Below are positions 1-64,000 of a stretch of 64,000 bases of DNA, in pieces. The first letter of the stretch is position 1; each line of letters opens with the position of its first letter. This DNA comes from Anaerolinea sp. (GTDB lineage Bacteria > Chloroflexota > Anaerolineae > Anaerolineales > Villigracilaceae). The position numbers and the translations under genes are program-made. The notes below the pieces were generated by a model. It made no database searches. It was given only the letters and a program-made list of their open reading frames with translations, and was not told the DNA's origin. Where the stretch lies: NCBI GenBank assembly GCA_020723805.1, contig DYID01000009.1, positions 1 to 64,000 on the forward strand. The letters are read 5' to 3'.

Positions 1-2
1 CA

Positions 3-278
3 CGGATGGATGGGATTGCAAGAAGCAGTCTCAGCGCAGATACGGTCGGAACGTACAGCATCTGCGCCACAGCCGTACAGCTTTTTATGAACGGTTCTCC
101 GCAAGGCGGAGGTGCACAGTCCTGCGCTGCAAAAACAGGCGGAGGATCCGTGCAGTCCGTAAAAAGTAAAGTGGTTGTCAGTGTGTATGGCAAATCCTGG
201 CGGGTGGATACGGCACATCTGTTCTCAAAGCCGGGATACCAGTGGTCTACAACCCTCTCTGTTTCCAAGAATCTCTAG
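3..278 (+). CDS. C-terminal end of a probable secreted protein (partial)
   Basis: The reading frame is open from the left edge of the window, so only the last 91 residues are visible and the true start lies outside. An in-frame ATG at position 6 is probably internal. The fragment is rich in Ser, Gly, Thr and Val and has two cysteines about 25 residues apart, which would suit a small disulfide-stabilised extracellular beta domain. No catalytic motif can be seen. The next gene is a lipoprotein on the same strand 35 bases downstream, so the two may be co-expressed at the cell surface. I do not recognise a family; the secreted location is inferred from composition only. Confidence 0.5.
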   Translation, partial: RMDGIARSSLSADTVGTYSICATAVQLFMNGSPQGGGAQSCAAKTGGGSVQSVKSKVVVSVYGKSWRVDTAHLFSKPGYQWSTTLSVSKNL

Positions 279-313
279 CAACAGAAATGCTTGCACCTGT
301 CCAATTTCGGAAT

Positions 314-1423
314 ATGCGTAAACTTAAACTGTTACTGACAATATTGATCTCGGTTAGTTTCATCTCAGGGTGTTTTGCATCTCAAAGCGTGCAAAACTCA
401 AACGAAACATCGTTTATTACTTGGCAAGATCTGCAAATAGCATCAGTAAATATGGATAGTTTATGCAAGGACGTATACTTATCAGAAAAAGATTGGGAAC
501 GCGAAAAACCGAATGTCACGTATGGCTTACTCGAGGGGGTCACCCCTTACACATCAAAGAATATCCACAAAGTGGCAAATAACACTGCCTGGGTCAACGC
601 GAACGAGGAAATATTACTAAGATGGCAACTATGGTACCCGGCGGGCAACGAACGTCCATCAATAAATCTTCGAATATTTGTATTATTAGACGGGCGTCAA
701 CTCGATCACGCGCTTCCCAAACCAGGGCTATACAATGATATTGTTTTGGAAAGGGGAGAGGACAAATCTTTTGCAGTTGCAATTCCACCTCTTGAGCCGG
801 GAATTCACGATATTGTCGCTATAGGTATTCCCTACCTGGAGGAGTATCCTAACGAATATGGCATTGTAGTATTGACAGGTTGGAGATTTACTTTAATCGC
901 CGAACCAGCGCCCACCCCGCCGTTCAGAAACATAGACTTCACCACCCTGCCGGCGGAAGGTTCGAACAAGCACAACGACCCTGCCATGGCTCTTGAATTG
1001 ACCCTGAAAAAAGACGGCATTGACGTGTGGAACTGGCCCCACCCCTGGCTCGACATACGGGCAAACACCCCTCTCACCTTCTACGCCCTCGGCGGGCATC
1101 AGGACGTCACCAACCTGGATGCACCCGCTGTGGAACCGCTGAAATCTTCCTTCTCTGCCTTCCTCCTCTTTGTGGATTACCAACAAGTCGAGATCGCCCC
1201 CAACCAAACCGTACTCTACGCCAAAATGGACAGCGACACGGCTTATGCCCGCCTCCCCATTACGATCAAGCCTCTCCCGCCGGGCAAACATCACATCCTT
1301 GTTTTACGCATTGACACGCCCGGCGTGCCCATGTGCATCCTGCGCGGCGACACCCGCAGCCGCATCCTGCCCAACAGCGTTCATGGCAAGCTGGTGGGGG
1401 TCAACGTGCTGCCGGAAAAATAA
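314..1423 (+). CDS. Lipoprotein with two related beta domains
   Basis: The chosen start gives a basic N-terminus (MRKLK), a hydrophobic stretch and a lipobox ending FISGC, a typical type II signal peptide; the frame stays open upstream to 242 but that extension has no signal character. The mature protein seems to hold two Ig-like beta domains: each has a strand of the type FVLLDG or FLLFVDY, followed by a turn of the type PPLEPGIHDI or KPLPPGKHHI. No enzyme motif is visible. Base composition changes inside the gene: roughly the first 580 bases are A+T-rich and the rest G+C-rich, although the two domains look homologous. The function is unknown; a surface-exposed binding or structural protein is likely. 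Confidence 0.75.
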   Translation: MRKLKLLLTILISVSFISGCFASQSVQNSNETSFITWQDLQIASVNMDSLCKDVYLSEKDWEREKPNVTYGLLEGVTPYTSKNIHKVANNTAWVNANEEILLRWQLWYPAGNERPSINLRIFVLLDGRQLDHALPKPGLYNDIVLERGEDKSFAVAIPPLEPGIHDIVAIGIPYLEEYPNEYGIVVLTGWRFTLIAEPAPTPPFRNIDFTTLPAEGSNKHNDPAMALELTLKKDGIDVWNWPHPWLDIRANTPLTFYALGGHQDVTNLDAPAVEPLKSSFSAFLLFVDYQQVEIAPNQTVLYAKMDSDTAYARLPITIKPLPPGKHHILVLRIDTPGVPMCILRGDTRSRILPNSVHGKLVGVNVLPEK

Positions 1424-1788
1424 CCCCTCAGAAAACATTTTGAAAATACTCATCAACATCTTATTTTTGCGTAAAATGCGCTGGAGAGCACATTCAGGGA
1501 CGTTAGAGAGCGTTTTATTAAAAGTCCCCTATTTTGTGTCATTTGCGTAGGATGCGCTCTCTTGCGCATCCGCAGGCGACGTTACACCTGCCCTGGGGGG
1601 CGGTGCCAGGGGAGAACGTCGTCTACGCGCTAACCGGAGAGATTTAAAACACTCTCTTAGAGAACGTCCGCTGCGCTCTATGGCAGCGTAAGAGACGCTC
1701 TCCAGCGTCGGACAACGACAACTTTCGCGTGGACACAATAAGACAAATGTAACGACAGCCATCCACACCCTTACGTTATAATGGGGAC
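1424..1788. repeat. Intergenic repeat block with GAGAGCG-type inverted motifs
   Basis: This 365-base gap has no plausible gene. It carries several copies, in both orientations, of short motifs such as GTTAGAGAGCG, TTAGAGAACGTC and GACGCTCTC, plus a segment (about 1545-1605) containing ATGCGCTCTCTTGCGCATCC and a G/C-rich hairpin. Part of it matches, in inverted orientation, the intergenic block at 29060-29150. Related motifs occur at 21168-21260, 24775-24830, 25288-25302 and 53294-53320. It looks like a degenerate cluster of a small dispersed palindromic element. Confidence 0.6.
1777..1788 (+). promoter_or_regulatory. -10 box of a predicted leaderless transcript
   Basis: TATAAT at 1777-1782 is followed by six bases and then the ATG of the TPR gene. 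Transcription normally starts 6-8 bases after the -10 box, so the mRNA would begin at or next to the start codon. No Shine-Dalgarno sequence is present. The -35 region is weak (ACGACA at 1752-1757, spacing 19). Confidence 0.55.
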
Positions 1789-4095
1789 ATGCCCGGACGA
1801 GAAGACATCTTCCAAAAAGCCATGAATGAGGGTCACTCCTACGCCTGGGACCAGGAGTGGAGCAAAGCAGCCGCCGCGTACCGCAACGCCCTGCAGGAAT
1901 TCCCCGACCACCCCAAAGCGCTCACCAGCCTGGGACTGGCGTTGTATCAGCAGGGCGAATTCGATGAGGCGCTGGAAATCTACAAACGCGTCGCGCAAGT
2001 CTCACCGCAGGACCCCGTCGCCATGGAAAAACTGGCGCAATTGCTCGAACGCACCGGGCAACTCAAAGAAGCCATCGAAGCCGCCCTCAAAGCCGCCGAC
2101 CTCTTCCTCAATCAGCGCGACGTGGACAAAGCCATCGAGAACTGGGTGCGCGTCACCTCGCTCAACCCCGAACACATGCTCGCCCACTCCCGCCTGGCGC
2201 TCGCTCACGAACGGCTCGGTCACAAAGTACAGGCAGTCGCTGAATACCTCGCGTTGGCAAGTCTCGTCCAGCGCACGGGCAACCTCGAAAAAACTTCTGA
2301 ACTCGTCAACAAAGCGCTTCAACTCATGCCTGAAAGCGCCGAAGCCAAACAAGCGCAGACCCTCCTGCGCGCCGGGCAGCTTCTTCCCAAACCTCTGCGC
2401 CCCAAAGGCGGGACGGGTCCCATCGCCATGGCGCAGGTCAAACAACTGGACAAACCCAAAGAGACCGATTCCGGGCTGGACCCGGTAGCGGAAGCCCGCC
2501 AAAAAGCCCTTACCCGTCTGGCAGAGATTCTCTTCGACTACTCCAGCGATGAGGGTGCATCCGCACCGCAAACGCGCCGCGGCATGCAGGCGCTCATGCG
2601 CGGCACCGGACCGCTGAATATTCAGCAAAACGAACAGGCAAAGGTCGTCCTGCACCTCGGTCAGGCAATTGACCTGCAAAGCAAAGGCAGGGATGCACAA
2701 GCCGCCGAGGAGCTCGAAGGCGCCCTCGAAGCCGGCTTCACCCACCCGGCGCTCTACTTCAACCTGGGCTTCCTGCGCGCCAACGAGGAGCGCTACGAAT
2801 CCGCCCTGCGGCATCTGGCGCATGCTGTCAAACACAATGACTTCAACCTGGGCGCCCGTCTGCTCATGGGACAAATCCACCGCAAACTTGGGCGCTGGCA
2901 GCAAGCCGCCGTCGAGTACCTCGAAGCGTTGAAAATCGCCGATGCGGCGGTCGTCCCGCCGGAACATGCGGATGAAATCCGTCAGATGTACGAACCGCTG
3001 ATTGAGGCGCAGGCAGCCCAGGCGGAGGAAGAAGCGCTCAAACGTCTGTGCGAAAACATTCACGCTTTGCTGATGCGCAAAAACTGGCGCGACCACCTGC
3101 ATCAATCCCGCGAACAAATGCCCAAGAGCGAAATGCTCATGCCGTTGGCGGATGTCCTCCTGCAGGCGCAGTCCAGCCAGGTGCTCGAAACCATCAATCA
3201 TATTCACCAGCTGGCGCGCGCAGGACAATTGCGCACCGCCATGGAAGAGGCGTTCCACGCGCTGACCCACGCCCCCACCTACCTGCCTCTCCACTCCCTG
3301 ATGGGCGACCTGCTGGTGCGCGAAAATCACATCCCCGAAGCCATTGCCAAATTCTCGGCGGTGGCGCAGGCATACAGCGTGCGCGGCGAGGCGGCGCAGG
3401 CGACCCGCATTTTGAAGCGCGTCATTCAACTCTCGCCCATGGATATGAAGGCGCGCACACGGCTGATTGACCAACTGGTAGCGCGCGGTCAGGTGGACGA
3501 TGCCGTTCGCGAGTACCTAGAACTGGCAGACATCTACTACCGCCTGGCAGACCTCGACAACGCCCGCAAGACCTACACCACCGCACTGCGCGTCGTCCAG
3601 CAAGCCAACGCAGACCGTCAATGGAACGTCCACATTCTGCAGCGCATGGCAGATATTGACATGCAGCGGCTGGATTGGAAACAAGCCGTCCGCGTTTATG
3701 AGCAGATCCGCACGCTTCGCCCCGACGACGAGACGGCGCGCAAAAACCTGATTGACCTTTGTCTGCGGCTGGGGCAATCGTCGCAAGCCGCCGCCGAACT
3801 GGAGAGTTACCTGGCGTACCTGCAGACTCACGGCAGCAGCGACCGCGCCATCCCCTTCATCGAGGGACTGCTTGAAGAACGTCCCGGCGACGCCACCCTG
3901 CGGCGCGGGCTGGCGCAGGCATATCATCAGGCAGGGCGCATGGAAGACGCTGTGCGGGAACTCGACTCACTCGCCGAGTCCCTGCTGGATACGGGCAAGA
4001 AAGAGGAGGCGATTGTTATCATCAATCAAATCCTGCTGATGAACCCGCCCAACGCCGCCCAATACCGTCAACTGTTGATGCAGTTGCAGGGATAG
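1789..4095 (+). CDS. Large tetratricopeptide-repeat protein
   Basis: This 768-residue protein consists almost wholly of TPR helical pairs, in two blocks (about residues 1-210 and 295-768) separated by a charged, Pro/Gly-containing linker. The typical pattern of small residues at helix positions (A-x-x-x-G-x-x-L-x-x-Q-G-x-x-x-x-A) recurs, for example near residues 10-80 and 600-760. There is no signal peptide and no membrane segment, so it is probably cytoplasmic. TPR arrays hold protein complexes together; no enzyme domain is fused, so the partner is unknown. It starts with a -10 box six bases before its ATG and has no ribosome binding site. It is transcribed away from the repeat block upstream and is followed by a 74-base gap and an FAD enzyme. 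Confidence 0.9.
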   Translation: MPGREDIFQKAMNEGHSYAWDQEWSKAAAAYRNALQEFPDHPKALTSLGLALYQQGEFDEALEIYKRVAQVSPQDPVAMEKLAQLLERTGQLKEAIEAALKAADLFLNQRDVDKAIENWVRVTSLNPEHMLAHSRLALAHERLGHKVQAVAEYLALASLVQRTGNLEKTSELVNKALQLMPESAEAKQAQTLLRAGQLLPKPLRPKGGTGPIAMAQVKQLDKPKETDSGLDPVAEARQKALTRLAEILFDYSSDEGASAPQTRRGMQALMRGTGPLNIQQNEQAKVVLHLGQAIDLQSKGRDAQAAEELEGALEAGFTHPALYFNLGFLRANEERYESALRHLAHAVKHNDFNLGARLLMGQIHRKLGRWQQAAVEYLEALKIADAAVVPPEHADEIRQMYEPLIEAQAAQAEEEALKRLCENIHALLMRKNWRDHLHQSREQMPKSEMLMPLADVLLQAQSSQVLETINHIHQLARAGQLRTAMEEAFHALTHAPTYLPLHSLMGDLLVRENHIPEAIAKFSAVAQAYSVRGEAAQATRILKRVIQLSPMDMKARTRLIDQLVARGQVDDAVREYLELADIYYRLADLDNARKTYTTALRVVQQANADRQWNVHILQRMADIDMQRLDWKQAVRVYEQIRTLRPDDETARKNLIDLCLRLGQSSQAAAELESYLAYLQTHGSSDRAIPFIEGLLEERPGDATLRRGLAQAYHQAGRMEDAVRELDSLAESLLDTGKKEEAIVIINQILLMNPPNAAQYRQLLMQLQG

Positions 4096-4169
4096 AAGGC
4101 AAAATTTTTCAGAGGGGAATATCATCGGAATACAAGATTGTTGATATCTTTCCACAATAGGAGTTTCCC

Positions 4170-5828
4170 ATGACAGACTACGATGTGGTTGTCATCGGTT
4201 CGGGCGCGGGCGGGTTGACCGCCGCCGTCGCGCTGGCGCAGGCTGGCAAGCGCGTGCTGGTTCTCGAACAGCACGACCGCCCCGGCGGGTGGACGCACTC
4301 GTTCACGCTGCAAGGCTACCGCTTCAGCCCCGGCGTGCATTACATCGGCGATTTGCAGGAGGGCGGCGGTCTGCGGCGCATTTACGACGGGCTGGGCGTT
4401 TCGGGGGATTTGGTCTTCTGCGAACTCAACCCCAATGGCTACGACCACATCGTCGTCGGCGAGAAGCGCGTGGATTTCCCCAAAGGCAAAGAGAATCTCA
4501 TCGAGCGGTTGAAGAGTCACTTCCCACACGAGGCAGCGGGAATTGACGGCTACTTCCGCGACCTGACCGCCATGATGGAGGGACTTCGCAACATCGGCAG
4601 GATGAACAATCCGCTGGCGGCGGCGAAAGGCGCGGGGAACGTCCTCAAGTGGATGCGCGCCACCGGCGCGGACCTCATCAACGCGCACGTCACTGACCCC
4701 GTCCTGCGCGGCGTACTGGCGGGGCAATCGGGCGACCACGGCTTGCCGCCGTCGAAGGTCAGCGCGTTCATGCACGCGGGCATCACCCATCACTACCTCG
4801 AGGGCGGATACTATCCGCAGGGCGGCGCGTTCACCATTCCGCGCGCGTTCGTTCGGGCGTTGAAACGCTCGGGCGGGGAAATCAGGCTCAAGTCACGCGT
4901 GAAGCGGATTTTGCTCGAGGGGAAGAAAGTTTTGGGAGTCGAATTGGAATCGGGCGAGGAAATCCGCGCGGGAGTCGTCATCTCCAACGCCGACCCCGAA
5001 GTGACGTTCGGCAAGTTGATCGGACGCGAGAATCTCTCGGCGAAGTTGCGCCGCAAACTGGACGGGCTGACGTACTCGACCTCGTGCCTGAGCCTGTTCT
5101 TTGCGACGGATATGGACCTTCGGCGCGATGGCGGTCTCGACTCGGGGAATTTTTGGTACTACGATCATGCGGACGTGGACAAGATTTACGCCGACGGGCT
5201 GACAGACGCGCTGCTGCGCGACACCACACCTGCGGTGGGTGCAGGTGAGACGCCGCCCGGCATGTTCCTGACGGTGACGACGTTGAAAGACCCCTCGAAG
5301 ATGCACACGCATGGCGCGACGGCGGGACATCACACTTGCGAGTCGTTCGCGTTCGTGGGGTATGATGCCTTTGCGAAGTGGGCGCACACGCGCTATGGCG
5401 CGCGCCCTGCGGATTACGAGGCGATGAAGGAAGACCTGGCGTGGCGGATGGTGCGCGGACTGGAGAAGCGCATCCCTGGGTTGAGCAAACACATCGTCTT
5501 TTGGAGCCTCGGCACGCCGCTGACCAACGAGCATTATCTCAACGCGACGCGCGGCAATCTCTACGGCATCGAGAAGTCGCCGAGTCAGGTGGGGCCGCTC
5601 GGCTTCACGGCGCGGACGGAGTTCGAGGGTCTATTCCTGTGCGGGGCGAGTACGATGAGTCATGGCGTGGCGGGGGTCACGGCTTCGGGAATCGACGCGG
5701 CGAAGGCGGTGTTGAATTGTCGGACGCGCGATTTGCTGCGCGAGGGCGGGGAGGGTCCCAGGTTTTTGCCTGCGGAGGACCCGTCCGCGTGGGGGGAGGT
5801 GAGGGGGGCGGAGGATAATCTCGATTAA
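4170..5828 (+). CDS. CrtI/RetSat-like FAD-dependent oxidoreductase
   Basis: The N-terminus has the Rossmann FAD-binding signature VVVIGSGAGGLTAA, then LEQHDRPGG, as in phytoene desaturases (CrtI) and all-trans-retinol 13,14-reductase. The GVHYIG segment near residue 48 and a C-terminal FLCGASTMSHGVAG segment, which contacts the flavin in this family, are also present. At 552 residues it has the normal family length. These enzymes saturate or desaturate polyenes or isoprenoid side chains using bound FAD; the substrate here cannot be read from the sequence, and no crtB or other carotenoid gene is adjacent. A start at 4170 is supported by AGGAG (TAGGAGTTTCCC) about six bases before the ATG. The last 60 residues are Gly/Arg/Glu-rich and look like an unstructured tail. 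Confidence 0.85.
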   Translation: MTDYDVVVIGSGAGGLTAAVALAQAGKRVLVLEQHDRPGGWTHSFTLQGYRFSPGVHYIGDLQEGGGLRRIYDGLGVSGDLVFCELNPNGYDHIVVGEKRVDFPKGKENLIERLKSHFPHEAAGIDGYFRDLTAMMEGLRNIGRMNNPLAAAKGAGNVLKWMRATGADLINAHVTDPVLRGVLAGQSGDHGLPPSKVSAFMHAGITHHYLEGGYYPQGGAFTIPRAFVRALKRSGGEIRLKSRVKRILLEGKKVLGVELESGEEIRAGVVISNADPEVTFGKLIGRENLSAKLRRKLDGLTYSTSCLSLFFATDMDLRRDGGLDSGNFWYYDHADVDKIYADGLTDALLRDTTPAVGAGETPPGMFLTVTTLKDPSKMHTHGATAGHHTCESFAFVGYDAFAKWAHTRYGARPADYEAMKEDLAWRMVRGLEKRIPGLSKHIVFWSLGTPLTNEHYLNATRGNLYGIEKSPSQVGPLGFTARTEFEGLFLCGASTMSHGVAGVTASGIDAAKAVLNCRTRDLLREGGEGPRFLPAEDPSAWGEVRGAEDNLD

Positions 5829-5850
5829 AATCGAATACGAGGAGAATACA

Positions 5851-6492
5851 ATGACCACAGCCGAAAAACTTGCCTGCACTCCACGCCCGTTAAATCAAAA
5901 TGGATTCAATCCGGAATGCACATTGCCTTATGGCTTGAAACTGGAACATGTTCAAAATGCCATGCAGGACTTTTTGGATTTCCTGGGCTTTATCAACCAG
6001 CAGCTCAATACCAAAGAAATGCCGCGCTTGGAATCATTTCTCATGCCTGCAAATTTCAGCAGCATGGTGGGCGAGTACATGAATGTCACCATTCCAAAGT
6101 ATTGCCCTACTTTGGTCAAGAATCAATATCACAACGGACATCCTGATTTGATTCCCGTTGGCGTCTTTGCAAACAACGCGGTTCAACACTCGACAGAAGG
6201 GATAGAAATCAAAGGCTCGCGGCATCTATCGGGCTGGCAGGGACATAACCCCGAATCCATCTGGCTGATGGTCTTCGTGTTCGACAGCAACACCTCCAGC
6301 GATGCCGCAAAGAAGATAGCGCCCAAGCCCTTCTCGTTTCAAGCCGTCTATGCGGCGAAATTGACGAAGAGGGATTGGGCGTTCTCAGGTCGCTCTGCAA
6401 CGAGCCGCCGAACGATAACCGCCAGCGTGACCCAGAGCGGCGTCCAAAAGATGAAAGCCAATTGGGTTTACGAAGATTTAGGCAAACGATAG
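5851..6492 (+). CDS. Probable type II restriction endonuclease, PD-(D/E)XK fold
   Basis: This 213-residue protein carries a plausible nuclease core: HPDL with Asp at residue 99, then EGIEIKGSR with Glu119 and Lys121, the D-x(n)-E-x-K arrangement of Mg-dependent restriction enzymes. GWQGHNPE follows directly. A GAGGAGA ribosome binding site precedes the ATG. The gene converges with a DNA methyltransferase on the other strand, and the two overlap by 15 bases at their 3' ends, the classic layout of a compact type II restriction-modification pair. I infer cleavage of unmethylated foreign DNA at the site protected by that methyltransferase; the site itself cannot be predicted. Base composition is more A+T-rich than in the neighbouring genes, which fits horizontal transfer. 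A non-restriction nuclease is possible but less likely in this setting. Confidence 0.72.
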   Translation: MTTAEKLACTPRPLNQNGFNPECTLPYGLKLEHVQNAMQDFLDFLGFINQQLNTKEMPRLESFLMPANFSSMVGEYMNVTIPKYCPTLVKNQYHNGHPDLIPVGVFANNAVQHSTEGIEIKGSRHLSGWQGHNPESIWLMVFVFDSNTSSDAAKKIAPKPFSFQAVYAAKLTKRDWAFSGRSATSRRTITASVTQSGVQKMKANWVYEDLGKR

Positions 6493-7407
6493 TTCCAATT
6501 GCGCGTCTTTGACGACAATCGCTGCAAGTCTCTTGATTGCCTGTTTACTCATTTGGTAATACTCATCCATGCGCTCCACGCCAATGGACGAATATCCAAT
6601 AGCATTAGCAGCGGCGATGGTTGAGCCTGAGCCCATGAACGGATCCAGGACAATTCCTTCGCCTAGCGGCAACGAACTATAAACAATCTTTCTTAAAAAG
6701 GATTGCGGTTTAAGACTTGGGTGGTCGGCAATTTCTCTTTCCTTTTGCGGCGTTCGTTCGCTTTCAATGACGTCTTCAAAAGGATTCCCGTCAGGCTTAC
6801 GGCGCAGCCCGCCCGTTTGAAATTCCCGCAAACAATCGCTGACTTTCATGCCGTTCAACATCGGTTTGCGGAAGATGCCCCAGGGCTCGTAACGGCTTCT
6901 TGGCATGGAGCAAACATCGGGGAACTCCTCCTCGGCGTTTTTGGGTCTGTCGCCGCCGCGCATGGTTCGAACCAGGCGGATGACTTCGCCGCGAAACTCA
7001 AATCCCTGCTCCGCAATGGAAGAAAAAACAATTTGAGACAGGAAAGCGTTCGAGGCGACAAACATGTGCCCGCCTGGGCGAAGGATTCGCAAAACCAGTT
7101 TTGCCCATTCGGAAAAATAATCTTTCATTTGTTTTCGTTCGCCATTATTCAACGCCGTAAAGCGCGGCAAAGGCGAGCGGACATGTCCATCAAATGACGG
7201 AGGGATGCGCCAAACCCCCCCATTTCCGTTTGTGCGCTTCTCCAACTGCTCAGGTTCGTATTCTTTTACACCATATGGCGGATCGGTCACAATCGCATGA
7301 ATAGACGACTCTGGAATCCGTTTCATCCAATCGAAACAGTCCGCGTGGATGATCAGCGCGTTCTCTAATGTGAACGATTCAAAGCCAACCGAAAAATCTT
7401 TTTTCAT
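6478..7407 (-). CDS. Beta-class DNA methyltransferase (DPPY type)
   Basis: The catalytic motif TDPPYGV (DPPY at residues 42-45) comes before the AdoMet-binding motif LDPFMGSGST (from about residue 255), the motif order of beta-class amino-methyltransferases. DPPY is found in adenine-N6 and some cytosine-N4 enzymes, so the base modified is uncertain. The HPSLKPQSFLRKIV segment just before motif I is also typical. The 309-residue length is normal. Its start codon follows the stop of a Phd-family gene by only two bases (TAACGATG), so both are read from one promoter at 7686-7714. The 3' end overlaps the convergent endonuclease. The inferred role is to protect host DNA from that nuclease, with dosage set by the regulator in front of it. 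Confidence 0.88.
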   Translation of the reverse strand: MKKDFSVGFESFTLENALIIHADCFDWMKRIPESSIHAIVTDPPYGVKEYEPEQLEKRTNGNGGVWRIPPSFDGHVRSPLPRFTALNNGERKQMKDYFSEWAKLVLRILRPGGHMFVASNAFLSQIVFSSIAEQGFEFRGEVIRLVRTMRGGDRPKNAEEEFPDVCSMPRSRYEPWGIFRKPMLNGMKVSDCLREFQTGGLRRKPDGNPFEDVIESERTPQKEREIADHPSLKPQSFLRKIVYSSLPLGEGIVLDPFMGSGSTIAAANAIGYSSIGVERMDEYYQMSKQAIKRLAAIVVKDAQLELSFA

Positions 7408-7409
7408 CG

Positions 7410-7655
7410 TTACTTGCCTTCAATCGCTTCGCCAATTTTGTAAACAGGAGCCAACTCTCTTACCATTTGAGCCATTTCGCCTTGTTCTTTTTGATTCGTC
7501 AAAAGTTGTTCGAAGTCCGCTAGGCTTAGAATAATGGCTTGCGGCAAATTATGGCGCTTGACAATGTAACGCGTGTTGTTTTGAACTACGTCGGTTAGAA
7601 TCAAGCCAAAGTTGTTTTGAACTTCAGTTGAGGCAATCGTCTTAGAAGTTGGCAT
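7410..7655 (-). CDS. Phd/YefM-family antitoxin-like regulator
   Basis: The 81-residue protein matches the Phd/YefM pattern: an N-terminal segment with [17 protein letters not shown], then [22 protein letters not shown], followed by a charged C-terminal helix. The start at 7655 is chosen because the family begins about ten residues before the first conserved segment; the longer frame to 7826 would run through the promoter. In ordinary toxin-antitoxin loci a toxin gene follows, but here the next gene, two bases away, is a DNA methyltransferase. Phd proteins bind palindromes in their own promoters, and AATTCAAGAATT lies between the -35 and -10 boxes upstream. I infer that it works as the controller of the restriction-modification locus; an orphan antitoxin is the alternative. 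Confidence 0.8.
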
Positions 7656-7685
7656 ACAAGTCTCCAAATTGGCGATTTTAGATAG

Positions 7686-7714
7686 ATTATATAATTCAAG
7701 AATTGAAATTGCAA
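7686..7714 (-). promoter_or_regulatory. Promoter with palindromic operator for the Phd-methyltransferase unit
   Basis: On the minus strand, TTGCAA (7709-7714) and TATAAT (7686-7691) are separated by exactly 17 bases. The spacer contains the inverted repeat AATTC-AA-GAATT at 7693-7704, a likely binding site for the Phd-family protein encoded first in the operon. The predicted transcript start is near 7679, about 24 bases before the ATG. Confidence 0.65.
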
Positions 7715-7764
7715 GGGTAAAGAAGGCAGATATTTCAGCATCTGCAAGACCCTTGAGACCAAAA

Positions 7765-8490
7765 ATGCTTTCCTCTCGCATCGAGTGGACCGAATCCACC
7801 TGGAATCCGCTCACAGGCTGCACCAAAGTCAGCCCTGGCTGTAAGCATTGCTACGCCGAGCGGATGACGAAGCGTCTGCAAGCAATGGGACAGCCGAACT
7901 ACGTCAACGGCTTCAAGTTGACCATGCACGAGCATGTCCTTGAAAAGCCATTGGAGTGGAAAACCCCACAAGTTATCTTTGTCAATTCAATGAGCGATTT
8001 ATTCCACAAGAACGTGCCTTTGGAGTTCATTCAGCGCGTCTTCGATGTGATGAAACGTGCTCACTGGCATCAGTTTCAGGTTTTGACGAAACGCTCCGAG
8101 CGGCTGGCGGAACTCAGCCCGTATTTGGAATGGACAGACAATATTTGGATGGGCGTCAGCGTGGAGAACAAGGATTACGTCTATCGAATTGACGACCTGC
8201 GGAAGACGGGGGCGAAGATCAAGTTTTTATCGGTCGAGCCGCTGCTGGGTCCGCTGCCGAAGTTGAACCTGAAGGGAATCAACTGGGTTATCGTCGGCGG
8301 CGAGTCGGGTCCAGGCGCGCGTCCGCTGGAGCGCGAATGGGTGGTCAGCGTGCGGGATCAATGTCTGCGGGCGAAGGTGCCGTTCTTCTTCAAGCAGTGG
8401 GGCGGGGTGCGGAAGAAAAAAGCGGGCAGGCTGCTCGACGGCAGGACGTGGGACGAGATGCCGCGAGAGGTCAATTTGGCGAGGGCGTAA
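7765..8490 (+). CDS. DUF5131 (phage Gp37/Gp68) family radical-SAM-like protein
   Basis: The protein begins with [17 protein letters not shown] and has three closely spaced cysteines (C19, C26, C29; CxxxxxxCxxC), then YAERM, the hallmark of the Gp37/Gp68 family, which resembles radical-SAM enzymes that bind a [4Fe-4S] cluster. Further family segments are [46 protein letters not shown] and FFKQWGG. ATG 7765 is chosen because it lies just before the conserved N-terminus; the frame continues to 7669 without homology. The reaction is not established. The family is found in phages and defence-rich regions, often beside the three-Cys-motif partner TcmP, which is not present here. It is divergent from the Phd gene. 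Confidence 0.85.
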
Positions 8491-8534
8491 ATCATTCGCG
8501 GGCGGCATAGGGTGGGAGCGGTATAATTAAAAAC

Positions 8535-8756
8535 ATGAAAGCCGCTGACGTCCGCCGGTTCAAGGAACGCTGGAAAGCCGTCGAGGAAATCGAACGGCAG
8601 GAACTGCGCGCCATGACGCTGGAGGAACACTGGCGCAAACTAAATGCCATCGTCCGCTTTGCGCTGGAAATGGGGATGAAACAAGATGATGACAACGGCG
8701 AGATGGAAGTATTCCAAAGGTGGGCTAGACTGAAGGAACGGTATGAAACTCGATAA
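8535..8756 (+). CDS. Small charged protein paired with a nucleotidyltransferase
   Basis: This 73-residue, strongly charged, mostly helical protein (KERWKAVEEIERQELRAM) has no motif that I recognise. Its 3' end overlaps the next gene by 14 bases, so translation of the two is likely coupled. A short helical protein in front of a nucleotidyltransferase is a layout seen in MNT/HEPN-like and AbiE-like toxin-antitoxin modules, but no HEPN motif (Rx4-6H) is visible. TATAAT at 8522-8527 lies seven bases before the ATG and there is no Shine-Dalgarno sequence, so the mRNA is probably leaderless. Calling it an antitoxin or partner is inference from position only. Confidence 0.65.
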   Translation: MKAADVRRFKERWKAVEEIERQELRAMTLEEHWRKLNAIVRFALEMGMKQDDDNGEMEVFQRWARLKERYETR

Positions 8757-9321
8757 AAATCTCGAACCGTTCCGCGCCGCGCTGGAGGCGCTTCACCGCT
8801 TGCTCCATCAGTTCGATGACCGAGGCGTGGTCATTGGGGGAATCGCAGTTGGCTTTTTGGGAAAACCGCGTTTCACCGCTGATGTGGACGCGATGTTCTT
8901 GCTGTCCACGCGGGATATTCCAAAATTCCTCGACCTTGCCCGCCGCGAAGACATCGTTCCACGCCACAGCGACGCGGAAGAGTTCGCGCGCAAAAGCCGC
9001 GTCCTGCTTTTAAAGCACGTTCCATCGGGAATAGAGATTGATATTTCTCTTGGCGTCCTGCCTTTTGAGGAAGAGATGGTCGAAAGGGGAAGCGCAAAAT
9101 CGGTTGCCAATCTTACCATTCGTCTCCCCACCCCCGAAGACCTGATTATCATGAAAGCAGTCGCCCACCGCCCCAAGGATTTGGAGGACATTCGCACGAT
9201 TGCGGACAAATACCCGAATTTGGATGTCAAACACATCGAAAAGTGGGTAAAGGAGTTTGGAGAGGCGCTGGAAATGCCCGAATTGTGGAATGACATCGAG
9301 CCGATACTGAAACAACGGTGA
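8743..9321 (+). CDS. Nucleotidyltransferase-fold protein, AbiEii/MNT-like
   Basis: The sequence VVIGGIAVGFLGKPRFTADVDAMF has the GG-x(13)-D-x-D pattern of the polymerase-beta nucleotidyltransferase fold (GG at 32-33, D47, D49), with a third acidic candidate at D100 in GIEIDISLG. The later segment RLPTPEDLIIMKAVAHRPKDLEDI is shared by AbiEii-type and related minimal nucleotidyltransferases. Such proteins add nucleotides to tRNA or proteins and act as toxins or antitoxins in some loci. An AAGGA site precedes the ATG, inside the upstream gene. The gene ends three bases before a broken copy of the DUF5131 3' end, so the two-gene module is bracketed by DUF5131 sequence on both sides. Confidence 0.82.
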   Translation: MKLDKNLEPFRAALEALHRLLHQFDDRGVVIGGIAVGFLGKPRFTADVDAMFLLSTRDIPKFLDLARREDIVPRHSDAEEFARKSRVLLLKHVPSGIEIDISLGVLPFEEEMVERGSAKSVANLTIRLPTPEDLIIMKAVAHRPKDLEDIRTIADKYPNLDVKHIEKWVKEFGEALEMPELWNDIEPILKQR

Positions 9322-9324
9322 AAA

Positions 9325-9420
9325 GCGTCCGCTGGAGCGCAGGTGGGTGGTCGGCGTGCGGGTTACTCGACGACAAAACGTGGGACGAGATGCGCAAGAG
9401 GTCAATCTGTAAGAGCATAA
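9325..9420 (+). pseudogene. Degraded second copy of the DUF5131 gene 3' end
   Basis: GCGTCCGCTGGAGCGC and TGGGTGGTC-GCGTGCGGG, followed by CTCGACGAC-AAACGTGGGAC and GAGGTCAAT, repeat the last 170 bases of the intact gene (8318-8490) with point changes and an internal deletion of about 77 bases. No reading frame remains. It starts three bases after the nucleotidyltransferase stop codon. Confidence 0.8.
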
Positions 9421-9467
9421 ACAAGTCGGCGGTGGAAGAACCGCCGTTTTGCTTACTTACGGATGGC

Positions 9468-9564
9468 ACGCAGTTTTCTCGTAGCGCGACACATTGTCCT
9501 CGAATGGGGGTTCATGTCGCCTGAAAACGCGAGATGAATCTCGCGCCACCGCGTAAGGTGAGTT
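9468..9564. repeat. 97-bp dispersed repeat, copy A
   Basis: It begins ACGCAGTTTTCTCGTAGCGC and ends CGCGTAAGGTGAGT, and contains the palindrome GCGAGATGAATCTCGC and a longer imperfect inverted repeat (TCTCGTAGCGCGACA with TGTCGCCTGAAAACGCGAGA). A nearly identical copy is at 41388-41484 and a partial one at 41333-41375. It fills the gap in front of the yciH stop codon. Confidence 0.8.
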
Positions 9565-9566
9565 AC

Positions 9567-9920
9567 TCACCCTCCGGCAATCTTCACCCGATACCCCAGC
9601 CGCCCCAGTACCGCCGCAATCCTCTCGCGGTGTTCGCCCTGGATTTCGATCACGCCGTCCTTGACCGTCCCGCCGGAGCCGCATTCCTGTTTGAGCGTTT
9701 TGGCAAGGGACTTCAAGTCATCTTCGGTGAGAATCAAATTTTTCACCAGCGTCACCACCTTGCCGCCGCGTCCGCTTTTGTCGCGGTGCAGGTAAACGAT
9801 CTGTTGCTGAGGCGGCAGAGACGCCCCTCTCCTACCAGGAGATGGGGCGGGGGTGAGGTCCTTCTTGCGCAAATCGCCCTGATCCGATGACCAAACTGTG
9901 CGAGCGTTGTTCCTGTTCAT
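9567..9920 (-). CDS. yciH: SUI1/YciH-family translation initiation factor homolog
   Basis: The C-terminal 75 residues match the SUI1 (eIF1-like) fold: DKSGRGGKVVTLVKNL, LKSLAKTLKQECGSGGTVKDG, EIQGEHRERIAAVLGRLGY. Bacterial YciH proteins bind the 30S subunit and are thought to affect start-codon selection. The N-terminal 40 residues are unusual: residues about 20-37 (PAPSPGRRGASLPPQQQ) are encoded by a G/C-rich inverted repeat (CCTCTCCTACCAGGAGATGG, 9826-9845) of a type usually found between genes. The gene stands alone, convergent with the nucleotidyltransferase module and downstream of the DEAD-box gene's terminator. Family assignment is firm; the insertion should be harmless because it precedes the folded domain. 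Confidence 0.88.
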   Translation of the reverse strand: MNRNNARTVWSSDQGDLRKKDLTPAPSPGRRGASLPPQQQIVYLHRDKSGRGGKVVTLVKNLILTEDDLKSLAKTLKQECGSGGTVKDGVIEIQGEHRERIAAVLGRLGYRVKIAGG

Positions 9921-9961
9921 GGGAATAGTGTAGAGGATAAGAAAAGGGTTGTCAAATGAAA

Positions 9962-9985
9962 ACAGTCCCCAAAAGCGGGGACTGT
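9962..9985 (-). terminator. Intrinsic terminator of the DEAD-box gene
   Basis: The nine-base perfect stem ACAGTCCCC / GGGGACTGT with a six-base loop lies five bases after the helicase stop codon. On the minus strand it is followed by TTTTCATTTG. Confidence 0.8.
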
Positions 9986-9989
9986 CATT

Positions 9990-11651
9990 TTACTTTGCCA
10001 TTGCCAGGCTGACTTTTTCTTTTCCAATGCGGTAATTGCCGTTCTGTTTCAACACCTGCTCGAGAAGGTTTTCGGGAACATCCACAAACGTGAACGTGTC
10101 CTCGATGCGGATTTTGCCGATGGTGTAGCCGGGGATGTTCGCATGGAAGGCGATTGTGCCGACGATGTCATTCGGGCGGATGCCGCTCGACCTGCCCTTG
10201 TTCAACTTCAAACGGACCATGCCCTCTTCATGAGACGCTTCGCCCTTAAGCCTCTGCCTGCTCCCGCGCCCAGACTCTTCGCGCCGCCCGAACCTTTCCC
10301 TCCTGCCACTTTCTACTTTCCACTTCTTTTCGTCTTTCACTTCTCCAATCTCCGCAATGGGACGCTGTTTTTCATCGACGCGGGCAATCTTGATGGCGGC
10401 GGCAGCGATGTCGAGCGGGTCATAGCCAGCCTCGATGAGTTCCTGCACCATTTCGAGTTCGCGTTTGTAGCGCCCGCGTCCAAGCCAGATTTTCAGGTTC
10501 TCCACCACCTTGCCCTCGCGGTGACGGTGAATCTCGGCGACGGTGGGCAGTTCCATTTTTGTCACGGTTTGTTTGGTGAGTGCTTCCACTTCGCGCAGGC
10601 GGCGTTTTTCTTTGGGTGAAAGCAATGTGATGGCAACGCCGGTCTTCCCGGCGCGCCCCGTCCGACCGATGCGGTGGACGTACACTTCGGCGTCGTCGGG
10701 CAGGTGATAGTTGAAGACGTGCGAGATGTCGTCAATGTCCAAGCCGCGGGCGGCGACATCGGTGGCGACCAGCACTTTCAACTGGTTGGCGCGGAAACGT
10801 CCCAGCACGCGTTCGCGGGCGTTCTGGTCGAGGTCGCCGTGAATGGCTTCGGCAGGGATGCCGCGCGTGACCAGTTCGTTGGCAAGCGATGCGGTCTCGG
10901 CGCGGGTGCGGGCGAAGATCAGCGCGCTCTTGATGGGTTCGATTTCGAAGAGACGCATCAGCGCATTGGTCTTGTCCGTTTCGTGGACGAGGTAGTAGCG
11001 TTGTTCGATGGCTAAGGCGTTGGCAGAGTCCCGTTTGATGGTGACCGATTGAGGGTCCCGCATGAAGCGGCTGGCGAGGGAGCGGATGCGCGGAGGCAGG
11101 GTGGCGCTGAAGAGCGCGGTCTGCCGTTCGGCGGGAGTCTCCGCGAGAATCTTTTCGATGTCTTCGATGAAGCCCATGTTGAGCATTTCATCGGCTTCGT
11201 CCAGCACGAGCGTGCGGATGTGCTTGATGTTGAGGGCGTTGCGTTCGATCAGGTCGAGCAGGCGACCTGGCGTGCCGACCACCACGTCCACGCCGCGGTT
11301 GAGGCGGCTGATTTGCGGTCCGTAGGGCTGACCGCCATAGACCGCCAGCACGCGCACGTTGAGATGTTTGCCGTACTCGGTCATTGAATCGGCGACCTGC
11401 AGGGCAAGTTCGCGCGTGGGTGCGAGGACGAGGCATTGCACATGCTTTTGCGGTTGAAAGTTGTGGAGAATGGGGAGGGCAAAGGCGGCGGTCTTGCCGG
11501 TGCCGGTCTGCGCCTGACCGATCACGTCTGCGCCGGTGAGCATGATGGGAATCAGCGCGGCTTGGATGGGCGTCGGCGTGGAATAGCCGAGTTCGGTGAT
11601 TGCCTGCATGAGTTCGTCACGCAGGCGGAGGGAGGTAAATTCGGTTGTCAT
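9990..11651 (-). CDS. DEAD-box ATP-dependent RNA helicase
   Basis: All helicase motifs are visible: AQTGTGKTA (Walker A), PTRELALQ, DEADEM (motif II), SATLPP (III), ARTRAET, ATDVAARGLDID and HRIGRTGRAGK (VI). The C-terminal part (about residues 470-553; RLKLNKGRSSGIRPNDIVG then IGKIRIEDTFTFVDVP) is the DbpA/CsdA-type RNA-binding domain. It unwinds structured RNA in ribosome assembly, decay or cold adaptation. Between core and RNA-binding domain lies a basic linker, KKWKVESGRRERFGRREES, coded by the GTGGAAAGT simple repeat that recurs between genes elsewhere here. The 553-residue length is normal for CsdA/DeaD relatives. A long leader with a terminator-like hairpin precedes it, suggesting regulated read-through. 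Confidence 0.93.
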   Translation of the reverse strand: MTTEFTSLRLRDELMQAITELGYSTPTPIQAALIPIMLTGADVIGQAQTGTGKTAAFALPILHNFQPQKHVQCLVLAPTRELALQVADSMTEYGKHLNVRVLAVYGGQPYGPQISRLNRGVDVVVGTPGRLLDLIERNALNIKHIRTLVLDEADEMLNMGFIEDIEKILAETPAERQTALFSATLPPRIRSLASRFMRDPQSVTIKRDSANALAIEQRYYLVHETDKTNALMRLFEIEPIKSALIFARTRAETASLANELVTRGIPAEAIHGDLDQNARERVLGRFRANQLKVLVATDVAARGLDIDDISHVFNYHLPDDAEVYVHRIGRTGRAGKTGVAITLLSPKEKRRLREVEALTKQTVTKMELPTVAEIHRHREGKVVENLKIWLGRGRYKRELEMVQELIEAGYDPLDIAAAAIKIARVDEKQRPIAEIGEVKDEKKWKVESGRRERFGRREESGRGSRQRLKGEASHEEGMVRLKLNKGRSSGIRPNDIVGTIAFHANIPGYTIGKIRIEDTFTFVDVPENLLEQVLKQNGNYRIGKEKVSLAMAK

Positions 11652-11866
11652 CGTTTTCCTTATGTTGCGGGCTGTTTCGATGACTCCGTTTCACTTCCTT
11701 CCTGCCAATCAGATTTGTCTTTGCAGACGCATCCGCCCAACAAAAAAGCCCGAGTTTACGTTCATCGGGCGTTCGTTCGAAGCGATCAAAACAATTCCCA
11801 GAGATTTGTGCTCTTCAACGAGAGCGAACGGAGTGTATCATAGATTTCAGAAAAAAGCGGAGGCAA
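11652..11866 (-). promoter_or_regulatory. Promoter and long leader of the DEAD-box gene
   Basis: On the minus strand, TTGCCT (11861-11866), an 18-base spacer and TATGAT (11837-11842) predict a transcript starting near 11830, which leaves a leader of about 180 bases. CGTTCG just after the predicted start could pair with CGAACG just ahead of the downstream terminator-like hairpin, offering an alternative fold. Long leaders are known for cold-responsive RNA helicase genes. Confidence 0.6.
11742..11770 (-). terminator. Attenuator-like terminator in the DEAD-box leader
   Basis: On the minus strand GCCCGA / TCGGGC forms a six-base G/C-rich stem with an 11-base loop, followed directly by six T residues. 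It lies inside the leader between promoter and start codon, and no other minus-strand gene ends upstream, so it is more likely an attenuator than a normal gene-end terminator. Confidence 0.6.
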
Positions 11867-11929
11867 TTTCATTGGGGGGCGGTTAAAAAGATAACCATTC
11901 ATCACCACGGAGATTGCAGCGTCCACTAG

Positions 11930-12056
11930 CCACGGATTGCACGAATTCACACGGATTGTCTAAAAAATTCGTGAAAATCCGTGTAATTCGTGGCATAGAA
12001 TCTTTCTCACGAGGCTTAATCCTGCCAGAAACGGGAAAGCCCATCCTCTTCATCCG
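11930..12056. repeat. Dispersed inverted repeat of the CCACGGATT-AATCCGTG type, copy 1
   Basis: CCACGGATTGCACGAATTC is answered by AATTCGTGAAAATCCGTG and ATTCGTGGC, giving a long imperfect hairpin. The segment goes on with GGCTTAATCCTGCCAGAAACG. It matches 21373-21490 closely. With the helicase leader it fills the 423-base gap between the helicase and mutS2, which has no gene. Confidence 0.75.
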
Positions 12057-12060
12057 TGGT

Positions 12061-12074
12061 TATAATTCCCTGCA
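12061..12074 (+). promoter_or_regulatory. -10 box directly before mutS2
   Basis: TATAAT at 12061-12066 is followed by eight bases and the mutS2 ATG. No Shine-Dalgarno sequence is present and the -35 region is not recognisable. A leaderless mRNA is predicted. Confidence 0.5.
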
Positions 12075-14585
12075 ATGGACGCAAAAAGCCTGCAAGTTCT
12101 GGAATACCCGAAAATCCGCGAGCGGCTGAAGTCATTCTGCGATTTTTCCGCTTCGATGGAGCTGGCGCTCGCCCTCGAGCCGACCGATTCCTATGACCTC
12201 GCCCTTGCCCGCCTCGCCGAAACAACCGAAGCGCGGCGTCTGCTTTCCGTGCAGGATGTGGGCATCGGCGGCGCGCACGACATCCGCCCGGCGGTGGATT
12301 TGGCGGCGCGCGGCGGCACGCTCGACCCGCAGCAACTGCTGGATATCAAGTCCACGCTCATTTCCTGCCGCGAGTTGAAGAAAACCTTCGAGCGCAAAGC
12401 GGACGAATACCCGCGTCTGGCGCAAATCGCGGCGGGGCTTCCCGAAACGCACGGCATCGTGGATGCCATCACGCGCGTCCTCTCCGACCGCGGCGAGGTG
12501 CTCGATTCCGCCTCTCCGAAACTTGCCACGCTGAGGCGCGAAATCAAAGTCGCGCATGACCGGCTGATGTCGCGTTTACAGCGTTATCTTACCGAAGCGG
12601 CTAACAAACTCCAGGAGCCCATCATCACCCAGCGCGACGGGCGTTACGTCATTCCCCTGCGGGCGGAGTTCAAAGGTCAAATCAAGGCGGTCATCCACGA
12701 CCAATCTTCCAGCGGCGCGACGCTGTTCGTGGAACCCCTGCCGGTGGTGGAGCTCAACAACGAACTGCGCGAACTCGAACTGAAGGCGCGCGAGGAAGAA
12801 CGCCGCATCCTGCACGAACTTTCCATGCAAATCGGCGAACATGCTGTCGAGTTCAAATACGGCGTCGAAAACCTTGCCATGCTCGACCTGATTTTTGCGA
12901 AGGCGAAGTATGCGGAGGAACTGCGAGCCAGCGAACCGATTCTGCACTCAATGAAAGAGGAAAGAGGAAAGAGGGTGGAGAGTGGAAAGAGGAAAAAGGA
13001 AGAGAGCAGTGATCAGTTATCAGTAAGCAGTGATCAGTTATCAGTGAGCAGTGATCAGTTATCAGTAAGCAGTGATCAGTTGTCAGTGAGCAGTGACCAA
13101 TCGTCAATCGTCAATCGCAAATCGCAAATCCGATTGATTCAGGCTCGCCATCCCCTTCTCGATCCGAAAACCGTCGTCCCCATTGACGTTGACCCGAAAC
13201 CCGGCACGCGCGCCATTGTCATTACGGGTCCGAACACGGGCGGCAAGACCGTCTCGCTGAAAACGGTCGGGCTGCTGGCGCTCATGGCACAAAGCGGACT
13301 GCATATCCCGGCGCAGAGCGGTTCGGAATTGCCGTTCTTCCACAACGTCTTTGCCGACATCGGCGACGAACAATCCATCGAGCAGTCGCTCAGCACGTTC
13401 AGCGGTCACATCACCAACATCATCCGCATCCTCAAACAGATTGACGAACGCTCCCTCGTCATCCTCGACGAACTGGGCGCCGGCACCGATCCGCAGGAGG
13501 GAGCGGCGCTGGCGCGCGCCATCCTCCAGCATCTGCTCGAGGTGGGATGCACCACACTCATCGCCACGCACTATCCTGAACTCAAGACGTTCGCGCATTC
13601 GACCGAGGGCGTGGTCAACGCTTCTTTGGAATTCGACATCAAGACTCTGCGCCCGACCTATCACCTCGAAATCGGACTGCCCGGCCGCTCGAACGCCCTG
13701 CTCATCGCCCAGCGCCTCGGTCTGCCTCAGCCGATCATTGATTCGGCAAAGGCAGAGATCCACCCCGACGATTTGCGCGCCGACAAACTGCTCGACGACA
13801 TCCGCAAGGAACGCAACCGCACCTCGCGCGAACGCGAGAAACTGGAAAAAGCCCGCGCCCGTCTCGAAGCGCAGACCGCTGAATTGCAAAAGCGGCTGGA
13901 GAAAATCGAAGACGAGCGCCGCGAAGTGCTGGCAAAGGCGCGCGCCGAGGGCGAATTGGAAGTTGCCATCCTGAAGAAGAACATCGAATCGCTGAAGTCG
14001 CAATTGAAGAAGGCACGGCAGCCGCTGGAGGCGTTGAGGGCAATCGAGGAGAAGGCGACAGCGATTGAAGAGAAGGTCGAAGCGCCGATTGTAAGGAAAA
14101 GTAATCAGTCATCAGTAAGCAGTGGGCAGGCGTTGAAGTTGGGGGAGCGGGTCGTTGTCGGCACGCTAAATGCCGAAGGTGTGGTGACAGCCTTGGGTGA
14201 GTCCGATGCGGAAGTCCAGATTGGGAGTCTGCGCGTGCGGGCGAGGCTGAGTGATTTGGCGAGGAAGTCCGGCGAGTCGAAAGTCGAAAGTCAAAAGTCG
14301 GTTGACGTTCGACCTGCGACCTTTGACACGACGAAGTCGCCGGGGTTGGAATTGAATTTGCGCGGCAAACTGGTGGATGAAGGGTTGGAGGAGTTGGAGC
14401 GGTATCTGGAGAAAGCCTATGCGGCGGGGCTGTTGTTCGTGCGGATTGTGCATGGGAAGGGGACCGGCAAGATGCGCGAGGCAGTGCGCAATGCACTGAA
14501 GGAAAGTCCGTATGTGGTCTCGTTCGAGGAGCCAAAGGATAGCGAAGGCGGCGCGGGCGTGACGGTGGCAAAATTGGCGAGGTAG
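12075..14585 (+). CDS. mutS2: MutS2 ATPase/endonuclease with Smr domain
   Basis: The ATPase has Walker A GPNTGGKTVSLKT and Walker B VILDELGAGTDPQEG, followed by THYPELK. A coiled-coil clamp rich in Lys/Glu/Arg comes next, then a C-terminal Smr domain with LNLRGKLVDEGLEEL and VHGKGTGKMREAV, the nuclease-type signature. MutS2 acts on branched DNA and on stalled or collided ribosomes. The 836-residue length is somewhat above the usual 780-790. The excess lies in linkers made of short repeats: four copies of the heptapeptide SSDQLSV (21 bases each) at about residues 311-338, just before the ATPase domain, and two further repeat-derived stretches around residues 676-685 and 735-755. All keep the frame. 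No mutL or mutS is in the window. Confidence 0.95.
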   Translation: MDAKSLQVLEYPKIRERLKSFCDFSASMELALALEPTDSYDLALARLAETTEARRLLSVQDVGIGGAHDIRPAVDLAARGGTLDPQQLLDIKSTLISCRELKKTFERKADEYPRLAQIAAGLPETHGIVDAITRVLSDRGEVLDSASPKLATLRREIKVAHDRLMSRLQRYLTEAANKLQEPIITQRDGRYVIPLRAEFKGQIKAVIHDQSSSGATLFVEPLPVVELNNELRELELKAREEERRILHELSMQIGEHAVEFKYGVENLAMLDLIFAKAKYAEELRASEPILHSMKEERGKRVESGKRKKEESSDQLSVSSDQLSVSSDQLSVSSDQLSVSSDQSSIVNRKSQIRLIQARHPLLDPKTVVPIDVDPKPGTRAIVITGPNTGGKTVSLKTVGLLALMAQSGLHIPAQSGSELPFFHNVFADIGDEQSIEQSLSTFSGHITNIIRILKQIDERSLVILDELGAGTDPQEGAALARAILQHLLEVGCTTLIATHYPELKTFAHSTEGVVNASLEFDIKTLRPTYHLEIGLPGRSNALLIAQRLGLPQPIIDSAKAEIHPDDLRADKLLDDIRKERNRTSREREKLEKARARLEAQTAELQKRLEKIEDERREVLAKARAEGELEVAILKKNIESLKSQLKKARQPLEALRAIEEKATAIEEKVEAPIVRKSNQSSVSSGQALKLGERVVVGTLNAEGVVTALGESDAEVQIGSLRVRARLSDLARKSGESKVESQKSVDVRPATFDTTKSPGLELNLRGKLVDEGLEELERYLEKAYAAGLLFVRIVHGKGTGKMREAVRNALKESPYVVSFEEPKDSEGGAGVTVAKLAR
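12956..13133. repeat. In-frame short tandem repeat arrays inside mutS2
   Basis: A GAGGAAAGAGG/GTGGAAAGAGG stretch leads into four to five copies of a 21-base unit (AGCAGTGATCAGTTATCAGT plus A or G; first copy 13005-13025). This is followed by TCGTCAATCGTCAATCGCAA-type heptamers up to 13133. The 21-base unit is three 7-base units, so copy-number changes keep the reading frame. Confidence 0.85.
14276..14335. repeat. TCGAAAG/TCAAAAG heptamer repeat inside mutS2
   Basis: Units of the type TCGAAAG and TCAAAAG, then an inverted relative (GACCTGCGACCTTTGACAC), form an in-frame linker between the clamp and the Smr domain of MutS2. The same family appears in cydDC (34015-34045) and in the GMC oxidoreductase gene (56098-56157). 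Confidence 0.75.
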
Positions 14586-14639
14586 TTTCTCCACTGCGGG
14601 AAGGGAGAGGCTCGATGAAGTATGTTGCCTGCAAGATGG

Positions 14640-14693
14640 GAGAGAGTGGAAAGTGGAAAGTGGAAAGTGGAAAGTGGAAAGTGGAAAGTAGAG
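14640..14693. repeat. GTGGAAA heptamer array between mutS2 and a small gene
   Basis: AGTGGAAAGTGGAAAGTGGA continues for about seven units of seven bases. Related arrays are at 52244-52302 and 54691-54757, and in coding sequence at 12975-13000 and, inverted, at 10296-10330. Confidence 0.85.
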
Positions 14694-14712
14694 GAGTTGA
14701 AGAGAGGTTGTT

Positions 14713-14955
14713 ATGACACTTGATGACGCCATTCAGCAAATGACTGCAAAGATCAAAGCCGTGTGTGGGAGCGCGGAGATCAAAGCCGTGAAGATGTCGG
14801 ACGAGGAGGCGCGGTTGAGCGTGTATGCGCCGGCGGGAGATATTCAGAGCATCAAGGATGCAACCTTTCAGCCCGCGATTGATTTGCTCAACAACGAGGG
14901 AATGGATGTTCAGGTGTTTGTATATGATAAGGATGCGCCGCCGTTGAAGGGGTAG
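14713..14955 (+). CDS. Small protein of unknown function
   Basis: This 80-residue protein has a regular alternation of helix and strand (DDAIQQMTAKIKAV, ARLSVYAP, PAIDLLNNEG, DVQVFVYD) and no signal peptide, membrane segment or metal motif, so a small cytoplasmic alpha/beta protein is likely. AGAGG lies about six bases before the ATG. It follows mutS2 after a gap filled by the GTGGAAA array and ends just before the ATCAGT repeat block. Co-transcription with mutS2 is possible. I do not recognise a family, and I count it as real because of its codon use and ribosome binding site. Confidence 0.6.
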   Translation: MTLDDAIQQMTAKIKAVCGSAEIKAVKMSDEEARLSVYAPAGDIQSIKDATFQPAIDLLNNEGMDVQVFVYDKDAPPLKG

Positions 14956-14973
14956 GGTGGTGGGTAGTGTGTA

Positions 14974-15043
14974 GTAATCAGTAATCAGTGATCAGTGATC
15001 AGTGATCAGTTATCAGTGATCGGTGATCAGTTATCAGTGACAG
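14974..15043. repeat. CAGTGAT/CAGTTAT heptamer array
   Basis: About nine 7-base units (CAGTAAT, CAGTGAT, CAGTTAT, CGGTGAT) lie between two convergent genes. The array supplies the last codons and the stop codon of the lipoprotein gene on the minus strand. The unit is the same as in the MutS2 array at 13005. Confidence 0.85.
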
Positions 15044-15968
15044 CGCGCCAGACGGCGTTGAGGGCTTCGAGGGCGGTCAGGCGGTGGATGCGGGCGGCTT
15101 CGTCGGTGAGGTAGATGTCGCCTTGCAGGGGGCGGTCGGGGCGGGTGTAGAGTCCGCGATTGGGGAGGTGGGAGACCGCCGCCCAAAAGTTCCAGAGCGG
15201 CAGGTCGTATTCGGCGGCAAGCAGAGCCATGTCGCGGTTGATGCGTTCGTCCTTTTCGCGGTTGTCGGCTTTGGTGGCGAGGATGGGGATGACGCCGGCA
15301 TCGAGCAGTTGATTGATAATTTTCCGCAGATACTCCGTATTGCGTGATTCGAAGTGCGTGCCTACCTGGATGATGACGAATGACGGGCGGTGCAGGCGCA
15401 GTTCGCATTGGACGGGCGTCTCTGCAAAGGTACAGCCGTATTCGCCGCGATGCCATTGCGTCCACAGCAGGGCGCCGGGGGTGGTGCCGTCTTGTGCGGT
15501 GGGCGATTCGCGGTTGAGGGAACCGCTGAAGTAGACGACAGTCTCGCGGAGTTCGGGGGAGAGGTCTTGCAGAGAGGCGGGGTCGGTTTCGAAGACGCCG
15601 AGGAATTCACCGGGGCGGGTTTGGCAATCGCCGAAGATGGAGAAGGCGTGCGGGTCGTTGCCGAGCGAGAGACCGAGCTCGTAGATGCGTCTCAGGCTGG
15701 GGTCAATCGAGGATGGGATGACGGACCAGTTCTTCCAGTTGTCCGGGTCGAGGGTGGGGGGCGGTGGGGCGGATGTGACGATGGGCTGGGCGCTGGCTGG
15801 TAGAGGCGAGGGGGCGGCGGGCAGGCGCGGCGTGGATGCGGGGCGGATGACAATTTCCGCGGCGGGGGTGGCTGGAAGCGGGGAGATGGTCGGCGTGGGG
15901 ACGGATTCCCCGGCGCAGGAGGCAAGAAGCAGACAAACCAATAAGGCTATGAAAATCGAGCGGTTCAT
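15027..15968 (-). CDS. Lipoprotein with SGNH/GDSL hydrolase-like domain
   Basis: The start at 15968 gives MNRSIFIALLVCLLLASC, a clear lipobox. A Pro/Thr/Ala-rich spacer (to about residue 80) leads into a domain with GDCQ in the place of the GDS block, VIIQVGTHFE (block III position), ILATKADNREKDERINRDM and a late DLPLWNFW segment, the pattern of SGNH esterase-type hydrolases. The usual nucleophilic Ser of GDS is Cys here and the usual C-terminal DxxH is unclear, so activity is uncertain. The frame ends in the CAGTGAT array, which provides the final VTDN and stop. It is the second gene after a small phosphatase, 32 bases downstream. It is probably anchored outside the membrane. Confidence 0.72.
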   Translation of the reverse strand: MNRSIFIALLVCLLLASCAGESVPTPTISPLPATPAAEIVIRPASTPRLPAAPSPLPASAQPIVTSAPPPPTLDPDNWKNWSVIPSSIDPSLRRIYELGLSLGNDPHAFSIFGDCQTRPGEFLGVFETDPASLQDLSPELRETVVYFSGSLNRESPTAQDGTTPGALLWTQWHRGEYGCTFAETPVQCELRLHRPSFVIIQVGTHFESRNTEYLRKIINQLLDAGVIPILATKADNREKDERINRDMALLAAEYDLPLWNFWAAVSHLPNRGLYTRPDRPLQGDIYLTDEAARIHRLTALEALNAVWRAVTDN

Positions 15969-15980
15969 ACGTGTTGATAA

Positions 15981-16001
15981 AAGCAAGTCAAAGACTTGCT
16001 T
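15981..16001. repeat. Perfect hairpin between phosphatase and lipoprotein genes
   Basis: AAGCAAGTC-AAA-GACTTGCTT is a nine-base perfect inverted repeat with a three-base loop, touching the stop codon of the phosphatase gene. On the minus strand TTATC follows. It may reduce read-through or protect the upstream mRNA. Confidence 0.6.
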
Positions 16002-16444
16002 TACGAAGTCCACGCGTTGGCGAATTTGAGGATGCGCGGGAGGATGTAGAAGGCATAGGGATCGGCGGCGGGGCGGCGCTGGACGATGAGTTCCAGCGCC
16101 TCGCGCGGACTGTATCCCTGGGCGATGAGGATGCAGGCGCCCATCGCCGCGCCGCGGTGCCGTCCGTAGGCGCAGTGGGCGAGGACTTTGCCGCCTGCCC
16201 GGATGGTTTCGAGCGCGGCTTGCGTTCCGCGCATCAGTTTGCGGATGGAGATGGGGAAGAGCGGGCTGTCTATGGAGGGGAGCCAGAGGGTGGCGATGGG
16301 CTGGGGGTGAGGATCAGGCTGAGGTCCGCGTGAGAAGCGCATGTTGATGATGAGGCGAATCCCAAGTTCGCGCAGGCGGTCGTAGTCTGATGGGGAAGGC
16401 TGTCTGCCGATGAACAGATGCTCGGTGATTTGCGAAATGTCCAT
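16001..16444 (-). CDS. Dual-specificity/tyrosine phosphatase-like protein
   Basis: The loop HCAYGRHRG fits the HCxxGxxR signature of cysteine-dependent phosphatases, and an Asp-containing segment (SIDSPLFPI) about 30 residues earlier could be the general acid. The N-terminus ITEHLFIGRQPSPSDYDRL resembles the start of small DSP domains. At 147 residues it is a bare catalytic domain. The ATG at 16444 is used; a TTG two codons upstream is in frame. It is divergent from the dus gene 45 bases away and precedes the SGNH-like lipoprotein. The substrate is unknown: phosphoprotein, nucleotide or lipid phosphatases share this loop. Confidence 0.82.
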   Translation of the reverse strand: MDISQITEHLFIGRQPSPSDYDRLRELGIRLIINMRFSRGPQPDPHPQPIATLWLPSIDSPLFPISIRKLMRGTQAALETIRAGGKVLAHCAYGRHRGAAMGACILIAQGYSPREALELIVQRRPAADPYAFYILPRILKFANAWTS

Positions 16445-16472
16445 GTGCAAAATGGTATCACAGAAACTTTGT

Positions 16473-16478
16473 TATACT
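16473..16478 (+). promoter_or_regulatory. -10 box close to the dus start codon
   Basis: TATACT is followed by 11 bases and the ATG of the dus gene, with no Shine-Dalgarno sequence. The mRNA would have only a few untranslated bases. Confidence 0.4.
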
Positions 16479-16489
16479 TTGTCCGTTTT

Positions 16490-17452
16490 ATGGACGATAA
16501 AACCTCCCCCACCTTTTACGTGCGCAACGTGCCGGTGTACGGCGATACGATTCTCGCGCCGATGGACGGCTATTCCGACTGGCCCTTCCGCTCGCTGTGC
16601 CGGCGGCTTGGCTCTGCCATGAGTTATACCGAGTTCGTGAAGGTGGAGAAGATTTTGAGCCGCTCGAAAGAACCTGCCAAACGGTTGCATTTCGAGGAGG
16701 GAGAACGTCCCATTGTGTTTCAGATTTACGGCGACGATCCCGACCTGATTTTGAAAGCCGCGCTCAAGGTGCAGGCGTTGAACCCCGACATCATTGACAT
16801 CAACATGGGCTGTCCTGCCAAGACCATCGCAGACCGCGGCGCGGGCGTGGGCATGATGCTGACGCCGGTCAAGGTGGCGCGGACGTTCCGCAAACTGACA
16901 CGTGCGCTGCGCGTGCCGGTGACGGGGAAGATGCGCCTGGGCTGGGAGCGGAACAAGAACTATAAGTTGATTGCCCGCATCGTGGAGGAGGAGGGCGGCT
17001 CGCTGATTGCCCTCCACGGGCGGACGAAGGAACAGCGTTACAGCGGGAACGCGGATTGGGACGCGATTGCCGAGGTCAAGTCGCTGGTGAAGATACCGGT
17101 CATCGGGTCGGGTGATGTGAGAACCGTCGCCGACATTCAGCGCATGAAGCGGCATACCAATTGCGACGCGGTGATGATCGGGCGCGGCGCCATTGCCAAC
17201 CCGTGGATTTTCGCCGGGCTGGACCGCGAACAGGTCCCGCCGCAGATGGTGCGGGAAACCGTCCGCGAGCATTTGCAGAAGAGTGTGCAGTTCTACGGCG
17301 AGGAGGACGGTCAGCGGTTGTTTCGCAAGTATGCCGTGCAATATCTCCTGCTGCGCACGCTCGACCGCGACGCGCGCAAGGAGATTTTGAAGGAGCGCCC
17401 CGCGGGGGAGTTTTTGGAGTTGTTGAATCAGGTCTATGCGGCGATGGGGTGA
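16490..17452 (+). CDS. dus: tRNA-dihydrouridine synthase
   Basis: The protein shows the FMN-barrel start ILAPMDGYSDWPFR, then FQIYGDDP, and INMGCPAK with the catalytic Cys at residue 108, which protonates the uracil ring. The later segments LHGRTKEQRYSG, VIGSGDVRT and MIGRGAIANPWIF bind flavin phosphate. It reduces uridines in the D-loop of tRNA using NADPH. The 320-residue length is normal; the closest subfamily seems to be DusB. ATG 16490 is chosen because family homology begins about ten residues later, and a -10 box lies just upstream. It is followed by a short unit of two small genes with its own -10 box. Confidence 0.94.
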   Translation: MDDKTSPTFYVRNVPVYGDTILAPMDGYSDWPFRSLCRRLGSAMSYTEFVKVEKILSRSKEPAKRLHFEEGERPIVFQIYGDDPDLILKAALKVQALNPDIIDINMGCPAKTIADRGAGVGMMLTPVKVARTFRKLTRALRVPVTGKMRLGWERNKNYKLIARIVEEEGGSLIALHGRTKEQRYSGNADWDAIAEVKSLVKIPVIGSGDVRTVADIQRMKRHTNCDAVMIGRGAIANPWIFAGLDREQVPPQMVRETVREHLQKSVQFYGEEDGQRLFRKYAVQYLLLRTLDRDARKEILKERPAGEFLELLNQVYAAMG

Positions 17453-17462
17453 ATGAAGGTGC

Positions 17463-17468
17463 TATAAT
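17463..17468 (+). promoter_or_regulatory. -10 box for the DUF4160 pair
   Basis: TATAAT lies 31 bases before the ATG of the DUF4160 gene, just after the dus stop codon. A GGAG ribosome binding site precedes that ATG. No clear -35 box is seen. Confidence 0.45.
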
Positions 17469-17499
17469 ACTTTTATCTGTTATCGTTCGTGGAGCCTTT

Positions 17500-17751
17500 A
17501 TGCCTGTTGTCCTTCGCGTGGCTGGCTACAAGTTTTTCTTTTACCAGGCAGATGTGGCGAATGAACCGCCTCATGTTCATGTCACCAAAGAGGGGAACGA
17601 AGCCAAATTCTGGCTCGACCCTGTGAGAGTAGCGCGTGAAGGCAAATTTCGAAAAAGCGACCTGCGCGACATCGAACGAATTATTGAAGATAATCTTGAG
17701 TTTCTCTTGAACGCTTGGAATGAGGAGAAAGGAAAGTATGTTAACGGTTAA
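17500..17751 (+). CDS. DUF4160-family protein
   Basis: The 83-residue protein has the family's signature near the N-terminus: GYKFFFYQADVANEPPHVHV, including the PPHVHV motif, then EAKFWLDPVRVAREGKF and a C-terminal helix ERIIEDNLEFLLNAW. DUF4160 genes are usually small and are commonly followed by a second small gene (often DUF2442) in a toxin-antitoxin-like pair; the biochemical function is not established. Here the following gene overlaps it by 14 bases but does not look like DUF2442. ATG 17500 has GGAG five bases upstream, and the frame upstream is out of character. The conserved histidines suggest metal or nucleic-acid binding, which is inference. Confidence 0.82.
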   Translation: MPVVLRVAGYKFFFYQADVANEPPHVHVTKEGNEAKFWLDPVRVAREGKFRKSDLRDIERIIEDNLEFLLNAWNEEKGKYVNG

Positions 17752-18058
17752 AGCAAAGATACCCGCCCATGCAGGCTACGAACCTATTCTTCCGCTGGCG
17801 GTCCCTGATTTGAAAGAAGTCAAAGCCTTTGCAGAACATCTTCACAAACTGGGCAAACATTGGCGGGGGGAGATTTTCGGCTGGCAGGCAGAGTACACAC
17901 CCGAAAGCGACAAGAAGCCGGTTGACTCGAACATGACCTTCACTCCTGCCGATTTTTGGATCGGTGAAAGCGGTATCTGGTTTTACTCTCTCATGTGGGA
18001 ACACGGCAAGGATAAAGAGCCTGTTGAGTTTTTGGACGACAGGGGAATTATCAAATAA
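17738..18058 (+). CDS. Unknown partner of the DUF4160 protein
   Basis: This 106-residue protein starts inside the DUF4160 gene (14-base overlap) with a GAGAAAGGA ribosome binding site, so the two are co-translated. It contains WRGEIFGWQAEYTPES and ADFWIGESGIWFYSLMWEHG, rich in aromatic residues, and no membrane segment. It lacks the short DNA-binding-like N-terminus of DUF2442, the usual partner, so it may be a different type of partner. The following gene, radA, starts 43 bases later after a small hairpin. I do not recognise a family. Confidence 0.7.
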   Translation: MLTVKAKIPAHAGYEPILPLAVPDLKEVKAFAEHLHKLGKHWRGEIFGWQAEYTPESDKKPVDSNMTFTPADFWIGESGIWFYSLMWEHGKDKEPVEFLDDRGIIK

Positions 18059-18101
18059 ACTGCCTGACGATTTCCTCTCGTTGGGAGAGGGATAAATTGA
18101 C

Positions 18102-19511
18102 ATGCCCAAAACTCAAACACGTTACGTCTGTCAACAATGCGGGCGGGTTGCCGCCTCTTACATGGGAAAATGCCCCCAATGCGGATCGTTCGACAGCATG
18201 GTGGAGGAAGTCGTCCACGATGAATCGTCGCAGAAGGCAAAGGCGGTTCGCGGGCTGACGGGGAGGTCTGCTCCCCGCCCCATCGGCGATGTCTCCGCTG
18301 ACGTCGAAGACCGCATCCACCTGCCCATCGGCGAGTTCGCGCGGGTGCTGGGCGGCGGAATTGTGCCAGGCTCCATCGTGCTGGTGGGCGGCGACCCGGG
18401 CATCGGCAAGTCCACGCTGATGCTGCAAATGGCGATGGAGATGGCGCATCAGAAGCGCGTCTTGTATGTTTCGGGGGAGGAGTCGGAGCGTCAAATCAAG
18501 ATGCGGGCGCTGCGCCTGAGCGGCAAACGCGACCTGCCCAAAAACCTCCTGCTCGTCACCGAAACGAATCTCGAAGTCATCCTCAACCACATCAACGAAG
18601 TCAAACCCGAACTGCTGATCGTTGACTCGATTCAGACCGTCTATCTCTCCGACCTGGATTCCTCGGCTGGCTCGGTCAGTCAGGTGCGCGAATGTTCCTC
18701 GCAACTGCGCGAACTGGCGAAGACCAGCGGCATTTCGGTTTTCGTCATCGGGCATGTGACCAAGGAGGGCGCCATCGCCGGTCCGCGCGTGCTGGAACAC
18801 ATCGTGGATACCGTCCTCTACCTCGAAGGCGACCGCTTCCAGGCGTATCGCCTGCTGCGCTCGGTCAAGAACCGCTTTGGCGCGACCTCCGAAGTGGGCG
18901 TCTTTGAGATGCACGAGAGCGGGCTGGTGGAGGTGGCGAATCCCTCCGAGGCGTTTCTGGCGGAGCGGATGGTCAACGCAGCCGGTTCGTCCATCGCTGT
19001 GACGATGGAAGGCACGCGCCCCATCCTCGTCGAAATTCAGGGGCTGACCTCGCCCACCCAGTTCGGTAATGCCCGCCGCACCGCCAACGGCGTGGACTTC
19101 AACCGCCTGCTGCTCATTGCTGCCGTGCTGACGCGCCGCGCCGGATTCAAACTTGGCGAGCAGGACATCTTCGTCAACGTGGTGGGCGGCTTGCAGATTG
19201 ACGAACCCGCCGCCGACCTCGCCATTGCCGCCGCCATCGCCTCCTCTTGGAAGGACGTGCCGGTCAAAGCCGATGCGGTGCTCATCGGCGAAATCGGTCT
19301 GGCAGGCGAGCTGCGCATGCCCGGTCAGATGCAGGCGCGTTTGAAGGAAGCCTCCAAACTGGGTTTCAAGTCCGCCATCGTCCCAAAGGCGTTGCGGAAA
19401 GGCGAAGGGTATCCAAAAGGAATCGAAATTGTCGAAGTGAGGTCGGTGCACGAGGCGCTGAACGCGGCGCTCAAACTGCCCGAATTGCCGAAGGGAAGAA
19501 AAGTGGCGTAA
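18102..19511 (+). CDS. radA: DNA repair protein RadA
   Basis: The order of domains is canonical: a four-Cys zinc finger (CQQCG then CPQCG, residues 7-29), a RecA-like ATPase with Walker A GGDPGIGKST, the RadA-specific KNRFG motif, and a Lon-protease-like C-terminal domain (NVVGGLQIDEPAADLAIAAA, GEIGLAGELR). RadA is a helicase that promotes branch migration during homologous recombination and works with RecA, which is encoded at 44.4-45.5 kb. The length of 469 residues is normal. A start at 18102 is fixed by the zinc finger. GGGAGAGGG about 12 bases upstream is part of a small G/C-rich hairpin and a distant ribosome binding site at best. Confidence 0.96.
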   Translation: MPKTQTRYVCQQCGRVAASYMGKCPQCGSFDSMVEEVVHDESSQKAKAVRGLTGRSAPRPIGDVSADVEDRIHLPIGEFARVLGGGIVPGSIVLVGGDPGIGKSTLMLQMAMEMAHQKRVLYVSGEESERQIKMRALRLSGKRDLPKNLLLVTETNLEVILNHINEVKPELLIVDSIQTVYLSDLDSSAGSVSQVRECSSQLRELAKTSGISVFVIGHVTKEGAIAGPRVLEHIVDTVLYLEGDRFQAYRLLRSVKNRFGATSEVGVFEMHESGLVEVANPSEAFLAERMVNAAGSSIAVTMEGTRPILVEIQGLTSPTQFGNARRTANGVDFNRLLLIAAVLTRRAGFKLGEQDIFVNVVGGLQIDEPAADLAIAAAIASSWKDVPVKADAVLIGEIGLAGELRMPGQMQARLKEASKLGFKSAIVPKALRKGEGYPKGIEIVEVRSVHEALNAALKLPELPKGRKVA

Positions 19512-19525
19512 TGCCCTTGCCCTGC

Positions 19526-19557
19526 CCTCTTCCTTGCGGGAGAGGGTTTTTGTTTTC
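19526..19557 (+). terminator. Terminator after radA
   Basis: CCCTCTTCC-TTGC-GGGAGAGGG, followed by TTTTTGTTTT, lies 15 bases after the radA stop codon. Confidence 0.7.
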
Positions 19558-19619
19558 GACCTGCTTTGTTGCAACCATTCCCTTCCCTGCCCGTAGTTAG
19601 ACGCAGAAGGAGATGTGTC

Positions 19620-20462
19620 ATGAATATGAAAGTTATTTCAGCAATACTTGTGCTTGCTCTGGCGAGCCTGGCGTGCGGTTTCGATGTGAACCTGCCCGAA
19701 AGCGTCACGCCCGGGGCGGAGGTAAAAGAATCCATTGCGGTGACAGGTTCAGGGTCCGAGGAGACGCGCTTGACCCTTTCGTTCGGCGCTGGGTCGCTGA
19801 ACCTCTCGCCCGGTGCAGAAGGTCTGGTGGAAGGCACGGCGGTCTATAACGTCCCCGCCCTCAAGCCGCAAATCATCCAAAGCGAGGGGAGCGTCGAGAT
19901 CAAACAGGGCAGCCTGAAGAACATCGTCAATTTCAACGATATCAAAAATCAATGGGATTTGAAACTGGGTAAGACGCCGCTCGACCTGACCATCAACGCC
20001 GGCGCATACAGCGGCAGGTTCGAACTGGGCGGTTTGGCGCTCACCAGTCTCACGGTCAAGGACGGCGCGGCGCAGGTGGAACTCTCGTTCTCCGAGCCGA
20101 ATCTCAGCGAGATGTCGGTCCTGCGCTATGAGACGGGCGCTTCGAACGTGACCTTGAGCGGACTCGCCAACGCGAACTTTTCCACGCTGATTTTTTCCGG
20201 CGGCGCCGGCGACTATACACTGGACTTCAGCGGCACGCTGAAACGTGACGGCGCGGTGGACATTTCGACAGGCGCCGGCAACATGCAGTTGATCATCCCC
20301 AAGGGCGTAAACGCCAAAGTGACGGTGGACAGCGCGCTGGCAAGCGTCAATCTCAGTTCCAACTGGTCGCAAAACGGGAGTGTTTACACCCAAAAGGGCG
20401 ATGGTCCCACGCTGACCATCATCATCAAGATGGCGGCTGGCAGTCTCAGCATCACCGACTAA
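19620..20462 (+). CDS. Lipoprotein with toast-rack (DUF4097/DUF2154-like) beta domain
   Basis: The start at 19620 (AGAAGGAG upstream) gives MNMKVISAILVLALASLAC, a lipobox. The rest is a long series of short beta strands with repeating patterns such as LTLSFGAGSLNLSPGA, LDLTINAGAYSGRFELGG, VTLSGLANAN and VDISTGAGNMQLIIPKG, typical of the toast-rack fold of DUF4097 and LiaF-related proteins. These form right-handed beta stacks that sense or contact the cell envelope; no enzyme residues are expected. The protein stands alone between two terminators, so it is a single-gene unit. In some bacteria such proteins sit next to envelope-stress regulators, but none is adjacent here. Confidence 0.82.
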   Translation: MNMKVISAILVLALASLACGFDVNLPESVTPGAEVKESIAVTGSGSEETRLTLSFGAGSLNLSPGAEGLVEGTAVYNVPALKPQIIQSEGSVEIKQGSLKNIVNFNDIKNQWDLKLGKTPLDLTINAGAYSGRFELGGLALTSLTVKDGAAQVELSFSEPNLSEMSVLRYETGASNVTLSGLANANFSTLIFSGGAGDYTLDFSGTLKRDGAVDISTGAGNMQLIIPKGVNAKVTVDSALASVNLSSNWSQNGSVYTQKGDGPTLTIIIKMAAGSLSITD

Positions 20463-20467
20463 CCGGG

Positions 20468-20493
20468 AGCGGGGAGCCCCGCTCTTTTCGTTT
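20468..20493 (+). terminator. Terminator after the toast-rack lipoprotein
   Basis: GAGCGGG-GAGC-CCCGCTC, followed by TTTTCGTTT, lies six bases after the stop codon. Confidence 0.7.
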
Positions 20494-20622
20494 CGCCATT
20501 TTGCATCATGTTGCGATGCAATCGGCGAAGTCTCCGCGCGGGACCGCGCATTGCATACCAGCTGTTTTCATGTTATTTTAATTTGGAGTAAAAGGTCATA
20601 ATTCGTCTGTGACCTCTATCAC

Positions 20623-20651
20623 TTGTATCCCCTCTGTGCAATCCATAAAAT
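20623..20651 (+). promoter_or_regulatory. Promoter of the Rrf2 regulator gene
   Basis: TTGTAT (20623-20628), a 17-base spacer and TAAAAT (20646-20651) give a plausible sigma-70-type promoter, with the transcript start about 50 bases before the ATG and an AAGGAAGG ribosome binding site. Confidence 0.5.
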
Positions 20652-20707
20652 CGTGTTAAGAGACAGGGATTATCTATTTTTTAGCACGAAATGGAAGGAA
20701 GGCAACC

Positions 20708-21115
20708 ATGCAAATCACACGTCAGGCGGATTATGCAGTGCGGGCGGTGTTACATTTGGCAAGGGCGGGAGGAACAGAGCGCTCTGCCACGAGCGCAATT
20801 GCCAAAGAACAGCACATTCCTCCCTCGTTTTTGGCAAAGATCATTTCGCAGCTTTCGATTGCGGGGCTGCTCCACACCTCGCGCGGCGCACGCGGCGGCG
20901 TGACGCTCGCCCGCGACCCCAAAGACATTACCCTGCTGGAAGTGGTGGAGGCGATTGACGGTCCCATCCAGTTGAACGAATGTGTGGGAGACAGCGGCGT
21001 CTGTATGTTCGACAAGGACTGCCCAATCAAGCCAGTGTGGTGCGATGCACAGGAGGAACTCGTGCGCCGTCTCAAAGGCACCAACTTTGCCGATCTGGTT
21101 GCTAAATCGTCATAG
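20708..21115 (+). CDS. Rrf2-family transcription regulator, Fe-S type
   Basis: The N-terminus MQITRQADYAVRAVLHLA is the winged-helix start of Rrf2 proteins such as IscR and NsrR, and SFLAKIISQLSIAGLL / SRGARGGVTLARDP form the recognition helix and wing. Cysteines at NECVGDSGVCMFDKDCPIK, and one more in VWCDAQ, fit cluster binding, although IscR-like proteins use three. Rrf2 regulators sense Fe-S cluster status, nitric oxide or redox state. The gene is alone between terminators, without isc or suf genes nearby, so its targets are elsewhere. A second Rrf2 gene controls the cyd cluster at 39.6 kb; the two proteins differ in cysteine layout. Confidence 0.9.
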   Translation: MQITRQADYAVRAVLHLARAGGTERSATSAIAKEQHIPPSFLAKIISQLSIAGLLHTSRGARGGVTLARDPKDITLLEVVEAIDGPIQLNECVGDSGVCMFDKDCPIKPVWCDAQEELVRRLKGTNFADLVAKSS

Positions 21116-21130
21116 CGATTGTTTTTACCT

Positions 21131-21165
21131 CCTCCCACGTGGGGGCGTGGGAGGAATATTTTTTT
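21131..21165 (+). terminator. Strong terminator after the Rrf2 gene
   Basis: CCTCCCACG / CGTGGGAGG, a nine-base perfect stem with a TGGGGG loop, is followed by AATATTTTTTT. Confidence 0.88.
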
Positions 21166-21167
21166 AA

Positions 21168-21260
21168 TAGACCTCCTGCAAAAGTGCGCCAGAGAGCGCA
21201 CAATACGCTCCCGCGTAGAAGACGCTCTCTGGCGTCGTTAAACTTATGCAAGAGGTCAAA
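21168..21260. repeat. GAGAGCG-type dispersed palindromic repeat
   Basis: GACCTCCTGCAAAAG at the left answers CTTATGCAAGAGGTC at the right, and GCGCCAGAGAGCGC answers GACGCTCTCTGGCG inside. The whole is a near-palindromic unit of about 90 bases. With the repeat at 21373 it fills the 459-base gap between the Rrf2 gene and the next lipoprotein, where no gene is seen. Confidence 0.7.
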
Positions 21261-21372
21261 TGAAGTCAACTTGAAATAGGAATTATTTTGACAACGACCG
21301 CAAAACCCGTAGGAAATACAGGTTTTTCTTTTTAGGCTCTACTGTTTTTAACGGGAAAGCCCAAAACCCTTA

Positions 21373-21490
21373 GCCACGGATTTCACGAATTCACACGGAT
21401 TGTCTAAAAATTCGTGAAAATCCGTGTAAATTCGTGGCATAAAATCTTACTCTTGAGGCGTAATCCCGCCAGAAACGGGAGAGCCTCTTT
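21373..21490. repeat. Dispersed inverted repeat of the CCACGGATT-AATCCGTG type, copy 2
   Basis: It starts CCACGGATTTCACGAATTC and pairs with GAAAATCCGTGTAAATTCGTGG. It continues with GTAATCCCGCCAGAAACGGG, a small second hairpin. It is close to copy 1 at 11930-12056 and more distant from 51573-51640. Confidence 0.78.
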
Positions 21491-21574
21491 TTGTCAGCAT
21501 GAATAAGCATTTTCCTGTGTCCCGATTCACTAACCCGAATTTGCGTTACAATGAAAAAAAAAAAAGAGGTTGCG

Positions 21575-22387
21575 ATGAAAACATATCGTCCCTTCCGGCT
21601 GGTATCGTTCCTTGGCATCCTGGCTTTGACAGCCATGTCCTGTGGGGCGTTTGACCTGGGAAGCATATTTGCCACCGCAACGCCCACTCCAACCGCCACC
21701 TTCACCCCCACGCCCACCTTCACGCCAAGCCCCACTCCCACGTCCACCCCAACGCGTACACCTACCCCCACGCCTCTGCCCACAGGCGTCCGCACCGAAA
21801 AGCAGGCAGACGGCTCGACCCTGTTCATTGACTATGACAACAAATTCCAAATGGTCATTCCCAATTCGTGGGTGGCAATCCCCATCACCACTGAAGACAT
21901 CGCCGGTCTCCTTCAGGAACTCTCCAAAGAGAATCCGGATATCAAAGACATTGCCAACGCCTTCAGCCAACTGGACCCGGATATAGTCCGTTTGATTGCC
22001 GTCCACAAGGACAAGAAATATGCGGCGAACGGTTTTGCAACAAACATCACCGTGATTGCTTTCAATGAGCGGATTATGGCATCCATGCCTCTGGACTTTG
22101 TCAGCGGCTCATTGGAAGAGTCAATGAGACAAGATGGAGTAAAAATTATATCGAAATTTGAACCTGCGGCAGAAAACCCGCATGGGGTGGAAACCACGCA
22201 ATTTGAAATCGAGCAAACATCCCCCACTGCGGTGGGGACCAAAGTCCGTGTGCGCTCCGCCACGCTGTTGTTCCAGACGAAAGACAAGCTAATCATGATT
22301 CAACTGGCGACTCATCAGCAATTTGCGGCTGAACTTATGCCCACCCTCAAGCAAATTGGGGATTCGGTGCAACTACTCGAACCATAG
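21575..22387 (+). CDS. Lipoprotein with Thr/Pro-rich spacer
   Basis: ATG 21575 (GAGGTTGCG upstream) gives MKTYRPFRLVSFLGILAL with lipobox TAMSC; an ATG eight codons upstream would add a Lys-rich leader coded by a run of A residues. A spacer of TPTPTxTP repeats (about residues 31-65), typical of Chloroflexota surface proteins, separates the anchor from a folded domain of about 200 residues. That domain has a start like DGSTLFIDYDNKFQMVIPNSW, a pattern seen in PsbP/DUF1795-like proteins, and no active-site motif. It is likely to lie on the outer face of the membrane. The function is unknown. It forms a single-gene unit ending in a clear terminator. Confidence 0.8.
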   Translation: MKTYRPFRLVSFLGILALTAMSCGAFDLGSIFATATPTPTATFTPTPTFTPSPTPTSTPTRTPTPTPLPTGVRTEKQADGSTLFIDYDNKFQMVIPNSWVAIPITTEDIAGLLQELSKENPDIKDIANAFSQLDPDIVRLIAVHKDKKYAANGFATNITVIAFNERIMASMPLDFVSGSLEESMRQDGVKIISKFEPAAENPHGVETTQFEIEQTSPTAVGTKVRVRSATLLFQTKDKLIMIQLATHQQFAAELMPTLKQIGDSVQLLEP

Positions 22388-22406
22388 CGCAATCTAAAAT
22401 CAGATC

Positions 22407-22443
22407 ATCCCTCTCGTCGTATAATAGTCGGGAGGGATTTTTT
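22407..22443 (+). terminator. Terminator after the Thr/Pro-spacer lipoprotein
   Basis: ATCCCTCTCG / CGGGAGGGAT (one mismatch) with a 12-base loop is followed by TTTTTT. Confidence 0.75.
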
Positions 22444-22468
22444 GATTAGAAGTGAAAGGATGTACATC

Positions 22469-22903
22469 ATGAAATGCCAGAACTGCAACCATGAAAACAG
22501 CGCTAATGACAAATATTGCGGCAACTGCGGAACGGCTTTAGGAGTAATCCCTCAATCTGTCGCAGATTATGAAGAAGAAATACGACGTTTTGACAAAGAG
22601 CAGGCAGAGGCAAAAAAACTTGAAAAGACGGAAGACCTTGACTTGGAAAGCCCGACAGGCTTACTCAAAGCACAATTAAGGATGTTGATTTCAATTTATC
22701 GACGAGTTGAAAAACTGGAAAGTAGGGGCAAACAAAAGACTGAAATTCTTGATTTTCATATGCCATTTTGGAGTTTGGTAGGTTTTCTTTTTAAGCTGTT
22801 TTTTGCAAATCTTTTTGTCGGAATTATTATTCTTTTGGTTCTATTTCTGATCAACTTGAATCTTGCAAAAGCGATATTCGATCTATTTGCCAACATCCCA
22901 TAA
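22469..22903 (+). CDS. Zinc-ribbon membrane protein
   Basis: MKCQNC at the start and KYCGNCG at residues 16-21 form a four-Cys zinc ribbon (C3, C6, C17, C20). A charged helical region (residues 35-90) follows, with LLKAQLRMLISIYRRVEKLE, and then one or two hydrophobic segments in the last 45 residues. The start at 22469 has GTGAAAGGA eight bases upstream; an in-frame ATG three codons earlier overlaps that site. It is probably a small membrane protein with a cytoplasmic zinc ribbon. It lies 18 bases before hutU and could be co-transcribed with it, but no functional link is known. A+T content is higher than in hutU. Confidence 0.75.
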   Translation: MKCQNCNHENSANDKYCGNCGTALGVIPQSVADYEEEIRRFDKEQAEAKKLEKTEDLDLESPTGLLKAQLRMLISIYRRVEKLESRGKQKTEILDFHMPFWSLVGFLFKLFFANLFVGIIILLVLFLINLNLAKAIFDLFANIP

Positions 22904-22921
22904 TTCTTAAGGAGACGCATC

Positions 22922-24574
22922 ATGTCTGGACCTAGAACTGTCCGCGCCCCGAGGGGCACCACACTCACCTGCAAGAACTGGCTCAGCGAAGCCGCCTACC
23001 GCATGATCCAGAACAACCTCGACCCGGAAGTGGCGGAAAAGCCCGAGGAACTCGTCGTCTATGGCGGGAGGGGCAAAGCCGCCCGCGATTGGGAATCGTT
23101 CGACGCGATTCTCGAATCGCTCAAGAACCTGGATGAGGACGAAACCCTGCTCGTGCAATCGGGCAAACCGGTGGTTATCTTCAAAACGCACAGAGACGCG
23201 CCCCGCGTGCTGATTGCCAACTCGAACCTCGTTCCGCACTGGGCAACGTGGGAACACTTCGACGAACTCGCCAAAAAGGGACTCATCATGTACGGGCAGA
23301 TGACCGCCGGCTCGTGGATTTACATCGGCACGCAGGGCATTTTGCAAGGCACCTACGAAACCTTCGGAGCGCTTGCCAAACTCAAAGGCTGGGGCTCGCT
23401 CAAGGGAAAGTTCGTCCTCACCGCCGGGCTCGGCGGGATGGGCGGCGCGCAGCCGCTGGCAATCACCATGAACGAGGGCGTTGGTCTCATCGTGGAAGTG
23501 GACCCCGAACGCGCCGAACGCCGCCGCGCCATCGGCTACGTGGACATGGTGGTGGATAACCTCGAAGAGGCGATGACGCTGGTCGAGGAATTCAAGGATA
23601 AACAGGTTCCCAAGTCCATCGGGCTCATCGGCAACGCGGCGGACGTGTATCACGAACTGGCGGAGCGCGGCGTCGTCCCCGATGTGGTGACCGACCAAAC
23701 GTCCGCGCATGAGGCGTTGATGTATGTGCCGTCCGGGCTCTCGGTCACCGCCGCGAACGAGTTGCGGAAGACCGACCCTGAAAAGTACAAGAAGATGGCA
23801 ATGGACTCGATGGCTCAACACGTGCGCGCCATGTTGAAGTTCCAGCGCGCCGGGGCAGAAGTGTTCGATTACGGCAACAACATCCGCCAGCAGGCATACA
23901 ACAACGGCGTAACCGATGCCTTCGAGTTCCCCGGTTTCGTGCCTGCCTACATCCGCCCGCTGTTTTGCGAGGGCAAGGGACCCTTCCGCTGGGTGGCGCT
24001 TTCGGGCGACAAGGAGGATATTTACACCACCGACCAGGCAATCATGGAATTGTTCCCCGAGGACGAACATCTCCGCCGCTGGCTGACGATGGCGCGCGAG
24101 AAAGTCCCGTTCCAGGGTTTGCCCGCCCGCATCTGCTGGCTGGGATATGGCGAACGCATGAAAGCGGGATTGAAATTCAACGAACTGGTTGCCAGTGGCA
24201 AGGTCAAAGCGCCGATCGTGATCGGGCGCGACCATCTGGATTCGGGCTCGGTCGCTTCGCCCAACCGTGAGACCGAAGCGATGAAAGACGGTTCGGACGC
24301 CATCTCCGACTGGGCAATCCTCAACGCGCTCATCAACGCCGTGGGCGGCGCGACGTGGGTGTCGTTCCATCACGGCGGCGGCGTGGGGATGGGATACTCG
24401 CAGCACGCGGGACAGGTCATCGTGGCAGACGGGACGCCCGAAGCGGCTCGGCGGCTGGAACGGGTCCTGACCACCGACCCCGGCATGGGCGTCGTCCGAC
24501 ACGCCGACGCGGGCTACGAAATCGCCATCGAAGCGGCGAAACGTCACGGCATCAAGATGCCGATGTTGAAGTAA
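22922..24574 (+). CDS. hutU: Urocanate hydratase
   Basis: The sequence has the family's NAD+-binding segment [14 protein letters not shown], the motif [13 protein letters not shown], and [12 protein letters not shown] with the Cys near the active site, then [18 protein letters not shown] and [11 protein letters not shown]. It converts urocanate to imidazolone propionate, the second step of histidine degradation, using tightly bound NAD+ as electrophile. The length of 550 residues is normal. AAGGAG lies six to seven bases before the ATG. No hutH, hutI or formiminotransferase gene is nearby, so either the pathway genes are dispersed or this gene works alone. A 61-residue membrane protein follows after four bases. 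Confidence 0.96.
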
Positions 24575-24578
24575 TCCG

Positions 24579-24764
24579 ATGAAAAGGAAACTTTGGACGG
24601 GGGCTTCCACATTGACCTTGGGCACGCTTGCCTGTCAGCCTGTGCTGGCAATCGGCTGGCGGGAGGGGGCGTTGATTTTCCTGCTCATCGTCTTGCTGCT
24701 CGGACCGCCTGTCTATCGGTTTTTGCGCAGGCTGGAAAAAGCACGCGAGCGGATGAAAAAATAA
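24579..24764 (+). CDS. Small membrane protein after hutU
   Basis: This 61-residue protein has a basic start (MKRK), a hydrophobic first segment that could be a signal peptide ending PVLA, a second hydrophobic segment (ALIFLLIVLLLGPPVYRFL) and a highly basic tail (RRLEKARERMKK). It begins four bases after the hutU stop codon, with only a weak ribosome binding site, so translation would depend on coupling. There is no known family. It could be real or an open frame of chance; the clear membrane topology favours a real gene. Confidence 0.5.
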   Translation: MKRKLWTGASTLTLGTLACQPVLAIGWREGALIFLLIVLLLGPPVYRFLRRLEKARERMKK

Positions 24765-24774
24765 CAGATGTTGC

Positions 24775-24832
24775 ATGGGTCACGTTCTCTAACGTGACCG
24801 TCGGCGTAAGAGAACGCTGAATAAGCGTGAAA
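24775..24832. repeat. GAGAACG-type short palindromic repeat
   Basis: GTCACGTTCTCTAACGTGAC is a palindrome-like unit; GTAAGAGAACGC and a further inverted copy follow. It is the same family as the blocks at 1485-1715 and 29000-29185. Confidence 0.55.
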
Positions 24833-24851
24833 GTTTCCGCAACCGCGTGGT

Positions 24852-24884
24852 AACGTCCCGAAGAGAACCTTCGGGACGTTTTGT
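24852..24884 (+). terminator. Terminator upstream of the padR gene
   Basis: AACGTCCCGAAG / CTTCGGGACGTT, a 12-base perfect stem with a five-base loop, is followed by TTGT. Its stem core recurs in the terminator at 51491-51551. Confidence 0.75.
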
Positions 24885-24902
24885 CACCCTATACTTTTGC
24901 TC

Positions 24903-24931
24903 TTGACATACTGTATGATATATAGTATTAT
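24903..24931 (+). promoter_or_regulatory. Consensus promoter with PadR-like operator
   Basis: TTGACA (24903-24908), exactly 17 bases, then TATTAT (24926-24931). The inverted repeat ATACT-N11-AGTAT at 24908-24928 fills the spacer and is a likely autoregulatory PadR site. The downstream gene is padR-like, with the AAGGTGACCT ribosome binding region before its ATG. Confidence 0.75.
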
Positions 24932-24950
24932 ATGAGCCGTAAGGTGACCT

Positions 24951-25283
24951 ATGGAAAACGATGAAATCCTGCAAAACATGTTGTTGGAACTGCGGCGCGG
25001 CGTTCTATCTCTGGCGGTGCTGAGTCAGTTGAGCGAGGAGCAGTACGGCTACTCCCTGCTCAAGGCGCTTTCCGAGCAGGGCATGGAGATTGACCAAAGC
25101 ACGCTCTATCCGCTGCTTCGCCGGCTCGAGTCGCAGGGACTGTTACAGTCCGACTGGCGCATTGTGGACGAAGCCCGTCCGCGCCGGTATTACGTCATCA
25201 GCCCGCAGGGCAAGGCGGTGCTGGCAAAATTGAAAAAGGAATGGTCTGCCATGGCGGAGACCATGAGCAAGATGTTGGCGTAG
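24951..25283 (+). CDS. PadR-family transcription regulator
   Basis: The 110-residue protein has the PadR winged-helix pattern: LRRGVLSLAVLSQLSEEQYGYSLLKAL, then IDQSTLYPLLRRLESQGLL and RRYYVISPQGKAVL. It belongs to the short PadR-s1 group, with one dimerisation helix at the end. PadR proteins repress their own operon and are released by small molecules or envelope stress. It is followed after 31 bases by a HAAS-domain membrane protein, a standard partnership in which the pair controls membrane or transport functions. The promoter at 24903-24931 carries an inverted repeat that probably binds it. Confidence 0.92.
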   Translation: MENDEILQNMLLELRRGVLSLAVLSQLSEEQYGYSLLKALSEQGMEIDQSTLYPLLRRLESQGLLQSDWRIVDEARPRRYYVISPQGKAVLAKLKKEWSAMAETMSKMLA

Positions 25284-25314
25284 TGGACGTTCTCTAACGC
25301 CAAGGAGTATCGAA

Positions 25315-26316
25315 ATGAACCTCATTGATAAATATGTTACCGAAGTCGGCAAACATTTGCCGCGCAGTCAGCGTGCGGATATCGAAAAGGAAATCCGCTC
25401 GACGCTGGAGGATATGCTCGAAGAGCGGGGGCAGGCGTCCCTTAAGGATGAGGCGGCGGTCATCGCCCTGTTGAAGGAATACGGTGAGCCGCGCAAAGTC
25501 GCCGAATCCTATATCGGTCCGCGTTATCTCATCGGTCCGCGTCTCTACCCGACCTTTGAACTGGTCCTCAAAATCGTCATGGCTGTTCTCTTCGCCCTTG
25601 CCCTGGCGGGGCTGGCGTTCAGCCTCTCGCGCTCCAGCCTGACGGGACCTGAACTTCTCAACACGCTTGGACGCTCGGCGCTGGATTTGTTCAGCGGGCT
25701 GATTGCCGCCCTGGGCAACATTGTGCTGGTGTTCGCCATTCTGGAGCGGGTGCTGCCGGCGAAGGAACTCGAGAAGGAAGCGGCGGAATGGAATCCCGCT
25801 GACCTGGCGAAGGAACCTGACCCCGACCGCGTCAGTTTCGGCGAACAGGTTGCGGGCATCTTCTTCCTGACGCTGTTCCTGATTGTCTTCAATGTGTACC
25901 CCAATATCATCGGCATCGGTTTCTTCGATAATAACCGCTGGGTGTTCATCTCACCCATCCTCTCCGAAGCGTTCTTCAGTTACCTGCCGTGGATCAACAT
26001 CCTCATCCTTTTGCAAATCGGCTTCAGCGTATACCTGCTTCGGCAGGGCATGTGGAACACGGGACTGCGGATTGTCAACATCCTCCTTGAAGTGGCGGGG
26101 ATTGCCTTGGCGGTGGTCATGTTGAGAGGTCCCGAACTGGTTGCTCTGAAGGCGGAACAACTGGCTGGCACGCCGCTGGAAGGCTCGGCGCAGTTGTTCA
26201 CCACGCTGGGGAACGTCATCCCCATGCTGGTGCTGACCATCGTCATCATCGTCTCTACGGTGGAGGTGGGGCAGATGGTGTACCGGCTGTTGAGCGCACG
26301 CCCGTTGTCAAGATAA
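25315..26316 (+). CDS. HAAS-domain integral membrane protein
   Basis: The N-terminal part (residues 1-65), LIDKYVTEVGKHLPRSQRADI and LLKEYGEPRKVAESYIG, is a HAAS domain, a cytoplasmic helical domain found almost always next to PadR regulators. At least six hydrophobic segments follow (about residues 85-105, 125-150, 180-205, 220-245, 255-275, 300-320). AAGGAG precedes the ATG. HAAS proteins are thought to relay membrane signals to PadR; the exact activity is unknown. The 31 bases in front of the gene include a GTTCTCTAACGCC copy of the dispersed repeat. A good terminator follows. Confidence 0.88.
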   Translation: MNLIDKYVTEVGKHLPRSQRADIEKEIRSTLEDMLEERGQASLKDEAAVIALLKEYGEPRKVAESYIGPRYLIGPRLYPTFELVLKIVMAVLFALALAGLAFSLSRSSLTGPELLNTLGRSALDLFSGLIAALGNIVLVFAILERVLPAKELEKEAAEWNPADLAKEPDPDRVSFGEQVAGIFFLTLFLIVFNVYPNIIGIGFFDNNRWVFISPILSEAFFSYLPWINILILLQIGFSVYLLRQGMWNTGLRIVNILLEVAGIALAVVMLRGPELVALKAEQLAGTPLEGSAQLFTTLGNVIPMLVLTIVIIVSTVEVGQMVYRLLSARPLSR

Positions 26317-26334
26317 GTGCAGCCGCCTGAAACG

Positions 26335-26370
26335 CGAACCCCGGCACAAATTTGCGCCGGGGTTCGTTGT
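26335..26370 (+). terminator. Terminator after the HAAS gene
   Basis: CGAACCCCGGC / GCCGGGGTTCG, an 11-base perfect stem with a ten-base loop, is followed by TTGTT. Confidence 0.82.
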
Positions 26371-26462
26371 TAATCATACCGAGAAATCTGCCGGTGACAA
26401 ACGACACTTGAAGCCGAACTTATTCCCGGCAATAATGATTTTGGGAAGGGAAGAGTGCATTC

Positions 26463-27521
26463 ATGAAGAAAATTGTCTGTTTCATCGTTGTTACGATTAC
26501 ATTATTGATCGCCGCGTGCGGAACCAGCCCTGCAACGGAGACCCCAACGACTGTTCCTCCCGTCCAAACCTCGGTCAGTCCAACAGCCGTCATGGCAGCG
26601 GTAATGAAAATTCCCCCAACAAAGGCAGCGACCGCTACAGCTAAACCCATTTTGATTCCCACACAGACTTCGTTCCAACTGCTGTTATCCACGCCAACCC
26701 CTCTGCCGGGCTGGAACACCTATGTCAACGATTATCTCGGCTATCAAATCAGCTATCCGCCTTCAATGAAAGTCCACGCCGAGGGGTGGATTTCCTTCTA
26801 TACGGATGAAACCATCCCGCCGGGGTTTACCTTTGATGAGTATTTTACATATCTCGAGAAAATATTGCCGGACCAACTTTGTGTGTGGGTCGAATCAGAT
26901 GTGGGCACGGTCACCATCGCACCGCCCAGTGAATCGATTGGGCGTTTTGTCTCCCCCTGTCCTGGCATGGGGATTGGGGAACAGTATGGCTTTGAAGATG
27001 CCTCCCAGTCTTTTCTCGTAAACGGCAGGGAACTTCAAATTTCCGGCAAAAAACTCTATCTGGAAAGCACCGGGGAACTAGACAGCGAATTCTACATGTT
27101 CAATCTCGACAACGGCTTTCGAATCACCTTCATCAGCGGACCGGCAAAGGAACAGCCGCTCGAAATCTATCCCGAAAAAATGGATTTGTTGAAACGCGTC
27201 CTTTCTACCCTTACCTGGATCCGCATCCCCGACCTGACCATCCCAGGAACCACCTGCGCTGGGAAATATACCCAACTGTTGCCAGGCGTCTGGGCGCAGG
27301 TTGCGCCGGGCGACCCGAACCGCGTCCGTTCCACACCAAGCAGGTCGGCAGATGTCATCGGGCAGCTTTATCCGGGAACGGCTTCACTCGTGGTGGAAGG
27401 TCCCATCTGCGCGGACGGGTTGGTCTTCTGGCGGGTGGAGAACTCCACCATCCCCGGCGGCTCCGGTTGGACTGCCGAGGGCGATGGCAGGGAATATTGG
27501 CTGGAGCCGTACGAGCAATAG
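26463..27521 (+). CDS. SH3-tailed lipoprotein, paralog 1
   Basis: MKKIVCFIVVTITLLIAAC is a lipoprotein signal. A Thr/Pro-rich spacer follows to about residue 80, then a 180-residue domain beginning YVNDYLGYQISYPPSMKV, a motif seen in PsbP/DUF1795-like proteins. The last 80 residues (GDPNRVRSTPSRSADVIGQL, SGWTAEGDGREYWLEPY) form a bacterial SH3 domain of the type that binds cell-wall glycans or peptides. That tail is shared with the next gene, eight bases downstream, at both protein and DNA level. The start at 26463 has GGAAGGGAAGAG upstream. The role is probably at the cell surface; no enzyme motif is seen. Confidence 0.82.
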   Translation: MKKIVCFIVVTITLLIAACGTSPATETPTTVPPVQTSVSPTAVMAAVMKIPPTKAATATAKPILIPTQTSFQLLLSTPTPLPGWNTYVNDYLGYQISYPPSMKVHAEGWISFYTDETIPPGFTFDEYFTYLEKILPDQLCVWVESDVGTVTIAPPSESIGRFVSPCPGMGIGEQYGFEDASQSFLVNGRELQISGKKLYLESTGELDSEFYMFNLDNGFRITFISGPAKEQPLEIYPEKMDLLKRVLSTLTWIRIPDLTIPGTTCAGKYTQLLPGVWAQVAPGDPNRVRSTPSRSADVIGQLYPGTASLVVEGPICADGLVFWRVENSTIPGGSGWTAEGDGREYWLEPYEQ

Positions 27522-27529
27522 AGGTCGCG

Positions 27530-28915
27530 ATGAAAACAGTATTTTTCCGATTAATCGGTCTGAATTTGCTGTTTGTCATGACTACCTCTGCCTGTGGCTC
27601 TGCCGCTTCAGTGGATGTGTCGTCTCTTACACAAACATCTGTACCGACGGCAATATCCACGCGCACAGCAACACCCATTCCATCCACGCCGACTCATGCA
27701 CCCGCTGTCAGATCGACATTAATATCCGAATCGTTGCCAGTTACGCCTGCTCAGGCTTTACCCACCAAAAAATCGACTTCATTGTCTAATAACTTAATTA
27801 TCGTCTTCACTGTTGATGCTGAAAATGGTTATATCTATTACGCGGTGAATGGAGATGGAACGAACCTGGTGCAATTGGCGCAGTCATACGATGATCCTTA
27901 TTTATCTTTGTCATTCAACGGAAAGAGGATCGCCTATGTCTACGACTACCGCCGCATAGCGATACTCAATACCGATGGCACCGGCCGGCTTGAACCAAAG
28001 ACCAAGGGTGATATCATCGAATCACCAGCGCTATCCCCCGATGGTGAGTGGGTGGCTTACATGTCCGATCTTGAGGGCAGACACAACATCAATGTTCAAT
28101 GGCGGGATTTTGATATTGTAGTGAGCAGGATTGATGGGTTATCCTCATCCATCCTCGTACAAAACAAATATAACAATAAATTCCCCGCTTGGTCTCCAGA
28201 TGGAACCGAAATTGCATACCTCACCGAGGCTTTTGTAGATGGAAAACTCGTTGTTACTGCAAACATCATTACAGTGGCAGACAGGCAGATCCGCAAAATC
28301 CAAGAGTTTCATGGAGGCTGGAGTCGGGGGCTGAGTTGGTCACCAGATGGCAGATACCTGGCAGTTGTCACAGAGAAGGATATATATATCATCCTTTCCA
28401 ATGGAAAGGGAACAGTGCAATGGATCGAGAGTATTGATCCCCTGTCCGATGCGGCTTGGATGCCTGACAGTCGCCATCTGGTCTTTGCTGAGTTTATCTG
28501 TGAATCGCGCTGCAATCATGTTCTAAAGGTTGCAGATTTGGTAACAGGTAATGTTGCGTTGTTTGAAACGGCTGCTATTGGGGTTTTAGACACACGCCAG
28601 GTCCGGGCAGTCAGGTGGTCTCTGCCAGTAAAGAATACAAATATCCCCGATTGTTCCAGCGGCTGGAGTCGTCTGCAGATTGGCGGTTATGCCATCGTCT
28701 CTCCCGGCGACTCGAATCGGCTCCGTTCTGAACCAAGCAAAACTGCCGAAGTTATTGGACAACTTTCTCCAGGCACGGTCGTCAAAATTCTCGAAGGTCC
28801 CGTCTGCGCGGATGGACTGGTCTTCTGGAAAGTCGAGAATTCCACCATACCTAGCAGCTCCGGCTGGACCGCTGAAGGCGACGGCAAGGAATATTGGCTG
28901 GAGCCGTACAAATAA
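27530..28915 (+). CDS. SH3-tailed lipoprotein, paralog 2, with beta-propeller
   Basis: ATG 27530 (GAGGTCGCG upstream) gives a signal peptide with lipobox-like SAC. After a Thr/Pro-rich spacer come TolB-like propeller repeats with the pattern SPDGxxxAY (SPDGEWVAYMSDLEG, SPDGTEIAYLTEAF, SPDGRYLAVVTEKD). The C-terminal 80 residues are an SH3 domain nearly the same as in the preceding protein (GDSNRLRSEPSKTAEVIGQL, SGWTAEGDGKEYWLEPYK). The two genes form a unit. The shared tail with different middle domains points to domain shuffling after duplication. It is a likely surface protein with unknown ligands. Confidence 0.85.
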   Translation: MKTVFFRLIGLNLLFVMTTSACGSAASVDVSSLTQTSVPTAISTRTATPIPSTPTHAPAVRSTLISESLPVTPAQALPTKKSTSLSNNLIIVFTVDAENGYIYYAVNGDGTNLVQLAQSYDDPYLSLSFNGKRIAYVYDYRRIAILNTDGTGRLEPKTKGDIIESPALSPDGEWVAYMSDLEGRHNINVQWRDFDIVVSRIDGLSSSILVQNKYNNKFPAWSPDGTEIAYLTEAFVDGKLVVTANIITVADRQIRKIQEFHGGWSRGLSWSPDGRYLAVVTEKDIYIILSNGKGTVQWIESIDPLSDAAWMPDSRHLVFAEFICESRCNHVLKVADLVTGNVALFETAAIGVLDTRQVRAVRWSLPVKNTNIPDCSSGWSRLQIGGYAIVSPGDSNRLRSEPSKTAEVIGQLSPGTVVKILEGPVCADGLVFWKVENSTIPSSSGWTAEGDGKEYWLEPYK

Positions 28916-28984
28916 AAAAGATGTAATTGAATGTGAAATGATGGAGAACGTTTCTTACACAGCATTGCTATGTATTCGATTGTA

Positions 28985-29190
28985 ATTCGTTAGAAATTCT
29001 TGCACGGACTCGGCGTTCTCTTACGCTAGGGAAAGTTAGAGAGTGTCTAAAAACTGATATCTTGCGTAAGCGACGGTCTCCCTTGGCACCGCCAAGGCAG
29101 GTGTAACGCCGCTGGATGCGCAAGAGAGCGCATCATACGCATTTTCGGAGCAATGGAAATCTCTTTTCAGGCACTTTCTTAGAAAACATT
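28985..29190. repeat. GAGAGCG-type repeat block
   Basis: This part of the 307-base gap (28916-29222) contains GGCGTTCTCTTACGC, GTTAGAGAGTGTC and GGATGCGCAAGAGAGCGCAT. The segment at 29060-29150 is an inverted relative of 1545-1605. No gene is visible between the two flanking genes. Confidence 0.62.
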
Positions 29191-29222
29191 CCCTACACGT
29201 AAAATCTATTTCGAACGACTCC

Positions 29223-29477
29223 TTAGAACGCAATGGACATTTTGCCAAAGACAAACATGGCTAACATGCCGAGCAGAAGGACGGTGAACATCAGCATGAC
29301 GGAAAGGACAAAGCGCTGAGGCGCCGTCATGCCGAGAAACTTGCCCTGCCGCCGCTTTTTCGACGCAGGTTTGGCGAGAGGCGTCTCTGTTTTCCCAGCC
29401 TCTTCGAAGAGCGTATCCTGTTTTTGGTCTTCCTCGTAAAAAGCATCGTCGGCAAGGTCGCGCAGGTTATCGAACAT
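29223..29477 (-). CDS. Small membrane protein, last gene of the rho operon
   Basis: The 84-residue protein has an acidic N-terminal half (DLADDAFYEEDQKQD), a basic stretch (SKKRRQGK) and one membrane helix near the C-terminus (VLSVMLMFTVLLLGMLAMFVF). It lies 23 bases downstream of birA and is probably the last gene of the leftward unit rho - M23 - birA. No family is recognised. The topology suggests a single-span protein with a long cytoplasmic N-terminus. Confidence 0.7.
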   Translation of the reverse strand: MFDNLRDLADDAFYEEDQKQDTLFEEAGKTETPLAKPASKKRRQGKFLGMTAPQRFVLSVMLMFTVLLLGMLAMFVFGKMSIAF

Positions 29478-29500
29478 GGTTTACCTCGGCGCAGAGTATA

Positions 29501-30280
29501 TCATGCGAACAGCCGCAGGCGCACATCCCCGAAACGTACTGGAATGATTTTGCCATTGTCATCGCGGATTTTCAAACTGCCATCCGACTCCAGCCCAATC
29601 ACTTTGCCGGCGACGGATTTTTCGCCTCCCAACTCCACCCGCACCTGCCTGCCATAGTAAGCCAGTTTCTTCTCCCATGCCGAGAGGAACGAATCCGTGC
29701 CCATGTGCGGGCGCAGGGCAATAATGTTGGCAAGAATGGCGTGCAGGAGGACATTGCGGTCGGGGAGGTAGCCAAGCACGTGTTCCAGGCTGGTGGCGGG
29801 GAAGTTCAAAATGTCGGTGGCGGGGACCGCGCCTTTTGCTACATTGACTCCCACGCCAATAACGATGCTTTGCACTTCGTCTTCCAGCCAGGCGGCTTCA
29901 ATTAGGATGCCTGCCACTTTGCGTCCGTTCAAGAGAATATCATTGGGCCACTTGATTTGCGGATCCAGCCCGAGCGTTTGCAAAACGTCCGAAAGGGCGA
30001 GCGCCGCGAGTCCCACGGTTCGGGGAAGAAGCGGTTTTTCGGCAAAAGTGGGACGCAGGATCAGGCTGAACGCCAGCGCCGTCCGCGGCGGGGTGAACCA
30101 GCGGCGGTCCAGTCTGCCGCGTCCCAGGGTTTGTTCCTCTGCAACGACCAGCGAGAGGTCTTTGGCGCCCTGCTTCGCCCAAGTCAGCGCTTCATCGTTG
30201 GTGGAGCCGATGGAATCGAAATAGCGGATTGCGCCCAGGTTGAGGTTGGCAAGCGCCGATTCGAGTTCCTGTTGATTCAT
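29501..30280 (-). CDS. birA: Biotin-[acetyl-CoA-carboxylase] ligase
   Basis: The catalytic signature GRGRLDRRW, the start SIGSTNDEALTWA and KWPNDILLNGRKVAGILIEA are all present. The enzyme makes biotinyl-AMP and transfers biotin to a Lys of acyl-CoA carboxylase subunits. The start at 30280 is chosen because the longer frame to 30424 overlaps the end of the peptidase gene and adds no conserved sequence. At 259 residues it has no N-terminal DNA-binding helix-turn-helix, so it should be a monofunctional ligase and not a repressor of biotin genes. It follows the M23 gene after 14 bases. Confidence 0.94.
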   Translation of the reverse strand: MNQQELESALANLNLGAIRYFDSIGSTNDEALTWAKQGAKDLSLVVAEEQTLGRGRLDRRWFTPPRTALAFSLILRPTFAEKPLLPRTVGLAALALSDVLQTLGLDPQIKWPNDILLNGRKVAGILIEAAWLEDEVQSIVIGVGVNVAKGAVPATDILNFPATSLEHVLGYLPDRNVLLHAILANIIALRPHMGTDSFLSAWEKKLAYYGRQVRVELGGEKSVAGKVIGLESDGSLKIRDDNGKIIPVRFGDVRLRLFA

Positions 30281-30294
30281 CGCCGCACGTCCAA

Positions 30295-31353
30295 TTATGG
30301 CAGTACAAACCACGGATTGATAAAGCCGCCGCCCTGCCGCACCTCGAAGTGCAGATGCGCTCCCTGCGAGTTGCCGGTGTTGCCTGCCGAGCCGATCCAC
30401 TGCCCCGCATACACACTCTGACACACGCCTACGCCAATGACGCTCAAGTGGGCATAGACGGTGGAGTAGCCGTTGCCGTGGTCTATTTGAATCACGTTGC
30501 CGTAGCCGTAGTTCCAGCCGCCCGCCGCCATGGTAACCACGCCGCTGTCCGCCGCATAGACCGGAGCGCCTTCGCCGGCGGCAATGTCAATGCCCAAGTG
30601 ACCGGACCAGTAATCGTTGCCGGAGAGGAAGTGATTATCGGCGGGCCAGACGAACGCTCCGCTGCCCACTGCGCCGTTGGGACACGCGCTCTGACTGGTC
30701 GAAGAAGTACCAGAGGCTCCCTTCGCAATCGTAGGCACCAGCCATTGAACGAATTCGCGTTCGCCGCCGGGGATCATCACCCATGTGCCGGAGGCGATCT
30801 TGGGGTCGGTCAGGTCAATGTCGTTGCCGGGGAAGTTGAGGATGTCTTCGACGTTCGCCTTGAATTCGTTTGCCACCGATTCGAGCGTGTCGGTTTCCTT
30901 CCACTGGTAGAAGATGCCGTCAGTGGGAGGGATACGCAAGACCTGCCCGGGTTTCAAACTGTGGGGATCATCCTGCAACACGTCATAGTTCGCCCACAGG
31001 ACGGTTTCGGGCTTCACTTTGAATTTTTCGGCAATGGCAAAAATCGAGTCGCCGCGCACCACGCGATATTCGACCGGCTTGTAACGCGGCTTATCGGCGG
31101 GGGTGTTGGTCTTGAGTTGGATGTCTCTGGAGATGGATGTAAACGCTTCAGGACCGCCCAAGGCTGGCATTGCCACCTTGGGCGGATTCTCGTCTGGAGC
31201 CGCAGTGGGCACGGGCGCGGAAGCCTGCACCACATTGGTGGACTTCTTCCATGCCAACGCGCCAAAGAGAATCCCTGCCACGAGGGCAAGGGTCACCAGC
31301 CAACTGAGGATGTTGAAAACGTTATTTTTGAAGAATAAACCGAGTTTTGTCAT
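30295..31353 (-). CDS. LysM and M23 peptidase, membrane-anchored
   Basis: An N-terminal transmembrane helix (about residues 15-33) is followed by a linker, one clear LysM motif (YRVVRGDSIFAIAEKFKVKP) and a second LysM-like region, then an M23 (LytM) domain. Zinc ligands are visible in HLGIDIAAGEG and HLHFEVR, and YSTVYAHLS is the usual middle motif. M23 enzymes cut peptidoglycan cross-bridges or activate other hydrolases; LysM binds glycan chains. It is placed outside the membrane by the single N-terminal helix. It lies 26 bases after rho and before birA, a mixed housekeeping operon. The window has a second M23 protein at 45.6-46.7 kb. Confidence 0.92.
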   Translation of the reverse strand: MTKLGLFFKNNVFNILSWLVTLALVAGILFGALAWKKSTNVVQASAPVPTAAPDENPPKVAMPALGGPEAFTSISRDIQLKTNTPADKPRYKPVEYRVVRGDSIFAIAEKFKVKPETVLWANYDVLQDDPHSLKPGQVLRIPPTDGIFYQWKETDTLESVANEFKANVEDILNFPGNDIDLTDPKIASGTWVMIPGGEREFVQWLVPTIAKGASGTSSTSQSACPNGAVGSGAFVWPADNHFLSGNDYWSGHLGIDIAAGEGAPVYAADSGVVTMAAGGWNYGYGNVIQIDHGNGYSTVYAHLSVIGVGVCQSVYAGQWIGSAGNTGNSQGAHLHFEVRQGGGFINPWFVLP

Positions 31354-31379
31354 TCAAACTTTGATGCCGGCGACGAGTG

Positions 31380-32657
31380 TTAGTCGTCTCTGCCAAGATT
31401 TTCGAGGAATTCCTGATTGTTGCGGGCGCGGCTGAGGCGGGTGATGATTGCCTCGGTGGCGACCGCCGGGTCCATGCCTGCGCCCTGCGGCGGGGGCGAA
31501 ATCATTTGGATGTACATGCGGCGCATCAGCCAAACGCGCTGGAGCAGGTCGGGTCCCAGGAGCAGGTCTTCGCGGCGGGTGGAGGAGCGTTCGATGTCCA
31601 CTGCCGGGAAGATGCGGCGTTCCTGCAGGCGGCGCGAGAGGTGCAGTTCCATGTTGCCGGTGCCTTTGAATTCTTCGTACACCACGTCGTCCAGGCGGGA
31701 GCCTGTGTCCACGAGACAGGTGGCGATGATGGTGAGTGAGCCGCCTTCTTCGATGTTGCGCGCCGCGCCAAAGAAACGTTTGGGCGGGTAAAGTGCCGAG
31801 GGATCCATACCGCCGGAGAGCGTGCGCCCGGATGGGTTGACAACCAGGTTATACGCGCGCGCCAGACGGGTGATCGAGTCCATCAAGATTACCACGTGGC
31901 GTCCGATCTCCACCAGTCTCTTAGCGCGCTCTAAGGCGAGTTCCGCCGTGCGGACGTGTGAAGTGACCGGCTCATCGAACGTGGAAGCGACCACTTCGGC
32001 GTCCACCGAGCGGTCCATGTCGGTCACTTCTTCGGGGCGTTCGCCGATGAGGGCTACGATAAGATGCACATCGGGATATTTGGTTGAAATGGAGTTGGCA
32101 ATCTGCTTGAGGATGGTGGTTTTTCCCGCTTTGGGAGGTGAGACAATCAATCCGCGTTGACCGCGCCCGATGGGAGCGATGAGGTTGATCAGGCGCGGGG
32201 CGAGGGTGTCGTGGTCGGTTTCGAGGTCGAAGCGTTTATCGGGAAAGATCGGGGTGAGGTTTTCGAATACAGGTCTGCGGGATGCTTCTTCGGGGTCCAG
32301 CCCATTGATCGATTCTACTTTCAATAATCCATAATGCCGTTCGCTTTCGCGGGGTGGGCGTACCTGCCCAATGACGAGATCGCCTGCCCTGAGGTCGTGC
32401 CTTCGCAACTGCGCCTGCGAGACATACACATCCTGGTCGCTGATGCGGTAGTTGGTTGCCCGCAGGAAGCCGATGCCCTCGCTCATAATCTCGAGAATGC
32501 CGCCGCGCAGTTCGATGCCTTCCCTCTGCGCTTCCGCCTCGCGGATTGCCATGGCGAGGGTTTCTTTCTTGAGGCGGTTGGCATTGGGGATGTTGAGCGC
32601 CTTTGCCATACTGCGCAGTTTGGTAAGGGGTTCGTTTTCCAGTTCTAGTATTTTCAT
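31380..32657 (-). CDS. rho: Transcription termination factor Rho
   Basis: The protein has a short N-terminal helical domain, an RNA-binding cold-shock-like domain (GILEIMSEGIGFLRATNYR), Walker A SPPKAGKTT, Walker B-type VVILMDSITRLARAYN, the Q/R-loop region and the conserved DTGSRLDDVVYEEFKGTGN. It is a hexameric RNA translocase that ends transcription of untranslated RNA. The length of 425 residues is normal, without the long insertion seen in actinobacterial Rho. It is the first gene of a leftward unit and has an unusually good promoter and a structured leader of about 200 bases, which would allow autoregulation as known for rho in other bacteria. Confidence 0.97.
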   Translation of the reverse strand: MKILELENEPLTKLRSMAKALNIPNANRLKKETLAMAIREAEAQREGIELRGGILEIMSEGIGFLRATNYRISDQDVYVSQAQLRRHDLRAGDLVIGQVRPPRESERHYGLLKVESINGLDPEEASRRPVFENLTPIFPDKRFDLETDHDTLAPRLINLIAPIGRGQRGLIVSPPKAGKTTILKQIANSISTKYPDVHLIVALIGERPEEVTDMDRSVDAEVVASTFDEPVTSHVRTAELALERAKRLVEIGRHVVILMDSITRLARAYNLVVNPSGRTLSGGMDPSALYPPKRFFGAARNIEEGGSLTIIATCLVDTGSRLDDVVYEEFKGTGNMELHLSRRLQERRIFPAVDIERSSTRREDLLLGPDLLQRVWLMRRMYIQMISPPPQGAGMDPAVATEAIITRLSRARNNQEFLENLGRDD

Positions 32658-32890
32658 GTTATTTCTCTTTGAATGGGATGATGGATGACAGGATTAACCG
32701 CCCCAATACCTGTAGACAGGTTGGGGACGCCCTTGGTCTTTATTGGTGATGAGGGATTGGGTATTCTATCAAGTTTGTTTCACGCGCCGCCCGTGCGGGG
32801 TAAATCGCCTTGAACGGATTGCGCAATTCGAAAATGATCAATCAACGGGGGAAGTGTCCGTATTATAGCACTTTCGACGATGCCGGGCAA
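32658..32890 (-). promoter_or_regulatory. rho promoter and structured leader
   Basis: On the minus strand TTGCCC (32885-32890), 17 bases, then TATAAT (32862-32867). The transcript would start near 32855, giving a leader of about 200 bases. The leader contains a strong hairpin at 32701-32726 (CCCCAA-x-ACCTG / CAGGT-TTGGGG) and a G/C-rich stretch. Confidence 0.75.
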
Positions 32891-32899
32891 GAAAACGGC

Positions 32900-33358
32900 T
32901 CAATCTTTTTCCAGCCGAATTTTCAAATTTGACAGGAGGGCGCGCTGCGCCTGCCTTGCCTGATCCACCACAAACTTTTCCAGCAGTTTGTTCAACTTCA
33001 CAAATTCCACCGTTTGGGTGATTTGCGTCCTGCCGTCGTTGAATTGCTCGAAACGATAGGTAAAGACGATCTCGATGCGCGGCTTGCTGTAGACATGGAA
33101 CTTCAATTCGTCCTTTGGTTTCGTCAGGTGAATCACCGAGTAAATGCGGTTGCGATACACGGGAAGCCCCAGCAGGCGGAAGGTCTCCACCGTGTAGAAC
33201 GGTCTCAACACGATACCGTCCGCATCCCGCTTCTCTTTCAACACGTCTATTTCCGTGAGCAGCGGTTGAAGCCCAATCATGTTGAGCGGCTGGGAGAGAT
33301 GGTCGTACACGGTCTCTTTAGGGCAGGCAATGAAAACGGTCAGTTCGAAGGAACGCAT
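32900..33358 (-). CDS. SRPBCC/START-fold protein after cydDC
   Basis: The 152-residue protein shows the pattern of small SRPBCC (Bet v1-like) proteins: FELTVFIACPKETVYDHLSQPLN at the start, central strands and a long C-terminal helix (LEKFVVDQARQAQRALLSNL). These have a deep hydrophobic pocket and bind lipids, polyketides or other small ligands. It starts three bases after the cydDC stop codon, so it is the last gene of the cyd unit; a link to quinone or membrane lipid handling is possible but is inference only. A second member of the fold is at 42.8 kb. Confidence 0.82.
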   Translation of the reverse strand: MRSFELTVFIACPKETVYDHLSQPLNMIGLQPLLTEIDVLKEKRDADGIVLRPFYTVETFRLLGLPVYRNRIYSVIHLTKPKDELKFHVYSKPRIEIVFTYRFEQFNDGRTQITQTVEFVKLNKLLEKFVVDQARQAQRALLSNLKIRLEKD

Positions 33359-33361
33359 GGG

Positions 33362-36300
33362 TTAAGCCTGTATATCATACAACATGCGGTTCTGCAAATC
33401 CCATAGGCGGCGGTACAAGCCGCCCCTTGCAAGCAATTCCTCGTGCGTGCCGCGCTCGACGATGCGCCCATGATCCAGCACGAGGATTTCATCCACGTTT
33501 TCCAGCCCGATCAGGCGGTGTGTAATGAGCAGGGATGTCTTGCGGCGCATGATTTCGAACAGCGTTTCCAGCACTGCCTTTTCGGTGAGCGGGTCGAGGT
33601 TGGCGGTGGGTTCGTCCAGAATCAGAATGGGCGCGTCCTTCAGCAACGCCCGCGCAATCGCCAGCCGTTGACGTTCGCCGCCCGAAAGGCGCAGTCCCTG
33701 CTCGCCGATGATGGTGTCATAACCTTTGGGCAGGCTGACGATGAAGTCGTGGATGTGCGCCGCGCGCGCCGCCGCTTCCATCTCCTCCTGTGTGACTTTA
33801 GGACGCGCCAGCCGCAAATTCTCGCGGATGGATGCGTTGAAGAAATAACTGTTCTGCGAGACGAGGGCGAAGCTTTTTCGGACCTCATCCTGATTCAGCG
33901 CTTTGAGCGACTCTCCGCCCAAGCGGATCTCTCCCGACTCGTACTCCCAGAAGCGGAACAGCAGATTGGCGATGGTGCTTTTCCCCGCGCCGCTCGGACC
34001 GACGATGGCGATTGAGGTCGAAGGTCGAAGGTCAAAGGTCGCACCGTCGAGGGCGGGGGTGGTTGTGTTTGGATAAGTAAAAGTGAGATTGGAGATCTGT
34101 AATTGGTAATTGGTAACTGATAACTGTTTACTGATTACTTGATCACTGATTACTGGTTTGACATCCACCACGTCGAATAATCTCTTCGCCGCTTCGCGGG
34201 AGGCGTTCCACATCTGTGCGGCGAGGGGCAGGGGGTTGACCGCTTCGAACGAGGCGAAGGTCATCAGGGCGAATGTGCCGAGCATCACGCCTTTGATGTT
34301 CCCTGCCGTGACCTGTGGGATGACCAGCACGAGCATCGTCCACAACCCAAGGTTGGTGAGGAGGGTCATGAGCGCCGAGTGGATTCCGTTGATGCGCGCC
34401 ATGTGTTTTTGCGAGTCGCCGTAGGCTTGGCTGGCGGCGGCAAGGCGGGCGGCGCGGTCTGCGGCGCGCCCGAAGGCGAGTAAATCGGCGAGACCCTGGA
34501 TGCCGTCCACGAGTTGGGCGTGGAGGTCGGCGCGCTGGGTGATGAGGCGGGTGCCGGGCTTGCGGCTGAGGAGTTGGGCAAGGATGGGCAGGATCAGGCC
34601 CAAAGTGAGGAAAAAGCCAATTAAGACAAAGGCAAGTGTCGGGTAGAAAGAAGCGAAGAACAGGGCAGTGAAGAGTCCCACGAGGACGGCAGTTAAGGAG
34701 GGCGAAACGACGCGGACGTAGAAGTTTTCCAGAGTCTCTACATCGCCGATGACGCGGGCGAGCAGGTCGCCGCTTTTGTAGTCCATCAGGCGGGCGGGGG
34801 CGAGGGGTTCGAGGCGTTCGTAGAACCAGACGCGCAGACGGGCAAGCAGGCGGAAGGTGACGTTGTGCGAGACGAGACGTTCGAGGTAGCGGAAGACGGC
34901 GCGGCTGATGCCGAAGAGGCGCGTGGCGACGACGGACACGCCGAGGTCCGCAACGGAGGTGGCGATGGCGGCGGTGGAGATCATCCATGCCGAGGTGCCG
35001 ATGAGGGCGACGCTGGAGCCGATGGTAAGGGCGCTGAGGAGAACGGAAAGGGCAACCCAGTTCCACGAACCGTTGAGGAATTGCAATAAGCGGAGGAGGA
35101 TGGGGGATTTGCGATTTGCGATTTGCGATTGGTGATTGGCGGTTGGCAATTGGTAATTGGTAATTGGTAATTGTGTACCTGTGTACGTGTTTACCTGTGT
35201 ACTTGCATACGTGTTTACCTGTGTAGGCTCCACCTGCGCCTCATACGTCTTTACCATGCTCGCATATATGCCGTTTTGTTGGATGAGTTCGCTGTGCGTG
35301 CCTTGTTCAACGATGCGACCGCCTTCGAGGACGACGATGTGATCTGCCTGGAAGATGGTGTTGAGACGATGCGCGATTGTTATCACGGTTTTGCCCTGCA
35401 TGAGGCGGCGGGTGGAGTCTTCGAGCAGGGATTCGGTTTCGGGGTCGAGGCTGGAGGTGGGTTCGTCGAGGATGAGGATGGGGGAGTCTTTGAGGAAGGC
35501 GCGGGCGAGGGCAAGGCGCTGTGCCTGTCCGCCGCTGAGGCGCGCTCCGCCTTCGCCGATGACGGTCTCGTATTTGTCGGGGAGGGTTTCGATGAAGTCG
35601 TGCAGGTGGGCGGCTTTGGCGGCTTCGATGACTTCTTCGAGCGCGGCGTCGGGTTTGCCAAGGCGGATGTTGGCGGCGATGGTATCGTGGAAGAGGTACG
35701 GTTTTTGGGGAACCCAGGCGATGGAGGCTGGTAATTGGTAATTGATAATTGGTAATTGTGTACTTGTGTACGTGTCTACTTGTGTACGTATCTCCCCCGA
35801 TGATGGCTGGATGAATCCCAACAGCAAATTGACCAGCGTGGATTTGCCCGCTCCCGTTTTGCCGACGAGGGCGATGTGTTGACCGGCTTTGATTTCAAGG
35901 TTGATGTTTTCGAGGGCGGGGGTGGATTCGCCGGGGTAGGTGAAGGAGACTTTGGTAAGGCGTAATTGGTAATTGGTAATTGGAGGCTGATCACTGATCC
36001 CTGACGACCCTTCGGCTCCGCTCAGGGCAGGCTGCTCACTGCTCACTGGCGTATCCAAAATCTCGAAAATCCGCTTCGCGGCGGTAGTGCCAGACATGCC
36101 GGCGTGGAATCTGGCTCCGAGGGCGCGCAGGGGCATGTAGAATTCGGGGGCGAGGATGAGCAGGAAGAAGGCTTCGCGAAATTCCATCACTTTGTAGAGC
36201 AGGCGGAAGCCAATCTCGACGGCGATGATGGCGGTGCTGACGGTCGCCAGCAGTTCGAGCGCGAGGGCGGAGAGGAAGGTAATCCGCAGGACGCCGAGAG

Positions 36301-36991
36301 TGGTGTCGCGGTATTGTTCGCTGACTTTGGCGATGTTTTTGGCGTGGGATTTGGAACGCCCGAAGAGTTTGAGCGTGGTCAGTCCCTGCAGGCTGTCGAG
36401 GAAGTGGGCGGAGAGGCGGGAAAGCGTCTCGTATTGGCGTTTGGTGACAACTTCCGCACCTTTGCCGATCATGATCATGAAGAAGGGAATCAACGGCGCG
36501 GTGACGAGCAGGATAAAGCCCGAAAGCAGATCCATCGGGAAGACGAAGAGCAGGATGCTGATGGGAACAAGCGCGGTAATGATGAGTTGGGGCAGGTACT
36601 GGCTGTAATAAGCGTCCAGCGCTTCGATGCCTTCGACGGCGGCGGTGGTCAGTTCGCCGGTGCGTCCTCCGCGTGTGTAGGCGGGACCGAGTTTGAGGAT
36701 ATGGTCGAAGAGACGCGCGCGCAGGTCGGTTTTGATTTTCACCGCGACAATGTTGGCGCTGACTTCGTTGACCCAGATGAGGAAGGCGCGTCCCACAAGA
36801 ATGAGCAGAATGAGGCGGAGCCAGTGTGTGACTTGCGCGAGGGTTTGTCCCTCCAGGAAGACTCCATTGACGGTACTGCTGACGAGGTAGGCTTGAGCAA
36901 TGGTCAGCAGACCAGCCAAAAGTCCAGAAAGAACCGTGAGGAGGAGGGGAAGGCGGGCGTCGCGGGTGAGGGAGATGAGTCGGCGGTGCAT
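33362..36991 (-). CDS. cydDC: Fused CydD-CydC ABC transporter
   Basis: One 1209-residue protein holds two complete ABC half-transporters: membrane domain and nucleotide-binding domain (Walker A GKTGAGKS, signature LSGGQAQR, Walker B ILILDEP), then a second set (GPSGAGKS, LSGGERQR, ILILDEP). CydDC exports glutathione/cysteine or otherwise supports haem insertion into cytochrome bd; it lies directly downstream of cydAB. The start at 36991 begins MHRRLISLTRDARLPLLL; upstream frame is repeat-derived. Odd point: at least five short-repeat arrays lie inside the frame, encoding peptides such as LPITNYQLP, QVNTYASTQVNTY and SGISDQPPITNYQL. One replaces part of the first ATPase domain between Walker A and the Q-loop; another codes TFDLRPSTS just before the second Walker A. 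Confidence 0.93.
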   Translation of the reverse strand: MHRRLISLTRDARLPLLLTVLSGLLAGLLTIAQAYLVSSTVNGVFLEGQTLAQVTHWLRLILLILVGRAFLIWVNEVSANIVAVKIKTDLRARLFDHILKLGPAYTRGGRTGELTTAAVEGIEALDAYYSQYLPQLIITALVPISILLFVFPMDLLSGFILLVTAPLIPFFMIMIGKGAEVVTKRQYETLSRLSAHFLDSLQGLTTLKLFGRSKSHAKNIAKVSEQYRDTTLGVLRITFLSALALELLATVSTAIIAVEIGFRLLYKVMEFREAFFLLILAPEFYMPLRALGARFHAGMSGTTAAKRIFEILDTPVSSEQPALSGAEGSSGISDQPPITNYQLRLTKVSFTYPGESTPALENINLEIKAGQHIALVGKTGAGKSTLVNLLLGFIQPSSGEIRTQVDTYTSTQLPIINYQLPASIAWVPQKPYLFHDTIAANIRLGKPDAALEEVIEAAKAAHLHDFIETLPDKYETVIGEGGARLSGGQAQRLALARAFLKDSPILILDEPTSSLDPETESLLEDSTRRLMQGKTVITIAHRLNTIFQADHIVVLEGGRIVEQGTHSELIQQNGIYASMVKTYEAQVEPTQVNTYASTQVNTYTGTQLPITNYQLPTANHQSQIANRKSPILLRLLQFLNGSWNWVALSVLLSALTIGSSVALIGTSAWMISTAAIATSVADLGVSVVATRLFGISRAVFRYLERLVSHNVTFRLLARLRVWFYERLEPLAPARLMDYKSGDLLARVIGDVETLENFYVRVVSPSLTAVLVGLFTALFFASFYPTLAFVLIGFFLTLGLILPILAQLLSRKPGTRLITQRADLHAQLVDGIQGLADLLAFGRAADRAARLAAASQAYGDSQKHMARINGIHSALMTLLTNLGLWTMLVLVIPQVTAGNIKGVMLGTFALMTFASFEAVNPLPLAAQMWNASREAAKRLFDVVDVKPVISDQVISKQLSVTNYQLQISNLTFTYPNTTTPALDGATFDLRPSTSIAIVGPSGAGKSTIANLLFRFWEYESGEIRLGGESLKALNQDEVRKSFALVSQNSYFFNASIRENLRLARPKVTQEEMEAAARAAHIHDFIVSLPKGYDTIIGEQGLRLSGGERQRLAIARALLKDAPILILDEPTANLDPLTEKAVLETLFEIMRRKTSLLITHRLIGLENVDEILVLDHGRIVERGTHEELLARGGLYRRLWDLQNRMLYDIQA
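34015..34045. repeat. TCGAAGG/TCAAAGG repeat beside the second Walker A of cydDC
   Basis: GGTCGAAGGTCGAAGGTCAA is coding on the minus strand for residues just ahead of SIAIVGPSGAGKS. It is the same family as 14276-14335 and 56098-56157. Confidence 0.7.
34096..34156. repeat. GGTAATT/ACTGAT repeat array in cydDC
   Basis: Units GGTAATT, GGTAACT and ACTGATTACTTGATCACTG lie between the second membrane domain and the second ATPase domain, coding ISDQVISKQLSVTNYQLQIS. Confidence 0.8.
35103..35227. repeat. Compound repeat array at the CydD/CydC junction
   Basis: Three unit types follow one another: GATTTGC (7 bases), GGTAATT (7 bases) and ACCTGTGT/ACGTGTTT (8 bases). The array codes the linker that joins the two fused halves, with peptide themes VNTYASTQ and LPITNYQLP. 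Confidence 0.85.
35730..35793. repeat. Repeat array inside the first ATPase domain of cydDC
   Basis: GGTAATT units and GTGTACTT/ACGTGTCT octamers code TQVDTYTSTQLPIINYQLP, between GEIR and the Q-loop motif IAWVPQ. In other ABC ATPases this stretch is folded and carries conserved residues. Confidence 0.8.
35964..36049. repeat. Compound repeat ahead of the first ATPase domain of cydDC
   Basis: GGTAATT units, a CTGATCACTGATCCCTGA stretch, the G/C-rich CCCTTCGGCTCCGCTCAGGG and GCTCACTGCTCACTG follow one another. They code SSEQPALSGAEGSSGISDQ and part of PPITNYQL, between the first membrane domain and its ATPase. Confidence 0.8.
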
Positions 36992-37002
36992 GGAGGAGTC
37001 AA

Positions 37003-37085
37003 ATGGTCGGATAGTAGGATAGTCAGATAGTCGAAGGTTGAAAGTTGGCGAGCGAAAAAATTGGAAGGTCGAAGGGAGTATACCC
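37003..37085. repeat. GATAGTC array between cydB and cydDC
   Basis: GTCGGATAGTAGGATAGTCA and further GATAGTC units are followed by GAAGGTTGAAAG and an inverted partner ACCTTCCAACCTTCAAC. They fill the 129-base gap between the two genes. Confidence 0.75.
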
Positions 37086-37120
37086 TTCAACCTTCCAACC
37101 TTCAACGTATCAGCGATGGG

Positions 37121-38143
37121 TTAGTAGACGAGCGTCTTCTTTTCGGTGCTGATGCGTTTGCGGAACATGTAGTAGGTCCAGCCCTGGTAGGCGAGCACGA
37201 TGGGAACGAAGATCAGGGCGACGATGGACATGACCGTCAGCGTGTATTGCGAGGAGGATGCATTATAGATGGTGAGGCTGTAGGCGGGGTTGGTGCTGGA
37301 GATCATCACGTTGGGGAAGGTCATGGTGAAGAAGGTGACTTGCGTCAGCACGATGTTGAGCGCCACCATGATGAATGCCCAGCCTTCCATTTTGTTGTTG
37401 ATGAAGTAGCCCGCCACCAGAAGAACGACGATAGCGGTAATGGGAACAATCCCAGGGTTGACGATGCCGCGCGCCCAGAAACCGGCAGTGTAGGTGAAGA
37501 TACCCAGGATTACATACAGGATCGTTGCCACAATCCACAGTTTCTTGGCGAAGCCGTTGACGCGTTCGCGCAGTTCGCCTTCCAGTTTCAAGCTGAGGAA
37601 GTTCGCGCCGTGGAGCAGGAAGATGGCAACCGTGGTCAATCCGCCGAGCAAGCCATAGGGATTGAGCAGGGTGAACAGGTTGCCGGTGTACATCATGTTC
37701 TCATTGATGGGAACACCGCGTGCGAGGTTGGCGAACGCCGTGCCGAGCAGCAAAGCCGGCAGGAACGAGCCGATGGCAATCATCCAATCGAAACGGTTTC
37801 GATATTTGGGGTCGGGGTTCTTCGAGCGGTATTCGAACGAAACACCGCGGATGATCAAACCAACCAGCAGGAGGAACAGCGCGAGATAAAAGCCGCTGAA
37901 CATGGTAGCGTACCAGTGTGGGAAAGCGGCAAAGGTCGCGCCGCCGGCAGTGAGCAGCCAGACTTCGTTCCCATCCCAGACCGAGCCGATGGTGTTGATG
38001 ATGGCGCGGCGTTCTTCATCCTTTTTGCCAAGGAAGGGCAGGAGCATGCCCACGCCGAAGTCGAAGCCTTCCAGGAAGTAGAAGCCAATCCACAGGATGG
38101 CAATCAGGATAAACCAAATCGTTTGAAGCATTTCGTAAGACAT
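37121..38143 (-). CDS. cydB: Cytochrome bd oxidase subunit II
   Basis: The N-terminus MSYEMLQTIWFILIAILW and the quinol-oxidase pattern FLEGFDFGVG, then SVWDGNEVWLLTAGGATFAAFP, identify CydB. It has eight to nine hydrophobic segments over 340 residues, the family's normal size. With CydA it forms the quinol:O2 oxidoreductase that works at low oxygen and does not pump protons. It starts 12 bases after the cydA stop and is separated from cydDC by a repeat-filled gap. The ribosome binding site is GGAGGCTC before the ATG. Confidence 0.96.
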   Translation of the reverse strand: MSYEMLQTIWFILIAILWIGFYFLEGFDFGVGMLLPFLGKKDEERRAIINTIGSVWDGNEVWLLTAGGATFAAFPHWYATMFSGFYLALFLLLVGLIIRGVSFEYRSKNPDPKYRNRFDWMIAIGSFLPALLLGTAFANLARGVPINENMMYTGNLFTLLNPYGLLGGLTTVAIFLLHGANFLSLKLEGELRERVNGFAKKLWIVATILYVILGIFTYTAGFWARGIVNPGIVPITAIVVLLVAGYFINNKMEGWAFIMVALNIVLTQVTFFTMTFPNVMISSTNPAYSLTIYNASSSQYTLTVMSIVALIFVPIVLAYQGWTYYMFRKRISTEKKTLVY

Positions 38144-38155
38144 GATGAGCCTCCG

Positions 38156-39562
38156 TTAGTCATCCGCGCCGACGAGGGCGGGGGCAACGTCAACCGATTC
38201 GTGCATGGCGGCGTCAGGTCCAGCCTTGGCATATTTGACCATGAGCTTGACCATGACCACCGCCAGCGCGCCGTACACTACGGTATAGCCGATGAGCGAA
38301 ATCCACAGGTCGAGGACCGTGAGATTCGGGGAAACGGCGTCTTCCACCTTGAGTAAGCCATAGACGATCCAGGGTTGGCGTCCCATTTCGGTGAGGATCC
38401 AGCCGCTGGCGTTGGCGAGATACGGCAGGAAAAGCGCGCCGAAGGGAACAAGTTTCATCCATTTGGCGTTTTCGTAATCCTTCCTGCGGGTGTTCCAGAG
38501 GAACCAGGCGGCGGCGCCCATCATGATAAACCCGAAGGTCATCATGATGCGGAATGTCCAGTATGTGACCACCATCAGCGGAACGTAATCCCCCGGCCCG
38601 TATTGAGCAACGGCTTCGGCTTGCAGTTCGTCAACACCCTTAACTTCGCAAGAGAAATTGTTGCAGGCAAGGAAACTAAGCACACCGGGAATGCCGATCT
38701 GGCTGGTACGGAATGACCAGACTTCGCGCTTGCCGCTCAAGTCACCAATGGTGATGATGGAGAAATCAGCAGGCGCAGAAGTTTCCCAGTGAGCCTCAAT
38801 CGCGGCAAACTTCATGGGCTGGGTTTCGTACATATACTGCCCCATGGTATGCCCGCCCAGGAAGACCAATACGCTGGCGATCAAACCGACCAGCGCACCC
38901 ATGTGAAATGAACGCTTGAAGAAATCCACGTTCTGTTTGCGGACAAGATGCCAGGCGCTGACCGCCAGGATCATGAACGCGGCTGTTGCAAGACCGTCGG
39001 AAATGGTGTGCCAGAAGAAGATCCACCCCTTGGGATTGGTGACAAGCGCAAAGAAATCCACCAGTTCGGCGCGTCCGTTGGCTTCGTTGATGACGTAACC
39101 GACCGGGTGCTGCATCCAGCCGTTGGCGAGCAAAATCCAGAGCGCAGAAAGGTTCGAACCAATGGCAACAAGCCAGATCGAAGCCAAGTGAACCTTTTCA
39201 GGGACGCGTCCTTCCCCGAAAATCCACACGCCCAGAAAGGTGCTTTCCATGAAAAACGCCAACAGGGCTTCAATCGCGAGCGGCGCGCCAAAGATGTCAC
39301 CTACATAGCGGCTATATTCACTCCAGTTCATGCCAAACTGGAATTCCTGAACGATGCCCGTTACGACACCAATGGCGAAATTGATGAGGAACAACTTGCC
39401 CCAGAACTTCGCCATCTTCCGCCAGGTTTCGTCGCGGGTTTGATAATAGCGGGTTTGCATGAATGCCACAAACCAGCCCATCCCCAAGGTCAATGGAACG
39501 AACAGCCAATGGTAGATGGTGGTGAGGGCAAACTGCCATCGTGAAAGGGTGATTGGATCCAT
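38156..39562 (-). CDS. cydA: Cytochrome bd oxidase subunit I
   Basis: The start LSRWQFALTTIYHWLFVPLTLG, with the haem-ligand His, EGRVPEKVH-type loop, KREVWSFRTSQIG, and GRQPWIVYGLL are CydA hallmarks. The ATG at 39562 (AGGAGACCCT upstream) is preferred over upstream in-frame codons because the family begins with this segment. At 468 residues, and with a short segment between the Q-loop helices, it appears to belong to the short-Q-loop type. It binds haems b558, b595 and d and is the oxygen-reducing subunit. It follows the Rrf2 gene by 66 bases and is probably transcribed with it. Confidence 0.96.
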   Translation of the reverse strand: MDPITLSRWQFALTTIYHWLFVPLTLGMGWFVAFMQTRYYQTRDETWRKMAKFWGKLFLINFAIGVVTGIVQEFQFGMNWSEYSRYVGDIFGAPLAIEALLAFFMESTFLGVWIFGEGRVPEKVHLASIWLVAIGSNLSALWILLANGWMQHPVGYVINEANGRAELVDFFALVTNPKGWIFFWHTISDGLATAAFMILAVSAWHLVRKQNVDFFKRSFHMGALVGLIASVLVFLGGHTMGQYMYETQPMKFAAIEAHWETSAPADFSIITIGDLSGKREVWSFRTSQIGIPGVLSFLACNNFSCEVKGVDELQAEAVAQYGPGDYVPLMVVTYWTFRIMMTFGFIMMGAAAWFLWNTRRKDYENAKWMKLVPFGALFLPYLANASGWILTEMGRQPWIVYGLLKVEDAVSPNLTVLDLWISLIGYTVVYGALAVVMVKLMVKYAKAGPDAAMHESVDVAPALVGADD

Positions 39563-39628
39563 AGGGTCTCCTTGAATGAATATTTTATACGACGCTCCGA
39601 TAACAGCCCTCGGAGCGTTTACTTCCAA

Positions 39629-40075
39629 CTACGCCAAACTCGACACGACCAGCGGCACGCTCAACGCCTCTTTCGCCAGATCTTCAAACGAAATGGACGC
39701 CATCTCCCGCAGCATCGCCGCCTGCACGCGTCCCCACTTTGACCGAACGGGGCAGTGCGACACAAACGGGCAGTCGTCTTCGCCTTTGACTTGCAGACAT
39801 TCCGAAAGCAGGATGGGTCCCTCGAACGCCTCCACCACATCCCGCAGTGTGATCTGCGAAGCGGGGCGGGGCAGCGACAATCCGCCGTCGCGTCCCGGAA
39901 AGGTAGCGAGTAATCCTTTGCGTGCGAGTTGTGCCACGATGCGGGGCATGAACGCTTTAGGAATCAACATTTCCCGTTGAATTTCAGCCGTGGAGAGCCG
40001 CGTCCCTTCGCCGCGTTGGGCAAGGGCAAGCACCACACGAACGGCATAATCGGTCTGGCGGTTGATTTTGAGCAT
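39629..40075 (-). CDS. Rrf2-family regulator of the cyd unit
   Basis: MLKINRQTDYAVRVVLALAQ and AFMPRIVAQLARKGLLATFPG / DGGLSLPRP are the helix-turn-helix and wing of an Rrf2 regulator. Cysteines in SECLQVKGEDDCPFVSHCPV could bind an Fe-S cluster. It lies 66 bases upstream of cydA in the same direction, so it is probably first in the cyd transcript and controls it in response to oxygen, NO or redox. Its own upstream region has a 16-base near-palindrome at 40108-40123 suited to a dimer. Direct regulation is inference from position. Confidence 0.9.
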   Translation of the reverse strand: MLKINRQTDYAVRVVLALAQRGEGTRLSTAEIQREMLIPKAFMPRIVAQLARKGLLATFPGRDGGLSLPRPASQITLRDVVEAFEGPILLSECLQVKGEDDCPFVSHCPVRSKWGRVQAAMLREMASISFEDLAKEALSVPLVVSSLA

Positions 40076-40107
40076 CTGAAGGTACCCTATTAAAACTATT
40101 ACATCAT

Positions 40108-40123
40108 AAGTAAACGTTAACTT
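40108..40123 (-). promoter_or_regulatory. Candidate operator upstream of the Rrf2-cyd unit
   Basis: AAGTtAACGTTtACTT on the minus strand is a 16-base inverted repeat with a single mismatched pair. It lies 33 bases before the Rrf2 ATG, close to where a promoter should be. Confidence 0.5.
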
Positions 40124-40340
40124 TTATTGTAAGTATTTAGGCTTAAAGACAAATGTGTATTTTGTCACAAAAGCACAGTTACGGATGTAATATGAAAAAC
40201 TTGCTGCTTTTTGTCAACTTTGAGGGAATGGCTAACATTGCGGTTTAGCCGCAGAGCGCACAGAGGATTTGAGTTTTCGGAGACCACTGGGGTCCCTGTG
40301 GCAAAGAAGGGTTTAGCCTATCTTTGTCGCCATTCCCCGC

Positions 40341-40368
40341 TTTGCTGCCGCAGGGCAGATGTTATAAT
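40341..40368 (+). promoter_or_regulatory. Promoter of lgt
   Basis: TATAAT (40363-40368) has a weak -35 box TTTGCT 16 bases upstream. The predicted transcript start near 40375 lies after the upstream in-frame ATG at 40211, so translation must begin downstream of that ATG. Confidence 0.5.
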
Positions 40369-40396
40369 CCTTCAAAATCCCCTCGTGAGGTGTGCA

Positions 40397-41347
40397 TTGA
40401 TAGACCCTGTAATCTTTACGATTGGCAATTTCTCTCTGCGCTGGTATGGTGTGATTGTCATGACCGGCGTCATTATTGGTTCGCTGATGGTGGAACGCAC
40501 ACTCAAACGTTACGGCGAAAACCCAGACACCATTTGGGACGCGCTGGTCTGGTGGGTGTCCTTTGGACCGACCATCAAAACCCCCGTTGGAAGTTTCCGC
40601 TTGGGGCTGCCCCTCGGCGTCCTGCCGGTGGGCATCATTGGCGCGCGGTTGTGGTACGTGGCAAACGCCACCCTGGGCGGGAGCCGCATGTACATTGACG
40701 ACCCGTCACAGATTTACAAGATTTGGGAAGGCGGACTTCACATCTATGGCGCCATCCTGCTCGGCGCTGTGTCCCTCTTGCTTTTCCTGCGCAGCCGCAA
40801 TCTGGACCCCTGGCTGTTCCTCGACGCGGCAGGACCCGCCCTGCTGGTGGGACAGGGAATCGGGCGCATCGCCAACTTCATCAATCAGGAGTTGTACGGT
40901 CCGCCGACGACGCTGCCGTGGGGGATTCCCATTGACCGCTTCCACCGTCTCCCGCAGTTTGCCGCCCTGCCCGAATCCACCCGCTTCCACCCGACCTTTG
41001 CCTACGAACTGCTTTGGAACTTTGCCGCCGCTGGCGTTTTGCTGTGGCTTTGGAACCGTTACAAAGACGAAATCAAGCCTGGGGCAATTTTTGCCGGCTG
41101 GATGATGCTGGCAGGCATTGGGCGCACATGGATCGAATTCTTCCGACCTGACCAGCCGAAAATCGGAGATACTCCGATTACGTATTCGATGATTGCCGCG
41201 GCGGTGATGGCGGTTGCCGGTGCAATCCTGTTGATGGTGCGCTATAAGGCAATTCCGCTGGCGTTTGCCGAAACCTGGGAGGATGAATATCACATCTCCG
41301 GGCAAGAGCGGGTGGTTGAAGAACCCGAGGCGGAAAACGCGAGATAA
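40397..41347 (+). CDS. lgt: Prolipoprotein diacylglyceryl transferase
   Basis: IDPVIFTIGNFSLRWYGVIV at the start, IGARLWYV, and the Lgt signature GRIANFINQELYG identify the enzyme that adds diacylglycerol to the lipobox Cys of prolipoproteins. Many such substrates occur in this window. I use TTG 40397, which has GTGAGGTG four bases upstream; GTG 40385 is also possible. The long frame from 40211 includes no family sequence and would start before the promoter. An insertion of about 20 residues (FGPTIKTPVGSFRLGLPLG) lies in front of GVLPVGIIGARL. The final codons and the stop lie in a copy of the 97-bp dispersed repeat. Confidence 0.9.
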   Translation: MIDPVIFTIGNFSLRWYGVIVMTGVIIGSLMVERTLKRYGENPDTIWDALVWWVSFGPTIKTPVGSFRLGLPLGVLPVGIIGARLWYVANATLGGSRMYIDDPSQIYKIWEGGLHIYGAILLGAVSLLLFLRSRNLDPWLFLDAAGPALLVGQGIGRIANFINQELYGPPTTLPWGIPIDRFHRLPQFAALPESTRFHPTFAYELLWNFAAAGVLLWLWNRYKDEIKPGAIFAGWMMLAGIGRTWIEFFRPDQPKIGDTPITYSMIAAAVMAVAGAILLMVRYKAIPLAFAETWEDEYHISGQERVVEEPEAENAR

Positions 41348-41484
41348 ATTTCGCGCCTCCGCGTAAGGTGAGTGAGTAACTGATGTTACGCAGTTTTCTC
41401 GTAGCGCGACACATTGTCCCCGCAAGGGGGTTCATGTCGCCTGAAAACGCGAGATGAATCTCGCGCCACCGCGTAAGGTGAGTG
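41333..41484. repeat. 97-bp dispersed repeat, copy B and a partial copy
   Basis: A partial copy (41333-41375; GAAAACGCGAGATAAATTTC) overlaps the end of lgt and supplies its stop codon. A full copy (41388-41484) follows in tandem and is nearly identical to 9468-9564. Both carry the GCGAGAT-x-ATCTCGC palindrome. Confidence 0.85.
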
Positions 41485-41492
41485 AGTAAATG

Positions 41493-41521
41493 AAAATCGC
41501 CCGATTGCTTCGGGCGATTTT
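41493..41521. terminator. Bidirectional terminator between lgt and the sulfotransferase gene
   Basis: AAAATCGCCCG / CGGGCGATTTT is an 11-base perfect stem with a seven-base loop and T-rich ends on both strands, placed between convergent genes. Confidence 0.88.
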
Positions 41522-41523
41522 GT

Positions 41524-42723
41524 TTAATCCGCTGCTGGGATTCGGGCGGCTTTGACCTGTGCCGCTTCGTGTTCGCGTTTGTCGAAGCCGAAGCGTTCGA
41601 AGATGTCGGCGTATAACTCGACGATTTGTTCCCGCGTGAAGCCCATTTCTTCGTAGGAGTAGGAATGGTCGCTGCGGAAGGTGAGGGTCTCCTTGACGGC
41701 TTCGTCCACGAGCAGTTCGAGGCCGGGTTTGTCGGGGTAGCCGAATTGTTCGTAGAATTTGCGGATGACCGCCTCCGGGCGTTGGATCAGGTCGTCGTAG
41801 TTCAGGATCAGGTGGCGGGGAGAGGGATGCGTGTCGAGGTAGCGGAGAGGGTAGCGGTACCAGTGCTGGGTCAGGTCCACGATTTCGTCAATGTACAGCC
41901 ATGTCTCCTTTGGGTCGGTGAATTGACGGCGGGCGTAGTTGATCCATGAGATGGTGGAGGGGAGCATGTCGAGCGGGTTGCGGGCGAGGTAGATGATGCG
42001 CGCGTCGGGGAAGAATTCGACCAGCGTTTCGATTTTGGGGCTGAAGGCGGGGTTCTTTGCCACGAAGTATTTCTTTCCGCCTGTTGCGTACAAGTGCCGC
42101 TGGAGCATGGATTTGTAGAAGGTCATGATGCGGCGTTTGTGTTCGGGCGCGAGCGCTTCGTCGAAGTGCTGGTAGTTGGGGAACTCGTCCATGAAGGGGA
42201 AGAGGAAGGTGACGAAGTAGCCGTCCCAGATGTGCAGGTGGATGTTCTCATCCTCTTCGGGCTGGAAGAAGGAAATGGGATGGATTTTGATTTTGCCGAG
42301 CGTGGCGCGGTCGAAGGCATAGAGGACGCGGTGCAGGAAGCCGCCAAGGTATTTGTTGTCGAGCCGCGAGACGAACTGCGTGATTTTCTTTTGCGTGACG
42401 GAGGGAGTGAGGTAGATGTCCCAAGTGGTCAGGCTGGTGAAGGTACCTGAGTCGCGTGAGAGCAGGCGGTGCAGGAAGGTGGAGCCGCTTCGCAGGTTGC
42501 CGAGGATGAAGAGCGGTTTTTCGATGGGCTGGTCTTTATAGGCGGGGAAGAGGAGGTCGTCGAGCCAGAAACAAAACCAATGGAGGAGCGAGCCGGGAAT
42601 CCAGACCAGATAAAAGAGGAGCAGGAAAATCAGTCGTTTGCGGGTGAGGCGGGCGGGGGTGTTTTTCGATGCGAAGAAGGAGCGGTAGAAGGTGCGCCAG
42701 AACAGGCGGAAGTTGTAGTGCAT
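41524..42723 (-). CDS. Sulfotransferase-family protein
   Basis: The PAPS-binding P-loop segment FILGNLRSGSTFLHRLL (about residues 72-88) and the 3'-phosphate-binding region (ARIIYLARNPLDMLPSTISW) fit the sulfotransferase fold. A hydrophobic stretch at residues 30-56 may anchor the protein to the membrane. The 399-residue length is usual for the bacterial group with LxGxxRSGST. These enzymes transfer sulfate from PAPS to hydroxyl or amino groups of lipids, sugars or small molecules; the acceptor is unknown. The gene stands alone, facing lgt, with a palindrome and a terminator-like hairpin upstream. Confidence 0.85.
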   Translation of the reverse strand: MHYNFRLFWRTFYRSFFASKNTPARLTRKRLIFLLLFYLVWIPGSLLHWFCFWLDDLLFPAYKDQPIEKPLFILGNLRSGSTFLHRLLSRDSGTFTSLTTWDIYLTPSVTQKKITQFVSRLDNKYLGGFLHRVLYAFDRATLGKIKIHPISFFQPEEDENIHLHIWDGYFVTFLFPFMDEFPNYQHFDEALAPEHKRRIMTFYKSMLQRHLYATGGKKYFVAKNPAFSPKIETLVEFFPDARIIYLARNPLDMLPSTISWINYARRQFTDPKETWLYIDEIVDLTQHWYRYPLRYLDTHPSPRHLILNYDDLIQRPEAVIRKFYEQFGYPDKPGLELLVDEAVKETLTFRSDHSYSYEEMGFTREQIVELYADIFERFGFDKREHEAAQVKAARIPAAD

Positions 42724-42739
42724 GAAGCGGTTTCCTTGG

Positions 42740-42765
42740 GTAGTAACGACTTAAGTCGTTACTAC
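42740..42765. repeat. 26-bp perfect palindrome
   Basis: GTAGTAACGACTT-AAGTCGTTACTAC is fully self-complementary. It lies 17 bases upstream of the sulfotransferase start codon and could be a protein-binding site or a dispersed palindromic element. Confidence 0.7.
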
Positions 42766-42776
42766 GGATTTACATG

Positions 42777-42802
42777 GAAGAAGCCCGTTGAAGGGCTTCT
42801 TC
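42777..42802 (-). terminator. Hairpin after the SRPBCC gene
   Basis: GAAGAAGCCC / GGGCTTCTTC is a ten-base perfect stem with a six-base loop, five bases after the SRPBCC stop codon. There is no T-run, so it may act with Rho or as an mRNA end. Confidence 0.55.
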
Positions 42803-42807
42803 TTCGG

Positions 42808-43260
42808 CTATTCTATCACGGTGTTATTCTCGATAAACTGTTTGATGCGTTTGAGCATTTCTTCGTGGGCGGCGTTTGCCTGCTGAAAGGCATAACTGAA
42901 GAGCAGGTCGGGCGCTTTGATGGTGATGGTTTCGTGCAGGAGGACGCCGTCGTCTTTAGGTGTGACTTTCGTGACGTTGGTGACGTAGGTGGCGGGCGAT
43001 TGATATGCCTCGGTGTGGACGGTATCTTCGGTGACGGCGATGATGTCGGCGCGGTATTTGATTTTGAATCGAAAAGGTCCCCATTGCAGACGGTCGGTGA
43101 TGAAATAGCGGCGCACGCCGGGCGGCGCATCTGCCGCGCGCTCCACCTTGACGATGAGCGGATGAATTTTGTGATGTTGGCTGTAGTCGGCAATGGTGCG
43201 GATGACAGTCCCCGCATCGGAACGGATGAAGATTTCTTTTTCGAAGGTTCCCTGTCGCAT
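42808..43260 (-). CDS. SRPBCC/START-fold protein
   Basis: MRQGTFEKEIFIRSDAGTVIRTIADYSQHHKIHP at the N-terminus, the central strands and the C-terminal helix match the SRPBCC (polyketide cyclase/dehydrase-like) fold of about 150 residues. The fold binds hydrophobic ligands in a cavity. ATG 43260 is preferred over the in-frame TTG at 43287 because TATAAT (43267-43272, minus strand) lies six bases before it, and there is no ribosome binding site. The mRNA is probably leaderless. No neighbouring pathway suggests a ligand. Confidence 0.8.
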   Translation of the reverse strand: MRQGTFEKEIFIRSDAGTVIRTIADYSQHHKIHPLIVKVERAADAPPGVRRYFITDRLQWGPFRFKIKYRADIIAVTEDTVHTEAYQSPATYVTNVTKVTPKDDGVLLHETITIKAPDLLFSYAFQQANAAHEEMLKRIKQFIENNTVIE

Positions 43261-43266
43261 GCGGCG

Positions 43267-43272
43267 ATTATA
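43267..43272 (-). promoter_or_regulatory. -10 box of a predicted leaderless transcript
   Basis: On the minus strand TATAAT is followed by CGCCGC and the ATG of the SRPBCC gene. No clear -35 box or Shine-Dalgarno sequence is present. Confidence 0.5.
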
Positions 43273-43298
43273 CTTGCGCCTCCCCAAAACTTGGAAGA

Positions 43299-43670
43299 TT
43301 ATTCTGCGTATGCGTCCTTCTTGAAACGGTCGTAGCCTTTCCTGACCAGGGCTTTGAGTTCCTTGAAGAGCGCAGGCTCGACCTGCTTGAAATTGAAGCA
43401 GGATTTTCCTTGCATGTGTTTTTTGAGTTCAGGGCTGATACCGTTCAACAGGTCGGGGTACATGTAGACGGGCATGAAGTAGAAGGAGACGTAGTTCTTT
43501 TGGATATGCACCGAGCCAAAGTAAAGTTCCTTCTTCCATTTCGGGCTGTAGGGACCATCGAGGTAGTACACATCGGCGCTGTCGGTTTTAACGGTCAGTT
43601 TGGGGGCAAAAGGCTGGAGAATCTTCTTGAGTTCCTGGAAGACAGAAGCGAAGTCGGTTTTGGCAGGCAT
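43299..43670 (-). CDS. DUF1801-like small protein
   Basis: The 123-residue protein has a central ELYFGSVHIQKNYVSFYFMP segment and a C-terminal ELKALVRKGYDRFKKDAYAE helix. This resembles the YdhG/DUF1801 family, whose relatives include a frataxin-like iron chaperone; the match is moderate. There is no signal peptide. AAAGGAAC lies six bases before the ATG. It sits between an SRPBCC gene and a lipoprotein gene, on the same strand. The family link is the best guess; the function is not established. Confidence 0.65.
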   Translation of the reverse strand: MPAKTDFASVFQELKKILQPFAPKLTVKTDSADVYYLDGPYSPKWKKELYFGSVHIQKNYVSFYFMPVYMYPDLLNGISPELKKHMQGKSCFNFKQVEPALFKELKALVRKGYDRFKKDAYAE

Positions 43671-43734
43671 GGGATGTTCCTTTCTCTAAAATTCTTGAAC
43701 CACAGATGAACACAGATAAAGAGGATACGGTGCC

Positions 43735-44292
43735 TTAAGGAGAAACCAGAATCCTGATGTAAATCGGGTCTCCGAAGGGTTGACCGTTTGGGTCGAATGC
43801 CTGCCAGGCGGATTCGAAAACTCCCTCCTCGAACGGCGCTGTGAAGAGAATTTGAATGGTCGCCTGCGTGCCTGCTTTGGCAGGGTAGAGGGCAATTTCA
43901 TCGGGAGCGCCGAGTGCGGCTCCGCCCACGCGCCGCAGACGGTAGTCTGCCGTCCAGTGACAGGTGCCGCTGTTGGTGACCAGCCATTGTTTGTCGAGCG
44001 CCGCACCGAAGGGGACGAAGGAGTTGTCGGGGATGGTCAGGTCTTCGACGAAGGTCAGGTTGTTTTCGCAGTTCGATTGGTCAACGGTGGGGACGATGGT
44101 GGGCAAAGGAATGACTTGAATCTGCGCCGGCGCGGTGGGCGTGGGGTGAATGAGGAGGGTCGGCTGGATGAGCGGAGGCGGGTTGGTCGGCGGAACAAAA
44201 GGCGCGGGGGTGGCGAGGGGAGAACAGGCTGAGGCGAAGAGGCTGCCGATGAGGCAGAGCAGGCTGCGGCGGAGAATGAGGCGGAAAGTCAT
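43735..44292 (-). CDS. Lipoprotein with NBR1/FW-type Ig domain
   Basis: The start at 44292 gives MTFRLILRRSLLCLIGSLF with lipobox ASAC. A Pro-rich spacer leads to a domain with LTIPDNSFVPFG, KQWLVTNSGTCHWTADYRL and EGVFESAWQAFDPNGQPFGD, the NBR1 central-domain (four-tryptophan-like) fold found in many Chloroflexota surface proteins. It is probably a binding domain on the outer membrane face. An upstream frame to 44334 is not used, because TTTAAT lies six bases before this ATG. The gene stands downstream of recA on the same strand after a hairpin. Confidence 0.82.
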   Translation of the reverse strand: MTFRLILRRSLLCLIGSLFASACSPLATPAPFVPPTNPPPLIQPTLLIHPTPTAPAQIQVIPLPTIVPTVDQSNCENNLTFVEDLTIPDNSFVPFGAALDKQWLVTNSGTCHWTADYRLRRVGGAALGAPDEIALYPAKAGTQATIQILFTAPFEEGVFESAWQAFDPNGQPFGDPIYIRILVSP

Positions 44293-44328
44293 GTCCTGAT
44301 TAAACCACGTTCCCAGGGGGAATAAGAA

Positions 44329-44377
44329 AGACACGGAAACGCAGAGGTCATGAAAACTCCGTGTTTCCGTGTCTTGT
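44329..44377 (-). terminator. Hairpin downstream of recA
   Basis: AAGACACGGAAAC and GTTTCCGTGTCTT form a 13-base stem around a loop containing CTCCGTG-type repeats. It lies 16 bases after the recA stop codon and resembles an inter-gene repeat as well as a terminator. Confidence 0.5.
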
Positions 44378-44392
44378 GGTTCGAATGTGGGT

Positions 44393-45496
44393 TTACGCTT
44401 CGTCAGAGCCTGAGTCGTCGCCTCCGCCGATGTCGAGCGGGAGAGCGATTTCGCCGCTCATGGCTTTCTGGCGGATGATGGCTTCGATTTCCGCCATCAG
44501 GTCGGGATTGGCGCGCAGGTAGTCTTTGGCGTTTTCGCGTCCCTGCCCGATGCGGATGTCGCCGTAGGAGAAGAAGGCGCCACGCTTCTGAATGACCTCG
44601 AACTTGGTCGCCAAGTCGAGGACATCGCCCGCTTTGGAGATGCCTTCATTGAACATGATGTCGAACTCGGCGGTGCGGAACGGCGGCGCGACCTTGTTTT
44701 TGACGACTTTGACGCGGGTGCGGTTGCCGATGACTTCCTCGCCCATTTTGATTGCCTGGATGCGGCGCACGTCGAGGCGGACGGAGGCGTAGAATTTGAG
44801 CGCCTGCCCGCCGGTGGTGGTTTCGGGGTTGCCGAACATGACGCCGATCTTTTGGCGCAACTGGTTGGTGAAGATGACGGCGGTCTTGGTCTGGTTGATA
44901 GCGCCGGAGAGTTTGCGCAGCGCCTGCGACATGAGCCTTGCCTGCACGCCCATGGTGGCGTCGCCCATGTCGCCTTCGATTTCGGAGCGCGGGACGAGCG
45001 CGGCAACCGAGTCAATGACGATGACGTCAATGCCGCCGGAGCGGACAAGGGTTTCGGTGATTTCGAGCGCCTGTTCGCCGGTGTCGGGTTGGGAGACGAG
45101 CAGGTTGTCAATGTCCACGCCGCAGCGCGCGGCATAGACCGGGTCGAGGGCGTGTTCCATATCTATGAAGGCGGCGACTCCGCCCATCTTTTGCGCTTCG
45201 GCGATGATGTGCTGACAGATGGTGGTCTTGCCCGAGGATTCGGGACCGTAGATTTCGGTGATGCGCCCGCGCGGCACGCCGCCCACGCCGAGGGCAATGT
45301 CGAGCGAGAGCGAGCCGGTGGGGAAGGTTTCCGTCTGCATGTGCTGCGCTTCGCCCAGGCGCACGATGGAACCGTCGCCGTAGCGTTTGAGGATGTCGCC
45401 CACGGCTTTTTCGAGTACGGCGCGTTTGGCGCTGTTATCGCTGGTGAGGGTTTGTTCTTCTGCCGCGGCGGCTGCTTTTGATTTTCGAGGGGGCAT
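44393..45496 (-). CDS. recA: Recombinase RecA
   Basis: Walker A (GPESSGKTT), the MAW-like segment [14 protein letters not shown], Walker [14 protein letters not shown] and the DNA-binding loop [23 protein letters not shown] identify RecA. The 367-residue length is normal. It forms the strand-exchange filament in homologous recombination and triggers LexA cleavage. Upstream, a good promoter contains a Gram-positive-type SOS box-like motif (45552-45564), which suggests LexA control. RadA, its partner in branch migration, is encoded at 18.1 kb. An acidic C-terminal tail ([10 protein letters not shown]) is present as usual. Confidence 0.98.
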
Positions 45497-45545
45497 GGGG
45501 TTTCTCCAAATACCGTGTATAAGCCAAATGAAGGTGCTGCCGAGC

Positions 45546-45573
45546 AGTATAGCACAAATGTTCGGTGCGTCAA
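45546..45573 (-). promoter_or_regulatory. recA promoter with SOS box-like motif
   Basis: On the minus strand TTGACG (45568-45573), 16 bases, TATACT (45546-45551). The spacer contains CGAACATTTGTGC (45552-45564), one mismatch from the GAAC-N4-GTTC core of Gram-positive LexA boxes. Confidence 0.7.
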
Positions 45574-45577
45574 GGTA

Positions 45578-46717
45578 TCAGGGACGCGGTGTGAGGGTGG
45601 GCGTTGGCGTCGGCGTGATGGGCAGAAAGTCCAGTTTGGGTTCGGGCGGAGGCGCAACCTGAAAGCCATCCTTGTCGGTAAAGGTGAAGTATGTCACCTG
45701 CCCCGGGAAAATTTCCACCCAGGTTTGGATGTTCTTTTCCTTGTAGTTGATGGTGACTTTGTAAATGCCCGCCGGCAGGTCGCTCAGGACGAGGTTCTCC
45801 TGATAATATGGGTCGGAGTTGACCGCGCCTTGGGCGTAGGTCAGCGCCCGCCGCAGCGGGACGCCCGACGGCTCCGGACGCACTTCGAGCGGATAGTAGT
45901 ACAGCAGGTTGCCCTTCTCCCCGCTGACGCGCCCGACGAGCACACCCCAACCCTGCGGCGGCGAGGTCCACAATTCGGGGTTGTAAGTTAAGTAGAACGA
46001 GTTGTTGCCCATCCGCACTTCAAAATGCAGATGCGGACCGGTAGTTGCGCCGGTCGAGCCAACCAGCCCAATGACATCGCCCGTCTCCACATGCTGACCG
46101 ACGAGGGTGGTAATCTCGCTCATGTGGGCATAGACCGTGTAAAGTTCCTGCCCTTTGTAGCCGAAATCATGTTTGATGACCACCGCCTTGCCATACGGGT
46201 CGTTGGTGTCATCTGCCGCGCCCGAGAACAATCCCCAGCCCGCCGAGACCACCGTGCCGGGTCCCGCCGCCAGAATCGGCGTTCCCTCCGCCGCGTCAAT
46301 ATCCACGCCGGTGTGGACGACGTTCGGCGCAAAGAACACGCCGCCGTAACGATATTCCGCCAGGGGCCAGTTGACGTTGTCGGCGGCGATGGGGCGGACG
46401 AAGTAAAAGTGGTCGTATGCCGAAACCGCCCACGGCACGGGATACAGAGGCGGACGCCAGCCTGAGACCGGTTCCGCGCCGGGCGTGGGGAGGACAAAAC
46501 GAAACGGTTCAAGGCTCGGATGCGGCGACGGTTCGAACCCCGCCGCAGGCTGGGTGGCTGTTTCTCCAGCCATCACCGCCGTTGACGTTGGATCCGCTCC
46601 GCGCGCGTTGGTGGTGAGGGGCGTGCAGGCGGCGAGGAGGATGATTAGGAAAACGCAAAAGCGGCGGCAGCGACCGCCGAGTACGCTCAGAGCAAAAGGC
46701 AAACCAAACGGCTTCAT
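45578..46717 (-). CDS. M23-family lipoprotein peptidase
   Basis: ATG 46717 overlaps the stop codon of the upstream propeller gene (ATGA), so translation is coupled. The N-terminus has a hydrophobic signal with lipobox-like LLAAC. The M23 domain shows HTGVDIDAAEGTP, YTVYAHMSEITTL and GPHLHFEVRMG, with both zinc-ligand motifs. After it comes an extra C-terminal region of about 130 residues with YYPLEVRPEPSG and VTINYKEKN, possibly a beta domain, ending in a Thr/Pro-rich tail. It probably remodels peptidoglycan outside the cell. The frame stays open upstream to 47140, but that part is a shadow of the propeller gene. Confidence 0.86.
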   Translation of the reverse strand: MKPFGLPFALSVLGGRCRRFCVFLIILLAACTPLTTNARGADPTSTAVMAGETATQPAAGFEPSPHPSLEPFRFVLPTPGAEPVSGWRPPLYPVPWAVSAYDHFYFVRPIAADNVNWPLAEYRYGGVFFAPNVVHTGVDIDAAEGTPILAAGPGTVVSAGWGLFSGAADDTNDPYGKAVVIKHDFGYKGQELYTVYAHMSEITTLVGQHVETGDVIGLVGSTGATTGPHLHFEVRMGNNSFYLTYNPELWTSPPQGWGVLVGRVSGEKGNLLYYYPLEVRPEPSGVPLRRALTYAQGAVNSDPYYQENLVLSDLPAGIYKVTINYKEKNIQTWVEIFPGQVTYFTFTDKDGFQVAPPPEPKLDFLPITPTPTPTLTPRP

Positions 46718-48552
46718 GGCACAACCGTCACAGGCGTGGAGGTGGGAGGCGGTGTGGGCGATGGCGTGCGCGTGGGCGTGGGAGTCCGTGTGGGGGTGGG
46801 AGGACGCGGCGTGCGCGTGTTGGTCGGTGTGGGGGTGTTGGTGGGCGTGCGCGTGGGGGTGAGGGTGGGCGGCAGGAGGCGTGTGGGCGTGACCAGCACT
46901 TCGGGCGGGTAGAGTTGGAGCATGGCGGAGTGCCAGTCCAGACCGCCGGTCAGGACGAACTCGGTGAAGCGCGCGCCGCGATAGTAGGTGCGCCAGTTGG
47001 GCAGGGCGGGGACTCGTTCCCAGCCGTATTGCGCGGCGAGGGAGGTCACGTCCACCCAATAGCCGGGCGGGACTTCGGTGTAGGCGCCGCCCTGTTCGTA
47101 GGCTTGCGGGTCGAGGTTGTAGCGGGCGCGCAGGTCCCACGGCGGGTCATGGAGGGGGATGCCGAGGGTGCCGTCCTGCGCCTGTGCGCGGATGTAGAGC
47201 CGCCAGTAGGTTTGCGCGCCGAAATCTTCGCGCACGGCAACCATCCAGCCGGCGTTGGTCATCAGAGAGTTGATGGCGAAGGCGCGCCCGGTGTAGAGCC
47301 AGTCTTCGTTGAAGCCGGGGTCGAGGTTCGATGTGAGCGGAACGAAGGCGTTTTCGAGGCTGGCGAGGGCGTCCCAGCCGGCTTCCCATTGGAGGCGCTG
47401 GCGCAGGGCGCTGAAGGCTTCGTCTGCCAGGTCGTGCAGTTGCGGGTAGGGCGCCTGCACATCGGGGAGTTCCACCAGCGACCAGCGTCCTGCCGCGCCT
47501 TCTCCCAGCGGGTTTCCGAATGCCGCCCAAAGCGGCGCGGGAGTGAAGCGGGCGGCTTGGGCGAATGTTTCCGGCAGAGGGCTGGGCAGGGGAGCGCTCA
47601 GCCAAATCAGGCTGTTGACTTGATAGGGGAAGGGCGTAAGCGGCTGGAGGATGCCGCCGTCGAGGGTGTAGGTGATGATGAAGTTGGAATTGGGAGCGGG
47701 GACGAGGGTGAGGAGGCGGTCGCCGGCTGCGTTCCAGGCGGGCAGGCTGCCGTCGCCGATCCAGCGGGCGGGGAGTTGACGCCCTGCCTCCCACAGGTAG
47801 ATGCCGCTCCTGCCGATGTTTTGGGATTGCGCCGCCCACGCCAGGCGCGTCCCATCCGGTGACCAGACGGGGTGCGATTCAGAAGCAAGCGGGGTGTTGC
47901 TCAGGTTTTGGAAGCGGTCATCGCCGGGGCGGTCGAGGTCGGCGAGGATGACTTCGCCGTTAGAGATGAAGGCAATCTGGCGTCCGCCGGGCGCCCAGGC
48001 GGGGGAGTGGTCGGCGGCGGGTGATGTGGTGAGGCGGATGGCACCATTCGCCGGGTCGGCGGCGGGACCGATGACGATTTCGAGGTTGTCGTCGCGGTAG
48101 GTTTCGTAGGCGAGGAAGGAGCCGTCGGGCGACCAGGAGGGGGCGGCGTCGTATTCTGGAGTGTTGGTAAGTTGGGTCAGTCCGCCGCTTGCGAGGTCGA
48201 GCAGGAAGAGGTCCCAGTGACCGAGGCGGTTGGAGGCGAAGGCGAGGCGCGTTCCCTCGGGGCTGAGGGCGGGGGTGATGTCGTCCCAGTCGCCGTTGGT
48301 GAGGCGGGTGAGTGCGCCGCCGGCGGGATCGTAGGCAAAGAGGTGGGCGTAACCGTCCTCTTCGATGGAGAGGATGGCTGTGCTGTTTCCTGCGTTATCG
48401 GTGACGGCGGGGCTGGCGGTCTGTGAGGCAGTCGGTTGTGGAGTGTCCGTCTCTGCGAGGGGGGTGGGGAGCGCCGGCTGGGCGCAGGCAGAGAGCAGGA
48501 TGACAGCCGCGAAAAGGACGGCAAGCGTATTGCGCAGGAAAGATCGGGGCAT
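46714..48552 (-). CDS. TolB-like propeller lipoprotein with Thr/Pro tail
   Basis: MPRSFLRNTLAVLFAAVILLSAC is a lipoprotein signal. Propeller repeats with SPDG/SPEG signatures follow (LSPEGTRLAFASNRLGHW, WSPDGSFLAYETYRDD, WAPGGRQIAFISNGE, WSPDGTRLAWAAQSQN), as in TolB. A second part of about 230 residues (from about 340) has no clear match; WMVAVREDFGAQTYWRLY is its best-ordered segment. The last 50 residues are TPTRTPT-type repeats. ATG 48552 is chosen; a TTG four codons upstream abuts the previous gene. The stop overlaps the M23 start codon, so the two proteins are probably made together. Confidence 0.82.
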   Translation of the reverse strand: MPRSFLRNTLAVLFAAVILLSACAQPALPTPLAETDTPQPTASQTASPAVTDNAGNSTAILSIEEDGYAHLFAYDPAGGALTRLTNGDWDDITPALSPEGTRLAFASNRLGHWDLFLLDLASGGLTQLTNTPEYDAAPSWSPDGSFLAYETYRDDNLEIVIGPAADPANGAIRLTTSPAADHSPAWAPGGRQIAFISNGEVILADLDRPGDDRFQNLSNTPLASESHPVWSPDGTRLAWAAQSQNIGRSGIYLWEAGRQLPARWIGDGSLPAWNAAGDRLLTLVPAPNSNFIITYTLDGGILQPLTPFPYQVNSLIWLSAPLPSPLPETFAQAARFTPAPLWAAFGNPLGEGAAGRWSLVELPDVQAPYPQLHDLADEAFSALRQRLQWEAGWDALASLENAFVPLTSNLDPGFNEDWLYTGRAFAINSLMTNAGWMVAVREDFGAQTYWRLYIRAQAQDGTLGIPLHDPPWDLRARYNLDPQAYEQGGAYTEVPPGYWVDVTSLAAQYGWERVPALPNWRTYYRGARFTEFVLTGGLDWHSAMLQLYPPEVLVTPTRLLPPTLTPTRTPTNTPTPTNTRTPRPPTPTRTPTPTRTPSPTPPPTSTPVTVVP

Positions 48553-48564
48553 GGAAAAGGTCAA

Positions 48565-48945
48565 TCAGGCGGAGTCAGCCTCGGGTGCGGGAGGAGGCGG
48601 GGTGACGTCGAAAGCGAAGGTTTGCGGCTCGGCGGAGGGTCCGTCGGGGTAGAAGAGACGGGCTTCGAGGGCGTAGGGGTTGAGCAGTTCGCCGCGGATG
48701 TGCATGGTGAATTCGATCTTCCAGTTCATCGGTTCGACAAAACTGGCGGTGGCGACTTCTTCGCCGCCTCCATCCCGCAGGATGATTTCGAGGTGCGGGC
48801 GAATCTGGAAGGGAGTCATTTCGATGTTGACGCGCACGCGGCGTCCGTCGGGGTAGGGTGCGGCGGTGAGGGAGGTGATGTGCGTCTCTTCGGGTGCGGC
48901 GCGGTTGTTGAGGTGGTCTTCGGGGAAAAAGAATTCGAGGGTCAT
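48565..48945 (-). CDS. Small beta-rich protein of unknown function
   Basis: The 126-residue protein (from ATG 48945) contains VRVNIEMTPFQIRPHLEIIL and NWKIEFTMHIRGELLNPYALE, alternating strands that suggest an Ig-like sandwich, and ends in a Pro/Ala-rich tail. No signal peptide is seen. It stops 12 bases before the propeller gene's ATG, so it is probably the first gene of the unit with the propeller and M23 genes. The frame to 48978 includes repeat-derived codons and is not preferred. I do not recognise a family. Confidence 0.65.
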   Translation of the reverse strand: MTLEFFFPEDHLNNRAAPEETHITSLTAAPYPDGRRVRVNIEMTPFQIRPHLEIILRDGGGEEVATASFVEPMNWKIEFTMHIRGELLNPYALEARLFYPDGPSAEPQTFAFDVTPPPPAPEADSA

Positions 48946-48956
48946 GGGGAGTCTTT

Positions 48957-49052
48957 CGTCAGATAGTCTGATAGTCACATAGTTTGATAGTCACATAGTC
49001 AGGTAGTCGGATAGTAACTTGTAAATCACAAATCACAAATCGCAAATCGTGT
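48957..49052. repeat. GATAGTC and AATCGCA repeat arrays between genes
   Basis: TCAGATAGTCTGATAGTCAC and similar GATAGTC units are followed by ATCACAA and ATCGCAA heptamers (AATCACAAATCGCAAATCG). They separate two genes on the same strand. Confidence 0.82.
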
Positions 49053-49058
49053 ATCGTC

Positions 49059-49889
49059 TCACTCATCGAACAGGAAGGTTGCTTCGGAGTAGAGGCGGAC
49101 GCCTTTCTTTTTGACGCGTTCTTCGATCCAGTGATTGAGGTATTCCTGCTTGTATTCGGTGGACTTGCCGCTGGAGAGTTCGTGCAGAGGGTAGTTGAGG
49201 TGCAGGGCGCGCGGCGAGACGGTGAAGCGCGTGATGCCGGTGGGCAGCATGATGTTTTGGCTTGCCAGTTTGAGGACGGTCTTGATTTTGAAGTGGGGAA
49301 AGATGACGAGGGCGGTCAGGTCGGGGTAGATGTGTTTGAAGGTTTCGATGAGGGTCTGGCTGGTGCGGTCGAGCGAGGCGCGGGTCTTGTAACAGTTGAC
49401 CACGTTGTGCATGGTCTGGATGTGCGCTGCCAGGTCGCTGGGGGCTTCCTTGACGAGGAAGAAGGCATCGTTGGCGAGACGGATTTGGATGGGCATGTAC
49501 TTCGGCGCGTCCAACGATTTACGCGTGTCCACTTTGACGAGTTCGATGCCTTTGATTTTGCGGAGGGCGGCGGTCAGGGCTTTGGGTGGCATTCCCCAAA
49601 CGATATGGTTCCAGGTTTGCAGGTTGACATGCGGGTCATCGGTGGCAACGACCTGCGCCACGATGTGCGGGAATTCCATGGCGCGCAAAGAGGTCACGCG
49701 GTTGGCGCCATCCAGCACCATGTAGCGATTCGTGCCGTCGTTCAGCGGCATGACGATGGGCGGGTTGCGCAGAATGCCCTGGGCGCGCAATTTTTCCACC
49801 AGCGGCATGGTACGCTGCATGTCGTGGTCTTCGTGCAGGAGCAGCGACTCGATGGGAAGGATTTGCAGGTTGGGCAGGTTGGGGATCAT
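49059..49889 (-). CDS. ParB-fold protein of the SerK/SbnI type
   Basis: ILPIESLLLHEDHDMQRTMP, then GTNRYMVLDGANRVTSLRAM, is a ParB-like N-terminal domain. The pattern HEDHDxxRT with DGANR is that of the small branch that includes archaeal free-serine kinase SerK and staphylococcal SbnI, which phosphorylate L-serine using ADP or ATP. Length and lack of the ParB linker domain agree. I infer an amino-acid kinase rather than a chromosome partition protein. ATG 49889 is used; a TTG at 49925 overlaps the stop codon of the pseudouridine synthase gene and is possible. The gene is co-oriented with that enzyme. Confidence 0.72.
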   Translation of the reverse strand: MIPNLPNLQILPIESLLLHEDHDMQRTMPLVEKLRAQGILRNPPIVMPLNDGTNRYMVLDGANRVTSLRAMEFPHIVAQVVATDDPHVNLQTWNHIVWGMPPKALTAALRKIKGIELVKVDTRKSLDAPKYMPIQIRLANDAFFLVKEAPSDLAAHIQTMHNVVNCYKTRASLDRTSQTLIETFKHIYPDLTALVIFPHFKIKTVLKLASQNIMLPTGITRFTVSPRALHLNYPLHELSSGKSTEYKQEYLNHWIEERVKKKGVRLYSEATFLFDE

Positions 49890-49921
49890 CGGGCGAAGGA
49901 TACCATACAAGCCGGGGCGTT

Positions 49922-50572
49922 TCAAACGCTCAAACGTTCCAATGCGCTGACAAAATCTTCAGGCGGTTCTGCCCGAAAGGTCAGGCGTTCGCCCGTGGCG
50001 GGATGAGTGAAGGTGAGGAGGCGGGCGTGCAGAGCAGGGCGGGAAATCAGGTCAGTGGGGGAAGCGCCATACAGGATGTCTCCCACGAGCGGATGCCCCA
50101 ACGCATAGGCATGGACTCGTATCTGATGCGTTCTCCCCGTCATCGGCTGCGCTTCGACCCACGCCCCAGCCTGATACCGTTTCAATACGCCGAATCTCGT
50201 CTCGGACGGTTTTCCGCCTTTGGGGTCCACCACGGTGCGGTGTTTGTGTCCCACGTTGATGCGCAGGGGGAAGCGGGCAATTTTTTCGTTCCAGTTGGGA
50301 TTCCCCTCTACGATGGCGTGATAGATTTTTTCCGCTTCGCGGTTTTCGAATTGCAGGCTGAGGGCGCGGTGGGCTTCGGCAGTGCGGGCAAAGACCATCA
50401 CACCGCTGGTGATCTTGTCGAGGCGGTGGACGATGAAGACCTTTCCGAATTGATCTTCGAGCAGTTTGACGAGGTAGGGCGCGTCCTTTTCCCAGCCGTC
50501 GGGCAGAACGGGAAGCCCGGCGGGTTTATCGAGGACGAGGATATGGTCATCGGCAAAGAGAATGTTCATCAC
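49922..50572 (-). CDS. RluA-family pseudouridine synthase
   Basis: ADDHILVLDKPAGLPVLPDG, the catalytic HRLDKITSGVMVFA with the Asp nucleophile, PMTGRTHQIRVHAYALGHPLVGD and LHARLLTFTHPATGE are typical of RluA/RluD enzymes, which turn uridine into pseudouridine in rRNA or tRNA. No S4 domain is present, so it belongs to the short group (216 residues) such as RluA/TruC. The target RNA is unknown. It is divergent from a TrmH methyltransferase gene, 59 bases apart. Confidence 0.92.
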   Translation of the reverse strand: MMNILFADDHILVLDKPAGLPVLPDGWEKDAPYLVKLLEDQFGKVFIVHRLDKITSGVMVFARTAEAHRALSLQFENREAEKIYHAIVEGNPNWNEKIARFPLRINVGHKHRTVVDPKGGKPSETRFGVLKRYQAGAWVEAQPMTGRTHQIRVHAYALGHPLVGDILYGASPTDLISRPALHARLLTFTHPATGERLTFRAEPPEDFVSALERLSV

Positions 50573-50596
50573 CGAATTTTACCCTGCCGCGCCTGC

Positions 50597-50625
50597 TTGA
50601 CACCCTTTCCAGACCGGCATAATAT
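50597..50625 (+). promoter_or_regulatory. Consensus promoter of a leaderless trmH gene
   Basis: TTGACA (50597-50602), exactly 17 bases, TAATAT (50620-50625). The trmH ATG lies six bases after the -10 box, so the mRNA should start at the A of ATG. No Shine-Dalgarno sequence is present. Confidence 0.75.
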
Positions 50626-50631
50626 CCAACC

Positions 50632-51444
50632 ATGACCAATGAACCGTACAACCCTTTTTTGATTGACTCGCTCAATCATCCACTGGCGGGACCCATCCGT
50701 CAGTTGCTGCACCGCGACGGGCGGCGCGAACTGAACCGCATTTTGATTGACGACGAAGAGAATATCCTTGAGGCGCTGGAAGCGGGCGTGGAAATCGAGT
50801 CGGTCTATTACGCCGGGGACGAGGTGATTTCCGACGAGCTGCGGAGCAAACTGACCCCCGGCGCGACCATCCACGAGGTGGCGAAACGGACGACCAAGAA
50901 AATCTTCGAGAACGACAAACTCTCGCGCATCTTTGCGATTGCCGAAACGCCGCCGGCAAAGGACCTGGAAATGCTGAAATCCATCAAAAAGGATGTCGTC
51001 GTTTTGGAGGATGTGAGCATTTCGGGCAACATCGGGAACATCATCCGCACCTCGCTGGCGCTGGATTTGGGCGGGATGATTCTGCTCAACATGGACCCGC
51101 TCGACGTGTACGACCGCCGTCTCATCCGCGCCAGCCGCGGCTACCTGTTCTCTCTGCCCGTGATGACCGCTTCGACGGCGGAGTTCCTCGCCTATTGCCA
51201 AACCAACCACGAGACGCTGCTTGTCACCGACATGGATGCAGATATGAGTGTGGAGGAGATTGCTTCCATCCCACAGCGTTTGCTCATCGTTTTTGGCAGC
51301 GAGAAGGAGGGCTGTTCGCCCGAAATCGAAGCGGCGGCGGCAATGCGGGCGCGGATTCCAATCAACCCGAGGGTCGAGTCGTTGAATGTCTCTGCGGCGG
51401 CGGGGATTACGCTCTTTCAACGCATCGGCTTCAACCGCAAATAA
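50632..51444 (+). CDS. TrmH/SpoU-family RNA methyltransferase
   Basis: Motif 1 (LEDVSISGNIGNIIRTSLAL), motif 2 (IVFGSEKEGCSP) and motif 3 (NPRVESLNVSAAAGITLF) are the three SPOUT signatures that form the AdoMet knot. An N-terminal 90-residue RNA-binding domain precedes them. The protein transfers a methyl group to the 2'-hydroxyl of a ribose in rRNA or tRNA; the exact site cannot be predicted. Length (270 residues) is normal. A consensus promoter ends six bases before the ATG. A strong terminator follows. Confidence 0.93.
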   Translation: MTNEPYNPFLIDSLNHPLAGPIRQLLHRDGRRELNRILIDDEENILEALEAGVEIESVYYAGDEVISDELRSKLTPGATIHEVAKRTTKKIFENDKLSRIFAIAETPPAKDLEMLKSIKKDVVVLEDVSISGNIGNIIRTSLALDLGGMILLNMDPLDVYDRRLIRASRGYLFSLPVMTASTAEFLAYCQTNHETLLVTDMDADMSVEEIASIPQRLLIVFGSEKEGCSPEIEAAAAMRARIPINPRVESLNVSAAAGITLFQRIGFNRK

Positions 51445-51490
51445 TAGACTCTGTCCGAAATAAAAAAAATAGACTTTTAACCTTATTCAC

Positions 51491-51551
51491 CGTCCCGAAG
51501 GTTTGGTTTGAGCAATTTGAACGTCTGACAGCAACCTTCGGGACGTTTTTT
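51491..51551 (+). terminator. Terminator after trmH
   Basis: CGTCCCGAAGGTT / AACCTTCGGGACG, a 13-base perfect stem with a long loop, is followed by six T residues. Its core matches the terminator at 24852-24884. Confidence 0.85.
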
Positions 51552-51572
51552 CCAATTACCGATAAAGTCCAA

Positions 51573-51640
51573 TGATCCACGAAGCGCACGAATTTGCACG
51601 AAAAAGAATTCGTGTTTCTTCGTGAACTTCGTGGAGCAAA
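51573..51640. repeat. Dispersed inverted repeat of the CCACGAA-TTCGTGG type
   Basis: CCACGAAGCGCACGAATTTG pairs with CTTCGTGAACTTCGTGG around AAAAAGAATTCGTG. It is a variant of the repeats at 11930 and 21373. Confidence 0.65.
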
Positions 51641-51657
51641 GATTCTGCTGGTTTGTT

Positions 51658-52131
51658 TCAGGCTTTTCGTCCGCGCGTGTCCATGGCGGCGCTGTATCCT
51701 ACCCATGCCGCCAGCCCATAGAACAGCAAATCCATGAAGTCGAAGGCGAGCGTGAACACTTCGATGAGGGCGGCTGGGGTGGTGAGAAAGAAGAAGAATA
51801 CCCGCATAAAAGAGATTCCTTCTTCACGGGCAATGACCCCCGAATAGAACATCAGGTTTCCCAGCACACATCCCAGCAGGGCAAGCACTGCGCTGGCAAT
51901 GCCAAAGACGGCAGACCTGCCTTTTCCAAAGAATCGAACGGCAATGCCAACCAAAAAACCGACGCCGATTGCCACCCAGCCGATCTGGTATTCGGTGAAG
52001 TAGGTGATTGCACCCCATACGATGGCGCTGATCAGCATGGCAACGCCGCCGCCGATCAAGCCCAAGAGCAGATTCGATTCGGTCTCCACCGGCTCGATGA
52101 CAGGTGAAGAGGGGGGAGGAAGGGTGTCCAT
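51658..52131 (-). CDS. Four-helix membrane protein of unknown function
   Basis: ATG 52131 has AAAAGGAGA eight bases upstream; the longer frame to 52194 is not needed. After a Pro-rich cytoplasmic start (MDTLPPPSSPVIEPVETES) four hydrophobic segments follow (about residues 23-43, 50-67, 77-96, 112-140). The last residues are basic (DTRGRKA). The pattern suggests a small polytopic membrane protein of 157 residues. No family is recognised and no neighbour gives a hint; it converges with trmH. Confidence 0.7.
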   Translation of the reverse strand: MDTLPPPSSPVIEPVETESNLLLGLIGGGVAMLISAIVWGAITYFTEYQIGWVAIGVGFLVGIAVRFFGKGRSAVFGIASAVLALLGCVLGNLMFYSGVIAREEGISFMRVFFFFLTTPAALIEVFTLAFDFMDLLFYGLAAWVGYSAAMDTRGRKA

Positions 52132-52243
52132 TCTGTGCATTCTCCTTTTCGAGTGGTTTGAACCAGTATACAACCGATTCTTGTTCGATAACACTGCATT
52201 TTCTGCGTTGTTCCATTCCTTTCAACATCGGGGGCTGTCTTGA

Positions 52244-52302
<59 letters not shown>

Positions 52303-52321
52303 GAGGTGTTTGGGCTGGGGG

Positions 52322-53278
52322 TTATCGGTTCTTTTCCAGCCATTTGAGCATGAGCCAGTGATGGGCATCGGGCTTTGCCCAGGGGTGATGTTCATAGACC
52401 CGTTCGAGCGCCTGTTCGGCGGTCAGCCCTTCCAGTTGCATCAAGACGGCGCAGCAGACGGTGGTGGAGCGGTTCATCCCTGCCACGCAATGGATGAGGA
52501 CGCTTTCGTTCCGCCGCAATCTCTCGATCACCCATTCCGCTTCAGCCCGAATCTCCTCCGCTGACATTCCCTTTGCCCCCTCGCCTTTTTCGACCGTGCG
52601 ATCGTTGGGGTGGAATTTTCCGCCTTTGACCCAGGCGCTGGGTCTTTCGCCGAGGTTGAGGACGGCGTCAATTTCGGGACGGGTCTCCGGCTGGTTTTCG
52701 ATTCCGCCGACGAAGAGTTTGTCCGTGACGATTTGACCGTTCAGCCGGATGGCAACCGGATCGCCGCCGAAACGGTCGTGGAGTTCGTAGGGCTGGGGAA
52801 CTTCGCCGCCGGGCATGGGCGGGGAGGGCGACCAGTCTCTTTCGAAGGGGAAGGGTTCGCCTGCCTCTCCCTGTTCATGCGCCACGCCGCCGGCAAAGAA
52901 GGTCATGTTGGCGTCGGGGCGGTTGCGCATGCCGAAGAGATGAAAAATATCATCCATGCCTGGCATGATCCATGCATGCATGGTTCCAACGGTGCGGGCG
53001 AAATCGGTAGGGGGGTATTGGTCGAGGGCAGTAAAGAAATCGGGGCGCTGGAGGTGATGGACGCCGGTAAAGGTCAGTTTCAGCGGGATGTATCTGCCCC
53101 TGCCTCGCTCGAGGATAACGCCATCCCGCTGGAAGACGTCGGCTTCGAGAATTTCCAGCCCTTGCACTTCCATGCGGATTTCGTTTCCGTTTTCCGTGTA
53201 GAAATCCAGGCGGGCATCTGCCATGAGGTGGGCAAAGGGATGACGAACAATGCGGGGAGAGGCGTTTGACGGTGACAT
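52322..53278 (-). CDS. Two-part protein with dual-specificity phosphatase domain
   Basis: The C-terminal half carries HCVAGMNRST, fitting HCxxGxxRS/T of dual-specificity phosphatases, and a segment DAVLNLGERPS like the start of such domains. The N-terminal half (to about residue 185) has no match that I recognise; it includes DDIFHLFGMRNRPDANMTFF and VAIRLNGQIVTDKLFVGGIE. The GERPS to HC spacing of about 60 residues fits. The substrate may be a phosphoprotein, sugar or lipid. It is one of two such phosphatases in the window; this one has an extra domain. It stands alone behind a short GAGAACG palindrome. Confidence 0.78.
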   Translation of the reverse strand: MSPSNASPRIVRHPFAHLMADARLDFYTENGNEIRMEVQGLEILEADVFQRDGVILERGRGRYIPLKLTFTGVHHLQRPDFFTALDQYPPTDFARTVGTMHAWIMPGMDDIFHLFGMRNRPDANMTFFAGGVAHEQGEAGEPFPFERDWSPSPPMPGGEVPQPYELHDRFGGDPVAIRLNGQIVTDKLFVGGIENQPETRPEIDAVLNLGERPSAWVKGGKFHPNDRTVEKGEGAKGMSAEEIRAEAEWVIERLRRNESVLIHCVAGMNRSTTVCCAVLMQLEGLTAEQALERVYEHHPWAKPDAHHWLMLKWLEKNR

Positions 53279-53293
53279 GGTGCCTGTCGTATC

Positions 53294-53320
53294 CGCCCTG
53301 ACGTTAGAGAACGTCTGCTA
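53294..53320. repeat. Short GAGAACG palindrome
   Basis: GACGTTAGAGAACGTC is a near-perfect palindrome in the gap upstream of the phosphatase-like gene. It is the smallest form of the dispersed GAGAGCG family. Confidence 0.5.
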
Positions 53321-53364
53321 TGCAATCTGCAAATACGGATGCTTTTCAGTGGAGCGGATTTGCC

Positions 53365-54678
53365 CTATGTTACCGTTAATTTCTGCTGAGGATACTTGTC
53401 GTATCGTTTCTCTTCCATTACACGTTTGAGGCGGTGGAAGCCTTCCCAGATTTCTGCGAAGGAGGTGTAGAGCGGCGCAAAGCCGAGGCGGAGATTGTCG
53501 GGGGCTCGGAAGTCGGGGATGACGTTCATCTCTTCGATGAGGGCGCGGGCGATGCGGTAGCCTTCGGGGTGGCGAATGGAGATGTGCGAGCCGCGGTTGG
53601 CAGAATCCCGCGGGGAGCCGAGGAAAAAGCCGAAGGGGGCGAGCCAGGTATCGGTTAAGAAGGAAGCGTAGTCGGTCATCGAAACGGATTTGGCGCGGAT
53701 GGCGTCCATGCCGGCTTGGAGAGTCGGTTCGAGGGCGGCTTCCATCGTGAGCAATGAAATTATCGGTTGTGTGCCGGCGAGGAAACGCTCCACGCCGGGG
53801 GCGGGGACGTAGTCGAGGTCAAAGTCGAAGGGATTCTTTTGCCCCCACCAGCCCCAGATGGGCGAGGTCAGTTTGTCTTGGATTTTTTTGTTGACGTAGA
53901 GGAAGGCGGGAGCGCCGGGTCCGCCGTTGAGGTATTTGTAGGTACAGCCGACGGCAAGGTCGGCGCTGCATTGATCGAGTTCGATGGGGACTGAACCGAC
54001 GGAATGACTCAAATCCCAAAGCACGAGCGCACCTTTGGCGTGGGCGAGGTCGGTGATGCGGCGCATGTCGTAGAGGTAGCCGCTTTTGAAGGTGACGTGC
54101 GAGAGCGTCACGAGGGCGGTGTCTTCAGTGATGGCGGCTTCGAGGGCGGCGAGGTCGGGGGTGATGTCGTCGTCTGCCGCGCCGATGCGAATGATCTGAT
54201 GGTCGAGTAGACGGCGGTGTTCTTCCGCCGTCGTATCGAGACCACCAGTTGACAGCAAATTCTTAATCCCTTGCAAGATATAAAGATCGGAGGGAAAGTT
54301 GAGGGTGTCGGTGATGATGCGTTTGCGGTGCGGTTGGAGTGCGAGGGCGGCGGCGGTGAGTTTGAAGAGGTTGATCGAAACAGTGTCGGTGACGACGACT
54401 TGTCCCGGCGCGGCGCCGATGAGTTTCCCGATCTTGTCGCCAACTCGCTGAGGGGCTTTCCACCAGCCTTTGTTCCAACCGCGGATGAGGTCATGTCCCC
54501 ATTCATCTATCACTTGTTTGGCGCGTTCGGCGGCGGCTTTGGGCATGCGCCCCAGCGAGTTGCCGTCGAGGTAGATGAGGTCCGGGTCGGTGATGATGAA
54601 CTGGTCGCGGAAGGAGGCGAGAGGGTCGAGGGAGTCGAGGCGGCGGGCGAAGGAGAGGGATGTGTCGAAGGATGTCAT
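53365..54678 (-). CDS. kynU: Kynureninase
   Basis: DPDLIYLDGNSLGRMPKAA near residue 30, LNFPSDLYILQG, VLWDLSHSVGSVPIEL and GCTYKYLNGGPG (PLP-binding Lys248) are kynureninase hallmarks; the protein is a fold-type I aminotransferase-family enzyme of 437 residues. It cleaves kynurenine or 3-hydroxykynurenine to anthranilate or 3-hydroxyanthranilate plus alanine, a step of tryptophan breakdown and of one NAD route. No kynA, kynB or quinolinate gene is next to it. A GTGGAAA array lies directly upstream. Confidence 0.96.
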   Translation of the reverse strand: MTSFDTSLSFARRLDSLDPLASFRDQFIITDPDLIYLDGNSLGRMPKAAAERAKQVIDEWGHDLIRGWNKGWWKAPQRVGDKIGKLIGAAPGQVVVTDTVSINLFKLTAAALALQPHRKRIITDTLNFPSDLYILQGIKNLLSTGGLDTTAEEHRRLLDHQIIRIGAADDDITPDLAALEAAITEDTALVTLSHVTFKSGYLYDMRRITDLAHAKGALVLWDLSHSVGSVPIELDQCSADLAVGCTYKYLNGGPGAPAFLYVNKKIQDKLTSPIWGWWGQKNPFDFDLDYVPAPGVERFLAGTQPIISLLTMEAALEPTLQAGMDAIRAKSVSMTDYASFLTDTWLAPFGFFLGSPRDSANRGSHISIRHPEGYRIARALIEEMNVIPDFRAPDNLRLGFAPLYTSFAEIWEGFHRLKRVMEEKRYDKYPQQKLTVT

Positions 54679-54690
54679 TGGTTTTATGTT

Positions 54691-54757
54691 GGGTGAAGGT
54701 GGAAAGTGGAAAGTGGAAAGCAGGAAAGAGGAAAGCAGGAAAGAGGAAAGACGAAAG
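54691..54757. repeat. GTGGAAA/AGGAAAG array upstream of kynU
   Basis: GTGGAAAGTGGAAAGTGGAA leads into AAGCAGGAAAGAGGAAAGCA. The array lies between kynU and the next minus-strand gene, where the kynU promoter would be expected. Confidence 0.82.
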
Positions 54758-54780
54758 AGCGGATGCAGTTCACGGCAGGA

Positions 54781-55191
54781 TCAATTCCCTGTTCCTATCC
54801 TTTCCCATTTTTCCAGAAATCGGATTTGCTCATACTCTCGTGGTTGAAGCCAATAACTTACTTTACCGTCTTTCTCCCCACGGTGCGCCAGTTCCTTAAC
54901 TTCAGTTGGCAATAAAACAAAACATTCAGGTTGATCGGTGACTGCATTTCGACAGATGATTACAAAATCAGCAATCAGATGGTCGAGTTTGTTCCCAAGC
55001 GGGACCGGGCTTTTACCGGAAAGCGCCTTCACTTGAATTGTTATTGTCTTTGTCGCTTCTTGATTGTATGCAACAATATCAACACCTTTTGCGTTTCTGG
55101 CAGTTGGCAAAACATTCCAGCCCAAGCGAGAAAGTTTGTAGCATACATAATAAAGTCCGACATTTCCAACTACTTGATTGTTATTGGGCAT
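54781..55191 (-). CDS. PD-(D/E)XK-like protein of unknown function
   Basis: The 136-residue protein has NVGLYYVCYKLSRLGWNV, then KGVDIVAYN (Asp38) and TITIQVKAL (Q53-x-K55), the arrangement of the restriction-endonuclease-like fold in small housekeeping or selfish nucleases. The start at 55191 has GAGG upstream. The C-terminus is rich in charged and aromatic residues. The residue in the middle of the usual E-x-K is Gln, as in some active and some degenerate members. Located between kynU and a GMC oxidoreductase, without a methyltransferase near it, it is unlikely to be part of a restriction system; a group-I-intron or mobile origin cannot be shown. Confidence 0.68.
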   Translation of the reverse strand: MPNNNQVVGNVGLYYVCYKLSRLGWNVLPTARNAKGVDIVAYNQEATKTITIQVKALSGKSPVPLGNKLDHLIADFVIICRNAVTDQPECFVLLPTEVKELAHRGEKDGKVSYWLQPREYEQIRFLEKWERIGTGN

Positions 55192-55212
55192 TGTGCCTCT
55201 ACTTTCCACTTA

Positions 55213-56835
55213 CTACTTACTGCTTTCTATCTTGCTCATCGCATATTCCGCCAGGGCGGTGATGGTCAGCGACGGGTTGACGCCGGGGTTGGCAGGCATG
55301 ATCGAGCCATCAATGATATACAAGCCGGGGTAATTGTGGATCTGAAAGTTTTCGTCCACCACGCCTTCATCGGCGTTTCTTCCCATCGGTGCGCCGCCGA
55401 GGATGTGAGCAGTGGTCGGCATGCCCAGCAGGTTTTCACCCACCGAACCGAGCGGGATGCCGTTCGTGCGGCGGGCAAATTCGCGCGTGATTTCGTGCGA
55501 GCCTTCCACCTGGGCGTTGATGGTATAACCGGGTTCCTCCTCCGCCACCATGCCCCTGCGGAAGAGCGTGAAAACACTGCGCCCGACGCGCAATCGCATG
55601 CGGTTGTCGGCGTGCTGCATGACGAGCAGGATGGTCACATTGTGCGCCCAGCCGGGCAGGAGGAGCGCCTTCGCAAAATCCAACGGATGCGTGAGCGCCC
55701 ACCCGGCAAAGCGCAGGATGCGCACCGGCACGCTCACGTCTCTGGCGATGAGCGGCGCGGCAAGGAAACGCATGAGCGATGAACCATCGGGATAGCGGAC
55801 CGGTTCGATGCGCGTCTGCTCGTCGTGATTGTAGATGGAGGAAATGGCGACGCCCTCCGAGTAGTTGACATCGGACTTCCGCGCCACGCTTCCCAACAGA
55901 CCCTCGGAATTGGTCCTGACCATTGTGCCGAGTCTCCCCGAAAGTTTGGGCAGGGACTTCTTCACATCGCGCAGGGTGAGCAGGAGTTTCATCGTTCCCA
56001 TCACGCCGGCGGAGAAGATGACGTTGCGGGCATGAACCGTGTGAGTCTTCTTGAACAGGCGGGTGGAGGTGCGGTAGATGACGGCGTAGCGGGCATCATC
56101 CGACCTTTGACTTTTGACTTTCGACTCTGAATTGTCAAAAGTCAAAGGTCGAACGTCGGTCACTTCCGCTTCTGCGATTACCTTTGCGCCGTTCTTCTCT
56201 GCAAAGTACAGGTAGTTTTTGGGGAGGGTGTTCTTGGCGTTGTAGCGGCATCCCACCATGCACCCGCCGCAGTGACGACAGCCGGCGCGCGCGGGTCCCT
56301 GTCCGCCAAAGTAAGGGTCGGGGACAGTGACGCCCGCCTCCCCGAAGAAAGCGCCGACGTCAGTGGCGCGGAAGGTGTGACTCATGCCGCGTTCCTTCGC
56401 CATCTGTTCGAGGACGAGGTCGGCTGTCCAGAGTTTGGGATTGCGCGTTACGCCGAGCATTTTCTTCGCCGTCTCATAATGCGGGCGCAGCACCTCGCCC
56501 CATTTCATCGGCTGGTTCCACGAGGGAGTGGCGAAGGTCTCTTCCGTTGGGACTTCGAGCACGTTGGCGTAGCCCAAACTGCCGCCGCCCACGCCCGCTC
56601 CGTGCAGGACCATCACGCCTTTGAGCAGGCTGATCTGCAAAATGCCGTGCGCGCGCAGGGCGGGCATCCAGAGATATTTCCAGAACTGCCAGTTGGTCTT
56701 GGCGAAATCCTTGTCTTCGTAGCGTTTGCCTTTCTCGAGGACGAGGACGGAATAGCCTTTTTCGGTGAGGCGCATGGCGGAAACGCTTCCCCCGAAGCCG
56801 CTTCCTATGATTACGAAATCGAAGTATTCAGCCAT
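55213..56835 (-). CDS. GMC-type FAD oxidoreductase, cholesterol-oxidase-like
   Basis: The FAD-binding start DFVIIGSGFGGSVSAMRL, the ribose-binding ARAGCRHCGGCMVGCRYNAKNT and the C-terminal IIDGSIMPANPGVNPSLTIT are found in bacterial GMC oxidoreductases of the cholesterol-oxidase group. The two-Cys-rich CRHCGGCMVGC stretch is a marker of this branch. It would oxidise an alcohol or sterol-like substrate. The length of 540 residues is normal. A repeat-derived in-frame linker, codons 56098-56157, encodes PLTFDNSESKVKSQRS in the middle of the chain, a place where relatives usually have a loop. It follows a small PD-(D/E)XK-like gene on the same strand. Confidence 0.88.
   Translation of the reverse strand: MAEYFDFVIIGSGFGGSVSAMRLTEKGYSVLVLEKGKRYEDKDFAKTNWQFWKYLWMPALRAHGILQISLLKGVMVLHGAGVGGGSLGYANVLEVPTEETFATPSWNQPMKWGEVLRPHYETAKKMLGVTRNPKLWTADLVLEQMAKERGMSHTFRATDVGAFFGEAGVTVPDPYFGGQGPARAGCRHCGGCMVGCRYNAKNTLPKNYLYFAEKNGAKVIAEAEVTDVRPLTFDNSESKVKSQRSDDARYAVIYRTSTRLFKKTHTVHARNVIFSAGVMGTMKLLLTLRDVKKSLPKLSGRLGTMVRTNSEGLLGSVARKSDVNYSEGVAISSIYNHDEQTRIEPVRYPDGSSLMRFLAAPLIARDVSVPVRILRFAGWALTHPLDFAKALLLPGWAHNVTILLVMQHADNRMRLRVGRSVFTLFRRGMVAEEEPGYTINAQVEGSHEITREFARRTNGIPLGSVGENLLGMPTTAHILGGAPMGRNADEGVVDENFQIHNYPGLYIIDGSIMPANPGVNPSLTITALAEYAMSKIESSK
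56098..56157. repeat. GACTTTTGACTTTC heptamers inside the GMC gene
   Basis: CTTTTGACTTTCGACTC and AAAGTCAAAGGTCGAAC occupy an in-frame, inverted pair of repeat segments. The family is the same as in mutS2 (14276) and cydDC (34015). Confidence 0.78.
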
Positions 56836-56899
56836 CAGCTCTCAGTGTTTTTAGGAGTGAGGCAGGCATGTACTTCACTTTTCCTCCCAAATTCTCTGC

Positions 56900-57277
56900 C
56901 TAATATTTCTTTTCGATATATTTCACATCGTTCAGATCTTTGAAGTGTTCATCCTGTGTCCAAAGTGTGGCATTGTGCATACGAGTGGTGGCAAGGATGA
57001 TGCTGTCTGCAAGCGCCAGTTTGAATTCGCGTGAGATTGTTGCGGCATTCAAGGCGAGCTGGCGGTTGAGTTCAACGACCTGCCCCAACGACATGACGCC
57101 GATTGCCTGCAAGGCTTCATCTTCGCTCGCAAGATCCGATAGGCGTTTGAAAACTTCGTAAATGCAAATGGTTGGTACGATCAACTGGTCGGTTTTTTCA
57201 ATGGGCGGCGCGAAAAAACCGGCATTTTTTCCTTCGCCGAAATATTCCAGCCAGCCCGATGAGTCCACGACGTTCAT
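56900..57277 (-). CDS. vapC: VapC-type PIN-domain toxin
   Basis: The 125-residue protein has the PIN-domain acidic set: D5 in VVDSSGW, E41 in IYEVFKR, D91 in ALADSII and D109 in TQDEHF. PIN toxins are Mg-dependent ribonucleases that cut tRNA, rRNA or mRNA. It starts two bases after the AbrB-like antitoxin gene, so the two form a VapBC unit. It ends near the GMC gene's upstream region without overlap. Confidence 0.88.
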   Translation of the reverse strand: MNVVDSSGWLEYFGEGKNAGFFAPPIEKTDQLIVPTICIYEVFKRLSDLASEDEALQAIGVMSLGQVVELNRQLALNAATISREFKLALADSIILATTRMHNATLWTQDEHFKDLNDVKYIEKKY

Positions 57278-57279
57278 TT

Positions 57280-57492
57280 TTATCGTTCCTCGTCAAATTC
57301 TTCACGCTGCACATCGGTATTGATTCCCTTGAGCATCCCGCGCGCCTGTTTGACGGTAGGAACGATGACAACATGAAGAACATTGTTGTAGGGGACGAAC
57401 ATGATCTTCTGCCCCGGCTTTAAATTGAATTGCTCCCGCACTTCCCTCGGGATGACAACCTGATACTTTGAAGAAATGGTGACTGCTTCCAT
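57280..57492 (-). CDS. vapB: AbrB-fold antitoxin (VapB/MazE type)
   Basis: MEAVTISSKYQVVIPREVREQFNLKPGQKI is the swapped-hairpin AbrB/SpoVT DNA-binding domain. The acidic C-terminal tail (about residues 50-70) would bind and block the VapC partner next to it. AAGGAGA lies about ten bases before the ATG. TATAAT at 57531-57536 (minus strand) is a likely -10 box, and the 70-residue length is usual for such antitoxins. The pair is likely autoregulated. Confidence 0.9.
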   Translation of the reverse strand: MEAVTISSKYQVVIPREVREQFNLKPGQKIMFVPYNNVLHVVIVPTVKQARGMLKGINTDVQREEFDEER

Positions 57493-57530
57493 CGTTTTAC
57501 TTCTCCTTATCGAACGAAAACCGTAAAGGG

Positions 57531-57536
57531 ATTATA
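57531..57536 (-). promoter_or_regulatory. -10 box of the vapBC unit
   Basis: TATAAT on the minus strand lies 38 bases before the vapB ATG. The -35 box is not clear. Confidence 0.4.
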
Positions 57537-57570
57537 CCACCTTGCGAACTGATGAAGCTGGATTTCCCGG

Positions 57571-59004
57571 TCACCGAAAAGGACACACATCCTCGGGCTT
57601 GTATATCCTTGCCTGCGACCCATGATAATCGCTCCCCAGCGGAATCAAAATCTCAGGATGTTCCACAGCGTATTGGATCGCCGCCGCGCAGCCGTCGTAC
57701 ATTTTGCGCGTGGATTGGTATGCCTCCCAGAACGCGGTCGCCATGTCCACGTAGGGACGGGCGTAGGGATCGTCCCCGAATTTTTGTTGCAGGGTGTTGT
57801 AGGTTGTACTTGCTTCTGTGTCTTGTCCCTGCACGAGGTGGAGGAGCATGATGCGGTAGTAGGCGTAGGCAGCGAGACGAGGGTATTCGGTTAAATCTTC
57901 GGGTGGTTCAGGTGGCGGAGTGGGTTTTGTTGAATCCCAAATGTCCAGATATAGTTTGACCTCATGCTCTCTACGATCCTTGGACCACCATTGCAGTTCC
58001 TTGCCAAAGATTGCTTCCTTATATAGCAACAAAGCCTTATCAAAATTGCCATCTAAAATTTCAGTGTCTCCATCCTGAATTGCCTGAAAACGATAAGTGG
58101 GTGGGGAAAGTTTGGGGCGGGAAAAACTGAAGCTTGTCCCATTCCAGGCATATATATCTGTTTGTCTACGCATTGGAATAAAGAGCTCATAACTGCCCAT
58201 GCTTGGGAATGGGCCGCTAATGACCAATTCAAGAACACCATCGTTATTCGTGTCCATGACTTTTTCTTCAGACGCTGTAATTGTTTGCCATTCACCTAAC
58301 AAGTTCTGAAATTCGTTTCCATTCCATTCTTTGATTGATATATCAAAGCAATGTCCTGAACAAGTTGTAATGCCCGCAACAATCTCCGGTATGCCGTTCA
58401 AATTCATATCCTTAATCTCAACAATAGATGCAGATTCTCCTACACCCCCATAAAAGTCTAGTGAAGTTTCATACAAACCATTTCTGCAAGTGTAAATTCT
58501 AAAACCAGCGCCAATTTCAACAATAAATTCGGTAACACCATCATTTGTCAAGTCCGTATTTGCGGTAGAGCCGTAAGGGTACCCGTATTTATTATTTTTT
58601 TGTAGTTCAAAATTCGCAACCTGTCGCGAACCTCCGCTATTAATGAAATCTAAAACAGCTTGTTGAATTTGGTTGTCACTTGATTTTTCTGGATACTCTT
58701 GAAAGAAGCTCGTATCTAGTTTTGCTTTGGGATTTTCCTTTGGGCACTCCGCCTGCGGCGCGGGCGTGACCGTGACAATCGTCGAAACATCGAATGTCGG
58801 GGTGAAGGTGGGGATGGTCGGCAGGGGCGTGATGGAGGCGGTAGGTGTGGCGGAAGGGACAAGTGTCCGTGTGGGGGTCGGGGATGGGGTGGAGGGTGCC
58901 TGTTCAACAGGATGAACGAGGGCAGTTGGCGTTACTATGGTAGTTTGTCCGCAGGCGGTGAGGAATAATATGTTGATGAGCAGCCCTATAATGATCTGTT
59001 GCAT
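57571..59004 (-). CDS. Large lipoprotein with Thr/Pro spacer and FG-GAP-like part
   Basis: MQQIIIGLLINILFLTAC is a lipoprotein signal. A spacer of TPSPTPTRT repeats (about residues 35-80) precedes a domain with DLTNDGVTEFIVEI, DMNLNGIPEIVAG and DTNNDGVLELVISG, DxNxDG-type Ca-binding repeats as in FG-GAP/VCBS beta-propellers. The C-terminal third is helical with TPR-like spacing (ATTYNTLQQKFGDDPYARPY). The gene has GAGGAGA about eight bases upstream of its ATG. It probably sits outside the membrane as a binding protein. The middle of the gene is A+T-richer than its ends, so it may have been acquired or shuffled. Confidence 0.8.
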   Translation of the reverse strand: MQQIIIGLLINILFLTACGQTTIVTPTALVHPVEQAPSTPSPTPTRTLVPSATPTASITPLPTIPTFTPTFDVSTIVTVTPAPQAECPKENPKAKLDTSFFQEYPEKSSDNQIQQAVLDFINSGGSRQVANFELQKNNKYGYPYGSTANTDLTNDGVTEFIVEIGAGFRIYTCRNGLYETSLDFYGGVGESASIVEIKDMNLNGIPEIVAGITTCSGHCFDISIKEWNGNEFQNLLGEWQTITASEEKVMDTNNDGVLELVISGPFPSMGSYELFIPMRRQTDIYAWNGTSFSFSRPKLSPPTYRFQAIQDGDTEILDGNFDKALLLYKEAIFGKELQWWSKDRREHEVKLYLDIWDSTKPTPPPEPPEDLTEYPRLAAYAYYRIMLLHLVQGQDTEASTTYNTLQQKFGDDPYARPYVDMATAFWEAYQSTRKMYDGCAAAIQYAVEHPEILIPLGSDYHGSQARIYKPEDVCPFR

Positions 59005-59096
59005 GACACCGTTCTCCTCTACCCACTTGGGTTAACCCTAAAACGGAAATTCCCAGACTCCTGTTCCACTAAAAGCTGAGCGCTGATAGCTAACCG

Positions 59097-60464
59097 CTAT
59101 TCTCTCCTCCCCTTCGTCACAATCCGTATCGGCGTACCCAAAAAGCCATACTCCGCGCGGATTTGATTTTCCAGATAGCGCAAATACGAAAAGTGCATCA
59201 ACTTGGGATCATTGACGTAAATCATGAACGTCGGCGGGTCGGAGCGGACCTGCGTGCCGTAATACATCTTCAACTGCCGCCCGGCATGAGCAGGGTGCGG
59301 ATGCGCGTCCTGCGCCTTGTGGATGACCTCGTTGATTTTGGAGGTCGTCAGGCGCGCCAGCCGTTCCTCCTGGACGCGCAGCGCCATCGGCAAAACCTGA
59401 TCCACACGTTGACCGGTCTTGGCGGAGATGAACAACAGCGGCACATAATCCATGAAGTTCAAATCGGCGCGGATCTTGCGCGTGTATTCCTCCATCGTGA
59501 ACGAATCCTTCGGGATGGCGTCCCACTTGTTGACGATGACCACGCACGATTTCCACTGCTCGAGGATGAAGCCTGCGATGTGCGCGTCCTGTGCGGTGAT
59601 GCCGGTCGTTGCGTCAATCACCAGCAGGGCAACGTCTGCCCGTTCGATTGCCTTGAACGAACGCAGCACGCTGAACTGCTCCACGCCGGGTTCGATCTTG
59701 CCGCGCTTGCGGATGCCTGCCGTGTCAATCAGCGTTACTTTGATTCCGTTGAACTCGATTTTCGTGTCAATGGCGTCGCGCGTGGTGCCGGGGATGGGGC
59801 TGACGATGGCGCGCTCCTCCCCCACCAGTTTGTTCAACAGGCTCGACTTGCCCGCATTCGGCTTGCCAACGATGGCGATCTTGACGCTTTCGTCTTCCTC
59901 CTCCGCTTCCTCCGCAGGGAAGGCGGCGACCAGCACATCGAGCAGGTCGCCGGTCCCCGTCCCGTGCACAGCAGAGATGGGGATGGGCTCGCCCAGCCCC
60001 AGTTCATAGAATTGAGCCGCGTTGTCGCGCCGTTCCTTCGATTCGCATTTGTTCACCGCCACCAGGATGGGGGGATGGAACGAACCATCTGCCAGTTTTT
60101 TCTGGGAGCGGCGGAGGATGTCTGCCACTTCGAGATCGGGCGCGGTCACCCCCGCTTCGCCATCCACGACGAAGAGGATGGCATCTGCCTCTTGAATTGC
60201 CGCCTGCGCCTGTGCCTTGATCTCCTCGATGAAATCCGCCGAGCCGACCGAGAGCGGCGTCCTGCCGCCGTGCGTGGGGTCAATGCCGCCGGTGTCCACC
60301 ACGTGAAAGGCGCGTCCGTTCCATTCGGCTTCACCGAAGAGACGGTCGCGTGTGGTGCCGGGCGTATCGTCCACAATGGCGAGGCGTTCGCCGATGAGAC
60401 GGTTGAATAAGGTTGATTTTCCGACGTTGGGTCTGCCAACGATGGCTACGATTGGTTTGCTCAT
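59097..60464 (-). CDS. der: Ribosome-assembly GTPase Der (EngA)
   Basis: Two GTPase domains are seen in tandem: GRPNVGKST with DTPGTTRD, NKCESK; and GKPNAGKSS with PGTTRDAID, NKWD. A KH-like domain follows at the C-terminus (KMYYGTQVRSDPPTFMIYVN). Der acts in 50S ribosome assembly and is essential in most bacteria. ATG 60464 is chosen, as the family begins KPIVAIVGRPNVGKS; the frame upstream to 60488 adds nothing conserved. It is the last gene of a unit read leftwards after cdaR, 49 bases away. Confidence 0.97.
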   Translation of the reverse strand: MSKPIVAIVGRPNVGKSTLFNRLIGERLAIVDDTPGTTRDRLFGEAEWNGRAFHVVDTGGIDPTHGGRTPLSVGSADFIEEIKAQAQAAIQEADAILFVVDGEAGVTAPDLEVADILRRSQKKLADGSFHPPILVAVNKCESKERRDNAAQFYELGLGEPIPISAVHGTGTGDLLDVLVAAFPAEEAEEEDESVKIAIVGKPNAGKSSLLNKLVGEERAIVSPIPGTTRDAIDTKIEFNGIKVTLIDTAGIRKRGKIEPGVEQFSVLRSFKAIERADVALLVIDATTGITAQDAHIAGFILEQWKSCVVIVNKWDAIPKDSFTMEEYTRKIRADLNFMDYVPLLFISAKTGQRVDQVLPMALRVQEERLARLTTSKINEVIHKAQDAHPHPAHAGRQLKMYYGTQVRSDPPTFMIYVNDPKLMHFSYLRYLENQIRAEYGFLGTPIRIVTKGRRE

Positions 60465-60513
60465 ATCTTCTTTTCTCCCTCTCCCCACAGGGAGAGGGCA
60501 GGGGTGAGAGTTT

Positions 60514-61773
60514 TTACGGCGACGGGGAGGGAGTGACGGTCGGTGTGCCGGGCAAGGATAATACCACTTCTATCGTTCCGGGCAAAATGGATTCGACCTC
60601 CACATTTTCGAGCAGAATGTCCACCAGCGGGGTGAGTTGATGCGTGCCCGCTCCCAGCCCGCTCACGTCCACCGTCACGATGACATCCTGCGGGGTGAGC
60701 GAATCCAGCGTGGGCAAGGGACCGGAGATGATGACATCCACCGTTTGCGGAAGGATGCGCGCCGTCAAGCCTTCGTTCAAGCCGATGACATGCACCTCCT
60801 GATTGAGGAGGGTCAGGCTGGTTTGAATGGGCGAGATGCCCACCGTCACCTGCACAGTTTGCGCACCGACCAGCGTGACGTTTTGGGGCAGGTTGAGCGC
60901 CAGGCGGGTGGTGATGTCTTCATCGGCGCCCTGCAGGTCGAGCGGCTGAGTTTCCACCACACCGGGCAGGCTGGCAACCAGGTCGGGGTCGGAGGCGAAC
61001 ACCGTGACCACCGGCGGAAAGACCGAGATGTTCTCAAGGCGGTAGCCGGGGGCGATCTGCCCGGTCACCACCACTTTGACCGCCACGTCGCGAAAGCCGC
61101 CCTGCTGGCTGACCGGCACACTCACTTGAACGGTTTCCGGGGTGAGCGTAAGCCCTCGAAGGACGGTTTCTGTTTCATCCAAAATCTGGATGGGGATTGC
61201 CTGCTCCAGGTTTTCGCGTGCGTTTGACAGATTGATGACAACACGCGCACGGACGGCTTGGTTGACCAGCGATTCGGGTCCCGAGATCAGCACAGTATCC
61301 GAAGAGAGAACCGCCTCACCCGCCTGATAACCGATGGCTGGAATGCCGCTGACCAGTTTTTCGATGGTCAGGGTGCGGGTGGCAACCGGTTCAAGGCGGA
61401 CGGTGACCGTTTCCGGCACGGCAAGAACGATTTGGTAAGGGCGCGCCAGGACGCGAAATTGAACCGGGACTTGATGCTCGCCGGCTTCGAGTCCCGAAAG
61501 ATCGAGGGTCGCTTGCACAGAGCGCTCGGTGGCGTTGAGTTGTTCCCATACGGAGCGCGGCGCGCGCAGGGTGACCTCCACGGTATCAGGAACATCGGAG
61601 GTGATGATGAGCGAGGGGGCTTTGCCGACGATCTCCAGCGGAACGGGGTTGGGATAGAGGCGAATTTCGTCCGGGTCTGCCGAGGTGACAGCGGAGACCC
61701 ACACGGCAACACCGAGGACGAGCGCCAGCAGGAAGGTGCGGAAGTTGGCGGCGAGCGTGCGCATCTTATTCAT
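60514..61773 (-). CDS. cdaR: YbbR-domain regulator of the diadenylate cyclase
   Basis: An N-terminal membrane helix (residues 8-27, FRTFLLALVLGVAVWVSAV) is followed by four to five YbbR domains of about 80 residues, visible as recurring VTVRLEPV, VQVTVGISPI and VDVIISGPLP motifs. CdaR binds CdaA outside the membrane and changes its activity. The start codon overlaps the cdaA 3' end by eight bases, so they are co-translated. The stop lies near an inter-gene repeat before der. Confidence 0.92.
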   Translation of the reverse strand: MNKMRTLAANFRTFLLALVLGVAVWVSAVTSADPDEIRLYPNPVPLEIVGKAPSLIITSDVPDTVEVTLRAPRSVWEQLNATERSVQATLDLSGLEAGEHQVPVQFRVLARPYQIVLAVPETVTVRLEPVATRTLTIEKLVSGIPAIGYQAGEAVLSSDTVLISGPESLVNQAVRARVVINLSNARENLEQAIPIQILDETETVLRGLTLTPETVQVSVPVSQQGGFRDVAVKVVVTGQIAPGYRLENISVFPPVVTVFASDPDLVASLPGVVETQPLDLQGADEDITTRLALNLPQNVTLVGAQTVQVTVGISPIQTSLTLLNQEVHVIGLNEGLTARILPQTVDVIISGPLPTLDSLTPQDVIVTVDVSGLGAGTHQLTPLVDILLENVEVESILPGTIEVVLSLPGTPTVTPSPSP

Positions 61774-62641
61774 CCTTCCTGGGGGGACGATGGGGGAAGA
61801 AGCGCTTCATCCAGACCTGTTGAGGGGTGGTGGTTTCAGGACGGAAGAACGCGGCGAGGATTTTTTCCAGCCGTTCGGGGTCTATGCGGCGGATCATGCG
61901 TCCGGCGTGCGAGATGGAGATGGATCCGCTCTGCTCCGACACGACGATGGATACCGCGTCGCTGACCTCCGAGACGCCGAGGGCGGCTCGATGTCTCAAC
62001 CCCATCTGACGCTCCGGTGAACGGTTGAGCACGCCGCTGGCAGAAAGCGGCATGACGCATGCCGCGGCAACAATGCGTCCGTCGGCGATGATGACCGCCC
62101 CGTCGTGCAAAGGGGTGTCGGGATAGAAGATTTGCAGGAGCAGTTCGGGGGTCACGTGGGCGCGCATTTGGACGCCGGTCTCGATGTATTGTTCGAGGCT
62201 GTCCTGCCGCTGGATGACGATGAGTGCGCCATGCTGTCGGGCGGAGAGACGTGTGGCGGCTTCCACGATGGCTTTCAGGACTTTGGGCGTATCCACATCC
62301 GAGGGGCGGGCGGCGGTGGCGGCGAGGGTGAAGATGCCGGCGCGTCCCAGACGTTCGAGGGCGCGGCGAATTTCCGGAGCAAAGACGACAGGAATTGCCA
62401 CCAGCAAAGCAGGCAGGGCGTTTTGTACCAGCCAGGAGAATGCAGGCAGTTCGACCAGGGTGGTGAAGAGGACCAGGGTGACAACCAGGAAGATGACACC
62501 GCGCAGTAACACCATCGCCTGTGTGTCTCGGAACGAGTAGAGCACGGCAAAAAAGATGAGCGTGACGAGCAGGATGTCGAGAACGCTCAACCAGTTGAGT
62601 CTTTGAAAGATGTAGAGGAGGTTATCGAGGAAGGTGGTCAT
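61766..62641 (-). CDS. cdaA: Membrane diadenylate cyclase CdaA
   Basis: Three N-terminal hydrophobic segments (about residues 16-35, 43-58, 62-80) precede a DAC domain with PLHDGAVIIADGRIVAAACVMPLS and GLRHRAALGVSEVSDA, including the DGA and RHRAA motifs that bind and join two ATP. It makes c-di-AMP, which controls potassium uptake and cell-wall balance. The length (291 residues) is typical. It is co-translated with cdaR. The usual third gene glmM is not present in the next position; der follows instead. Confidence 0.95.
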   Translation of the reverse strand: MTTFLDNLLYIFQRLNWLSVLDILLVTLIFFAVLYSFRDTQAMVLLRGVIFLVVTLVLFTTLVELPAFSWLVQNALPALLVAIPVVFAPEIRRALERLGRAGIFTLAATAARPSDVDTPKVLKAIVEAATRLSARQHGALIVIQRQDSLEQYIETGVQMRAHVTPELLLQIFYPDTPLHDGAVIIADGRIVAAACVMPLSASGVLNRSPERQMGLRHRAALGVSEVSDAVSIVVSEQSGSISISHAGRMIRRIDPERLEKILAAFFRPETTTPQQVWMKRFFPHRPPRKDE

Positions 62642-62830
62642 TCGAGTGTGTGCAGAGGCTTTCTATAAACGCATCTGCATTCGCCAGCCGGAATGGTTCG
62701 ACCTGCTTGCGCTTTCCGCCCTATGATAAACCAGTCTGAGGGTTTGCGGTATTGTCGGTGGGTTGCGAAAATTCTGTGTAGTTTGCGTTTTTTGCGCAGT
62801 GCAAGCGGCGCCGGCTCGCACTTTACGGGA

Positions 62831-63976
62831 TTAGATGGGGCGAAGAACGCGGTCTGCACGGAGTTGTTTGAAGAACATGGCGGAACCTTTGGGCATGGAT
62901 TCGAGGGCGGCATCGGTCCATGCCTGCACGCCGAGGGTTTCGGGGGTGCGGCGTTCGTAGCCGGTCTGTTTCCAGACGGCGTCGAAGCCGACCAGTTCAA
63001 TGGGCGGGAAGACAAGCGACGCTTCGCATTGCAGTTCGCCGGAGGCGCGTTCGATTTCGCTCAACAGGAGCGGCAGGGCGCGGGCGGCGGGAACTTTGGG
63101 ATCGAGGTAGAGGTCGGTGGTGCGGGCGACGAGGTTTTCCACCTGCCAGCCTGCCACGCCCACGAGTTCACCGCCCATGCTAAGGAGCAGGAAGGCTTTG
63201 TCGCCGAAGTCGTTCATCACTTCTTCGCGGGTCAGGGAACGTTTGCCGCGACTCAGACGGGTGATGAGGTCGGCGATTTTTTGCGCGTCGCGCGGTCTGC
63301 CGCGCTGGAGGGAGAACGCTTCGGGACCCGCTTCGGGCGGGGTGAGGGTTCGGGCGGCCGGTTCCGCTTGCGGGGCGGGGAGGATGCGTTTCCATGCCGC
63401 GTCCACCTGCTTCCACAAGTCTTCGATGGAGCCGTTGTTTTTGAGGACGACGGTGGCGGCGTTGATCTTTTCTTTTTGCGGGGGTTGGGCGTGGATGCGC
63501 TGGAGGGCGTCTTCCATGCTCATGCCGCGTTTTTGAACGAGGCGTTCGATCTGGACCTTTTGGTCTGCTTCGGTGACCCAGATGCTGTCACACTTGTTGC
63601 GGAGGTCGGTTTCGAGCAGTTTGATGGCTTCGATGACGATGACGTTTTGGGGGGCGCGGCGGACGAGCAGGTCAATTGCCTGGGCGACGAAGGGGTGAAT
63701 GATGTCTTCGAGTTCGGCAAGCGCCTGGCTGTCTGAAAAGACGAGGCGTCCGAGGCGGGCGCGGTTGATTTGCCCGTCGGGGTCGAGCAGCCATTTGCCG
63801 AATTTGTCCAGCACGGGCTGGTAGCCGGGCGCGCCTTTGGCGATGACGCGGTGGGCGAGGGCGTCGGCGTCAATGGTGTAGGCGCCGAGGTGTTCGAGCA
63901 TGCGCCGCACGACGCTTTTGCCGGTGGCGATGTTGCCGGTGAGACCGATGACGATTTTGCCTTGCCAGTTGCTCAA
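62831..63976 (-). CDS. coaE: Dephospho-CoA kinase fused to an acetyltransferase-like domain
   Basis: Residues 1-200 are dephospho-CoA kinase: P-loop GLTGNIATGKSVV, TIDADALAHRV, and VIVIEAIKLLET with DSIWVTEADQKVQIERLVQKR (CoaE lid region). It adds the 3'-phosphate in the last step of CoA synthesis. Residues about 225-375 form a second domain with RPRDAQKIADLITRLSRG, LLSMGGELVGVAGWQVENL and MFFKQLR, which resembles a GNAT N-acetyltransferase-like domain. The start is TTG at 63974-63976 with GGAG five bases upstream; no ATG is available in frame. The next gene is outside the window. The kinase assignment is firm, the second domain tentative. Confidence 0.88.
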   Translation of the reverse strand: MSNWQGKIVIGLTGNIATGKSVVRRMLEHLGAYTIDADALAHRVIAKGAPGYQPVLDKFGKWLLDPDGQINRARLGRLVFSDSQALAELEDIIHPFVAQAIDLLVRRAPQNVIVIEAIKLLETDLRNKCDSIWVTEADQKVQIERLVQKRGMSMEDALQRIHAQPPQKEKINAATVVLKNNGSIEDLWKQVDAAWKRILPAPQAEPAARTLTPPEAGPEAFSLQRGRPRDAQKIADLITRLSRGKRSLTREEVMNDFGDKAFLLLSMGGELVGVAGWQVENLVARTTDLYLDPKVPAARALPLLLSEIERASGELQCEASLVFPPIELVGFDAVWKQTGYERRTPETLGVQAWTDAALESMPKGSAMFFKQLRADRVLRPI

Positions 63977-64000
63977 GTTGACTCCATGACGTGTGAGATG

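Follow-up and report, generated by a model that had tools for sequence, protein, structure and literature searches.

A conserved three-way-junction RNA with a terminator-like hairpin in the leader of a DbpA-type DEAD-box helicase gene of Anaerolineales

The DNA analysed here, referred to as the window, comprises 64,000 nucleotides of contig DYID01000009.1 (positions 1 to 64,000, forward strand; assembly GCA_020723805.1) from Anaerolinea sp., a member of the Villigracilaceae in the order Anaerolineales. A gene for a DEAD-box RNA helicase is encoded on the minus strand and is preceded by a leader with promoter-like and terminator-like sequences, as follows (window positions throughout):

11866-11837, minus strand: TTGCCT-18-TATGAT, the promoter of the preliminary description, overlapping the -10 element of the next line
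11840-11832, minus strand: extended -10 element TGA-TACACT, conserved pattern TGn-TAnRMT, with a predicted transcription start near 11825
11770-11748, minus strand: predicted terminator hairpin P2, GCCCGA / UCGGGC, 11-nt loop, -8.7 kcal/mol
11747-11742, minus strand: U-tract of six U, read directly from the sequence
9990-11651, minus strand: DEAD-box RNA helicase open reading frame, 553 amino acids, ATG at 11651
9961-9986, minus strand: strong terminator-like hairpin 3′ of the helicase gene, -17.8 kcal/mol, used as a yardstick for P2

The helicase contains DEAD, Helicase_C and DeaD_dimer domains and a C-terminal DbpA RNA-binding domain, and a search of its own 3.69-Mb genome found this gene as the single DbpA-domain match. 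Its best named relative, from an Anaerolineae MAG, shares 45% identity, closer records possibly having been left out. On the N-terminal side of the DbpA domain the reading frame contains a low-complexity KKWKVESGRRERFGRREESGRG stretch (window ~10335-10260, minus strand), the DNA of which resembles GAAAGTGG-type repeats close to the neighbouring ORF; an in-frame repeat insertion is a possible origin.

A G/C-rich stem followed by six T residues had been described in this leader, and both are present as described, with arms GCCCGA at 11770-11765 and TCGGGC at 11753-11748, about 90 nt upstream of the helicase ATG. Window statistics alone give nothing above chance. A scan found 7 terminator-like sites where 6.1 are expected, and P2 is absent from that list, presumably because its loop (11 nt) is longer than 8 nt; single-sequence folding is likewise unremarkable (z -1.40 for 11831-11640 and z -0.54 for 11831-11738). 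It is conservation that raises the leader hairpin above chance: among homologous leaders (128 fetched elements, 126 distinct after removal of 2 duplicate sequences), 123 of 126 contain a strict terminator, defined as a stem of at least 5 bp with at least 4 G-C pairs and at least 5 T in 8 nt, compared with 45 of 2520 dinucleotide shuffles. A chance hairpin without function would agree with the unremarkable single-sequence statistics, and it is contradicted by every comparative result, including the covariation presented below, so that we give this explanation next to no weight; judged from sequence comparison, the conserved leader is very probably a real control element.

The same comparison bears on the promoter. 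TTGCCT-18-TATGAT, which had been put forward as a clear promoter for the helicase gene, does exist, but its register is probably wrong: conservation across copies favours TACACT, and a relaxed form of the extended -10 pattern lies 5′ of the element in 124 of the 126 distinct copies. The true -10 is thus probably TGA-TACACT, a few bases downstream of TATGAT. By eye, TGA-TACACT has no good -35 at 17 nt in the window, where a promoter scan found 2 promoter-like sites against 1.5 expected.

The hairpin and T-run are one part of a larger conserved RNA that the preliminary description had overlooked. RNAalifold applied to 16 leaders from the genus returned a three-way junction, P1-P2-P3, the parts of which are given below for the window; A3 denotes an alignment of 98 distinct rows fitted to the covariance model, and R1 and R2 denote covariance models, R2 being the second, built from 100 copies.

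11805-11670, minus strand: structured leader element, three-way junction, whole match to R1 and R2
11792-11785 and 11783-11779, minus strand: 5′ strand of P1, GUUUUGAU and GCUUC, from covariation
11687-11683 and 11681-11674, minus strand: 3′ strand of P1, GGAGU and AUCGAAAC, from covariation
11747-11740 with 11705-11698, minus strand: U-tract helix of P3, UUUUUUGU paired with GCAGGAAG, from RNAalifold and A3
11735-11710, minus strand: inner hairpin of P3 with the GNRA loop GCAA at 11724-11721, strong covariation

The window element scores 144.8 bits with R1 (E 8.9e-36) and 131.8 bits with R2, and is the single copy in its own genome at E<=1 (R1). Within the genus, P1 pairs GUUUUGAU..ACUC(C/U) with GGAGU..AUCRAAAC as a long-range helix around the whole element, while P3 pairs the U-tract with GCARGAAG, stacked beneath a covarying hairpin with a GNRA loop. 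Long identical runs flank the terminator on both sides in the 16 genus leaders, and the P2 loop and the second hairpin are variable. A GNRA-capped stem is found in 115 of the 126 copies. Four loci (L161, L166, L167 and L179) have an extra G/C hairpin between the 5′ strand of P1 and P2.

A3 has 96.3% of its cells paired, and double changes occur in 19 of its 36 pairs. Since A3 leans towards the model to which it was fitted, the test was repeated on A4, for which MAFFT aligned 47 diverged copies, all from the family of the window, without regard to structure (an identity-like score ratio below 0.86 and an element length of at least 110 nt selected 85 of 126 copies, of which 47 were aligned; the 21 most diverged family copies and 17 copies from other families are outside A4). 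RNAalifold recovered P1, P2 and the P3 hairpin from A4, with 96.5% of cells paired compared to 36-53% for slid controls, compensatory double changes in 16 of 28 pairs, and none of 500 shuffles reaching the observed value on any measure. P1, counted as helix 1, has 98.5% of cells paired and double changes in 5 of 14 pairs. The U-tract helix of P3 is absent from the RNAalifold fold of A4, and several A4 rows have its 3′ strand misaligned, which makes it the least certain of the helices. Many of the changes convert U-A to U-G and would be A-C mismatches in the other strand, indicating that the structure belongs to the helicase-sense RNA. Furthermore, the 3′ strand of P1 sits 3′ of the terminator, so P1 is possible in read-through RNA only; selection on P1, which joins both sides of the terminator, means that the read-through RNA functions as a structure in its own right.

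We then consider what the U-tract and P2 say about termination. A run of at least five T in the 8-nt tail occurs in 110 of the 124 copies with a detected P2, and the run is shorter in the other 14. P2 has a free energy of -8.7 kcal/mol in the window, compared with a median of -12.0 kcal/mol over the 124 copies, and is weak next to the -17.8 kcal/mol hairpin after the gene, which suggests partial termination. The U-tract is kept as U even though its partner is G in most copies (A3 columns 112 and 115), where C would pair equally, a hint that something besides pairing requires U there. However, U is likewise preferred over C in the 5′ strand of P1 (GUUUUGA in A3), and the preference in the U-tract is therefore no proof of termination. 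A post-transcriptional element, in which the junction would set mRNA stability or processing as a target of an RNase or the degradosome (compare rne leaders) and the terminator likeness of P2 would be secondary, accounts well for the fact that P1 and P3 require full-length RNA and covary, and for U-tracts that are broken in some copies; in the available passages of PMC10989929, a U-rich stretch in the leader of Synechocystis rne serves as a site for RNase E. It accounts poorly for a G/C stem and T-run that 123 of 126 copies have kept, where shuffling yields 45 in 2520, and for a U-tract that remains U opposite G, and we regard it as unlikely, while ranking it above the other alternatives to attenuation discussed here.

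Elements of this type are confined in our searches to part of the order. The helicase is present in all 18 genus genomes, the window's own included. R1 matched 108 of 152 family genomes, in 16 of 26 genera. In a sample of 400 genomes of the order R2 matched 106, of which 19 belong to three other families (f9, f13 and f14); in a sample of 400 from the phylum it matched 21, every one a member of the window's family. No R2 match was found in 80 loci round helicase relatives, nearly all of them from other phyla and one an Anaerolineae record; a few of these loci have little upstream sequence. Searches over more than 40 genomes used stricter filters that lose weak matches, and these limits of distribution are thus lower bounds.

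A DEAD-box/DbpA-type helicase gene lies directly downstream on the same strand in 127 of the 128 fetched loci: 108 of 109 in the family, where the exception (L193) has 28 nt before the contig end, and 19 of 19 in other families. A single family genome (G029) has two copies (L129 and L200), each before its own helicase gene and the second much diverged; these are either paralogues or the result of assembly contamination (6%). This linkage, together with covarying P1 pairs that join both sides of the terminator, makes it hard to see the promoter, ~84 nt and terminator, which do follow one another in that order, as a free-standing small RNA gene from which the helicase would be reached by read-through or expressed from another promoter. 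We consider such a gene very improbable.

Among 29 chosen genomes without a model match (19 of the 44 such genomes in the family, 7 from the order and 3 from the class), 21 lack the helicase at E<=1e-120 and 8, all in the family, have it. Read by eye, the leaders of these eight have diverged but keep the order of parts: a -10 of TATACT, then a short 5′ hairpin, GUUUUG, a G/C hairpin followed by a T-run of 4-6, and a GNRA-capped hairpin, with a UCAARAC- or UCGAAAC-like strand in 7 of 8 (L248 being the exception). Two of the eight score at E<0.05 with R2 at full sensitivity, and the shared order of parts accordingly comes from reading and not from a score. In two genomes of the genus, G003 and G015, no element was found upstream of the helicase gene when the contigs were searched with R1; the former (L017) has, by eye, the sequence of another gene there, and the latter (L018) an unrelated sequence.

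The spacing between element and gene speaks to translational control, by a hidden ribosome-binding site or by a leader peptide driving attenuation. The start codon lies 10-34 nt past the element in 13 of the 19 loci of families f13, f14 and f9, as hiding of a ribosome-binding site would have it. Over all copies, though, the element-to-ATG distance has a median of 96 nt and a maximum of 181 nt (n=125, one of 126 dropped; the minimum of -26 is a misplaced match, L244), and unrelated repeats occupy the spacer in genus relatives; variable distance and spacer repeats argue against direct hiding of a ribosome-binding site. The repeats are of at least two unrelated types between element and start codon in L003-L016, namely GTCATTGCGAGG..CGCAATGAC palindromes and GACTATC-type repeats, with almost none at that place in the window. 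As for a leader peptide, no conserved uORF was found in the copies: CCxGATG occurs in 49 of 126, with ORF lengths from 2 to at least 50 codons. Translational control of either kind is, in our estimation, improbable.

At gathering cut-offs, Rfam 15 gave no family match in the window, nor did any family match the element in 20 relatives, and the element is a structured RNA class new to Rfam 15. Seven sub-threshold Rfam matches in 11600-12100, five of them microRNA-like on a palindrome at ~11921-12002 and two on the plus strand, were far below the cut-offs and were rejected. The one match obtained from these relatives is a c-di-GMP-I-GGC riboswitch aptamer (L146:389-473, minus strand), which lies on the opposite strand, ~130 nt upstream of the helicase leader.

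An alternative fold of the leader between CGTTCG (11830-11825) and CGAACG (11779-11774) had been suggested, along with a simple feedback or cold-response switch by a helicase that would melt its own leader. The pair proved to be private to the window genome (1 of 126 copies), and the fold is rejected: the sister leader L109 has CGTGCG at this place, and the CGTTCG copy falls at or before the predicted start site near 11825. In 7 of 126 copies, six nucleotides of the 5′ region are perfectly complementary to part of the sequence preceding P2, with no conserved site. In the computed nascent RNA, the 5′ strand of P2 is bound to upstream sequence at a median probability of 0.67 before P2 is complete, and in the 40 copies listed the upstream partner contains the conserved UGGG. 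This pairing is short, its A3 columns pair in 61-99% of copies, and several distant copies lack it; in one of the 40 listed copies (L141) the upstream pairing beats P2, which is left with a probability of 0.02. We thus found no strong conserved antiterminator able to form before P2, the UGGG pairing being the only candidate. The best conserved competitor of P2 involves a further segment:

11742-11736, minus strand: UGUUGGG, spanning the end of the U-tract and the bases beyond it, with the final UGGG unpaired in the consensus

Here CCCGAUG of P2 (11769-11763) pairs with UGUUGGG over 7 bp, with a mean of 94% of cells paired in A3; this helix reaches beyond the U-tract and would act in read-through RNA only.

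Nor does temperature alter the computed fold. When the RNA is folded at equilibrium up to the end of the U-tract, P2 has a median probability of 0.997 at 37 °C and 0.999 at 10 °C (n=122, 4 of 126 elements dropped), from which termination is the computed default and temperature by itself is no switch; equilibrium folding at 37 and 10 °C found no temperature-dependent fold change, and the suggested cold switch, as far as it would work through base-pairing alone, finds no support. A protein could still bring the cold in. A cold-shock protein or other RNA chaperone might bind the U-rich UUGUUUUGAU and UUUUUUGUU, open P2 and allow read-through in the cold, and the U-rich strands (A3 columns 13-18 and 59-66) are among the best conserved positions of the element (97-100%); in the available passages of PMC5472812, cold induction of Caulobacter cspA arises from transcription attenuation at optimal temperature. 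Set against a chaperone as the input are the missing computed effect of temperature on P2 and the fetched loci, in which helicase genes are the only genes linked to the element. A chaperone therefore seems to us a doubtful candidate, if a better one than a small RNA gene or translational control.

Building on the computed conservation of the architecture, its covariation, the retained terminator and the gene linkage, we favour, with a probability of roughly two in three, a leader RNA that acts in cis and serves the helicase gene alone, working by transcription attenuation. RNA polymerase would start near 11825 and make P2 and the U-tract, and part of the polymerases would by default stop near 11742 and release an RNA of ~84 nt. 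Those that read through would go on to make the 3′ strands of P1 and P3, upon which the RNA would close to a compact three-way junction with the U-tract re-paired, and the helicase mRNA would be completed. Because a helicase gene comes next wherever a fetched locus extends far enough downstream, the helicase itself is the likeliest input, and the attenuator is probably autogenous, gene linkage being the one basis for this step. We infer, then, that P2 terminates, that read-through is regulated and that the regulator is the helicase or its DbpA domain; as to direction, more helicase would presumably lead to more termination.

DbpA-type domains target 23S rRNA, and mimicry of the rRNA target is frequent in autogenous leaders, though no requirement. 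Local alignment of the element with the 23S rRNA of its own genome gave no sign of such mimicry in sequence, with a score of 21 against a shuffle mean of 22.1 (148 of 200 shuffles scored as high).

A more specific version of autogenous attenuation would make the leader a sensor of helicase activity, the decision at the terminator reading the free RNA-unwinding capacity of the cell. A misfold of the nascent RNA, for example of UGGG with the CCC of P2, would let polymerase through and would be favoured by slow RNA refolding, as in the cold; plentiful active helicase would resolve the misfold, P2 would form and transcription would stop. The GNRA-capped three-way junction of the read-through RNA might then be a recognition site for the helicase or a second checkpoint. 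We offer this version tentatively and hold it to be far less probable than attenuation as such.

Autogenous leaders of RNA-binding proteins are familiar from ribosomal protein genes, such as the Bacillus subtilis rplJL and L20 leaders, of which rplJL works by transcription attenuation. The leader described here resembles these in being a structured leader that would control the gene of an RNA-binding protein, and differs in that the target is a helicase gene, that no rRNA mimicry is apparent by sequence and that the regulator is proposed from gene linkage. In being a covarying leader RNA tied to one gene, it also resembles Rfam cis-regulatory families and DIMPL-type orphan motifs, and unlike the former it has no match in Rfam 15 at gathering cut-offs.

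Closer in terms of the gene are two helicases for which self-control, proposed here, has evidence in the available passages: Synechocystis crhR, via transcript and protein stability (PMC3485376), and Caulobacter rhlE, with 5′ UTR-dependent expression and a 186-nt leader (PMC5472812). The passages available from these papers describe no conserved terminator-bearing RNA fold for either gene, and the available text of PMC3485376 contains no word starting with "terminat" or "utr". Closer in terms of the proposed mechanism are Synechocystis rne, with ~96% premature termination in the leader calculated under mock conditions (available passages of PMC10989929), and Caulobacter cspA: in these genes, which serve RNA metabolism or cold adaptation, polymerases end transcription within the leader, as they are predicted to do here. 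These are other genes with other sequences, and we claim no homology. The RNA described here does not appear in the available passages on the crhR, rhlE, rne and cspA leaders.

A word search of structured-RNA discovery papers, covering the available main text of papers open without subscription, likewise found no DEAD-box leader motif. In the parts available, PMC2864571 names Chloroflexi-1 and pan as motifs of Chloroflexi, without any helicase, PMC11109978 mentions helicases once and in general terms, and PMC6429828 yielded no DEAD-box leader motif by word search; PMC5874925 deals with feedback on RNase J in Helicobacter and not with autoregulation of a helicase. The nearest known motif in these sources is the Bacillales uORF motif that precedes hflX, which that paper calls an RNA helicase (PMC8632094, available part); it concerns another gene in another lineage. 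How bacteria adjust their supply of general RNA helicases is little understood; according to the available text of PMC3485376, the pathways are not well characterized. The present element offers an RNA of ~135 nt, for which a covariance model exists and 126 distinct natural copies are known, as a means of testing feedback by the helicase, the response to cold, and attenuation. Should the helicase act on its leader, the element would moreover be a natural and genetically simple reporter of RNA-unwinding capacity.

An imperfect palindrome, CACGAATTACACGGATT..AATCCGTGTGAATTCGTG, lies at window ~11921-12002, between a divergent ORF and the helicase promoter, and is possibly a dispersed repeat. Tandem repeats of heptanucleotides follow: CAGTGAT, with 12.9 copies, at window 13004-13096, and GAAAGAG and AGTGGAA, at 12953-13006 and 14645-14689. 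The CAGTGAT repeat is in frame within ORF 12075-14585, putatively MutS2-like from its sequence, and it encodes a repeated SDQLSVS stretch.
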